Assembly (NCBI RefSeq): GCF_030704535.1 | Contig: NC_081811.1 | Coordinates: forward strand, 4,319,001 to 4,383,000 | Source of the DNA: Vitis vinifera | Taxonomy: Eukaryota; Streptophyta; Magnoliopsida; Vitales; Vitaceae | Length of the DNA: 64,000 nucleotides | Direction: 5' to 3' | Shown here: positions 1-64,000 of the stretch, in pieces | Layout of the letters: each line of letters starts with the position of its first letter | Position numbering within the stretch: the first letter of the stretch is position 1 | Notes under the pieces: generated by a model | What the model was told of the DNA's origin: nothing | The model's input: the letters and a program-made list of their open reading frames with translations, nothing else | Database searches by the model: none | Program-made: the position numbers and the translations under genes

Positions 1-2193
1 CTTTTCGTTTTTGGGGGGATGTTGTTCTTACAGCCTGTTACTTGATTAATCGTATGCCCTCATCTATATTACATGACCAAATCCCTCATTCCCTCATTTT
101 TCCTACCCAACCTCTTTATTTCTTTCCTCCTTGTGTCTTTGGTTGTACTTGTTTTGTTCATACTCTCACACTTAGATAGGACAAGCTCTCCGCCAAGGCT
201 ACGAAATGCATCTTCTTGGGATACTCTCGACTTCAAAAAAGCTATCGTTGTTATTCCCCTGACACTCATCGTTATTTTCTCTCCGTTGATGTCATATTCT
301 TTGAGGACTCTCCATTCTTCTCATCCTCTGAATCTCTTCCCATTTCTAAAGTATTGTCACTTCCCTATATATCCCCCCCTTTAGATGCGCTCTCTCGTCC
401 TCTTCAGGTTTATCATCGTCAACATCGTGCTGTTGCTCCTCCTCTCTCTTCAGCTGAGGTACCTGATGACTCACCTCCTGTCCCACCGATTTCTCCTACC
501 CCGGCTCTGTCATCTACTGACCATTTGCCTATTGCTCTTTGGAAAGGCAATCGATCTACTCGTAATCCTCATCCTATTTATAATTTTTTGAGTTACCATC
601 GATTATCTGCATCATATTCTGCCTTTGTCTCTACTTTATCCTCTGTTTCTCTTCTTAAGAGCACTAGTGAGGCACTTTCTCATCCTGGGTGGCGACAGGC
701 AATGGTTGATGAAATGGCTGCTTTGCACTCCAATGGCACATGGGATCTTGTTTCTTTACCTCCTGGTAAATCTACAGTTGGATGTCGTTAGGTCTACACT
801 ATTAAAGTTGGTCCTGATGGTCAGGTTGATCGTCTTAAGGCCCACTTGGTTGCTAAAGGTTATACTCAGATTTATGGTTGTGACTATGGTGACACCTTCT
901 CTCCTGTTGCCAAGATTGCTTCTGTTCGCTTATTTCTCTCCATGGCAGCTATGTGTCATTGGTCTTTTTATCAGTTGGATATTAAGAATGTTTTCCTTTA
1001 TGGTGAACTTCTCGAGGAAGTGTATATGGAGCAACCACCTGGTTTTGTTGCTCAGAGGGAGTCTGGTTTAGTGTGCAAGTTACGTCGCTCTCTATATAGC
1101 TTGAAACAGTCTCCTCGGGCATGGTTTGGGCATTTTAGTTCAATTGTTCAAGAGTTTGGAATACTTCGAAGTGAAGCAGATCATTCAGTTTTCTATCATC
1201 ATAACTCTTCGAGCCAGTGCATCTATTTGGTAGTTTATGTGGATGACATTGTCATTACAGGCAGTGATCAGGAGGGTATCCAAAGAATAAAGCAACACAT
1301 TTTCAACCACTTTCAAACCAAAGACTTGGGCAAACTCAAGTACTTTCTGGGACTTGAAATAGCTTAATCCAGTTCAGGTGTGGTTATGTCACAAAGAAAG
1401 TATGCCTTAGACATCTTGGAAGAAACAGGTATGTTAGAATGTAAACCTATTGACACTCCTATGGATCCAAATGTCAAACTTGTACCAGGACAGGGGGAGC
1501 CTCTAAGAGATCCTAGGAGATATCGACAACTTGTAGGCAAACTGAACTACCTCACCATCACTCGGCCAAACATCTCTTTTCGTGTGAGTGTGGTTAGTCA
1601 ATCTCTATAGTCACCATGTGACAACCATTAGGATGTTGTGATCCACATTTCTTTGATATATTAAAGGAACACCAGGCCAAGGTATGTTGTATGAAGATAG
1701 GGGTCATACCCAAATTATTGGTTACACAGATGTAGACTGGGCTGGCTCACCCTCAGATAGGTGTTCCACCTCAGGGTATTGTGTTTTTATTGGAGGTAAC
1801 TTAATATCCTGGAAGAGTAAGAAACAAAATGTGGTGGCCAAATCAAGCGCCGAAGCTGAGTATCGAGCTATGGTTTTGGCAACATGTGAACTCATATGGT
1901 TGAGGCAACTCCTTCCGGAATTGAGATTTGGAAAAGATGAACAGATAAAGCTAGTTTGTGACAATCAGGCCGCATTACATATTGCATCCAATCCAGTCTT
2001 TCATGAAAAGACCAAGCATATTGAAGTTGATTGTCACTTCATTAGAGAGAAGATCGCATCAGGGTGTGTTGCTATAAGTTTTGTTAATTCAAATGATCAA
2101 CTAACAGACATTTTCACTAAATCTCTCAGAGGTCCTAGGATTAAATACATTTGTAACAAGCTTGGTGCATATAACATATATGCACCAACTTGA
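1..2193 (+). pseudogene. Ty1/copia retrotransposon pol remnant (integrase end, reverse transcriptase, RNase H)
   Basis: This is the 3' half of a copia-type polyprotein, cut by the left window edge. The first bases encode the end of the integrase core (a CYLINRMPS-like stretch), followed by the variable integrase C-terminal region to about 790. Reverse transcriptase runs from about 790 to 1367 with motifs LVAKGYTQ, QLDIKNVFL and an intact YVDD catalytic box near 1238. The connection and RNase H part follows, with DVDWAGSPSDRCSTSGY near 1726 and KSSAEAEYRAM near 1840. The frame is broken by in-frame stops at 789-791, 1365-1367 and 1608-1610 and by a further disrupted stretch and frame change at about 1610-1684, so it is not functional. 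It lies in plus orientation inside an intron of the minus-strand WD40 gene. Confidence 0.93.
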
Positions 2194-2200
2194 GGGGGAG

Positions 2201-2361
2201 TGTTGAATATAATGTATTTATGGTGTACAATCTTTCTTTCCTTGCTTAATATAGGTCACATATATGGTAATTAGTTCAACCTAGCCTTGTATATATATTT
2301 CTCTATTGTAAGAAGTTAATCATATGAATGAGAATTAAGGTTTTCTCTCTCTCTTTCAACA
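2201..2361 (+). repeat. 3' LTR of the copia element
   Basis: The LTR is 161 bp and begins directly after a polypurine tract (GAGGGGGAG, 2192-2200). It has perfect 7-bp inverted ends, TGTTGAA at the start and TTCAACA at the end. Position after RNase H plus polypurine tract fixes the strand of the element as plus. The 5' LTR and target-site duplication lie outside the window, so LTR divergence cannot be measured here. Confidence 0.88.
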
Positions 2362-2506
2362 GGCTTCTAAAAAGAAATTGAATGTCTCTACAACATTCAG
2401 TTTAATCCTAGTTTCCAACAAGAAGTAAGCATTGAAGAAAGTCACTTAGAAGTATGATATGAAAAATCTACCCACAACAAGATTCAGAAAGTCAAACACC
2501 ACTTAC

Positions 2507-5500
2507 AGATGCACTGTGGCCAGTCAAAGAATGTACTAGGCTACCATCGGCAGCATTCCAAACACATATTCTGCAATCTGCAAAATATGCCATTATTACA
2601 CACAAGAAAGGTAAACAATTCATAACCACATAACTCAAGAGCGCACAACACGAAGAGCATATTTCTGTCTTATAAAATAAATTCCTGATATGTGATACAA
2701 CTTTAGAGACCAGTTAGAAAGCTGCCTCATGGAAACCAATCATCTAATACTAGAAGAGGTACTATTATACATGTGAATTAAATTAGAAATAGCTATGTTA
2801 GTCACTTAACATTTATGCTACAGGCTTGGGTTTAAGTGAAATAACATGGGGCGAAGCCAATTCTGGCATTGAACATCAAAGATTAACAAATAAAATCATT
2901 AATCTAACCATGCAAAGCATAGAAACTGCTAAGCACTTCAAGAGCAGAATGAAATTTAGAAGATCTTCAGAAAACCCAATGGTTAAAAGGATCCATGTAA
3001 CTGATTTCATGGCTTCAAATGGCATGTGAACAAAATCTTTTGGAAATAAAATATCAGAAAAAAATCTAAGCTTCATATCAAACCAAAGATTTTACCTAAA
3101 TATGCACTCATACGCTTTAAATAATAGATCTTTAACTAATTGTCAAGAAAAAAGATTTGGTGAAAAATGTTCTAGACTACGAAGCAAAGTATCTACAAAT
3201 TCTAACGAAAGATGAACCACAATAATCTTCAAATCCAAACTCTGTAACATATCTAGAAAAAATTGACCTCCAAATGATAGATTCTATGTTACAAATATCT
3301 TTCTTAGTTAAACAAGCTGTTGTTCTATTTGTTTTCTAATAAATATGAAAACAATTGTACATACTTAGATCTTGAATTAATTTCCATATATTCATCATTA
3401 ATAACATAACAGAATTAGGAATGTTACTCTCTTTACTATAATAATCTATCACCTATTTTAGAGTCACCTTCAATCTGTAGGTGCAAGAACCTATTAGTCT
3501 TAGAAGGTAACATGTCATATCTGAAAGTCATACACTTCGTGACAATTATTGAAGCATTACCCGTATGCCTACTTACAACCATTTTTCCGTTTTTCAACTA
3601 CTCAAGGGACATTATGTCCTTCAATTTGAAACTAGGAGTCAATCACATATTCCTGAAGATTTTTGAAGTTTAAGATAGCTTTCTTAATAATAAGAAAGGG
3701 GTTGGGTTGGATCTTCCTAAATACTACTTGATTTCTATGAATCCATACATTCCACATGATAATGACAACTTTTTCCATAGGATAGTTGAAAATTTTACAA
3801 TTAATTTTATAGTTTCTATACCCCATTTCAAGCCAAGATAAAAAATCACCTTCATACAAAAGATGCATAGGACAATTAAACTTGATGTGATCCCAAATTC
3901 CTAGAACAAAAGGGCAATTTTTAAACATATGGTCCATATTGTCAATATTCTAATAGCATAGATGACACATGTTTGTAATTTCTAGTCTTCTATCTATTAG
4001 GTACTCACAAGTAGGGAGGACATCTTTAATAACTGGCCATAGGAAAAATTTATTTTTGGCATAAGATTTAATTCCCAAATCCAATGCAGAATTTCGGATA
4101 TAGGGTGCACCACTAGCTTTCTCATTGTCTAAGTTGCTCAATTAAGGGTGGATTTACCATCTTGAGAGAAACCTCAAGCAATCCTATCACAAATAGCAGA
4201 GGTTAGGATAGGAATAACTTTAATATCTACTACAACATTTGGGGAAAAATTGAGGAAATGGAATGGTTCCACTCCTTGGAATTCCGATTCATGAAGTCAT
4301 ACACTTTGGCATCTCAATTGATGCAATGTAAATGATTTCATCCACAAAAGAAACAAGAGACAACATATAAACCCATAATTCTAGCAAGAAGCAGACTTTC
4401 CTACCATCTCCTATGCACTATTTTAACGCAGCTCCAATATATTTTCTATGATTAATAACTTCCTTTTAAACAATGAAATCTCCTTCCTTTTTAGAGATCC
4501 TGAGATTAATAACTTCCTTTTAAATAATGGAATCTCCTTCCTTTTTAGAGATTCTGAAAAAGTTGTCTTTAACATATTTTCCATCCTGATCCTAGCCCAG
4601 ATGCAATCACTATCCATAAGGGTTGTCTACCCTAGCTTAGTAATTGAAGCTTTATTAACATCTTCATTCCTCTTAATTCCTAGACCTCCTTCAGATTTAG
4701 GTCTACAAACCCCTTATCAAGCTACCAAAGGAAACCCTTAGATTCATTAGACCCTACATTTGGTAACCATAAGAAATTTTTGTTGATTCTATCTAGATTC
4801 TTATTATTTCTTTTTGTAAGTTTAAAACAATTCATAACATGGGAGTTGGTCAAATTGGCTTTTATTAAAACTATTTTACTAGCTCTTGAAAGGAAACAAG
4901 CTTTCCAAGATGCTAGTTTTTTTTTAGATTTAAGAATTACTTCAGAAAAAGTGCTTCTTTTTATTCTACCTTGAATAATTAGGCAACTAAGATATTTGCT
5001 AATGTCATTGAAAAGAGGAATACTGAGAGCTTCCCCTAACCTGCTCTTTATAGCCCCTTGAATATTACTAGAAATCTGAACTAAGGACTTATGAAAATTC
5101 ACAAATCTAAACTGAGGACTTATGAAAATTCACAAGTTGACCAGACGTGGCATAAAAATTATTCAAAATCCTATTAATATTAGAACAAGCATTTTGAGGG
5201 GCTTTAGCAAAGATGATACAGTCTTCTACAAACATGAGGAAAGGAATTTTGGGTCCATTTCGATGAGTTAAAATTCCTAGATGGTTTCGAGGGTTCTCAA
5301 TTTGTTTTACTAACTCTCTACCCAAATATTCTCTACAAATAATGAAAATGTATTGAGATAAAGAGTTTTCTTGCCTAATACCTCTTAATGGCTGAATTTT
5401 TCCTTTCGAAATGCCATTTATCAAGATGGAATAGGACACAGTGGAAATTCTTTCCATAACTCATTCAATCTATTTGGGGATAAAGTCTATTTTGGATAGA

Positions 5501-8500
5501 ATTACCCTAATAAAATCTTATTCAAACCTATCATATGCTTTATCCATATCAAGTTTAATCGTCATGTATCCCAATTTATCTTTTTCTTTTTAAATGAAAG
5601 CACAATTTCATGATTTCATGCGATAAAAGAACATTATCATTAATAAGTTTTCCTAAGGCAAATGCTCCCTGGAAAGGAGATACAATTTTGTTCAAGAGAG
5701 GTTTTACCCTATTAGCCAATATTTAAGCTATTATTTTATAACATTACATAAGCCAATAGGTCTAAAGTGATTTGAGGATCTCGAGTTATTTGATTTAGGA
5801 ATCAAGGTGATAAAAGTCCTATTTATCTCTTTCAGCATGTGATCATTATAAAAGAAAGCTTTGACCATTTTACTTACACATTTTCTAATTATTTTCCAAT
5901 AATTTTGATAAAAACTAGCTTGGAGACTATCGAGCCTAAGCGCTTTCAGACTATTGATATGCAAAAGTGCTTTGTCTTTGTGACTTCCTTAATTAACTCT
6001 CTATTTTCTTCTTCTATGATGCAAGGACTAGAGGAATAAAACAATTCATGATTTATCCTCCAATTTTCAAAAGTGAATCTTTTAGGGAAACCATTAATGA
6101 ACATCTTTGATATTTCCTTTTGATTATCTTACCATATTCCTTCAGAATCTTTGATTTTCCAAATTTTATTTTTCCTTTTCCTATTTAGGGCGAATGTTTT
6201 TTATTCTTATCTCCTAATTGGGTCCAAGCTTGCCTTGCTTTTTGGGCCCACTTGATCTCTTCCAATTTCAAAACTTGGTTAAGTTTTTTGGCCCTTAAGG
6301 CCTAGCTCAAGTGGTAAAGGAATGGGGAGGATTTGTGGGAGGTTTCAGGTTCAAGTCCCAATGGAGACAAAAATTTACCTATCAAAAAAAAAAAACCTTG
6401 GTTAAGTTTTTGGGATAGAAAAACATTTTCCTTTAAAGATACATTCAAATTGATCGTAAATTCTGTACCCATGATAGCAGCAAGCACAAAGCGATTATCC
6501 AGGCTCCACACAATCATATTAACACCACGAGGAGTTGGAAGCAATCTTTGTCGTGGGCCTCCTCGAGGAGGTTGAGGCGGCATTGGGGGAGGAGGAACTT
6601 TGAGATGATATGCCCGTGTCCAACGTCCAACTTTTCCCTGAAAAAATAAAAAAGAAAATAGAAAGTAGAACCAAATTCAATATCTTGCAATTGAATTCAA
6701 TTAAATCTCACTGAATTTCATGGAAATGAGTGTAAAATAACATCAATTGGGCAAATTATTAGAGGAAGAAAAGGCATACGGAATGATAGAATGACTTCAA
6801 CAAACACAATTAGCATGAAAACAGAAAAAAATTGAGTCGAAGCCCATAGAGAACCAAATAAAACCATCCAGTACATGCTACATAATCACAGAGACTGTAA
6901 ACACTTAGGGTGAACTCATCCAAGAGTACTCACATGATATCTGCGTGATCTTGGAATCCAAATAATTGCACTTCCATCACGAGAACAAGTTACTATGTTG
7001 TCATGACAGAACCTGAGAATATTAAGATTCAAGGTACAGGTATTTAATGATAGAATATCAAATGAAAGGTCAGTTGTGTTGGTAATGCACAGAAGAAAAT
7101 AGCATGTTGCAAGTGCAAGATTTTTAAAGAGCTATATATCCTGTTATTCAAATCAGAAAGGAAGGCATTGACACACCAGGAATTTTTAAATTTTGGAAGG
7201 CTTTCCTCCTTGAAAGTGTCAGACACTGAAGACCTTGAAGCCCCAGCACAGGCACTACATGTTGAAGCAATATAAGAAATAGTTATAAAATTTTATAAGA
7301 GAAAAGGTTCACTCACTAACCAGGAGTTACCAACCTAAATTGCACATAATTGACATCATTTTCATGGCCAGATAATACATCTATCTCATGATTTGGTTGT
7401 TCTGAATCATCTGTGCTGGATTTACAAGCACTCCAAACCTGTGAAGTAGCTGGTTGTTGGTTAAATCATCCAATTGGATATACAGAAATATTTACCAATA
7501 CAAGTATAATAAGAACAACAAAACATAAATAATAGTAGTAGAAAAGCAATAATTTGTTTCAAGAATTAATGTTTTTGGATGTACCCTTGCAAAAGTATCA
7601 GAGCTACCAGTGACAAAAACAGTTCCACTGGCATTGAAAGCACAACATAATATTTGATGGCTTTGAGGACCATTACTTGAGGAGGTTCCATTCATTGAGG
7701 GAACACTGTTCTTTCCTGCAACAAATTACACAGTTAACTATAGGTATATATAACCCAGATACCTGTGAAGATTGGAATGCTATGCATGGGCAATGATCTA
7801 ACCAGCGACAGCATCTGGAGGCTTTGGCAGGTAAATCCGTGGACTGCACTGGGAGAACCTAGCATCCCAGATCCGACAACTTCCATCATCTGATGACCTA
7901 GAGTGTGCGTTTTAGAATAGGTATTGTGGTTAGCAGTGAATTGTAGAGTAGGCATTTCACATCTATGATAACCATGTTTCCCAAGTTAATGCACATAAAC
8001 TTGTAGTGGTATAGCAAACAAACAACATCACACTTGAATAGCAGTCTCCAAATTAAAATTAATCAGAAAAGACCAATGAAGTATTGCAGAGTAGCAATAA
8101 TGGGGGAACAACAGCTCTGAGAATGAGACTCACGATAAAAGCTGATATACAGAGCTGGGCCTGGGGCTAAATGCAATAGCAGTGACAGCTCCAGTATGCC
8201 CCCGCAAAACAGAGATTGGTAACCCATCTGGCAAGCGCCACTGTACTAAACATAATAACTATCTGTATAATTGAGAAATAAAAAACAGAACATGCTTGGT
8301 TTCATGTATGGAATTCTTACAACTCGAATGATGAAGTCATTTGAAGCAGATGCCACCAGAACATTGTTTGAACTTACAGCCAAGTCAGTAATGTCACCCT
8401 ATAAAATATGTAAGGAGAAGAGTAAGTTATGGTCAAAAAAATAAAAACAGAGAAAATAAATCAACAAACTATGAGCATGGGGGTTGAATAAACATATTGA

Positions 8501-11500
8501 ATTCCATTTCTTATATAGATACTCTAAACTCACTTCATGTCCCCGGCAGCTGGCCAAACAAAATGCAGTTTCCATTGACCAAATCTTGACAAGGCGATCA
8601 TCAGAACCAGTAATTACATATCTCCCCGAGCGATCGAAGATGGCTACAGAATAGAAGCAAAGTCATTTGGAACAAATTCATGAAATGTGATTTCCATTCT
8701 AAGAAATGTCAATATGACAATACACAACCCAGATTCATTTCACAGCATATGTTGGGACTGAGGCTGGATAAATAACAATATATACACAGATTATAAGTTG
8801 AGGGGAAGCACTAAAGGAGCAGAAATGAAAGTAGCAACAAAATAAAAATATTAATAAACCTCAACAAATAAATTCTGGAAAAATTAGGAAATGAAAATTA
8901 CAGTGCTCATGCCATATTTATCAAAGTGAAAAATTTCGAGTTGGTAATATTTCCCTATTGGGTGTCATCATGGAACCCCTTATATGAAGGCCCACTTTTA
9001 ACTAATGGTATAACCTTGAAGGATAATATTAAAAACAAATCAAGTTATAAGGCTAATGCATGCAAATGTGACTAATTAGATTCTCAAAACTTGCAAATGT
9101 ATCAGTTTCAACCTGTGCCAAGTAGCATTCTTGTTATATTTATGGTGGAGCATCTTTTTATTAACATCAAAAAAAAAAACAAAGGAAACAAGCAGTTCTA
9201 TGAAGATGCCTTCATTGCCCTTTTCCTTGATGGATAATAAAATGTTTATTTGAGGCCACCTAATAAACTAGAGTCCCCAAGTTCAAGCCTCCAGGGTATT
9301 TAAGTGGTGTAAGGTAGAGAGGCACATTCATATCACCCAAGGTTTGCTTTGTGCATTCAGTATGGAGTCTTGCAACCAGGGTGGATTTCCCGTTATCAAA
9401 AAGAAAAAAGTTCATTTAAGAGCAAAAACCATTAAAGAAGACTTAAAAAGGATGAAAGAGAGATTTCATGAAGAACAATGCAGAACTAATACATAGATCA
9501 AATTGTGCCTATAAACGTCAGTGCATTCAAACACAGCCATAAAAACAACAGCTTCTCAGAGAAGCTAGCTTCAGATCTACTCTAACATTCAAGACAAACA
9601 AGCTGGCTGGTCAATAAAGTGATAGATTCACTTCCCATTAGGTAACAATCCGTTTTTTTTCTTTGCATGATAGGCAAAAAACAGTTTATTGGAAAAGACA
9701 CTGAATAAAAAGGGGGTGCAACTAAGTACACCGGAAGTAAAAAGGGAGCACCCAAAGAGGGGCCAACCGATGAGAAAGAGCACTCAAGGACTAAAAATAT
9801 CCAAGAAACTCTGTTGTAACCAAAGTTGTGCTCCCCCCAGTAACCAACTACTCAGCTAAATAATTAACCAAATGCTAGGACTAATGTCTACTACGAAAGA
9901 TGGAGCTATGTGCAAACTCTATTGAGTGGTGAGCATATATCCAAGGCCCCAGAGTCACCATTGGCCCATCCAACCAGAGCTGAAGAGTCACTTCTATTAT
10001 CATGTTGGATAACCCTAACTAAGACATGTTCCTAAGGTGAAAACAATCACAAAATATCAGCTTTAACACATGTTCCCATCTCTCAGTTCTCTGCACTGAC
10101 ATTCCTCAAATGTTATTCCTTTCTAAAGTAACTTAGTCCTTAAAACCTCCAAAAATTAAAAGTCCATTCATCATTGGCTTGAAAATAGATGATCACATAT
10201 CACATGCTTTATACAAAAAGAATGCAAGAGAAGATCCATCTTTTTCCAAAATTTTTGGCAAGGCAGAAGCCCACTGGAAAAAAGATTGAACCTTGTCAAA
10301 TTAAGTTGGATTATTGTTTTCCTTGCAGGAAACCAAGAGATGATATTTCTCAAGATTTTTATCAAAGGAGATTGTTGCAATGCTATGAAATAGGTTACAG
10401 AATGTGACACAGTTCATGGGTGTGTTCCTGGACTGGTGAACTCAGTATACCCATGAATCATCAAATAAAGCTCCATAAGACCAAGAATCAAATTACAAAT
10501 ATGAAATATTACCACTTAGAATGCGTTCAGTACGTGGGAATGAAGGTGATTCACAGTATCTGGTGAAAGAAAGGAATTAAAGTCCTGACAAGAGTGGGTC
10601 TAGTTTTCCATGAGACTGAAATTTTTTATTTCTATTCCTATTTCTAATAAGTAATCTAAACACACTAATAAATAGAAAATGGAATAGATTTTCTATTCTC
10701 ATTTCCTATTCCAGTGTTCCAAACATGCCTTTATTTTAGCCCCAGAAATCCAAAGCTTAATTATCCATGAAGAAAATCTTGTCTTTTTGAAGGAAAATCA
10801 ACTTAACCCAGTTCCTAATAATAGAAAGGGATTAAATGTATGCAAAGAAAATGACAAAAGTATATAATTAATGGTTGCCATGCCTACTCCCAAAAGCATA
10901 AGCTTGATATCTAGGAGTAAGATTTCATCAGCAGCATCCAGCATCATAATTAAGGTAGCCTTTTCCACAAGTAATTTGAGGAAGATTGGTCATAAATAAC
11001 TTAGTGTCTTTTAATATAATGAAATTCCAGGAAAGCCCAAACCGCATGTTCAGATGACAGGTAAATCATACCACAATAGACAGCATCACGGTGTCCTCTT
11101 AACTTCTTCATATTTTGCATCCTTTGGACCATAGTTGATGGTTTAGCAATGGCATAACATGCAGAGCGAATAGATGGAGCCCGATGGTGTTTTGTGAAAC
11201 CGCCACCAATCTCCCTCAAACTCAAACCACGGACCTGATCAGCCTGCATGTGGGGCCAACGAAGGTAATCTGGTGGAGGTTTAACTTGCTTATTTTCCTT
11301 CTTCTTATGACCTGCAATGACAGGTGGTCAGAACTTTAGAAATGTGAAAACAGCTCACATGACATTGAAAATATCGAGTATGAAAAGACATTGCAAGTGA
11401 AGGAGCGAAAAGAAAATCCTGATCCTTTCCAGACCAACGGAATATGGAAAAAAGAACTAAAAATTATTTTCAAGAGCAAAGGCACAAGGTAGGTTTAAAC

Positions 11501-13835
11501 GAGTACTGGATTCTGAGAATAGAATGAAGTGGTGGAGATATTTAATACTTGAATCATAATAGGAAAAAAAAAACAGAAAGAAAGAGAGAAAGAACCAAAG
11601 CCAGCTACAACATGCTAAAGTTACAGAAAAAGGGCATGATCAAAGCACTTGTTATTAACTTATTCTAGATTTAGTCCTTTTCATGTATGCTCTACAACTA
11701 AAAGTGTGGCTTTTCAGGGTATGAATTAACACATTCTGTCAAGCAGATAAGGCAAAAGATATTTAAAGAAGCAACTCCAGGAAGAAATAGATACTATAGA
11801 AACCTGCAACTAGAGAACAGAATTTATGTTCATCCAAATTTTATAGTATCACAAAATATGAAACTGGATTCTCCATAAATCTGAAAAATGAAATTTATGT
11901 TAAATGAGTTCCCAAATGAATTAGCCTCCAGACAAATTTTTATTTCATGATTATTCATTATTGCAACAGTTCACTGAGAACCCATTCAAGAATAGAAAAG
12001 TTTTGTAAGGAACACAAACAAATGCAGCAAAAAATTTCAATCACAAAACTAGTGCAGCCAAAAGTGTACTGTATACAACTCTTTTTTCAGAGTTGCAAAA
12101 GAAATAAAAAGAGAAAAGAGCAGAACAGGTTAAAAACTACGTACAATCCAGAAGTGAAAAGGAACCAGTTCCGAGCAGTGTGGGAACATCAACAGCGCTT
12201 GGAGCATTTCCTCCAACCTCACCATGCAACGGAGGGGCAGTATTCAGCATCAGTTGCTTCAGAAGCTTTACCAAGTGATCCTTTCCAATGTGTGGATACC
12301 TAATGGTAGCACAAATGGCAGGATCAGTAACTCCAGTAATTGCAAAATTGAGAGGTAGCATGAAACAGACAATAATAAAAGTTGACAAAAATGTTTCAGG
12401 AAAATTGAAGAATACCTTGACGATTTCCACAATCACATTCAGATCCCTTTTTGATTCATCTTAGGAAAGAATATACGTATTTTGAAACTTGTAGTGGCAT
12501 GCTTTGGTATGCTAATATGGGAGTGATGGGGGAAAGTCTTTTAAAGTTTATTCAAGGAAGAAAGGGAAAACCTAAGTAAACTTTAAGTAGGATTAATATT
12601 AATTAGAATTGAATAGGGATTGGTATTTGTTGGAGTCTAATTAGGATTAGCTAGTTGAGTTATAATATAATTAGAATTTGAGTCATGATAGGTTATTAGA
12701 GTCCTAGTAGAATAGGTTATTAGAGTCCTAGTAGACTTTGGATTTCTTAGAAAAGCCTATAAATAGGCTAATCAATGTAAATCAAAGGAATGAATTTTGA
12801 TGAATAATATTATACTTTCTTTCATTGCAAGGTTGCAACCCTCAATGGTGAGACTCCATTGATTTTCTTCTAGGTGAGACTCCTAGAAGGCCTTAGTGAG
12901 ACTCTAAGGTTTTCCATCTTTTTTTCATTGTTTCTTCTTTCTCTCTATTTCTTATCTTATAATTTTCTCTACCATAAAGTTTATTCCTTGTTCCTCTCCT
13001 TACACCCTAAAAATAAAACCCTAGCCCACCTACCCTTGAGTGTAGGCAACCATCTTAGGGTTGTCCTACATCAGGGAGGCTCCTATTTTAGGAAAACACA
13101 GGTATTTGAAGCCAGTTTTAAGCTCAGGTAGACTAGAGTTATCTTCAGTAACCTAAAAAGTGTTTCTATGATTTTTTTTCCATCATTCCCTCATCTCATT
13201 AGATCAGTTTTCATGTGAAGAATTGTGAAACAAAATTCATACGGCAGACTACAATTTAACTAAATATGTAATTCCATTGGAACAGATATACACAATACAA
13301 ACCAAGAATTTTAGAACTTACCACAAAGCTTCCTACCTTTAGTTCTGAACTTCTTAAAAAACTAAATAACTTTATATAGAAATTTGCAAGTGTCGAACAA
13401 AATAAGAAGTGTATAACCAATTTAAAGGGTTTCTTAACTCATCAAATAACTTTATATAGAAATTAACAAGTTAAAAAATATTATATACCTCTCCACCAAA
13501 TTATTGTAACCTAGTGGGAACGAGAAGCCGTTGTCATTTTCATCCCCACTGCATGCTCCACTCCTTGAATACCAAGCATGGTATCTTCTAGGTAGAAGCT
13601 CATGTTCCAAAAGCTCATTCCAAAATTGTCCAAAAGTTTTCTGGCATGGGCCAGCTGATAGAAAATGCATAATCAAAAAGTAAACTTCTCTAAGGTCAAT
13701 ATCTACATCTGCCACAACATGATCAGTATTTCTCTCCTGGCATTGAGGCCTCTCATGCAACTTATTCGAAAAACTCAAAGGTACCATACTAAGAGAGGGT
13801 GCCTCACTAGAAGATTTGCACTTCTGGAAATCCAT
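2507..13835 (-). CDS. BRWD/PHIP-type WD40-repeat protein (probable bromodomain protein), 5' part
   Basis: Thirteen coding exons read on the minus strand: 13835-13489, 12299-12145, 11311-11072, 8643-8534, 8398-8321, 8240-8134, 7897-7803, 7715-7585, 7438-7335, 7254-7177, 7012-6934, 6637-6469, 2577-2507. They join in frame to 588 codons with GT-AG introns. The N-terminal 160 or so residues (DLREVYFLIMHFLSAGPCQ, LLPRRYHAWYSR) match the conserved leader of plant and animal BRWD/PHIP proteins. From about residue 235 come WD40 repeats with GHRDAVYC, GSDDRLVKIW, ASNDFIIRVW, SSDDGSCRIWD and a last exon reading CRICVWNAADG. The rest, expected to include the bromodomain, is beyond the left edge. ATG 13835 is the first in-frame Met after an acceptor at about 13855, so the 5' UTR is split. 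Introns carry a copia element, LINE plus SINE, and a solo LTR. The bromodomain is inferred from the family, not seen. Confidence 0.9.
3600..6460 (-). mobile_element. Degenerate L1-type LINE (ORF2 remnant) in a WD40-gene intron
   Basis: Read on the minus strand, pieces of a plant LINE ORF2 appear in order. A linker before the reverse transcriptase lies around 6180-6270 (WTQLGDKN-like). The RT palm begins around 5964-5731 (TLIPKSN, FRPIGLCNVIK). The active-site region is at 5457-5107 (QPLRGIRQENSLS; the FADD box is degraded to FVED). The RT C-terminal and zinc-binding (zf-RVT) part is at 5102-3632 (DHMFKNCPFVLGIWDHI). Frames are repeatedly interrupted. It has the same strand as the host gene and accounts for most of the 3.9 kb intron between 6469 and 2577. 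The ends are not sharply defined. Confidence 0.82.
6292..6396 (+). mobile_element. tRNA-derived SINE nested in the LINE remnant
   Basis: About 105 bp containing a pol III A-box-like TAGCTCAAGTGG (6303-6314) and a B-box-like GGTTCAAGTCC (6348-6358), ending in a run of A. It is flanked by a direct repeat, CTTGGTTAAGTTTTTTGG at 6274-6291 and a near-identical copy at 6397-6414, which differs by one T in the T-run. This is a typical LINE-mobilised SINE target-site duplication. Box spacing, A tail and duplication together make the call firm; the family name is not assigned. Confidence 0.85.
9654..10160 (-). other. Possible LINE 3'-end fragment in WD40-gene intron
   Basis: The stretch opens with a T-run (9652-9661) followed by sequence of the LINE 3'-UTR style (GATAGGCAAAAAACAG...). 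It suggests a minus-strand, 5'-truncated retroposon in the 2.4 kb intron 8644-11071. No clear target-site duplication was found and the right limit is uncertain. The remainder of this intron (8650-9640 and 10160-11070) shows no coding potential. Confidence 0.35.
12524..13073 (+). mobile_element. Solo LTR (family A) in WD40-gene intron
   Basis: A 550-bp block with TG...CA ends (TGATGGGGGAAAG ... CCTACATCA) and a perfect 5-bp target-site duplication, GGGAG, at 12519-12523 and 13074-13078. There is no internal region, primer-binding site or polypurine tract, so it is a solo LTR. A second member in reverse orientation is at 55784-56347. It sits between coding exons 12299-12145 and 13835-13489. 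An apparent reading frame inside it is not a gene. Confidence 0.9.
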
Positions 13836-16800
13836 ACTTTTGGTACAACCTGATGCAAGAGAATAGGCATCGGCTCAAAACCTTTACTCACAATTCATGC
13901 AACTTATGTATACAAACAAACTACAATATCAAAAACATCAATACATTCTGCAAAAAAGATGACAGCTAGTAAACCTAGAATATCATCATTTACAAAGACA
14001 TAGCTAACACAGGTAACAGTGGCTCAGACGATGCCTAATTGACAGCATAATAAGATTTTTTAACATCAATACCATCACAAGCAAGAAAGAAAATTTTACC
14101 AATTACTAAAAGTGAAAAGATCCAAAATTGAAAAGATAACAGTTGGAGGCCCGTGCAGTGTGAACAAACAACACTGTCGCACTTTGGCACAAATACAATT
14201 TGTCAGACATGGAAACTGCTAGGATAAGCATCATAAGATGGTAACAAATTTATAGGATTCCCACCATAAAAAGATAGTACACTTTGCAAGTGTTCAAACT
14301 GATTCCAATGTGTCAAATTGACTAGTGCTTAACAGCAAGAGACATTCAAGAGTAGAACTTACCTAGTATCATAATTGAGGGAAATTCTTTGAGTTTTTTT
14401 TCTTTTGATAAGTAAACAAGAAAATATTATAAATGATTGAGGAAAATTCTATGGTGTTCACACATAAATATCTCATCTATCAGATTTTTGCAAATCAGTC
14501 TCAACCATTAAATTCAGCGGTAAGGATAGATTTCCAAACATCTTAAGATCTAGACTCACCATTGGATGACCACATAGTTAACATCCAAAAAATAGAAATT
14601 TGCTCTCAAAGTAAGAGAGTATCCAGAAAATTTTAAAACAAGATGCATTAAAAGGCTAAATTCAACCCCAATAAACAGAAAATTGAAAACAGGCTTTCTG
14701 GTCATTGATTTCCAACCCATTTCATGAAGCTAACAAAACCATTTACTAGTGAAAGGTTTACAATGTTTTTGCGAATTTCCATATTTTCAATGCAGTATTT
14801 TATGAAACCTGAGGACAAGGTGTCCTTTGGGGGAGTGCAATGTGATTCTAATTTCCAAGGAATTTGGTGGAAGTGTTAATTGAAGTGAACATTCTTATAT
14901 ATGTAGCTGTAACAGGAAGGAATGGGATAAATTGTGCAATTCTTACTATAAGCGAAAAGACTATAATAGCTGTTGCAAATAATTTTCCAAATACTGAATC
15001 AAACATGATTTCATCTTGTTGCACCGTTATTGTTAGTTATCAAATAGCCTGTTCCAACCATTAGGCGAAGCCCCATTTTGGTCTCTTCCACAAAATTTCC
15101 ATAAAATTATCAAACCCCTTCATTGTTGACCAGGAAATCATTTAAATTCATGGTAGATTTTACACAATATTAATAAAAACTCTTGAAAAATTGCAGTTTC
15201 CTTATAAGCTTAGAACAACCACCATGATTGTGCACAATCCAAATCATGTAATCAAAACGAAAACAAAAACAGAAAGAACTGTACGAGATTGTCTTCTGAC
15301 AGTGACATAAGCAAAAAATCAGCCCTCCAGAATGGTGACACACCAATTAAAACACACTGCCAGTCAAGAACTACAAAATCACACTAAACTGACACCTCCA
15401 AACTCAATATAAACATTAGGAATTAATAAAGCCAGAAACAATAATCAAATTGAAAGCTATCATCATTCACAGACTAGACAAATGTTTGAAGTAAACTCCT
15501 CAAGATCCAACCAGAGGCCGGCAGAAGCTCGATTCGCATTCAAACAAGATCCAATTACCTTCGACAGAGTTGGTTTCGATACGAGAGGGAGCTTCTCGTA
15601 GTTAGGGAGGCAAAGAAGACTTGCACAAATGAAAAAATGAAAACAAATCAATCAAATGGAAAGGAGAGAGTTTCAAGTGATTCGATGTTGAAGAGTAGAG
15701 AGGAGATATACTATCTTGAAGGGCTCAGCTTTTTCCCTTCATTTTCCCGGTAGTTTTTCTCGGGAAAAATATAAGCGGAAAGATGAGGAAACTGGTGAAA
15801 AGAAAGGATTTTTCAAAAAATCAAAAAAAAAAAACAAAAAACAAAAACGCGAGAATTATTCCAGAAAATAAGATTTAAAAAATGTCATAAAAAGGAATAT
15901 TAAACAAGGCGACTTAAGGTGTGATATGGGCACCCCTTTCAGTGATGAATGGGCGCTTACTTAGAGTGAAAAGACGAATACGCCCATTGTCTCGGGCAGA
16001 AGCGTAGAAGACACCCCAGTTTAAAGTTAGGGTAAACCAAATATGGTTTTTAATTTTTCTGGTAACGTCATAAATAGGATTTTTCAAAAAGGTTTGATTT
16101 GAAAATATGAATTAACGTTAGAATCTCATTTTCTATGTCCTTTAATTGATTATTTTGTGAAAATACCCATTCCTTCCATATTTTCAAAGAAGTAATTAAG
16201 CTCATTAATGATAAAAAAATTCGACTTTCTATTATTAATTAATTTTTAGTTTGTTTCCTCTCTCTATGACAAAAATTAATAGGTAGAATCATAAATTTCA
16301 TACCATTTTCAGGAATTAAGATATACTTTTATCATATTCCCATGTTTGTTGAAAATGTTTTCAAAAATAGTTTTTAAAAAACAATTTATACATTTGATGT
16401 CTTCCAAAACACTTTTTATTTATTTATTTGTAATAACCTATTTTTTGAAAATAAATAAAAATAATTAAAATATGTTCTCCACTTCTCCAAAAAAACCATA
16501 TTTTTAGAACAAATTTTTTAGAAAAAACAGTTCTCAAACATTATCTTAGTTGGAAAATAAATTTGGTACTCAGTGGCTCCAAAACGACCCTTACAAATTC
16601 AAGAACACCCAACACTGCTTTAAAAGGCGTGCTAACTAGTTGAATGGAAATCACTAACATAACTTTTACTGCACCTTATGCCTTTCAAACTATGAAACAC
16701 TGCAATGACCAGTAACATGCTCCCTCAGACAACAACCTGGTCATTTGGGAGGGTGAGAATTTTGGAGACAACCACAACATTTTCCATTTCTTTCTCTACC

Positions 16801-17079
16801 TTTTTTGGGCTTACAGAGAGTACATTAGCAAGGTTTTTCAACCGGTTGCATTCAAGAAAAGATCTAGCAGATAAAACTGATTTTTAAAAAATGATGAGAA
16901 ATTCCACGTATTTGAAATATCAGTACGATACAGTAGTAATAACCCTAGCCACCGCTGTTAGTAATGCAGAGGTCATTTGATGGATTTGTTGAGCCCAGTT
17001 ACAGCTAAGCCTCCCACTCACTGATCTCTGAAAGGTAATAGCTGCGGCTCAGTAATTTACAGAAAGGAAGAGCTACACA
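13836..17079. other. 5' UTR, leader intron and promoter of the WD40 gene; spacer to MCM7
   Basis: The exon with ATG 13835 starts at an acceptor near 13855, so transcription must begin farther right. CT-rich sequence on the minus strand near 15640-15720 is a plausible leader exon, but the transcription start and donor were not fixed. From 15780 to 17079 there is AT-rich spacer, including long A/T tracts around 16200-16560. I see no gene there. The last part presumably contains the MCM7 3' UTR. Confidence 0.4.
14389..14435 (-). mobile_element. 47-bp retroposed tail with target-site duplication
   Basis: The insert contains an eight-T run followed by CTTTTGATAAGTAAACAAG. It is bracketed by 15-bp direct repeats, ATTGAGGGAAATTCT (14374-14388) and ATTGAGGAAAATTCT (14436-14450), with one mismatch. 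On the minus strand this is an A-tailed 3' end, so it is read as a drastically 5'-truncated LINE or SINE copy in the upstream region or 5' intron of the WD40 gene. Confidence 0.6.
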
Positions 17080-24269
<7,190 letters not shown>

Positions 24270-24353
24270 GATTCACCTTCCTAGAGCAAGAGCCGAGCGA
24301 GCGAGCGAGAGAAATGATGAGAACTGGCGGCAAAACAATGGAGAAAAGGGGAG

Positions 24354-24367
24354 TTTTGGCGGGAAAA
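24354..24367. promoter_or_regulatory. E2F-like site in the MCM7 promoter
   Basis: TTTTGGCGGGAAAA lies about 85-98 bp upstream of the MCM7 ATG. Its reverse complement contains TTTCCCGC, the E2F/DP consensus core. MCM genes are classical G1/S E2F targets, so position and sequence fit. A weaker TGGCGGCAAA sits at 24325-24334. Function is inferred. Confidence 0.65.
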
Positions 24368-24493
24368 GGAGGGAGGCAGGCGAGCTATTCTATGTGGTGG
24401 GGTGTATTATAACAACGGAGTGGATAGTGCCACGTGTACGGTAGTGATCGAAGCTAGTTTATGTGTGAAAAATAATAAAAAGGTCAATTATAT

Positions 24494-24565
24494 TGTGGCT
24501 GCTGGGATTCGAGCCCAGGTCTCTACGGCCACAACGTAGAATTCTTACCACTAAACTACAGCCAC
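24494..24565 (-). tRNA. tRNA-His (anticodon GTG)
   Basis: On the minus strand 72 nt fold as a tRNA. The acceptor stem is GTGGCTG paired with CAGCCAC, the D-arm contains TAGTTTAGTGGT, the anticodon loop contains TTGTGGC with GTG, and the T-arm is CTGGG/CCCAG around the box-B sequence CTCGAAT. The discriminator base is A and no CCA is encoded, as expected for a nuclear gene; the extra G-1 of tRNA-His is added after transcription. No intron. Promoter boxes are internal. Confidence 0.95.
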
Positions 24566-26581
24566 TAGCGGTGTTATCCACCATCATGTTTTATATAATA
24601 TAACGTTTCTTCTCAATACTCACTTAGTGCTCCCCCATTCAGTCTTACAAGTTACATCTATTATGAAAAAAAATATCAAAGAAAGAATGGGAGTGGAGGA
24701 AAATCGAACTCGGGCTAAACCGTGAGCTGAGTTACTATTTGGGTCTAGCCAAGCCTGTATTTCAAAATAGAAACTCAAAGTCCAGCCCAATGAGCTCGAG
24801 TTTAGGCTCTGGGCTTAGTCCACTAGTTTGGGTTCAGACCTAAGTTTTCTGCCTTAACCTATTTTATTAATTTTTTTCAATTTTATAAATAAGAAACATA
24901 ATATTTTTGTATGTGTGTTTAAATTTAAAATGCAATAAAAAAAATTTAAATATAAAGAGAGGACCCAAATTTTTATGCTGTATAGAGATAATTCAGATGC
25001 AGTGAATTATACGATATAGAAAAGAAAATGTGATCATTGACGTCGTGTTGGGGATGGTGAAAGAAATAATAATAATTAATAATAAGGCTCATGGGGTTGC
25101 AATATTGCATGGAATTTGAATTGTAACTCATAAAATCAGAATAATGTTGATGTGTTTGAATGATGAAAAAAAAAAGGAATAGAACTAGCTTGTGGGGGAA
25201 TTGAAACAATATATGGCATATAAAGAAAGTACACTATTAAACTATTGATTGCAATTGCCATGACATAGACAATTTTTGAATTATTAAAAATTTGGGCAGT
25301 TAAACCAATTGCAGGGAGTTGAGTGGGCCTAGTCCAATTACGAGCTTTTCGGACGGGCATTGGGTAAACCAATTAGGCCAGGCTTAGGGCGGATCTTGAA
25401 AATAAAAGAGGGGCCAAAACATGCCATACCTTAATTGGGCTTAAGTCGGGCTTGGACCTTTTGGGCCTTTTTCGGACTTCGGGCTAGCCAGTTAGATTTT
25501 GGACTTTAAGGTGATATTTACACCCCTACTCGAAGCCGAAAGGAGATATTCTTTTTCTTGTTTTCTTTTTTTGATACGTTTAAAGCCGAGAAGGAGATAG
25601 AACTAGAACTCTTTGCTTTGTTGATAGAAAGCCCGGGGATGTCTGGAGCTTCCTCTCAAATTTTCTTAACTATAAACGATGAACAAGTGAAAACAAATAA
25701 AGAGCAAAGCTTCGGGAGACAGACAAAAGATCCGAAGCCAATCTCTATGCCATTGACCACAGTACAACGAAAAAACCACTGTTAGTACATTGAAATAACA
25801 ATAATAGAAAAGCTATGTGATGTGTCCTCATTATCATCGGACATGCAATTCCAAATACAGATAAGTTCATCAGCTTGGAGCCTAGGAGGCGCTGGCATTG
25901 TCCTGGCCCATGCATGGAGATACAATCAGTATATGATAATGCACTAATCAGTATAGGCCAGCAGGACACAATCAGTACCAGGCCAGCGGAGCTGATGCCT
26001 GTAATAAGACACTCAAATAACTGAAGAAAATAATGTTTCAGCAAAGTTACAGCTTTCTGGACACAAGTTTGAGGACTTGACCCTGAGAGAGCCAACAGAT
26101 GTATCTCAAATTTCCCAGCTGTATGATTAATCAATTGTAGGAGGAATTAGAGGTTTGTAGAAACATCCTCAGGTGATCTGTAACCATATGTGACCCACAC
26201 AAAGCTTCAAATAGTTCATCTGAATCTACAAAAATGAATATCTAAGTTAGCAGAAACTCTCTGAAAATTGATTTGTCAAATTTGAAATTTGGGTATAGAG
26301 AATGGGAATGGAAAATCAATTCTATTCGCATCTGTTAATGTCGTTCAATTGTTTTATAGAATGGGAATAGGAATAAAAAATCCATCAATATAAAAACCAA
26401 ACTCCACTCTCACTAGGATTTTGATTTCTCTCTTCTAAATGATATTGTGATTCACCTCGATTCCCATCCTATCTCCATTCCCATTCCCATATACCAAATG
26501 CACCCTGTAGGATGTGAAATTATGTAAGGCATAGTCCCAGCAGTGGCAACTGAAAGGTTTGCCAATTTTACCTTCCACGTT
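24566..26581. other. Spacer between tRNA-His and VPS51
   Basis: AT-rich sequence without a supported gene. Two blocks (about 24690-24860 and 25310-25535) are rich in GGGCTT/AAGCCC-type words. The second ends with GATATTTACACCCCTAC, whose reverse complement resembles hAT-type terminal sequences, so a decayed DNA transposon is possible. Some of 26100-26581 is likely VPS51 3' UTR. Confidence 0.35.
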
Positions 26582-29500
26582 TTATGAAGAAACTGCAGTC
26601 TGTTCCTTTGTTTTTGCCAACTTTGCTTGTATAAGTTTGTCCAAGATAGGGGGCTCCAGGGGAATAGGGTCCAGACATCGCTCAGCAGCAGAAACAATCA
26701 CCTGTCAAAACAAAAGAAGCACCTAACAGCACTGAGATGCAGTTCTAACGCCAAGAATGACAAACCTGAGGATCTCATAGCTTAAGACAGCCAATTACAT
26801 TTTGGCTTGGAGAGGTCAGGAGTTTAAAATTCATGTGAGCATTAGTACATACAATCACGGTGGTGTCCAACCCGCACAACAGTGGGATTGGCCCAATTGG
26901 GTGCAGGATTAGGTTGGTTTCTTGTATCTTTTGGGAACAAAAGGATACTAATAGCAGCTGTCAACATTTTGTCCATTAAAAAACAAGACATTGATAGTGA
27001 TCTCAGCATTTGGCTTGAATCAGGTTTCTTGTATCTTTTGCAAACAAAACAACACCAATAGTATAACTGTCTCAATTTGTGGGCTTGCAAGCAAATAACT
27101 AAGGGAAAGAAAAATAAATAAAATAAAAACAAAAAAGAGAAAGAGCATAAAAGAGAACCACTACAGAGAACTTACCTCATCCAGCAGGAAGTCAATGGCA
27201 GCTTCGTCTTCAACAATTTCCTTCAAAGGAACTCTCAGGAACTGAATATCCAACTGAATTTGCTGCAATCCACTCCGGTTAAAAGTTTGAAGTCTGACAA
27301 ATTCATGCAAACTCTTGAGACAAAGCTTTACGACAGTTGTTACAACTGACTCCTGCAATTTACAAGCACACTCCTTCATTTCATTCCAACACCAATACCA
27401 ATTATTTAAAATGGCACCACCAGTAATCATACCTGTGTGTATTCAACTTTTGTAAAAATCTCCATTTTTTGCTTAAACAACTTTGCTAGATGGCTTTCCA
27501 GAAGCTGGCTCCGGGCCCTTTGGGTATTTGACCTGGTTATTTTATCATCTCTTAATGGATTACTACGTGATGAGGTTGTGCTCCCATTGCTATCAGTCCG
27601 GTGATGTTTTCGGTGGAGTCCTTGGGGTAAAATCTGCTTTACTTCAGTTCTTATTGCTTCCAACTACGGCAGGAGAAATTCAAGTGAAGTTCAGTATTTC
27701 AATCATAGCTTTCTTGTTTTTCTTCCTTGAGAAATTGTTATATATAGGTCCATGCATAATGCTTATAAAAGTTTGTATAATCATCAAATCAAATAAAAAT
27801 TAAATAAAAAGCAACCAACATCCATTAAAAATTTATCCTATCATAACTTAAAGAGTTCATGAGATTAAAACCTTAAATGAAAAACAATAGATGCACTGAC
27901 CTCTTGAAGAAACAAATCGACAAACATATGGACTTCTCTGGGCTCCTTGTGCTGTTAAATATTCGGCAGAACAATTAGAAAAGAAATGGATATCAAAATT
28001 TTCACATGCTAGAAATTTCTTTTAAACTCAAGGACTGTGGTTAATTGTACTAACCTTCACCCAGTTTGGGGTTGTGAACCTCTTCCTCAAAAGAACTGAT
28101 ATTTTTTGAGTCCTCATATTTATATACTGAAAAAAAGAAAAAAGAAAAAAAAAACTGTAAAGTTAGCCAATGATTCAAACAAACTATATTCTAAAATTCC
28201 TATTGATTAACCCAAAGAACAGAAGCCATTCACATTTCACATCATAGACCTTTTTTTTCTGACAAGCAAAAGAGAAGTAAATGACTTAATAGAAGTGGCT
28301 AAGAAAAAGGAGTCATAGCCCAAGTACACACATTGTATACAGGCCACAATTTTACTTCGTAGATATAGAGAACTTCTTCTTGGATAGCAGCTACACTTTG
28401 CCAAACTGACATCCACTTAAACGAAAACATTATATGTTACTTCTGTTAATGCTAGAACCACATTCTTGCCGTCATGTCATAAAACCTATTGATGGCTCAT
28501 CATTATTGCCATTACTTTATCCTCCCATCTGGCTTGACGACAAGAACTCTCTTTTCACATTCTGAAACACCTAATCCAGATTGACTAAATATCAACTAAT
28601 ATCACATTCTTTTAGAAAACCCTGGATAGAATTTGCAGAAAGAAGCAGCAGAATTTTCCAAAATGGATCTTTAACCCTGGAACTAGCCCCTCAGAAACAT
28701 TGTCTACTACAAATGGTGGAGAGAAGAAAATTAACCAATTGATATACCAAAATGAAGGGAAAAATCCAGGATATGAATGGCATTAAAAACAAATAAAAAG
28801 AAAAGAAAATCCTGAGATACAAACTTTCAAAAATAATACCAACAAAAAATTTGATAATAAACTGAACAAAAGAAAAGAATCACATGCACAAGTGTCTGTT
28901 TGCACATGCAATGGAGTGACATGTTATGCAACCACCTAAAAATTCTAAAACCTAATGAATGAAATTGCAAAAGAAAACCAAGGTATAATGTAGTGTAAAC
29001 ATTCCTATACCCAAAATCTCGATCAAAAGCATTCTTTCAAACCTGGTCAGGTAAACTTGTTATACTGAATCTAGAGACGATGGTTTTACAATTTCCAACA
29101 GAAACAGGAAATGCAATGTCTAGGGAACAAGAAAATGTCACTTCAAGATGAAGCCAAGTTCCATAAGAATCAGAAAAGTATAGCAGAATCCTTTAGATGC
29201 ATGTACACAATGAGTTGAAATTGGGTTTTGTTGATTATAGACTCAATTGTAATACAAAAAAGTCAAACGCTTTCAGTAAAGAACTGATTTGTCTTGAAAA
29301 TAGAAACCATATCATCTTATATGAAATTCTCTGCGAGCAACAGTACATAGCCCGCAGGGCTTAGGCACATAGCCCAGAATAAAATTTCTGCAGTGTGAAA
29401 TAGGCCAACAGGCTAACAAAACAGACAATGTTGATGTTGCAAACCTTCAAAAGGCTTTAAGTATCAATGGACTCCACATCTACAGTAGCCACTAGGACAA

Positions 29501-32500
29501 CCCAATGCAAAACATGGAAACATTGTCAGTTCAAAGTCTAGAGAAGTTTTCACACGTACAAGGTGCAGGAACTTTTCACCGGCTGATCGAAATATTCGAC
29601 AAATTTCTCCAGGAACAAAGGCAGGACCATTTTCATAGCCTCGAACACCACCACCAGAAAAGGAAGCTGCTATTTCCTGACAAAGAGAAGACTAAATTTT
29701 GAATGTACTGCCGAGAATATGAAGGCCTATAATTATGATAAATAAAATTTGATGAAGGAATATATCATATAGCAATCTGGTGGCTCCTTGCCTCGGTAAT
29801 TCTTGGGATAGCACTTTGTTCGATGAAAACAGAGAGCTGAGCGAGTACAAGAACAAGGCCTGCAAGAAACTTTTCCCCTTGTGTTCCCTCTGTCAAACCC
29901 TGATGTTCACTAATTGAATGATTTTTTCCGGAAAGTGACAGAAATTGGTCATTGAGACTTCCGAAAAAGTCTTGAAATCCTTCTTGAACCCAATCAATAA
30001 TGAAGTCTCTCAGTTTCACCAGCAGTCCTAGGTTGTCATCAAGAAGCTGACGGAAGTCCTACAATAAACAAACAGGATGAGAGAAAGAGAGAGGTACACT
30101 AATGATCAAATCATCAAAAGCCATGGTTTGGGGGGGAAAAGTGAAATTAGTTTAAGCAATTGTGTGTGTGAGAGAGAGAGAGAGAGACTCGCATATGTGT
30201 AAATGATAGCAGAAACTAAATTCTATGGTGCGACAGGTGGGAGGAAATTTGTTTTAGCACTTAGAGAGAGAAAGAGAGAGAGAGAGAGCCATAACACCCC
30301 AGACCACCCTGGTGGATCTGACAGCTTTGGTGGTAGTGCAACAGCAAGTTACTTTACATGAATAAAGTATGCATATGGAAATTGTCAACTGATTCTACAT
30401 GTATAAACAGGTGTAGTTTTCATGGCCATGCATCATATATTTTTACCAGTAAGATGGCCATGCTGCCTTGAATTACTGCCTTCTTGCTTCCCTCCAGTGA
30501 AACCTGCAAAGGATGTTCTTCTCCGGCCCCTTCCTTTTGTTTAGTTTGGACCTTTGTAAGGGCATCTGCCAATCAAACAGAATTTAGCTAAGAACTTTTT
30601 TCTATTTCTTATGATCGTGTATTTATGATGTTTATGTTTCAGACAACCATTAATCAAATTCCAAAACCTTCAGAGTCTGCATCATTGTTCAATTCTTCCT
30701 TTTAGTGTTACTATTCCTCCTTTTAGAGTCATTATTCCTTTCTACGCAAAAAATGTCATCTATCCTAATATAGCAAGCATTGCCTTGTATACATCATGTA
30801 TACTTTAGGCGCTTTTAATACAATTGCTTTACTTATCAGAAAAAAAAAAAAAAAAGCAAGCATTGATTTGGATCTTTCAATTTCTTTCTTGCTTTCTGTC
30901 TTTTTGCTTGCCTTCAGAGACACCTGCAAAGGGTGTTTGTTTTCCTACCCCTTCTGTCTACTTTGGACTTTCTAAGAGCACCTTGACCTGCCTACCAAAA
31001 GAGAATTTAACTAAGACCTTTTTCAATTCCTAACATTGCACATTTAATCAAATGAATGTTTTCTTAATCAAAAGTACTAAATCAATTCATTTCAAAACCA
31101 TTAGTGGTTCTTCTAGTTAATGAGTCTCATTTCATTCTTGATTCTTTTTTTTAATATTACCATCCTTTTCCCCTGACAAACTACCATAAGTGCTATGACA
31201 TGCAAGCATTGATTTGAATTTCTTAAAATTTCTTTTAAAAGAAACTTCTTGAAACTCGTAACAGTAAGAATAATCTGAGACTTCATGTAGGAGATGATTC
31301 CTTAATTTCTTTTCTCTGAAAAAAAATTATCAAAACTCTTTAACAGTAAGAATAACCTGAGACATTGAGTAGGAGATTAGAAAACGTGCTAGCAACATAC
31401 TGTTTAACAGCAACATGGGCAGCCTGAAACCATATAAGATGAATCAGCACACCAAATCTTCATCATGAACAACTTAACAGACAGATGTCAATCCAAATAA
31501 CACAAGCACAAATAGATGCACGAAGAGAATTATGATCAATGAAAATGAAAAAAGAAAACCTCCAGAGAAAAATCAGAGAGAGCGGCCTCAGGTAAAACTT
31601 CTTCCATCAGAAGCACATCTGTCCAAATAACTCCTGCACTAACAAAGGCAATCAATTGAATATTTTAAGAATTTGTATCCAGATTGCAATACAAGAAAGT
31701 ATCTGGCCATTACATAAAATTTAAATTTCACAAAATAAAGACAAGTAGCAATAATGGAATAAAATTGCCAGTGGGACAAATACTTCAGAAACAAAAAGAA
31801 GGTTGAATTTATTTCATTATTAATACTTAACAAAATTATTACTGGCCAAGTATCATCATCTCTTCATGGATTGTCAAAAGAAGCTGTTTTGAGTTGAGAA
31901 CTAAGTATTGTATATAGCCATGGAATCAAAGTTGCACTACGTACATTGGCAGATGAATGCATGAATGTGATTCAAAAGGGAGCATGTTAACTTTTATGCA
32001 GAAAAAAGGGTCAAGGATGTGTGTCATGTGGTGGTAGAGGATGACTTCAAATGTAAACAAGTGATGATGTTATAGCAGATACGTTGTGTTTAGAGCACCA
32101 ATATGACGAAGATTAGATCAACTCATGATGTAATAACAGATATGCAGTACTTACGAAGGATTCCAAGTAGATCAGATGAACTAATCTGCTTCCTTATTTG
32201 TTGCTGAGTGGATTCAAAATGCCTAAAGAAACAAAATCCAGTTATGGAACAGTTAGAGAAAGCAAGAGACGGAACAGATAATTTACAAGTTCAAAAAAAA
32301 ACTTCAATAATTCATCCATACTTGGTAACCAGATCTTGTGCAAGTTTGATTAGTTGATCTTCTGAATCAGGAAATATTAATCGATAAGCATGGACAGCCT
32401 CCACAAACTCACGGGTAGAAGCCTTGGTTCAGAAAATTGTATAATTTCTCATCAATTTGATGACATAAGAAAGAAAAGAAAAAATCTAACTGCAAACAAT

Positions 32501-35500
32501 AACGGGAGATTGCCACAAAGGCCAGAAATCGATTTTCTTTAGGTAGATAAGGAAACGTGGCAATGCTACTTTTTTCTGCTTACTTCATGTGCAGTTCCAG
32601 GAAGTGCATCAGAAGAACTTCCTTGTTTGGAAGGTTCATCAGAATCTAGAGAAGTGGTGCTTATTGCTCTAGAGTTAAGCTGAAGGGTTATAAGGTATTT
32701 TTCCAAAGTTTCAAGTAGCTTTGCCTTCAAGCTGTCCACCTGTCAAAATTGGGCAAACTGTCATTGTATTTACATCAATGTACAGACAAACACATGAAAA
32801 ATAAAAAGGACTATGTCAATTTACTTGCATGTAGAAGAATCTGTGTGATCTTTTTTTTTCTTTACAGGAAATAGAAATTAAAAGGTGCCTAACAAAATGG
32901 GGCACTACCCTACCACACAAGTATACAAGGCACCAGGGCAGAAAAAGAAGAAGGCCAATACAAACCACCCACCCCATAGCAGCTCAAGCAAAGGCCAATA
33001 AAAGCCACCCACCCCATAGTAGCTCAAGCAAAGACATTAAGTAGATATTCACTGCAACAGAGAGCTCTGTGAACCTTCAAAATTGTTCTACTCCCCTCTT
33101 TTCATATAGTTTAAGACAAGCATGAAGGAGTCATTTTCCGATCTACCTTCTACTTTGATACATGAAACTAGCTTGCAACCCATTAAGGACATAATTAACC
33201 TTCCTGGAAAGGACCCAAGACAACCCAGATAAGGAAAATACTATATAACCCAAAGATTGGACACATTCACAATGAATTAGAAGCTGATCAACCAACTTTT
33301 CCTATTATTTGAAGAGACAACATCAGTTCACCAAAATCCAACCCCTTCCTGTTAGATGTTCAATTGGGAGAATTCTATCCTGAGCCACCTCCAAGAAATG
33401 AAGTTAAACATAACCCCGCACCTTAGAGGGCCAAATGTCTCTAGCTGGAAAGTGCAGGTACTTTCTGGCATAAGGACTAGTAGTAGGACTTTACTAAGAA
33501 AATGCATTTCCTGGAAGCTCTGTTAACCAACTTATCATCAAGTTAGCATGAATATGCGCTGAGCTCAAAGGGCATAAAAGCTCTTCCACCATCTCCATCT
33601 CCCAATCAAAAGAATTCCTCCTAAACCTAGGATTCCATCAAGCTACCATCCCCATCCCTAAATTCCAATGATCCGCCATCCAAGCCACTCTATGAACAAC
33701 TAAAGAGTACATAACCAGGAAATAATCCTTTAGAGTCAACTTTCTACACCATGTATCTGTCCAAAATTTTGTCCGGAGCCCATTGCCAATGGAAAAAATA
33801 ACTCTTGAAAATCTTCCTATTCTCTGTCTGTGGCTTTCTAGAGGCTACATCCATAAGCCATCCTGCCAATCCTAGAGCACCAACCCCCCACTATCTCTCC
33901 ATGCTCCCATAATGACTCTCCTCCACAAGCTATCTTGCTCACCAATAGACTTCTATAACCATTTCCTAAGCAACACCTTATTCAACATAGGTACCCTTAT
34001 AATAGCCAAACCTCCTCTTTTCATCTCAAAACACACCACATCTCATCTGAACCTCTATTTAAATCCTTTTTAATGGTTTACTCTCTCATAGAGTGAATCC
34101 TTTTCGATGGCTTACTCTCTCATAGAACCTCTATTTGAATCCTTTTAATTCTACGCTGCACTTTCCTTAGAATCATGGAAGATGCATAAAGTAAATTGGA
34201 AGATTGGACAGTATACTTTCAACAAAGTAAATGCGTTACCCTTTGAGAAGTACAACTTTTTCCAGGATGTCAATCTTTCCTTAAACCTTCCTTTTACAAC
34301 ATTCCAAACCACAAAGCACTTAAAAGAGACCACAAAGGCAAACCCCATATATTTGGTAATAGGTGGCCCACTCTCCACCAAACTTCACAGCCAAACTGCC
34401 CTACATCATCCACTGCTCACATTGAAAGAAGCTCATTCTTTTCCAAATTGATTTCTAAAGCCAAAACAGCTTATAAAGCACAACACCACCCATTTTAGAT
34501 ATAACCACAACTCATTGCTAGCCTCTAAAAAGAAGGGAATCATCTTCACAAAGAAATGTGAGATTTCAATCCTGCCACTTCTTTTCTTCCTACTTGAAAC
34601 TGTTAAGAACCACCTCTATCCTGCTTAGTTCATAATACAAATCAAAATCTCCTTCACCAGAATAAATAAATAAAGAGAGAGCAAATGTCGCTGCCTCAAC
34701 CCTCTCACACTCTGAGAAAAAAAAAAAAAACAGGTAGAATTCCAATTAACTAATACTAATAAACAAATGGTCAAAATGCAAAACTTATTTCAATTAATAT
34801 GTTTTTACACGGAGCCCCTATTACTCATCATCAAAAGAAGGAAATTACATTTCAGATAACTTAAGCCTTCTTGATGCCATTTGCAAGCCACCATTGCTCT
34901 CGAACATTTGTTTTGGAGTCAATGGCCTCATTAGCTATGAGACTAGTGCCCCAGATTTGAATACTTAAGGATATTTTGGGAGTCAAAAACATCCTCATTG
35001 ATGATTTTGTAGAGGTTTTTTGCCAACACTTTAAGCAAGTAACAAATAATCTCAACAGACATAACAGAATATCATGCAGCACCAAACCTGAAAATTCAAC
35101 TGCTTAAGAAGCACCACAGCCTCAGCTCTTACTTGCACAGATTCAGAGTCTAAGCATACCTTTTCCTGAAAGGGGAAAAATTATCCAACTAAGAGACCAT
35201 TTTTATCCGGATTAGCAAAAGCACAAGAAGTGGGGATAAAAAATATTAATGTTTTAATCAGCAAAAGGTTCATGAATGCACAAGGAAGCAGAAGAAAAAG
35301 AAGACGATGATGATGATGAATCAAAAGAAAAACAACCTTATTTGAAGATCTCGCAGATATACTCACAAGCCCAGGTGACAATTTTTAGCACCTAGAATCC
35401 ATATAAACACTATACTTGAAATATACATTTGCTTACTATCAATGAAGATTTGTGACATGGACATCTAGCACGTCCACTCCTCTAGTATTCAGCAACACTG

Positions 35501-38500
35501 ATGAGCATAAATACAACTGCCTAGTATATAATCTGACCTTTTTTCAAATAAACATTAAAATTAAAAATATTATAAATAATGTTGAGTGAACCTGCAAGTT
35601 TTTTATGATAATAGACATTGCTTCTTCAGATGCTCTCTTACAATCCTGGAATGATGAGTCCCCATATGCCTATTGAATAAAAAAAGAACATGTCACTAAT
35701 GAGTAGAATTCTCAATATGAAGTTGATAACAATGATATCATGTCAAGAAAACAAACAAAGATAAATTGCTTCAGCCACTGAAGGAACAGGTAAGAAGACA
35801 GTCACCTCAAAAATCGGCATGGCTCCAGTATAAAACCTGACTGCATCAGCATAAGCTTCGGATTTAATACATTTTCCAAGCCTAGTAGGTAGATCATATA
35901 TGAACTGCTCTTTTCCACAGAAGATGAAATCTGTGTAACTCATACATGGCCAAACACCAAAACTTACATAAAGTATTGAACATCAAATAAGATTATTTCC
36001 GACCGATTGAAAATCTAACCATAAAAATGTTTCATCATGAGCCATAGCCTCAATATCTTTCTAAACAACTATAAAACAAAAATACCAACTTCAATAATGT
36101 ATCATTTTTTTTTTTTTTTTGTTAGGTAATAATGTATCATTATTTTTGGAAATCATCTTACCAGCAAATAGTTATTACTATTAACTGGCAAGTATCTTTC
36201 AATCAACGGGTCTACAGTTCAATTATGGAAGTTTACAGGGCATTACTTACAGGAGAACTAGCTAGGTCACTGCCAACTTTGTTTGCATGACAATGGTACA
36301 AACCGTATCGCAAGATATTTATTTCAATTCTTTGCACATTGATCAATCTCTAGAAGTCAATGCTCTTACAAAGATGTCATTCCACTACACGAGAAATAGC
36401 AACACTACACATTGACTAGTAAATTTTAATACCTGAACTTTCCGAAGAAGATTTCGTGTTCGATGCAATTTCTCTATATGTTCTCTTTTCTCAAAAAGAG
36501 AGGTATTAACCCCATCACTTCTAGATTGAACAGACATTATCTGCAATATGGGTGTAGCCAATTACCTCTTGTTCACATTCTTTTTATTGAAAGAGTGAGC
36601 ACAAAATTGATTGAAATAAAAATTATCCAAGCACCTTCTTAAGCAGCTGTTCCATATTTGCTTCCATGCCTACGATGTTATTTTTCATCCTATTCAAAGA
36701 TGCAGATAAACAAGAGTGTTTAAGTAATATCTGTATATATATTTATCTCATCAAAAGTTCTTAGCTAACCATACATAAACTGGAACCAAAAAATTTCACA
36801 TAATCTAAAGTGTAGACAAGATGCTCCACTAAATGTACTAGTTATGTCTAAAAGATGCAACAACAAAAAAGAATAACAAAAAATGGTTAATTTCATTTAC
36901 CTCCCTTGAGGTTTTGGTTAAATACATCTAACTCCCTTAAGTTTGAAATTTCATCATGCACCTCCCTTATTTTAAATAAGAGGAGAGATGAGTGAAAATA
37001 AGAAATGAAAAGGATAAGGAAGGTATTTGATGAAATTTCAAACCTATGGAGGTTAGATGAATTTGGCCGAAACCTCATGGGAGGTGAATGAAATTAACCC
37101 AAAAAAAAAAAAAATGGATAATGAGATAGAGGACAGATAATACTGTTTCCCATAATGCAAAATGTCAAACATGGAGATTGAAAATCCGCAAGCCTGTAAT
37201 GAGGTACTGAGGAGCATGCATTTCGTCATCAGCTAGGTGTATGGATCCACAAGAGTACTCTTTACAAACTATGTATTTTGCTTGTGCATGGCTTCTATGC
37301 CTAGTGTGTATATGGGTTGTGCCTTTTTCTGTTAGGGACTTTTATTGTTGTTGTTATTGTTATATAGGCATTTTATAATTCATTTATACCTATTTGCCTA
37401 TTGAAAAAATAAAGAAAATAAAATTCAACTATGTAAAAAAGGGAACATTACCTTTTAATTGTCTCAGTGGCACTGATAAACTTGTTGTAATTTTCATACA
37501 CTAACATCTGCAAGTCAGTGTCAAGATTTTTTATCTCAGCTGCCATTTCAACATGTCTTTGAAGAAGTCCTTCCAAATTTGATTTTTGTGCCTTCACATA
37601 CAAATGAAGCAAATATTATTATATAAGAAGATTATAGAAAACTACAGGTAAGCAACAAGGATACCAAGCTCACTGCTGGACCCCTACCTTCGACAACATA
37701 AAACGATGCAGTGCGACTGGAAAATGTTTAGATCCATTGAACAATTTATTAATTTAGAACAGTGAGAAATCATGGAACAGTGAAAGAATGTGTAACTAAA
37801 CTAAAATAAAGGGAATCTTTGTTTCCCAGGTTGTCTGCCAGCATCGGAACTTGTGGTGTCCAAATTTCTCTAATCACTTAAAAGCATTTCGATCTTATCC
37901 TCGCTTAATTCAGAATAGGGAAAAGTTAAGACACTCTGCAGGAATGTGAAACTAGACTTAGCCAATGCTCATGCATTGGAACTTCCAGGCCTAAATAAAG
38001 GGAGCTCTTTTTTTTTTTCCAGATTTTCAGTGTCCAAATTTCTCTAATTCTTAAATGTATTTTGATCTCATCACTTGCAGAAATTCGTGATCTTGAATAT
38101 CTGCAAGTACATCAGTATCTCGACATCTCTAGCATCTACGAGTGTCATTCCAACGATATTTCTATGTTTTGCTTCTAATCTTCAACCAATATCTATTCAA
38201 TATCTCCGCGATTTCATACCTCAATTCGTTATTAATATCCAATTCCTTCCAATGCAAATTAAGAGCAACAACCAAAAAAATTCACAGAAACCAAAAATTA
38301 CGAACTCATATTCCCACCCAATATACATGTCACAATCTCTTAATACAATTTTGAATTCAGTTCCATGAGGTAACAGAACACAATTCACATTCTGAATCAG
38401 ATTTAAAACATCAGACCCCTAATTCCAACCAAAACCTCATGCACAGATCTGAAAAAACAATGAGATCGTGAGCCTTGTGCGTACCAGAAGATTCATGTAC

Positions 38501-38655
38501 TGATCGGCATCGAAGGAAGTCGTGTTGATGGCGTCTAGCGAAACGTACTTGGAAGAAGTATTCGAGGCCGTTGAAGGATCTGGAGCGTAGAAGCTCGATA
38601 GCAGATCTCTCATTCTCTTCGCTTTGTCGTCCAGTGGAATATCGTCGGCAGCCAT
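26582..38655 (-). CDS. VPS51: VPS51 homologue, subunit of the GARP/EARP tethering complexes
   Basis: Twenty coding exons: 38655-38485, 37591-37452, 36689-36635, 36540-36433, 35904-35806, 35669-35592, 35165-35088, 32739-32584, 32422-32322, 32222-32155, 31633-31560, 31423-31357, 30565-30447, 30058-29792, 29676-29560, 28126-28055, 27951-27901, 27663-27433, 27352-27176, 26701-26582. Total 2349 nt, 782 aa, the expected plant length. The N-terminus has the Vps51/Vps67 (COG1/EXO84-like) region with DKAKRMRDLLSSFYAP and FDADQYMNLL, then a helical coiled-coil segment (IKRMKNNIVGME, LHRTRNLLRKVQFIYDLP). The C-terminal part includes a charged linker (HRTDSNGSTTSSRS) and ends TAVSS. The family tethers endosome-derived vesicles at the trans-Golgi. 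Intron 14 uses a GC donor. Introns are enlarged by LINE debris, a MITE and ghost exons. Reading frame intact. Confidence 0.95.
29786..29791 (-). other. Non-canonical GC splice donor (VPS51 intron 14)
   Basis: Exon 30058-29792 ends ...ATT ACC GAG and the intron starts GCAAGG on the minus strand. The next exon begins after a normal CAG acceptor at 29676 with GAA ATA GCA, giving the conserved TEEIAASF junction. No GT nearby keeps the frame and the protein match. The exon end GAG and the intron AAGG fit the strong complementarity to U1 seen in GC-AG introns. Confidence 0.8.
30161..30187. repeat. (GT)n(GA)n microsatellite
   Basis: A short run of GT followed by GA dinucleotides in VPS51 intron 13. 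A second imperfect GA run occurs at 30262-30288. Both are simple-sequence repeats likely to vary in length. Confidence 0.85.
30783..30854 (+). mobile_element. 72-bp truncated LINE tail in VPS51 intron
   Basis: The insert contains TTGTATAC ... CTTTAGGCGCTTTTAATA and ends in a long A run. It is flanked by an 11-bp direct repeat AGCAAGCATTG at 30772-30782 and 30855-30865. It resembles the 3' end of the insertion at 58052-58275 (TTGTATACACCCTGTATGCTTTGGGG), so both are copies of one LINE family. Confidence 0.75.
30866..31310 (-). pseudogene. Ghost copies of VPS51 exons 12 (part) and 13
   Basis: About 30880-31020 is a diverged copy of exon 30565-30447 plus flanking intron; shared stretches include CACCTGCAAAGG/AACCTGCAAAGG, TTTGGAC and GAATTTA-CTAAGA. 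About 31255-31310 copies the end of exon 31423-31357 (ACAGTAAGAATAA-CTGAGAC). The exon 13 copy has a single-base loss near TTAGAAAGTCC and an in-frame TGA, so it cannot be used. The arrangement implies an old tandem duplication within intron 12 whose extra exons have decayed. Confidence 0.7.
32850..34860 (-). mobile_element. LINE 3' remnant in VPS51 intron 7
   Basis: The block begins at a T-run (about 32851-32859) in the 3'-tail style and contains, on the minus strand at 34381-34151, a stretch typical of the region after LINE reverse transcriptase (RFKERLTSWKKLYFSKGN). Frames are broken. It fills most of intron 35087-32740 and is separate from the LINE remnant at 3600-6460. No target-site duplication was recognised. 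Confidence 0.7.
36106..36127 (-). mobile_element. 22-bp poly(A)-type retroposon stub with target-site duplication
   Basis: A run of T followed by GTTAGGT is bracketed by a perfect 13-bp direct repeat, AATAATGTATCAT, at 36093-36105 and 36128-36140. On the minus strand the insert reads ACCTAAC plus an A tail. It is interpreted as an extreme 5'-truncated retroposon in VPS51 intron 4. Confidence 0.6.
36884..37100. mobile_element. Foldback MITE with about 70-bp terminal inverted repeats
   Basis: The left arm (GGTTAATTTCATTTACCTCC, then TTGAGGTTTTGG and GTTTGAAATTTCATC) is mirrored on the right by GAAATTTCAAAC, CCGAAACCTCATGG and GGAGGTGAATGAAATTAACC. The whole 217-bp insert can form a near-complete hairpin. 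It lies in VPS51 intron 2 and codes for nothing. The flank is A-rich, so the duplication length, and hence whether the superfamily is Mutator-like or another, is unclear. Confidence 0.8.
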
Positions 38656-38679
38656 TTTCGAATATCCTTGTGCGCGTTC

Positions 38680-38687
38680 TAGGGTTT
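38680..38687 (-). promoter_or_regulatory. Telo-box near VPS51 start
   Basis: TAGGGTTT on the plus strand, AAACCCTA on the gene strand, about 25 bp upstream of the VPS51 ATG. The motif is common in leaders and promoters of plant housekeeping genes. ACGT-containing words occur farther upstream (38784-38815). Confidence 0.45.
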
Positions 38688-39024
38688 CGATTTCGCTGTT
38701 CTGGAAGTTGAATTAGAGTCGAAACGGAGATGGAGTAGACGATGAAGTGGATTTAACAGGGGTCAGCTTCTGGCTTCAGCAACGACGTCGTTTGAGCTAA
38801 AACGATGACGTTTTACTCGTTGGCACCAGTAGTTCGGTGAGTCGAGCTATGCAAACAGTCGTCGGGGGGAAATGGGATCCTCCACCGTGGCCTCTTGACG
38901 TGGCAATGCCATGTCGATATTTCTAGAGTTTGTAGATATGAGCCACGGCATTTGATTAACATTTATTATTAAAATTCGGGATGATTTTATGAAGCATTTT
39001 TAACTTAAAAATTGTTGTTAATTA

Positions 39025-39090
39025 AGATTATGTTTAGTTCCCATATAATGTGAAGAAGAAGTTAAAATAAAGAGGAAATGTGAAAAATAG

Positions 39091-39160
<70 letters not shown>

Positions 39161-39370
39161 AAATCGATAATTTATTTTATATATTACTTCAAACTTATTT
39201 TATTTATTTTTTATCTTTTATATAAATATTAAATAATTTAAAATATATGTAAATTTCTAATTAATTTTAATTATATTTTATTTTATTTCATATTTTTTAT
39301 ATTAAAAATAAATAAAAAAATAATCATTTTTTTTTTTTCACTTTTCGATAACAAAACATAACCTAAGTGT
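39025..39370. repeat. AT-rich dispersed repeat with (AT)n core
   Basis: The block runs from GATTATGTTTAGTTCCCAT to AAAACATAACCTAAG and contains a pure AT dinucleotide tract of about 64 bp (39094-39157). Related AT-rich blocks with TATGTTTGGTT...ATATAACCTAAG ends occur at 42470-42735 and 45020-45285 and a weaker one at 62705-62945. The end similarity suggests a MITE-like family, but precise termini and duplications are not resolved. Confidence 0.5.
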
Positions 39371-40300
39371 TCGACAAATTTTATACCATAGTCACATACT
39401 AATGCTTTGACTTGTAAACTTAAATACATGATACAAATTCAAACAAAATTTACACGGATATTAAATGCACATCGAAGTTTCTCATTTGGAATATACAACA
39501 GTACACACTATAATGAATGTTTGATTTTAGTTTCACGTAATCGGTAATTTTATACACTCTAATTAGACAGATCTGCTATCTTTAGATATATTAAACATAT
39601 CAAACTAAGTACATTAATTAATCATAATTATGTTCATGGATTATAAAATAAATTAATCAACCTTTAGGTGATTGGTAAATATTTTATAATCAATGAACAT
39701 CAATATACTCGTAATAAAAAAAATGTATCTTGTCATAAACATCATAATCGATATGCATGAGACATTCTATTCGATCACTCTATTGAGTACAAGCTAACAT
39801 ATTATGAATTTTAAATTATACAAAATTTTCAATCATGTTAAACTTAAACTTTCATATTACAATTGTTTTCATGTTGAATGTATTAAATAGTAAAAAAAAA
39901 AATTGTTAAAATTGATGGAATAATTTCCAAATTGTGAATCTAATACTCCTCGTATTTTTTTATCGAAGAGAAACCTATTCTTGACATAAATGTCCTTTAT
40001 CGTTCCACAAATTTACATGTATGTTTTTTAAAAAAAATGTTATATTTACAATAAAATAATGAGGACATTTTTTTCAAAATAAAGTAAAAAAATATGAAAG
40101 GTTAAATTTCAAAAATTAGGTTTTTAAAAACCATTTTAATCAAATAACCCTAAATAATAAGGGGTTGAGAAGGAATTAGACTACGATCCATCGTTCTTAG
40201 GTTAATCGAGAGGTAGATGAATTGATGAAAAAAATTAAGCTTTTGAAGATGAAAGCCTATACTTTACTAATTTATCCTCATCATTTTATAGCATGGTATT

Positions 40301-41105
40301 TGTGGGGGGTTTCCCTCCACGTGTTATTTTCAAGCTCAAGACCATTTGACCGACTAGGATAGACTTGTAACCCATCTGGGATCACTCCATCTAGACCAAG
40401 ATAAGTTCCGTCTGACACCAAAAGTGAGAGGTTTCCTTTATTCCATAAGGTCTGATGGAATCGATAGGCTAGACTCACTAGAGTCTTAGACGGACAAATA
40501 AGTCCAGTCAAGTCCTCAGGACTTCTAGCATGCATGATCAACTACATCTAATGTCTGAGTACTGACCTAGACACTTGACATCTAAGCGGCAGATTAGATG
40601 TCTAACGTCTAAGCGGCGGACAAAACTCCATTTACGTCCAAAAGTCAATGTCAATTAATTGTTACACACAATTCCATACATTGGCAGACTAAATGGATAG
40701 TAAGTCGCACATCAGTAGATAACACTAGTCAGTCGCCCTTCTATGATACGATTGCCCAGCCGCCCTAAGGGTAATCATCATTATAAGGAATACTATAGTG
40801 CATAGTTAGCACTACAGTGATAGTGACATCAATTCTATATAAACCCCTCAAAAAACACAAACAAGGTATACACACACATACGCTATTTTTCTCCTATAAA
40901 AATAGTTAGAGCTATCCTTGTTTGACTTAAGTTTCGGATGAGCATACCCGGACCACTTGTCTGGACATTTTTTTGTATAATAAGGAAGTCTGTTTGACTC
41001 CAGTGCAGTTGGACGAACTCTTCAAGAAGCACGAACAAGGGAAGTAGTCCACCTAACTCTAGTGAAGTTGGATGGACCTGACTCCAGTTGAGAACGACAC
41101 CAACA
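40301..41105. mobile_element. Solo LTR (family B) in duplication copy 1
   Basis: 805 bp with TG...CA ends (TGTGGGGGGTTTCC ... GACACCAACA), bordered by GTATT at 40296-40300 and ATATT at 41106-41110: a target-site duplication with one later change. An internal TATA-like CTATATAAACCCC near 40836-40848 fits an LTR promoter. The equivalent LTR in copy 2 has the same insertion site. Confidence 0.82.
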
Positions 41106-41284
41106 ATATTAACAAATTTATGAGATTCTAATCATTTCTAATGTCAAATGGGAGAAGTCTTTTTCCTTCACTCATAGTGATAAAGAAAACAAATATTATT
41201 GTATATGTTGACCTTTATGTTAGTCATTTTATGGAGAGATTTAACGTTCATAATGTTGATATAAATTTAATATTGTGTTTGATT

Positions 41285-42355
41285 TATGGTTTTAAAAACC
41301 GGACCAGATTGGCCGATCTAACCGACCAAACTGTCAATCGGTGAACTTTTCGGTTAATGAACCGTTTTGTGATCAAACCGACATTGAACCATTTAAACTG
41401 ACAATTGAACCGTCAAACCGGACAAACCATCCGATTTTTTGCAAATCGGTCACACTTTAATCTTACAAATATTTGTTTACTATTTAAGAGGCCCATTATC
41501 CACCAGATCCATTTCACGCCCAATACTTACAAAACTAAAACTAATTATAAGCCCATCTTTTGTCCAAGCCACTAAGCCCAGTCCAATGACATGAAAGCTT
41601 ATAAAATGTTTAGCTTAAATATAACACTTTTATTTGGGCCATGCTTCTAGGCCAATTTGCTTTTTTGTTTGGGTTAAAGTCATGTTGTAAGGTATCTATA
41701 AAGCACATAGAGCACATAAAATTCATGTGCTTCTGATGTGGGATTGGAAATGAAACTGATTAGAGGAAAACATTGCCTCTTGACACACGGAACTTTGAAG
41801 TTTTTGAACTTTGAACCATGAGCATTGCACCATAATGTTGTTAAAATATATATATATAATAAGAATGTAAGATTAATGTTTTTATTTCAAATTTTTATCA
41901 TATAAAATCTTTAAAAAAATGTAAATATTTAAATTTATGTTTATTTTTATAATAATAATATAATAATAATTATAAAAAATAATATAAATTGATTAATAGA
42001 ATAATTTTAAAACAATAAAATACAAAAACAAAAAGATAAATTTAAATATTACAAATTTTTTCATCTTAAATATATCTTCGTTCTTAAATATTACATATTT
42101 CTATTTAATAAAATTTAAAATATTAAACTTTATCATTTAATTTAATATACCAAATATAAAAATCAAACATTATTAAAATTTGTAATTTTATATATTTTTA
42201 ATTTTTATAATTATTTTTAATTTTATATAATATATAAATTATATATTTAATTATTTATTACATCACCGATCCAACCTTCGACCATCAATCTGACTAGTGA
42301 ACCGTGAACATATAATTTTTCTGATTCCATGACCAGTCCGGTTCTGAAAACATTG
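41285..42355. mobile_element. Non-autonomous hAT-like DNA transposon
   Basis: A 1071-bp insertion present only in duplication copy 1; copy 2 shows the empty site at about 44880-44887. It is flanked by a perfect 8-bp duplication GTTTGATT (41277-41284 and 42356-42363). Its imperfect terminal inverted repeats share a GGTTTTAAAAACCGG-like core at the left and the complement of CCGGTTCTGAAAACATTG at the right. The 8-bp duplication is the hAT signature. No transposase frame is present. Confidence 0.85.
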
Positions 42356-43868
42356 GTTTGATTAAGTTTATTTAGAATTTGAGATGAATTTTATGCAAGT
42401 GGTAGGGACACTTTTTGCAAGGGAAAAAAAATTATTTATTGGAAAATTTAAATATTCGAAGGAAACCATACTATGTTTGGTTCCATAAAATATAAAGAAA
42501 AAATTTGGTTTTCTCATATTTAGTATTATTGTGAAAAATACAAAAGAAAATCAAATAAAATTATTATTTTTTAATTATATATTTTTAAATTATTTAATCT
42601 TCATATCATAGAAAAATAAGTTAAATGAGTTTAAAAAAGTATAAAAATAATTTTTTATTTTTCTTCATTTTTTTATTTCTTTCTATTTTTCTTCTATATT
42701 TTATTTTTTTTCTTCAAATTTTCCGAGGATATAACCTAAGTTTTTAAACTTGTTACTTTTATACTAAATGTTAAAAAAATTAAATTCTTAAAGTGTAAAT
42801 CAAACTCTAATTTTGCATAACTTATGAACCCTAAACTCTTAAAACAAAATGATTTTCATAACATCAAAATCGGGAAAAGACATATCTTGATTCATAATCA
42901 ATTTATTGAAGAGAAGTCAACTATTAAAAAAGGTAAAGACAAGAAAATTATGTCTCTCTCCTAAACCCCTTAGATTGGCTAACCTTTTTAGATAGAGAAA
43001 AAAGTACGATCGGTTGTTTTGGTAAAGAGATGACTAGTTTTTAAATAAACCCATTGATTCCACTTTCCATCAAAATGGACATCTAGTTATTAGATTTTTT
43101 TTTTAAAATTGACAAATGGAATATTTATTTAATAATTATTTATTTATTAATACAAAATAGGCATATTTACCATAAATAAAAGTGGCAAGTGGGCCACTTT
43201 ACAAAAGTAGGCTGAGAAGAATGCCCATATTTAACTTTCTTGAATTAGATAGGGCAAATTTGGATTAGAACGAATTTAACATCAAATATAAGAAATTGAG
43301 TCAAAGTTGACTTAAATGATAAAAGTGGTTGAAAATTAGGTATGGGTAACATCATCCTTATGATTTTGTCATGCGCATGTAAATCCAAAGGAAAAAAAGT
43401 TTATTGATTCAATGAATTTGTCCAACTTTATATTAATTCATGTTTATCCTAAAACATTGTATGGAAGTTTTTATATATGTTGAGACTCGAGATCGCCTAA
43501 TTTCTAAATCTACGTTCTTGTTCTTACTAACTTTTTAATATTTAATATTTGAATAAAAGCCTACCATCAAATTTATTTGAAAATTCAATTATTTGTTTTG
43601 AAACATCATAATAAAAATCTATTTATAAACCTCAAATTTGTTAAATCTAATTTTATATTTTCAAATGTTTTTTAAACTATTTCTAATTTGTTTTTATATT
43701 TTCAAATATTTTTTAAAGAATTTTTATTTATATAACTATTTTTAAAATTATCTCAATAAATAAATGAAAATAATAAAAATACCACATTTTAAATAAAAAA
43801 TTATTAAATATATTTTCACACGTTTTCTGTTTGTAATAATAAAACTCGTCATTTTATAGCATGGTATT

Positions 43869-44691
43869 TGGGAGGGGTTTCCCTCCATGTGTTATTTTCA
43901 AGTTCAAGACCCTTTGGTCGATCAGGACAGACTTGTAACTCATTTGGGATCACTCCATCAAGACCAAGATAAGTTCCATTTGACACCAGAAGTGAGAGGT
44001 TTCCCTTATTCCATAAGGTCGGATGGAATTGACAAGCTAGGCTTACCAGAGTCTCAGACGGACAAATGAGTCTAGTTAAGTCCTCAAGACTTTTGGCATG
44101 CGTGATCAACCACATTTGATGTTTGAACGCTGACCCAAACACTTGACATCTTAGCGGCATATTAGACGCCTGACGTCTAAGCGGCGGACGAAACTCCATT
44201 TATGCCCAAAAGTCAATATTAATTAATTGTTACACACAATTCCAAACATTAGCAGGCTAAATGGATAGTCAATCACATGGTCCAAGATTTTGGCACGTCA
44301 GTAGATAACACTAGTCAGTCGCTCTTATCTGATATGATTGTCCAGCCGCCCTAAAGGTAATCATCATTATAAAAAAGGTTAGAGTGCATAGTCAGCACTA
44401 CATTGACAGTGTCATCAACTCTATATAAACCCCTCAAAAAGCACAAACAAGGTACACACGCACATACGTTCTTTTTCTCCCATAAAAATAGTTAGAGCTA
44501 TTATTGTCTGACTTAAGCTTTGGAGGAGCGTACCCGAACCACTTGTTCGGACATTCTTTTGTACAAGGAAGAAGTCCGTCTAACTATAGTCTAGCTGGAC
44601 GGATTCCTCAAGAAGCACGAACAAGGGAAACAGTCCGTTTGACTCCATTGTAGTTGGACGGACCTAACTCATATTGGGAACGACACCAACA
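43869..44691. mobile_element. Solo LTR (family B) in duplication copy 2
   Basis: 823 bp, TGGGAGGGGTTTCCC ... GACACCAACA, with a perfect 5-bp duplication GTATT at 43864-43868 and 44692-44696. Because flanks on both sides match copy 1, this is the same insertion copied by the segmental duplication, not an independent one. Confidence 0.85.
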
Positions 44692-45462
44692 GTATTAACA
44701 AATTTATGAGATTCTAATCCTTTCTAATGTCAAATGGGGAGATGAAAAAAAATTATCCCATTCGCTTTCCATTACTCATTGTGACAAAGAGAACAAATAT
44801 TATTGCATATGTTTACCTTTATGTTAGTCCTTTTATAGAGAGACTTCACGTTCATAATGTTGATATAAATTTAATATTGTGTTTTATTAAGTTTATTTAG
44901 AATTTGAGATGAATTTTATGCAAGTGACAGACACATTTTGCAACGGAAAAAAAATTGTTTATTGGAAATTTTAAATCTTCAAAGGAGATTTAAACATTTT
45001 GTAAAAGAGAATCATATTATGTTTGGTTTCATAAAATATTAAGAAAAAAAAAATGTTTTTTTTCATATTTAGTTTTATTGTGAAAAATACAAAAGAAAAT
45101 GAAATAGAATTAAATTTTCTAAAAAAATTATATATTTTTAAATTATTTAATCTTCATATAATGGAGAAAAATAAGTTAAATGAGTTTTAAAAAATTTATA
45201 AAAATAATTTTTTTTTTCTTCTCTTTTTTATTTCTTTCTATTTTTTTTCTCAAATTTTTCGAGAACCAGATATAACCTAAGTTTTTAAACTTGATACTTT
45301 GATACTAAATGTTAAAAAAATTAAATTCTTAAAGCGTAAATCAAACTCTAATTTTGCATAACTTATGAATCATAAACTCTTGAAACAATATGATTTTCAT
45401 AAAGTCAAAATCGAGTAAAGACATATCTTGATTCATAATCAATTTATTGAAGAGAAGCCAAC

Positions 45463-46175
45463 TGTTGAGGCCTCGCGTCCCTGGTAATCCACGTAGTTGC
45501 CAAAATGGATGGACGCACGATCTCAACCAATATAGATCTTTGATTCAGTCGTTCTACCTACAAAAGGCGTTCGAACAGGGTGTCCGGACGCACCCTTCGA
45601 TAGTTTTGTCAGCCATGGTTAGAGAGAGATGAATAAGTTGGCCTTTTACTAGGTACAGTAAGCTTACCTTCCTCTTTGTGTGAAGGCTCGTATATATAGT
45701 ATCAGAAGTTTTGTTCCCCTCTTTAATGGTGGGGAGATATTTTGTATTGTCATGATGACACTAGGTGGTGGCAGGGCCATCATCACCCTACGGGCGGCTG
45801 ACAGAGATCGTGGTAGGTGATCGTGTGAAGTGATCATAGGAAGTGACTTGTTGTCACTTCATCTTGTCATTTCACTCTGCAGGTGGTGGAACGTGGGTCA
45901 TGGTAGACTGTTGTGATAACATGCAAGACTTGCTTACTTCAGTCAATGATCTGGGCAAACGTATCCAGATGGCCTAGTTAGTCGTCCGGATGTATTTGTG
46001 GAAGTCGTTCGGATGTTATGTTTATGAGTGTCGTGTGTCTCTCCTTGAGGTAGTCCGGATAGGAGAAGCGCGCCACGTGTACTTTTGGGGAAATCCGGAT
46101 GAGGTTAACCCAGATGATAATGTGTGCCACGCATCATCAGGAGATGTGTGCCACGTGTGGGGAGGGGTCCCTACA
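45463..46175. mobile_element. Solo LTR (family C) private to copy 2
   Basis: 713 bp from TGTTGAGGCCTCGCG to GGTCCCTACA with a perfect 5-bp duplication CCAAC (45458-45462 and 46176-46180). Copy 1 has the empty site near 42914-42925. The base composition is markedly richer in GC than the surroundings. A TATA-like CGTATATATAG is near 45690. Confidence 0.88.
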
Positions 46176-47245
46176 CCAACTATAAAAAAAAGGTAAAGAC
46201 GAGAAAATTATGTCTCTCTCCTAAATCCCTTAGATTGACTAACCGTTTTTAACCGTTTTTAGATAGAGAAAAAAGTACCGATCGGTTGTTTTGGTAAAGA
46301 GAGGACCATTTTTTAAATAATCCCATTGATTCCACTTTCCATCAAAATGGACATCTAGTTATTAGATTTTTTTTTTTTTTAAATTGACAAATGCAATATT
46401 TATTTAATAATTATTTATTTATTAATACAAAATAGGCATATTACCATAAATAAAAGTGGCAAGTGGGCCACTTTACAAAAGTAGGCTGAGAAGAATGCCC
46501 ATATTTAACTTTCTTGAATTAGATAGGGCAAATTTGGATTAGATTGAATTTAACATCAAATATAAGAAATTGAGTCAAAGTTGACTTAAATGATAAAAGT
46601 GGTTGAAAATTAGGCATGGACTAACATCATCCTTATGATAAAAGTGGTTGAAAAGTTTATTGATTCAATGAATTTATCCAACTTTATACTAATTCATCTT
46701 TATCCTAAAACATTGTATGGAAGTTTCTATATATGTTGAGACTCGAGATCACCTAATTTATAAATCTATGTTCTTGTTCTTACTAACTTTTTAATATTTA
46801 ATATTTAAATAAAAACCTACCATCAAATTTATCTGAAAATTCAATTATTTGTTTTAAAATATCATAATAAAAATCTATTTATAAACCTAAAATATATTAA
46901 ATCTAATTTTATATTTTCAAATATTTTTTAAACTATTTTTAATTTGTTTTTATATTTTCAAATAATTTTTATTTATATAACTATTTTTAAAATTAACTCA
47001 ATAAACAAATAAAAATTATAAAAATACCACATTTTTAATAGAAAATTATTAAATATATTTTCACACGTTTTCTGTTTGTAATAATAAAAATTTATTTGGA
47101 AAAACCAGTCAAAATCGCTCCAAGCAATTTGTTTGCTGAATCCCACTAAGAATTTTAAGAAGAAAAGACGGCGAAGCCACTGCCCCCTCCACCAACCCCC
47201 GATAAAATCAGTCACGCCCATTGGAATATGCCTCGGAACATTTGA

Positions 47246-47356
47246 TGACGTCATTACACACGTCATCAAACTGCACCGACAGCACACATCATTAAAAAAA
47301 CGGAAAAAGAACCTTTTGTTGACGCCGTCAAAACGCAGCGATTTCGTCTATAAAAG
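47246..47356 (+). promoter_or_regulatory. bZIP gene promoter: ACGT elements and TATA box
   Basis: A perfect CRE-like palindrome TGACGTCA lies at 47246-47253, another CGTCA at 47261-47265, and TTGACGCCGTCAA around 47318-47330. A TATA box TATAAAAG is at 47349-47356. The transcription start is then expected near 47380. The palindrome is itself a bZIP binding site, so auto- or cross-regulation by bZIPs is possible (inference). Confidence 0.65.
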
Positions 47357-47538
47357 CCCCCGCTCGATAGCCTGTTAAATCCTTCTTTCTCGCGTCGGTT
47401 GCTTGTCCAGCTCGATTTCTTCTGATCAGCTAAGTATTTTTCCTATTTTCTTTGGGTTTGTTTAGGTTTTTCCCCTTTTCAATTTCTTCGCTTCTTTTCT
47501 AGATTTGTTCGTTTGGTTTAAATCTAGAGTTAGGATAA

Positions 47539-47571
47539 ATGATTATAGGGTTTCGATTACAGAATCTATGA
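47539..47571 (+). CDS. uORF1 in the bZIP leader (10 aa)
   Basis: ATG at 47539, stop TGA at 47569-47571. Its stop overlaps the start of the SC-peptide uORF in the tetranucleotide ATGA (47568-47571), a layout that can favour reinitiation or leaky coupling. The peptide itself is not recognised as conserved. Confidence 0.5.
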   Translation: MIIGFRLQNL

Positions 47572-47654
47572 GCTACGCAATCCTCACGCGTCGCATCCGA
47601 ATTCTCCACTCGTTCTCAGTTGTGTTTCTGTACTGGTTCTATGTCTTCTCATGA
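47568..47654 (+). CDS. Sucrose-control peptide uORF (SC-uORF, uORF2)
   Basis: A 28-aa upstream frame 139 nt before the bZIP start. Its C-terminus reads SFSVVFLYWFYVFS followed by TGA, the conserved SC-peptide of plant group S1 bZIP mRNAs. In that family high sucrose makes the nascent peptide stall the ribosome near its stop codon and represses the main frame. Identity of the C-terminal residues and immediate stop are seen directly; the regulatory effect is established for the family and inferred here. Confidence 0.93.
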   Translation: MSYAILTRRIRILHSFSVVFLYWFYVFS

Positions 47655-47691
47655 ACTCGATCCGTCTTTGAACCTCATTTGTTCATCTTAA
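47641..47691 (+). CDS. uORF3 overlapping the SC-uORF (16 aa); uORF4 inside
   Basis: ATG at 47641 lies within the last codons of the SC-uORF in another frame and ends with TAA at 47689-47691. A third frame starts at 47651 and stops at 47671 (6 aa). Overlapping small frames after the SC-uORF are a known layout in group S1 leaders. Ribosomes using them bypass the SC-peptide and still terminate about 100 nt before the main ATG. Confidence 0.55.
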   Translation: MSSHELDPSLNLICSS

Positions 47692-47792
47692 ACACTAATA
47701 TAACATAGAGAATTCTCCGCCAATTTGAAAAATCATTGTTTGTTCGGTTGAATAAATAAACCCCTAAAAAATTTCTGGGAAAATTGGGGAAA

Positions 47793-48230
47793 ATGTCAGC
47801 GATGCAACAGCAATTGGGTTCTGCCCCCAATTGGGGTGAACCAAAAATTGCGGTGATTGATGATAGGAAGAGGAAGAGGATGCAATCGAATCGGGAATCC
47901 GCGAAGCGGTCACGGATAAGGAAGCAGCAGCATTTGGACGATCTGTTGAGCAAAGCAGCGCAGCTGCAGAAGGAGAACGGACAGATAGCGGAAAGGATCG
48001 ACAAGACTACAGAGCTGTATATCAAAATTGCGTCGGACAACAATGTTTTGAATGCTCAAATTGTGGAATTGACCGACAGATTGCAGTCACTGAACTCGGT
48101 TCTTCAGATAGTGGAGGAGGTTAATGGCCTCGCCGTCGACATCCCTGAAATGCCCGATGATCTGCTGGAACCATGGCAACTCCCCTGCCCTATGCCGATA
48201 ATGTACCCTGCAAACATGTTTCAGTGCTGA
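47793..48230 (+). CDS. bZIP53: Group S1 bZIP transcription factor, bZIP53-like
   Basis: An intronless 145-aa nuclear transcription factor. The basic region (DDRKRKRMQSNRESAKRSR, about residues 23-41) has the invariant N33-x7-R41, with the zipper starting at L51. The C-terminal portion, with RLQSLNSVLQIVEE, DIPEMPDDLLEPWQLPCPMP and a final MFQC, matches the bZIP53 branch of group S1. The family binds ACGT and C-box sites, dimerises with group C bZIPs, and controls amino-acid metabolism and low-energy and seed-maturation genes. ATG 47793 is chosen because it has A at -3 and opens the frame; a second Met follows at codon 4. The leader contains the SC-uORF. Assignment as bZIP53 rather than another S1 member rests on the C-terminus and should be tested by phylogeny. 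Confidence 0.93.
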   Translation: MSAMQQQLGSAPNWGEPKIAVIDDRKRKRMQSNRESAKRSRIRKQQHLDDLLSKAAQLQKENGQIAERIDKTTELYIKIASDNNVLNAQIVELTDRLQSLNSVLQIVEEVNGLAVDIPEMPDDLLEPWQLPCPMPIMYPANMFQC

Positions 48231-50850
48231 ATGATCTCGGAGCGTCAGAAGTCTCTCTGTTGGTTGTTTTTCGTTTGTTTGATATGGTCTTTGCTTTAGG
48301 TGTGTTGGTTAAGTCTCTTTTGGTGTGTTCAACTTCTTTCAGTTCTCTGTTTATATGTAAAAGCTTGACATTTCTAGCGTATGGGCTGTCATTCATGTCT
48401 CATTGATTATCAGGTTTGGTGGTTGGAAAGCCAATTTTCATGGTAGGTAAATGGTTGTATCATCTATGGAATGGGAATGGAAATGAGGAGAGGAATTAAA
48501 ATCAGGGATTTGGTTTTTAAACTAATGATTTATTTTATTTTATTTTCATTCTCAAAAATAATTCAAACCGTAGCCTTACAAATGTGAGATGATGCGAGTC
48601 TGGTTGTTTTTGGTGACTGTTGTTATGATTAAAAAAAAAAGATGGTTAGACGTATTCAATTGTCTGCTTCTGCTTGGTACTGTTTTGTGGCTGGCGACTC
48701 TCTTGAAGAGCACAGGCACTGAATGTATATTTGTATGGGATAAATGTGAATGTCAGGTTGAAGGACTTCCCACTTTAGGTTTTTAGTTTTTCAAATTTAA
48801 GCTTTAAAATAAGATATTTGAAATAATTATTTTTTAAAATAAGAATAAATAATAAATAATTTAAAATGACTTAAATCTTAAATTAACTTGCTTTAATACA
48901 AGTAAAAAAATTTAATATTTAATATTATTAAATTCCATTTAAATTTAAATTAAAGCAAAGTTTATTTACGGGCATTTGGATATAGTATGGGATAAAATGA
49001 GAAAAAATATAACATATTCTATCCCCAATCTCTTATATGATATCTTATCATTTATCTGATCGGCGACCACCACATTGGATGAAGTTACTTTAAATATAAC
49101 AAAGTTTATTGGTCTTTCTTTTTATATCTTTTATATTAATTTTAAGTTAATGTAAAATATATCTTATATATCATAAAATTATTTATTATAAAATTAAATT
49201 TATGGTTAAAAAACAAAAATTTAAAAATATTTATAAAATATATTGTAAAATAATATTAATGCATGTATTTTTTTAATATATATATTGAATATAATAATAT
49301 ATAAAAATTTATTTATAAAATTTAAATATTTTAATCATAAATATTGTTAAGCATAAGCGAGATTTATTTATTTTGTAGATTAAATATAAATATAATACAA
49401 CATATGGATATACTAATTTAAAATATCATGTTTATTAAATTTAATATTTAAAAATATTATATTATATTAAAAATAATATTTTAAGATATATATTTTTTAA
49501 TCCAATGATATAAGATATCTTATCTCCATTTCTTATTCCAACTTATCTGCCAATCAGGCAGCCTAAATTGAGTTGATTTACGAATGCTTGTAATGTATCA
49601 TTTGGAAGATTCATTTCTGTTCACAGCTCATGTCCATTTAAGACATGGACTTATTGGACCAATTTAAGATATTATGAGGTGGAGTATTCTTGTGGGGTTC
49701 CATGGTGACGGAACGCACCATCACAAAATTAGGTGGGACTCGTTGTTTATGAGCTCACTGGTTTTCATTATCTTCTGCGTTTCCCCCATGTTGGATGGAT
49801 GACTGGACCATTAAAATGAGGCGTGTAAAGTAGCACTAAGGACAAGAATAAAAAAATGAATGCCTTGTCAACACTCAAAAATTCCTTCTCAAGGTTACGG
49901 TCATCACATGTGAACTCCTTTACGGGGATTCCTTCCCCCATCAAATGTTTGATTAATTTCAAAATCTCACTTAATTGATATTAAATTTAAAACCCAGGAG
50001 AGAGGGTGGTGGTGGGGAGTGGGGTTTCTGCAGCGCTTTCCCCAGATTTCATGAAGTTTGCCTAATGGGAAGGAAAAAAAACCCAAATCAGGGCCTATCT
50101 GAAAAACCCTGTGCCATTTTCTTTCGTAGGAAGAAGATTATGGTTTCCAACACCCATATGCTGGTGGTTAAAACAAAGCTGACGTTCAATCGAATTTATC
50201 TCTCAAGATGGTATGGTATATGCTAAATGGAACAAGGAGATTATTTTTCATACTCCAATTGAACATAACAATGAGGACGAAACATGGGATGTTAAATTCG
50301 AGAAAGGTGACCATCATTCTTCAAAACTGCAGCTTGTCGGGACAACGACAAGATAGCTCGATTCGAGCTTTGGTGCTAGAGCAATTGAAGATGGCCTGCA
50401 AAGCAAGGAAGACCCAAGGGGTGGTGCGGGAATTCCTTTCGATCTCCGAGTTATGTTTTTGGTGGAAACAAGAAGGTGGGAATAAGAAATGAAGTGTAGG
50501 AATTCTTTTCCTTCCCCTTATTTTCAATTTTGGCATCTTTATGTAGTGTTTTATTGGTAAATTTGGGAATAGTACTTGAGTTGTTTGTACGAGATAATGT
50601 TGCTTTTCCCTTATTTTTTATTTTGGCATCTTTATATGGTGTTGTCTTAGGAATAGTGATTGAGTTGTCTGTAAAAGATAATATTGCTTTTTGGTTGTAT
50701 GAGATGATTCTATGCCATCTATCACAATGTGATAATTATGTTGTCATATCAAATAAAGTTAAAGAATGACGTAAGAAATAATAACTTTCTTATTGTTTGT
50801 TGTGTTTATATTTTGTACCTTCGTATCAATCTTAAAATTTATGACTTTGG

Positions 50851-50883
<33 letters not shown>

Positions 50884-51449
50884 ATCTATCCTAATGTGAT
50901 AATTATGTTGTCATATCAAACGAGGTTAAAGGATGATGTGAGAAATAAACACTCTCTCAAATAAGTGATATTATTTAGCGGTCAATTGTGATTTTCTTGT
51001 TGTTTGTTGTATCCATATTTTATATATTTTGTCCCTTGTTCAAATAATCTAACATTTTCCTAACTTGACTTTGGTTATATATATATTAGGATAATTTTTT
51101 ATTATGTCGTGCACCCTCATCCTTATCTTTGTGTTTATATTTTAATGTAAAACTTTTATGTCCATAGGGGTAGAACTCTTATGCTATGTTTGGTTTTAAA
51201 AAATTTTGAAAAAATATAAATTAGTATTTCTATAGTTTTCATTTATTTTCCAAACAAAAACAATAATAAATCATATTAGTATAAGAAATGGGCCTGGTTT
51301 GTTCAGCCCACATTCAAGTCGCCATCAGCTTCGTTTCTATTGGGCCTAGATATTATTTCTAAAAAGGCGAGTGATCCAGTGTGGTATATGGAATCTATGG
51401 ATATACTTGCACAGTTGTGACAGTATACATCATCACCAATCAATTAATC
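48231..51449. other. 3' UTR of bZIP gene and spacer
   Basis: The first few hundred bases are likely bZIP 3' UTR. From 48780 to 49560 the DNA is extremely AT-rich without a gene. A 50.5-51.0 kb segment is made of short duplicated blocks: TTTGGCATCTTTAT at about 50530 and 50622, and GTGATAATTATGTTGTCATATCAAA at 50729 and 50896 (only the shared core is given). An (AT)n run at 50852-50880 separates the latter pair. 51100-51449 should hold the CGEP promoter. No supported coding frame. Confidence 0.45.
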
Positions 51450-54400
51450 ATGAACATCAACAAAGCCTACCACCGGCTTTCTCTCCTCTCGCATCACCTT
51501 CCCTTTTCTCTCTCTCCCCCTCATTTTCTCTCACTCTCTCTCCCCAGATTCACATCTACCCGTACACGTGGCCGCCTGAGAACACTCCCTTCCTGCGCCG
51601 GCGGCACCACCACTCGTGCCGCCATGTCCTCCTCCAGGTTTCTTCATCTCGTCCCTATCAACGCCGCTGCAGCCGAAGGTGACACCGGCGTCGGCTCTAA
51701 TGGCTCTGTTTCGTCTACTGCCGAAGACGAAGGTGCTTTGGAAAAAGTGTTTCTTATCTATGTTCAGAGCTTTATTTATTTACTTTTTTGGGGTTTCGGA
51801 TTTGATCGGACGTATTAGATTTAGTGATCATCGCATATCGTTATACTCAGTTGAATAGCTGAGGTGGTGTTTGGTTAGTTTTGTGCGCGGACTTTTCTCG
51901 CTTTTTGGAGCACAAATTGAAGTTTTTGTTCTTCCGTTTTTGTTTAATATTGATAAGCAGAAAAAGTACTCACAAATTCGAGTATTTTGTTGATTTTGAG
52001 TTTGTTTCAAGAAAATATAGGAATTGAGTGTTTGAGTTGAATTAGATTGAATTTTGAGTTTTCTTTAGACATTTTCTTGTAGCTGTTTCAGTGTATGATT
52101 GAGCTTAGGTCATTTCTAAATCCATTAAGGAGAATTACTACAGTAAGAAGCATGTATTCAATTCAACAGAATTGGATTTTTGGAATCAAATTCAGTTATA
52201 TGTCAAAATTGGTTGCAGCCATATGATTGTTGATTGAGCTGGTTTTATCTCCCTCCAGTAACTCATGCATATATCGATTCATATAATGCAGAAAATTCGG
52301 CATTGGGAAGCGGTTATCGGCTGCCTCCTCCTGAAATTAAGGATATTGTTGACGCTCCACCACTTCCCGCATTGTCATTCTCACCACAGAGGGATAAGAT
52401 ACTATTTCTCAAGCGGAGAGCTTTACCTCCACTAGAAGAGCTAGCAAAACCCGAGGAAAAGCTGGCTGGTATTCGCATTGATGGAAAATGTAACACCAGG
52501 AGTCGGATGTGAGTAATGGGGAAGCTTTTCAGCTATGTTTTTATGCACATGAGAAGTTGGGCATTCATACACATTTATAGGATAGTTGTTTATTTGGTCT
52601 GCCTTTCTGGATATATGGACCTTTAGTGCAGTCTAAGAGGTTTGGCTTTCTCAACAACTGTTATATCCCATGTCTTCTTTCCAGAGTTCCCCAGCAAAAT
52701 ATTGTCCTCCAGCGACAGCAAATTGTCTAAGCCCTGAATAGGTCTCTAATTGCCTGCAGTGACTCCAAGGAGATGAATAGGCTTAGTGAATTTTGCAATT
52801 AGAGGTCATATGTATTGTGTGGGTCTGTATCTTCTTCTTTCTTCGTGACTCTTGTTGCAAGGAAAAAGTGGATTTTATTTGCTCAATATAGAAATATTAA
52901 GAACCAGGCATTTCATTGAATTGTCATGTTGATTAATTTGGGTTTTTCCCCTCTGAATTTAAGCTTGCTACATTGGTTAATACTTTAATATTCATCTTCA
53001 GGTCATTCTACACTAGTATTGGGATCCATCAGTTAATGCCTGATGGTACTCTAGGGCCAGAGAAAGAGGTACATGGCTTCCCTGATGGCGCTAAGATTAA
53101 TTTTGTTAGCTGGTAATTTTCTGGAATTTGTTCTTCTTGGTACACTTTGCAAAACCTTTTGAGAGCATCTCACTGTCTGAGTCTGTTAACATTTCAATCC
53201 GATACTCTTCTTTTGTGCTGATGGATCTATTTATTTTGTTTTTCTCAAGGTCACTTAATGGTCAGCATTTATCCTTCAGCATCCGAGTTGATGAGGTAAT
53301 TGATCCATTAGTTAAGATTTGAGTACTGACATCAAATCAATGTGCTTAATGTTGCTTCTCAGACAATCAATCATATCTGAGAAACCCCCACCCAGTGACC
53401 TGACTATTATAAACTTCATTTGTATTTTGATTGCTGGAATGGTTGTTTGATCCACACCTGCATCATATAAAAATATTTAATAGACAATACTAGTGAGCCT
53501 AGATAACTTGCTATGGTGAATACTTTTGGTGTGCCTCTTGTTGGGCTTTGTGGTCGTGGGGTGGGGTTGGTGTTGGGGTTCTCCTGTTGATTGATGAATC
53601 TGCTTGGTGATTTTCTTAGGCACGAGTTTAATCTAATTTTCAGATCATAACCATTATTATAATGTTTTGTTGGTTTCAAATATATTCCATTTTGGAAATT
53701 TCCTAAGAGGTACTTTAGATCCTTACTATCTTATACTCTACATGCAAATAACTATATGTCATATTCTTGTGCAGCATCCTACTTAGCTATGCAGTTTTTT
53801 CCTTATCTCCTATAAAACACTGGTCTAATTTCTAGAAATTTTTCCTGGGACAGGAGGAGAACAGTAGTAGCAAGCTTAGAATATGGGTTGCTGATGTGGA
53901 AACTGGGAAAGCTAGACCCCTTTTTCAGTCACCAGATATCCATCTCAATGCAGTTTTTGACAAGTAGATGCTAGTTTTCTATGTATGAAATTGTAATTTA
54001 GGAACATTTACCTGTAGTTTTGCTAATTCCCTTCTTCTCTTGCTTCTCAGTTTTGTTTGGGTAGATGACTCTACTCTATTAGTTTGTACCATTCCTTTAT
54101 CTCGTGGAGATCCACCAAAAAAACCATTGGTTCCCTCTGGCCCCAAGGTTCAATCTAATGAGCAGAAGAATGTCGTTCAAGTAAGAACCTTCCAGGATCT
54201 GCTAAAGGATGAGTATGATGCTGATTTGTTTGACTACTATGCTACCACACAACTTGTTTTGGCTTCTTTGGATGGGACCATGAAGGAAATTGGGCCACCT
54301 GCTGTATATACATCAATGGACCCCTCGCCAGATCAGAAATACCTTTTGATAAGTTCAATTCACAGACCATATTCTTTCATTGTACCATGTGGAAGGTTTC

Positions 54401-57400
54401 CCAAAAAGGTAGATCTATGGACAAGTGAAGGGAAGTTTGTCAGAGAACTTTGTGATTTGCCCCTTGCTGAGGACATTCCCATTGCATTCAACAGTGTGCG
54501 AAAAGGGATGCGCTCAATCAATTGGAGGGCGGATAAGCCTTCAACACTCTACTGGTATGCAAATGAATATTCTACTCTTCTCACAGTATTCAGAACATGG
54601 AATATATTAACTTTAATGTATGGGTACAAACTTTTAATATTGACAATTTTCCAGTGAATGATTTTCAATAGCGGTCTTGAATGTTGATTAAATTCCTCCT
54701 CTCCCACTCTTTGATTCCCTCTCTGTCTCTAATGTTTTGATGAGAGTTGAAAACTCAGATGTTCCATTGAGCTTGACACTGTAAGAGTGCAAGCTGTTGA
54801 TTCTGGGCAGTTCCAAATAAAATGTTATGTCAGTGTCATTTAGATTGCCGTATTTAAAAAGTAAGATTGAACAAACTCAGAGGCTGCATCATATGAATGA
54901 ATGAGTCTGCATTATATGAGTGAATGATCTTTCTTCTATGAATGAACTGTAGAGCTCGGCAGTCTTAAGATTAAAATTCCTACTTTTTCATTTAGTAACA
55001 TAAATGACCTAAAATCAATTTTAGAAACCCCTACTTGTTTTTAGTAATATAAATTACTCAAAAGCTATTTTAAAACACACCACAATGGTCAACCAAGCCT
55101 GAGGAATTCTTGTTTGTGCATATAATTTCAACTGCCTATTTAACTTTGTTGAGGGTCAAACACACCCAAATAATTAAACAAATTATATATTTGTGTATGT
55201 ACTTACCAAGCATGAGGAATTCTTGTTTGTGCATATAATTTCAACTACCTATTTAACTTTGTTGAGGGTCATCCTAGGGTGGAGACACAAGATGAAGGTG
55301 ATGCAAAAGTGGAAGTTTCTCCACGTGATATAGTTTATATGCAACCTGCTGAGCCGCTTGATGGTGAACAGCAAGCAATCTTACATAAACTTGATCTTCG
55401 ATATGGGTATGAATGCAGGATGTTTATTTGATTTCTCTTTATCCTGCAAAATTTAAATAAGTAATGTCACATGCAATTCAGAGGGTTCTAACTTTGTTAG
55501 CCCTTTCTTACATTTTTTGGCAAATCATTCTTCTTGGGTATTTTTTACATATAAAGCATTCTGTTTCTATGGGATTGTGAATCTCAGAAATTAAGTAGGC
55601 AAATCCACTCACATTTATGTCCATCAACTTTGTTGTGCTATAGTTGGCTTTTTTAATCATTTAACTTTTTTGTTTCTTTTTTCTCTTTTTTTATGCCCTC
55701 ACTGGGACTCAGACCTGGAATCACAATCCCATTTCAACCCCTATCGTTCCATCAACTTTGTTGAGCTATGCATGTACAATATGTGATGTAGGACAACCCT
55801 AGGATGGTTGCCTACACACAAAGGTAGGTGGACTAGGGTTTTATTTTTAGGGTGTAAGGAGAGGAACAAAGAATAAATTTTATGGTAGGGAAAATTATAA
55901 GATAAGAAATAGAGAGAGAGAAGAAACAATGAAGAAAAGATGGAAAACCTTAAGAGTCTCACTAAGGCCTTTTAGGAGTCTCACCATTGAGGGTTGCAAC
56001 CTTGCAATGAAAGAAAATATAATATTATTAATATCAATCATCCCTTTGATTTACATTAATTAGCCTATTTATAGGCTTCTCTAAGAAATCAAAAGTCTAT
56101 TAGGACTCTAATAACTTATTATGATTTTAATTCTAATTATAACATCCAAAGTCTACTAGGGCTCTAATAACCTATTATGACTCAAATTCTAATTATATTA
56201 TAACTTAACTAGCTAATCCTAATTAGACTCCAACAAATACCAATCTTAATTCAATTCTAAATTTCTAATTAATATTTATCCTACTTAAAGTTTACTTAGG
56301 TCTTCCCTTTCCTCCTTGAATAAACTTTAAAAGGCTTTCCCCCATCAATATGTCTCTCCAGTTCTTCCAAGTCACATATTCTATCACTAAATTTGTGGAT
56401 CTTTTTAAATTATCCGCTTAAAAACATTTGCATCATAGTATTTGATATCCATCATGTCAAGATGGATTACTTGCTACATCTGTTAAATTATGCAATCGAT
56501 TTGTGGTCGACCATAGCTTCTTTTTCTCTTTTCCTTTTCCAAGATCTGCTGAAAGGTTTTCCAAGAATATTTAGTTGATGTATGTGTCTTTTTCCAAATC
56601 TACAGAGGGATTTCTTGGTGTGATGATTCTTTGGCTCTTGTTTATGAATCCTGGTACAAAACACGGCGAACAAGAACCTGGGTCATTTCTCCTGGTTCTG
56701 AAGATGTGAGTCCACGCATACTGTTTGATAGGTCATCAGAAGATGTATACTCTGATCCTGGTTCACCTATGTTGCGGAGAACTACTGCTGGGACTTATGT
56801 GATTGCAAAGATAAAGAAGGAAAATGATGAAGGCACATATATCTTACTTAATGGAAGTGGTGCTACACCAGAGGGGAACATCCCATTCCTTGATTTGTTT
56901 GACATGTAAGTGTCTCAAAATCATGTGTTTGTGGTGTCCCTGTATTCCCCTTTCCCTTTCCCTGCTGTCCCTCTTCCTTCTGGCTGATAATCATGGTTCC
57001 GTAGTTATCTAACACAAAGTCTTTCAGAAATACAGGTAGCAAAGAACGAATATGGGAAAGCGACAAAGAGAAATACTATGAGACTGTTGTTGCACTAATG
57101 TCTGATCAGAGTGAGGGGGATTTATATCTTAATCAGTTGAAAATCTTGACTTCCAAAGAGTCAAAAACTGAAAACACCCAATATTTCATACAGAGCTGGT
57201 TAGATAAGAAAGCATGCCAGATTACAAATTTCCCTCATCCATATCCTCAGCTGGCATCGCTACAGAAAGAAATGATCAGATATGAGAGAAAGGATGGGGT
57301 TCAACTTACTGCAACATTATACCTGCCACCAGGCTATGATCCCTCAAAAGATGGCCCTCTTCCCTGTCTGGTTTGGTCTTACCCTGGAGAATTTAAAAGC

Positions 57401-60111
57401 AAAGATGCTGCTGGGCAAGTACGTGGTTCTCCTAATGAGTTTGCAGGCATAGGTCCAACATCTGCTCTACTTTGGCTGGCTAGAAGGTCCAAATTTCCCT
57501 CTGTTTCCTTTGTCTTTTCTTTTTGGTGTATCCTTCATGAATTTCCTTCTATTTCTCCTTGTCAGTGACTGGTTTGGTTTAGATATTTTCAGCCAATTTC
57601 TGATTGCTCTGGGTCTTTCAGGTTTGCTATTTTATCTGGACCCACAATTCCCATTATTGGCGAGGGCAATGAAGAGGCAAATGATAGGTAATCAGATACC
57701 TCCTATTTTCCAGCATTTAAGTTTTCCATCTTACTCATACAATGTAGTCAAGTTTTCTTAATATAAACTTAAATTAGGTTAATGACATTTAACAATTCAT
57801 AGAATTGAAATTTGTTTCTGTTCTTAAAAGAGCACATTTTCCACACGGTGATGGTTGTTTTGTGAAAAGAATTTGCAAAGCAGTTATGAAAGCTTTTGCA
57901 CCTGGAAAAGCTTAGAGATGGCCTCTGAAGTGGGAAATGGAGTAGGAAAAACGGGAAATGTGGAATCCCAGAAATGCATGAGAAACAAGGTGAACTAACA
58001 TTATTAATGTCAATATTGGTAGGAGCAAAAAACAAATATGGGTTTTCTTAATCTTTGGGCATGGTCCAATTTGCTTATAGCTCTTGGCCCTTCTTCTATT
58101 GTAGATTTTGTGTTTTGGATAGGGTCTTGTTGAGGGGTGCCCTTTTTTGTTGTCATTCTTCGTTTTTTTTGGTGGCGTCTTAGGTGCCCATTGTATACAC
58201 CCTGTATGCTTTGGGGCACTTTTCTGGCGCTTCATTTATTAATGTGCACTCTCTTTACCTATAAAAAACAAAAAAATGGGTTTTCTTAAACCATGAGGAA
58301 TAAAGACTATTTGATACAGAATTGGTAGATATAGTTGGAAAGCTGGTATGAAAGAAATTCTTTCCCTAAGCTACTCTCATCATTTTGTACTACTAGCAAC
58401 TGGGATAATATCTATTAGAAATCAACGATGTTGCTTAACATGGTATAATGGTACTGAGACATAATGAACCTTTTCAGATCTGTTTCTTCGAATTTCTCTT
58501 ATTCATTTCCCTTGTTGACACTCCTTGCCACTCTATGAATCCTGCATTCAATAAGATGTATGTGCTGTTTCTGTTGCTCTTCCATGTATATTTCATGCCC
58601 TCCTTTCCTCCAAATTCTCTCGTAAGAAGTTACTGATCTTTTGTCATTATGTTTTTCAAGAGTATTTGTAGACTTCTAACATGATCAATGAAGGTGTGCG
58701 TCCATCTCTTGATCTCATTCTGGAACCAACAAAGATTGGAATCTCTCATTATTATGTCTCTTCTCACAACAATTGATTTTTCTGCAAAGTACAGAAATTA
58801 TACTAGTATACACCGAGCTTCTTTTTCTCCTCCAGCTTTTTTACTTTGTCTTTTGTAAAAGGATTAGTACTTTGCTTTTGTTTGGAGGCTGAAAACATGC
58901 ATTTAATTGGTTTTCTTTGTTGACTAGTAAAGAGGTTTCACAAAACTAGTTTCTCTATTTGAACCATATGTGTTGATCAGGTATGTAGAGCAACTGGTTG
59001 CGAGTGCAGAGGCTGCGGTGGAAGAAGTTATTCGGCGTGGTGTAAGCTCCTTTACTCTTCTCTGTAGGAATGTTATTAGGAAGGTTCTGAGGTAGAATTT
59101 TAATCAGAGCTTTTGTGGTGTACTGAAGGTGGCTCATCCAAACAAAATTGCTGTTGGGGGTCATTCCTATGGGGCATTTATGACTGCAAACCTCCTAGCA
59201 CATGCCCCTCATCTGTTCTGTTGCGGAATTGCTCGTTCTGGTGCTTACAACAGAACACTTACACCTTTTGGCTTTCAGGTAGCACACTGGTTAGAATGGC
59301 TAAAATTTTGTTCTACTTCTAATTTCTTTTCTGCAGCTGAATGGACATATTTTTTTAAAGAAATTATGTTAGCATTCATGGCAGTCTCTATAGTTTCTTG
59401 TCTCAGTATGATTTAGTTATTATCTTTTGCCATGTAGAATGAGGACCGAACACTCTGGGAAGCCACTGACACTTATGTAGAGATGAGCCCTTTCATGTCA
59501 GCTAATAAAATCAAAAGGCCTGTCTTGCTTATCCACGGAGAAGAAGACAATAATCCAGGGACACTTACGATGCAGGTAAAAGAAAAGGTTTCTTTTTGTT
59601 CAACTTCTTAAGATGTTGCTAATTAACTGATTGATAAGCACAACTTTTACATGGAAGTAATTTCTTTTTCAGATTTTCATTTTTAAGTACTATTCCAAAA
59701 ACTGATTTTAAGTAGGTTAAAGTTGGTAAAGTAGTTCTTTTCTTCCAATCTTGTTTACTTGACACATAATTTGTACTCTCAAAAACAATGCAGTCAGATC
59801 GTTTCTTTAATGCTCTGAAAGGTCATGGTGCTCTTTGTCGCCTGGTGATTCTTCCCTTTGAGAGCCATGGCTATGCTGCAAGGGAGAGTATCATGCACGT
59901 CCTTTGGGAAACAGATAGGTGGCTACAGAAACATTGTGTATCAAACACTACCAATGTGAATGAAAATCTTGATACATGTAATGATGAGGCAAAGGAAGAA
60001 ATTACTGATCCGGAAAGCAAGACAGTTCCTGCCAGCGGGGGAGGCAACCCAGAGCTGGCAGAGTCAGAGCATGAAGGATTTCACCCTAGGGCTAGGGCAT
60101 CATTATGGTAA
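51450..60111 (+). CDS. CGEP: Chloroplast glutamyl endopeptidase (prolyl-oligopeptidase family, S9)
   Basis: Fourteen exons: 51450-51732, 52292-52508, 53002-53112, 53250-53295, 53854-53963, 54051-54554, 55278-55406, 56606-56905, 57028-57486, 57622-57687, 58981-59041, 59129-59278, 59438-59575, 59794-60111. Total 2892 nt, 963 aa, typical for plant CGEP. The first 60 or so residues are rich in Ser, Leu, His and Arg, as in a plastid transit peptide. The middle is the beta-propeller region. The C-terminal alpha/beta-hydrolase domain has the catalytic Ser in GGHSYGAF (S775), Asp in HGEEDNN (D849) and His in FESHGY (H883). The family cleaves after Glu in the chloroplast stroma, clearing peptides and processing itself. 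In-frame ATGs at 51381 and 51624 are alternative starts; 51450 gives the best transit peptide. Introns contain a solo LTR, a LINE tail and a duplicated acceptor region. No damage in exons. Confidence 0.95.
55095..55271 (+). repeat. Tandem duplication abutting a CGEP splice acceptor
   Basis: About 64 bp starting AAGCCTGAGGAATTCTTG (55095-55158) is repeated with two changes as AAGCATGAGGAATTCTTG (55208-55271), 113 bp downstream. The second copy runs to within a few bases of the acceptor CCTAG before exon 55278. The copied part would include branch-point territory of the intron. Confidence 0.8.
55784..56347 (-). mobile_element. Solo LTR (family A, inverted) in CGEP intron 7
   Basis: 564 bp, TGATGTAGGACAACCC ... 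GGCTTTCCCCCATCA, with a perfect 5-bp duplication ATATG (55779-55783 and 56348-56352). It is the reverse complement of the 12524-13073 LTR over its whole length with moderate divergence. The different duplications show that the two are independent insertions. It accounts for about half of the 1.2 kb intron 55407-56605. Confidence 0.9.
58052..58275 (+). mobile_element. 224-bp truncated LINE 3' end in CGEP intron 10
   Basis: The insert lies between perfect 14-bp direct repeats ATGGGTTTTCTTAA (58038-58051 and 58276-58289). It ends TTTACCTATAAAAAACAAAAAA, an A-rich tail, and contains TTGTATACACC..GGGGCACTTTT, also found in the 30783-30854 insert. It is therefore a 5'-truncated LINE copy in plus orientation. 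Confidence 0.85.
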
Positions 60112-61884
60112 CTTCTTCTACCTTGAGAATAAAATAAAGAAAATCTCCAACCACTATTCTTTTATGATTGCTTTCAGTTTAATAGTAGAATCTAAGTAAC
60201 ATCTTAGGTTAACAATCCTTGTGCAAAAGTGGGAATTTCCATATTGTATTGAATGGATCAATGCAGATGCTGACTAGTGAAGGATAACTGCTGGAGCTTC
60301 AGTTCAATGCATAAACAGGGGTCCCAGCATCATGGTTGCACCAAGGTACATTAGTTTGAATGATCTAAATCACTGTTCCCTAAGATTATTTTCGCCCAAA
60401 CAATCTGTTTCTAAATTGATGCAATGATGCCTGTTGACAAATCATCTCTGTATAACTCCATCGGCTTGCATATGAATTCCCACAAACCTCACATAGAATA
60501 GTCTTTATAATCAGGTTTGGCATCTGTTAACCATTGATGAGCTTGAGATCAGGGAAGAAATTGAGCAGATGGAACAATTTATTTGATGAAGTGTATATGC
60601 ATTTCAATCAAATTTGTACTTTACGAAGGGGAGAATATGTATTTTATGGACCACAGAAGTCATTGTTGGTTTTCAATAATATTGGATTCTGAAAAAAATG
60701 ATTATTCCTGCTCTCGTTCTTCACTAACTCATGTGTTACAAGCCCTATCAAAATGCAGCTGACCCTTTACAAGAAAGGGCTCCAAACTGATAATTAACCC
60801 TTGCTTTCCGGGGCTTGAAAAATATAAACTAGTGCTGGAAAAAGGGTAACGGTTCGTATTCACAGGGAAACTAATAACTGCTGGTAAGCTGCTTTTTACA
60901 ATCCATAGGTGACAGATGAACTGCTTCCTATCGATTTCTCTTGAAGTTACTTCCTGTTGTGGAAAATTCTATCAGATTAAGAGTGTATTTGATAGTAATT
61001 TTAGGAAGTAACACTTGGAAATTTTTATCAAATTCACCCTAAACAGCTCAAAGCTCAATTAATTGGTGATGGATTGTTCTATTGTTTTGGGGACTTATGA
61101 GTAAAGCCCAATTGGAGACGCCCTTTGCGACTGCTTGTCTGTCACCATTTAATCCTAATCCTAGCGAAATAACGAGTCCTAAAAGAATTTTTAGATCTCT
61201 TTGCCTATATATTTATCCCTCACCTGCCCTCTTATCAGAAGAACAGAGAATGGTTCTAGAGTCATGGACGTGGGTGATTTCAATGATATTCTCACACACT
61301 GCGAGCATTTAGAGGCATTTCGAAGTATTGTAAGACCATCCAAATGTAAATTGACTTCAAATATGGACTAAATTGCTCGACAATTGCCCTACCAAATCTT
61401 GAGCCATTTTCAATCAGAAGCATCCGTGAGTTATTTGGGTTGACCTTGCTTAAAACATAACTACATAAGTACAAGTGGTTTAGATGGTCATCCTTTATCC
61501 CATTGATGCCCCCGATCATTAGTCAGGCTAAGTGTGGGCTGTCCTAACCATTCTGTCCAGGTTGGTGTAAACACCGTTTAAAATATTTAGTATATACACT
61601 TGCCCGTCGAACCCTAGTTAGCAACTTAAACAACAGCGGAAGGTAGGCAATAAAATATTAAAATTAAAGATATAACAGTGTGCACATGTGACTACAAATC
61701 CACACAATCAATCCTGCAAATACAGCTCATCAGGCTGACAAACAACCTATGATTATTTGCATGTGTTCCCCATTATTTTCCCAGATAGTAAAGCAACCCC
61801 AACTAAAACCCAGAAAGCTTCATTAACATTAAGAGATGTAGATCACTAGTTTTCACTTTTCAGACACTTAGAAGAAGAAATTTA
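60112..61884. other. CGEP 3' UTR and spacer to COX5C
   Basis: Directly after the stop come candidate polyadenylation signals (AATAAA at about 60128-60133). The rest is moderately AT-rich spacer. Several short frames exist, but none has recognisable composition or homology. CGEP and COX5C converge here, so the region should hold both 3' UTRs. Confidence 0.5.
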
Positions 61885-62070
61885 TTATTCTTCAGTAACA
61901 ACAGTGCACTCTCCCTTGCCCTGCATGTCATAAAACATCTTATATTGCCTCTGCAGATTCCAGTGATACATCTTCCACAACCCACCTGCCGCCAGCGCAA
62001 CTACCGCTCCCACGGCTATCTCCTTCACCACACTTGGTCCTTTCAGGGTCACATGAGCGATCCTAGGCAT
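61885..62070 (-). CDS. COX5C: Cytochrome c oxidase subunit 5C
   Basis: An intronless coding frame of 61 aa. It shows the family core VTLKGPSVVKE, a single hydrophobic helix (about residues 16-33, ending AAGGLWKMYHWN) and a C-terminal matrix or intermembrane tail ending VVTEE. This is the plant COX5C subunit of mitochondrial complex IV, usually 60-64 aa. The ATG at 62070 is preceded on the gene strand by AAGAGAAGGAGA and a CAG that could be the acceptor of a leader intron; plant COX5C genes are known for leader introns that raise expression. It converges with CGEP. Confidence 0.92.
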   Translation of the reverse strand: MPRIAHVTLKGPSVVKEIAVGAVVALAAGGLWKMYHWNLQRQYKMFYDMQGKGECTVVTEE

Positions 62071-62220
62071 TCTCCTTCTCTTGCTGCCTCCTCCTAATAT
62101 AAGACATGTAAGAAAAAAATTCTACACATTCTTCTCGTTTTGATGTCAAATACTTAGACATGGAACAATTGTCAAAATTGAAAGATCAGAACCCAAAAAG
62201 CAATTTACATAGAGGAGCAA

Positions 62221-62285
62221 TAAAAAATAAAAAAATAAAAAAATAAAAAAATAAAAAAAAAATAAAAAATAAAAAATAAAAAAAT
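62221..62285. repeat. (A4-7 T)n simple repeat
   Basis: An imperfect array of short A runs separated by single T residues, about 65 bp, in the putative leader intron or promoter of COX5C. Another pure T tract lies at 62374-62391. Confidence 0.85.
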
Positions 62286-62399
62286 TATTAAGCTAGGGTT
62301 GTACCTCAGAAATCGAGTAAAAAGACTTTTGTTTGCTTTAGAACAAATTTGAGAATGAATAATATAAACTGGGTTTTTTTTTTTTTTTTTAAAGATATT

Positions 62400-63882
62400 G
62401 AAAATGAAGAATCAGATTTCAGGTTGCTTTTATGGAAATGATGAAATTAATTATATTAAAAATAAAGAAAGAAATGGCTCATCCCTTTGAAAGGCCAGGT
62501 GGCACCATTAATATTTCCAATTTTTTTCTTCTCTTTTTTTAGAAATCAAGACAAATTTAGAATTAATTTTCATTCAAGTAATATATCTGATAAAATTAGG
62601 AACCACCTATATTATGCCAAATGATTATTATCCATTTTTAAAAATTATATTTATGAATTATTATGGGAAGAAATAAATATTTCTAGAATTTTATTTTTTT
62701 CTTTCATTAAAATTTTCTTATATTTGGTTTTTTGTGAAAAAAATTAAATATAATTAGAAATTTATGTATTTTAAAATTATTTAATTTTTATATAATGAAA
62801 AAAATAAATAAAATAAATTTAAAAAACATATAAAAATAATTTATTAATTTTAAATTTATTTTTTATTTTCCTTTACGTTCATTTTCATTTCATTTTTCTT
62901 TCTCATTTTCTTTCAGAGCCTTTTAATTTTTTCCCGAGAATCCATTTGAAAATGAGATAAAAACAAATCCACTAAGAGAAACAACATTAATATTTGAAGT
63001 TGTTTTCTTATTAAAATTCAATATTTATTAAATTTTTAAAATTTTGAAAAACCATTTAAAGTGATTTATGGACAATTTTTTTTAAAATCATTTATTATTA
63101 TTTAATACTATCAATACATTTATTTTAGATTATATCTAAATAATGAATAATCCTCTATAAAAATATTTACAATAAAAACATTTTACTAAAAAAAATGTCA
63201 AAAATAAAAATATTTTAATTAAAATCACTCCCAAAATCACACTCTTATTTTATTTTTTATTAATAAGTTGTATATTAAATCACATCATTTTGCACATTAT
63301 GGATTATTTTATTTCCACTTGCTAAAATAAATATTTTCTTGGTCAAAGTATGTCTGTGAAATTCAGCAAATAAGTTGAGCCACCCAGTTACAATTTATAC
63401 CTTAATTTCAAAATTAACTCACTTCACCTAACCTATTATCTGAATTAAAAAAAAAAAAAACAAATAGTAGTATTCAAATATCACTTAAAATTTTAATTTT
63501 AATTTAAATTTAAATTTTGTTTTTTTATCAATGTAATTAATGATTTTTATTTTTATATATAAACACTAATAATACTTATTTTTTTTCCACACATTAAATA
63601 ACTTAAATAGCAGAAAATGGAAAAAAAAATATAATTATAAAAAAATCACTGATTTAATCCTTAATTACCATTTTAATATTTTTTTCCACAAATATGTATA
63701 TATATATATTTTTTCAAAAAAATTTATGAAACCTTAAAGCAGTTTGGGATCCTTTTTCCTCTCCCAAGTTTTGAGTGGCCCCACACCAAACACCTTCTAT
63801 ACTCTCAGTCTCTCTACAAATACTCCCAAAAAACCCTCCATTTCAATCTCCCTGATTTCTATCTTATCTTTCTCCCACAAGG
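62400..63882. other. AT-rich spacer, promoter of the right-edge gene
   Basis: Very AT-rich sequence without genes. A block at about 62705-62945 resembles the dispersed repeats of 42470-42735. COX5C and the right-edge gene are divergently transcribed from this spacer. CT-rich, less AT-rich sequence from 63760 onwards is likely the 5' UTR of the right-edge gene. Confidence 0.45.
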
Positions 63883-64000
63883 ATGGTGTCGTTTCTCTGT
63901 TCTACCAAATCTCTCTTCATCTTCTTCATCATCTCCGCTATTCCCGTGGCTTACATCATCTCCGTCGAGCGAGCGGAGCCCTCCACCCATGTCTACCACT
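63883..64000 (+). CDS. Start of a secretory or membrane-anchored protein (possibly Ca-dependent phosphotriesterase-like), partial
   Basis: ATG at 63883 opens a frame running off the right edge (39 codons plus one base). It begins MVSFLCSTKS and continues with a hydrophobic stretch (about residues 11-27, LFIFFIISAIPVAYIISV), an N-terminal signal peptide or anchor, then a polar segment. Its position next to COX5C and CGEP recalls the Arabidopsis At2g47370 neighbourhood, where a calcium-dependent phosphotriesterase-like gene lies. That product name is an inference from synteny, since no catalytic part is visible. Confidence 0.6.
   Translation, partial: MVSFLCSTKSLFIFFIISAIPVAYIISVERAEPSTHVYH

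Follow-up and report, generated by a model that had tools for sequence, protein, structure and literature searches.

An apparently intact sucrose-control uORF in the leader of a bZIP53-like gene of Vitis vinifera

In Arabidopsis, the leader of AtbZIP11 carries four upstream open reading frames (uORFs) of 18, 42, 5, and 18 aa, the second of which is the sucrose-control (SC) uORF (PMC2738917), and uORF2b is described as overlapping uORF3 and uORF4 (PMC1896003). Within uORF2, the residues S29, S31, L35, and Y39 are thought to be essential for the sucrose-induced repression of translation, and the stop position of the SC-uORF is described as invariable in angiosperms (PMC4960570). The length of the SC peptide was given as 28 residues in a review (PMC8795868). 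Moreover, the uORF was reported to confer repression by sucrose in tobacco tbz17 (PMC3310857) and in two gymnosperm leaders (PMC4960570), and sucrose repressed a barley bZIP53 uORF-reporter construct that was assayed in leaves of Arabidopsis (PMC12148973). According to the counts of one study (PMC11120861), the SC-uORF was detected in 5 of 5 S1 genes in Arabidopsis, 5 of 10 in poplar, 3 of 7 in tomato, and 2 of 5 in maize, and in none of those counted in apple and potato. The retention of the SC-uORF is not universal.

The SC-uORF and the downstream bZIP gene

The window analyzed here is a 64-kb stretch of V. vinifera DNA (64,000 nucleotides). The uORF under study and the gene behind it are located as follows:

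47568..47654, + strand: SC-uORF, 28 aa, MSYAILTRRIRILHSFSVVFLYWFYVFS followed by a TGA stop (translation, ORF listing, and uAUG scan)
47793..48230, + strand: main ORF, S1-group bZIP, bZIP53-like, 145 aa (Pfam bZIP_1 PF00170, E 1.3e-12)

The SC-uORF is a plain ATG-to-stop ORF. Its peptide was aligned to the 42-aa uORF2 of AtbZIP11 with the stop codon as the anchor, and S29, S31, L35, and Y39 of AtbZIP11 corresponded to S15, S17, L21, and Y25 here, with agreement at all four positions. The stop lies three residues past the tyrosine (Y25, V, F, S, stop), which is the fixed angiosperm position; this agreement is not independent, because the stop also anchored the alignment. The features compared with published data were these four residues, the stop position, and the arginine pair discussed below. 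The original prediction took the conservation of every C-terminal residue as a sign that sucrose control is retained. The four residues do count as supporting evidence but are not decisive, because gymnosperm uORFs with just two of the four residues and a different stop position still mediate sucrose repression (PMC4960570).

The probability of such a peptide arising by chance was evaluated in several ways. Base composition predicts 1.4e-14 occurrences of SFSVVFLYWFYVFS followed by a stop in the 64-kb window, counting both strands. In an ungapped BLOSUM62 comparison with the 21-residue C-terminus plus stop, the SC-uORF scored 113 and the second-best place in the real window scored 33, compared to maxima of 21-37 across 15 simulated 64-kb sequences from a first-order Markov model. 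The pattern S.S...L...Y... followed by a stop, which represents the four residues and the stop codon, had a single match in the window, at the SC-uORF. The chance expectation for this pattern is 0.37 matches in 64 kb over both strands, which makes it weak evidence alone, and 0.0012 matches in a 413-nt leader, when the leader is assumed to span 47380-47792. A chance occurrence of the SC-uORF peptide is ruled out.

The 28-aa peptide had no match in Pfam or NCBIfam at E up to 1. Text searches with fragments of the peptide, which cover the text of publications and not their figures, found no paper on S1 bZIPs. An N-terminal extension of the SC-uORF from a non-AUG start was also considered and rejected: the frame is open to a stop at 47463, which leaves 34 codons with no ATG, and nothing favors its use.

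The protein encoded by the main ORF, which is uninterrupted from ATG to stop, matched the bZIP_1 model above the cut-off. Only two bZIP models in Pfam and NCBIfam scored above their cut-offs, and the weak coiled-coil matches were below theirs. In PDB there were three weak matches, to TGA3, CREB, and CREB1 (E 0.0065-0.0091). Then, the protein was compared with provisional reference sequences of three Arabidopsis S1 proteins, out of a group of five that also includes bZIP2 and bZIP44. Against these provisional references, the identity was 52% with AtbZIP53 over 147 aligned columns, end to end including the C-terminus, 47% with AtbZIP11 over 92 positions, and 28% with AtbZIP1 over 122 positions. 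Subject to these provisional references, the designation of the main gene as bZIP53-like stands, AtbZIP53 being the closest of the three. Searches for bZIP relatives confirmed none of 8 pattern-matching stretches in viral contigs and none of 62 in contigs of prokaryote genomes, and gave no match in a plasmid collection, which is expected for a plant gene.

There is good support for assigning 47568-47654 as the SC-uORF of a bZIP53-like gene of the S1 group: its place, its stop, the four residues, the downstream bZIP, and the multi-uORF leader. The original prediction of an intact SC-peptide uORF ahead of a bZIP53-like gene was thereby borne out. It had further described the start as differing from that of any typical leader, and this could not be upheld: the start is ordinary, since it yields 28 residues, which is the SC-peptide length given in the review (PMC8795868). 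The remark that such a uORF is easily missed by annotation is fair as regards gene callers, though the SC-uORF family itself is well described.

Several other coding-like stretches were observed elsewhere in the window. On the forward strand, 180-2193 contains Ty1-copia-type retrotransposon-like remains with several overlapping open stretches, including an RVT_2 reverse transcriptase domain at 792-1364 (E 2.2e-52), and the part at 1657-2190 had no Pfam match. On the reverse strand, 13455-13874 has a BRWD1-like N-terminal domain (E 8.8e-26) and may belong to a bromodomain/WD-repeat gene, and 20374-20751 probably represents an MCM helicase exon (Pfam MCM, E 1.9e-27). A run of open stretches at 53989-60111 on the forward strand resembles the exons of one peptidase-like gene, perhaps that of a chloroplast glutamyl endopeptidase; the two stretches of it that were scanned had no Pfam match.

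Leader architecture and probable promoter

Between 47371 and the main ATG, the uAUG scan found four upstream ATGs, at 47539, 47568, 47641, and 47651. Apart from the SC-uORF, they open the following uORFs:

47539..47571, + strand: uORF1, 10 aa, MIIGFRLQNL, whose own TGA overlaps the SC-uORF ATG (ATGA) (uAUG scan)
47641..47691, + strand: short uORF, 16 aa, whose ATG lies within the SC codons TAT GTC (uAUG scan)
47651..47671, + strand: short uORF, 6 aa, MNSIRL, whose ATG overlaps the SC stop (TCATGA) (uAUG scan)

All four uAUGs are in weak context, with a pyrimidine at -3 in each and G at +4 in none. At -3 and +4, the bases are T and A for the SC-uORF start, and A and T for the main AUG. Given its weak context, the SC start would capture only a fraction of the ribosomes. 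Start-stop overlaps flank the SC-uORF on both sides, with the ATGA at 47568-47571 shared with uORF1 and that at 47651-47654 shared with the 6-aa uORF. As uORF1 ends on the SC start, it could divert ribosomes from the SC-uORF. The two downstream AUGs are possibly incidental, because TAT GTC and TCA TGA, which belong to the coding sequence of the conserved peptide, generate them. A relay, in which translation of uORF1 would decide whether the SC start is skipped, a ribosome stalled on the SC stop codon would mask the two downstream AUGs, and the sucrose response would become non-linear, is an unlikely arrangement.

The spacers to the main AUG are 138 nt from the end of the SC-uORF, 101 nt from the 16-aa uORF, and 121 nt from the 6-aa uORF. 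All of them exceed the 50 nt reported as enough for reinitiation downstream of a simplified uORF cluster from AtbZIP11 (PMC3020687). In a search for RNA structure, there was no Rfam match in 47000-48600 at E up to 1.

Motif scans of the upstream region gave two features:

47246..47267, + strand: two ACGT-core sites, TGACGTCA at 47246-47253 and a second ACGT at 47260 (motif scans)
47349..47354, + strand: TATA-box-like TATAAA, probable core promoter (motif scan)

The TATA-like box starts at 47349, 219 nt ahead of the ATG of the SC-uORF, and transcription would probably begin at about 47380. The ACGT pair at 47246-47267 sits approximately 100 bases before this box, and a role of the pair as candidate bZIP-binding sites is speculative. 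TGACGTCA has a single occurrence in the window and is present at least once in 22 of 100 shuffles, so that the motif alone is not significant, and it was not retained as an autoregulatory site.

Proposed mechanism and alternative readings

According to later papers, the ribosome on AtbZIP11 was reportedly found by Yamashita et al. in 2017 to stall at the uORF stop in a sucrose-dependent way. We consider it highly probable (about 0.9) that this SC-uORF mediates sucrose-dependent control of the bZIP53-type gene via stalling on the nascent peptide. The ORF, the peptide residues, the stop position, the start contexts, and the layout were observed directly, and the transcription, stalling, and sucrose dependence assumed here would be as in the relatives. 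The predicted site of stalling is the stop codon:

47652..47654, + strand: TGA of the SC-uORF, predicted sucrose-dependent stall site (computed positions)

Scanning ribosomes that initiate at 47568 would synthesize the SC peptide. At high sucrose, the nascent C-terminus (S15, S17, L21, Y25, and their neighbors) would hold the ribosome in termination at this TGA, and the held ribosome would block those following it, which would lead to less translation of the bZIP from 47793. At low sucrose, the ribosome would be released normally at the SC stop, and ribosomes may arrive at the main AUG either through leaky scanning, bypassing the weak uAUGs, or through reinitiation after crossing the spacers of 101-138 nt. 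A -16/-46 rule for the decay intermediates was described for many conserved-peptide uORFs (PMC9305500). If stalling at the SC stop follows this rule, the 5' ends of decay intermediates are therefore predicted at 47636 (-16) and 47606 (-46).

The SC-uORF might instead be translated but act as a constitutive repressor, either independently of its peptide or insensitively to sucrose, by ribosome siphoning or transcript decay. Four uAUGs in one leader would cut translation of the main ORF regardless of the peptide, and the reinitiation factors eIF3h and RPL24B are reported to matter for the AtbZIP11 leader (PMC1896003, PMC3020687). We regard such a repressor as improbable: a peptide-independent uORF needs neither the four residues nor the stop position, both of which were kept, and the tested relatives respond to sucrose (PMC4960570, PMC3310857, PMC12148973).

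The other two readings depend on how the transcript starts and is spliced. In the splice scan, which was rough and used ad hoc weights, no good donor/acceptor pair flanked the SC-uORF: the best donor in 47361-47640 had 0.5 bits, and the best acceptor between the SC-uORF and the main ATG had -1.9. The best-scoring acceptor-like site of this rough scan, with 2.4 bits, was at 47562, immediately ahead of the SC ATG, and a leader intron ending there could drop uORF1 and keep the SC-uORF. Splicing out of the SC-uORF was rejected as a candidate, as the rough scan gave no convincing pair. The same result, together with the TATA-like box upstream of the SC start and the expectation that a disused relic would lose residues over time, argues against the SC-uORF being a DNA relic absent from the main transcript, be it through a downstream transcription start or through splicing. 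S1 genes with no detected uORF are reported in several species (PMC11120861), but for this locus we judge a relic to be very improbable. It is hardly credible that the stretch is an alternative N-terminus joined to the main ORF, with no regulatory uORF. The SC-uORF and the main ORF do lie in one frame, but three in-frame stops (47652, 47706, and 47757) intervene, so that splicing would be required, and the rough scan gave no good acceptor; furthermore, it is the stop position of the uORF itself that is described as invariable in angiosperms (PMC4960570).

For sucrose-dependent control by the SC-uORF, the relatives provide the basis, and its retention in this gene is a sound inference from them. 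With the SC peptide intact, the bZIP53-like gene would probably be translated mainly at low sucrose, which would tie it to the low-energy program.

Comparison with known SC-uORFs

The locus resembles AtbZIP11 in the S/S/L/Y residues at equal distance from the stop and in the S1-type bZIP downstream. Both leaders carry four uORFs, two short ones of which overlap the 3' end of the SC-uORF. The SC-uORF of AtbZIP11 has 42 aa with an internal second start, whereas that described here has 28 aa and one AUG, and the uORF sizes are 18/42/5/18 there versus 10/28/16/6 here. The main protein is nearer to bZIP53 than to bZIP11, as judged from the provisional references. With AtbZIP53 and HvbZIP53, the likeness is at the level of the gene type, the main gene being of the same type.

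As in tobacco tbz17, there are multiple uORFs and the SC-uORF is the second in order (PMC3310857); as in strawberry FvebZIPs1.1, there are multiple uORFs and the SC-uORF is the longest (PMC7470447). The conserved arginine pair that was edited in strawberry has its probable counterpart in R8 and R9 here (PMC7470447). Unlike tbz17 and FvebZIPs1.1, for which two Met codons in the SC-uORF are described, the SC-uORF here has one. Editing of the strawberry SC-uORF increased the translation of a reporter as well as the sugar of the fruit (PMC7470447), and correct annotation of the SC-uORF is useful because of this effect on fruit sugar. This SC-uORF thus adds one apparently intact example to a well-described family, with a type of control that is already known from AtbZIP11 and its relatives.
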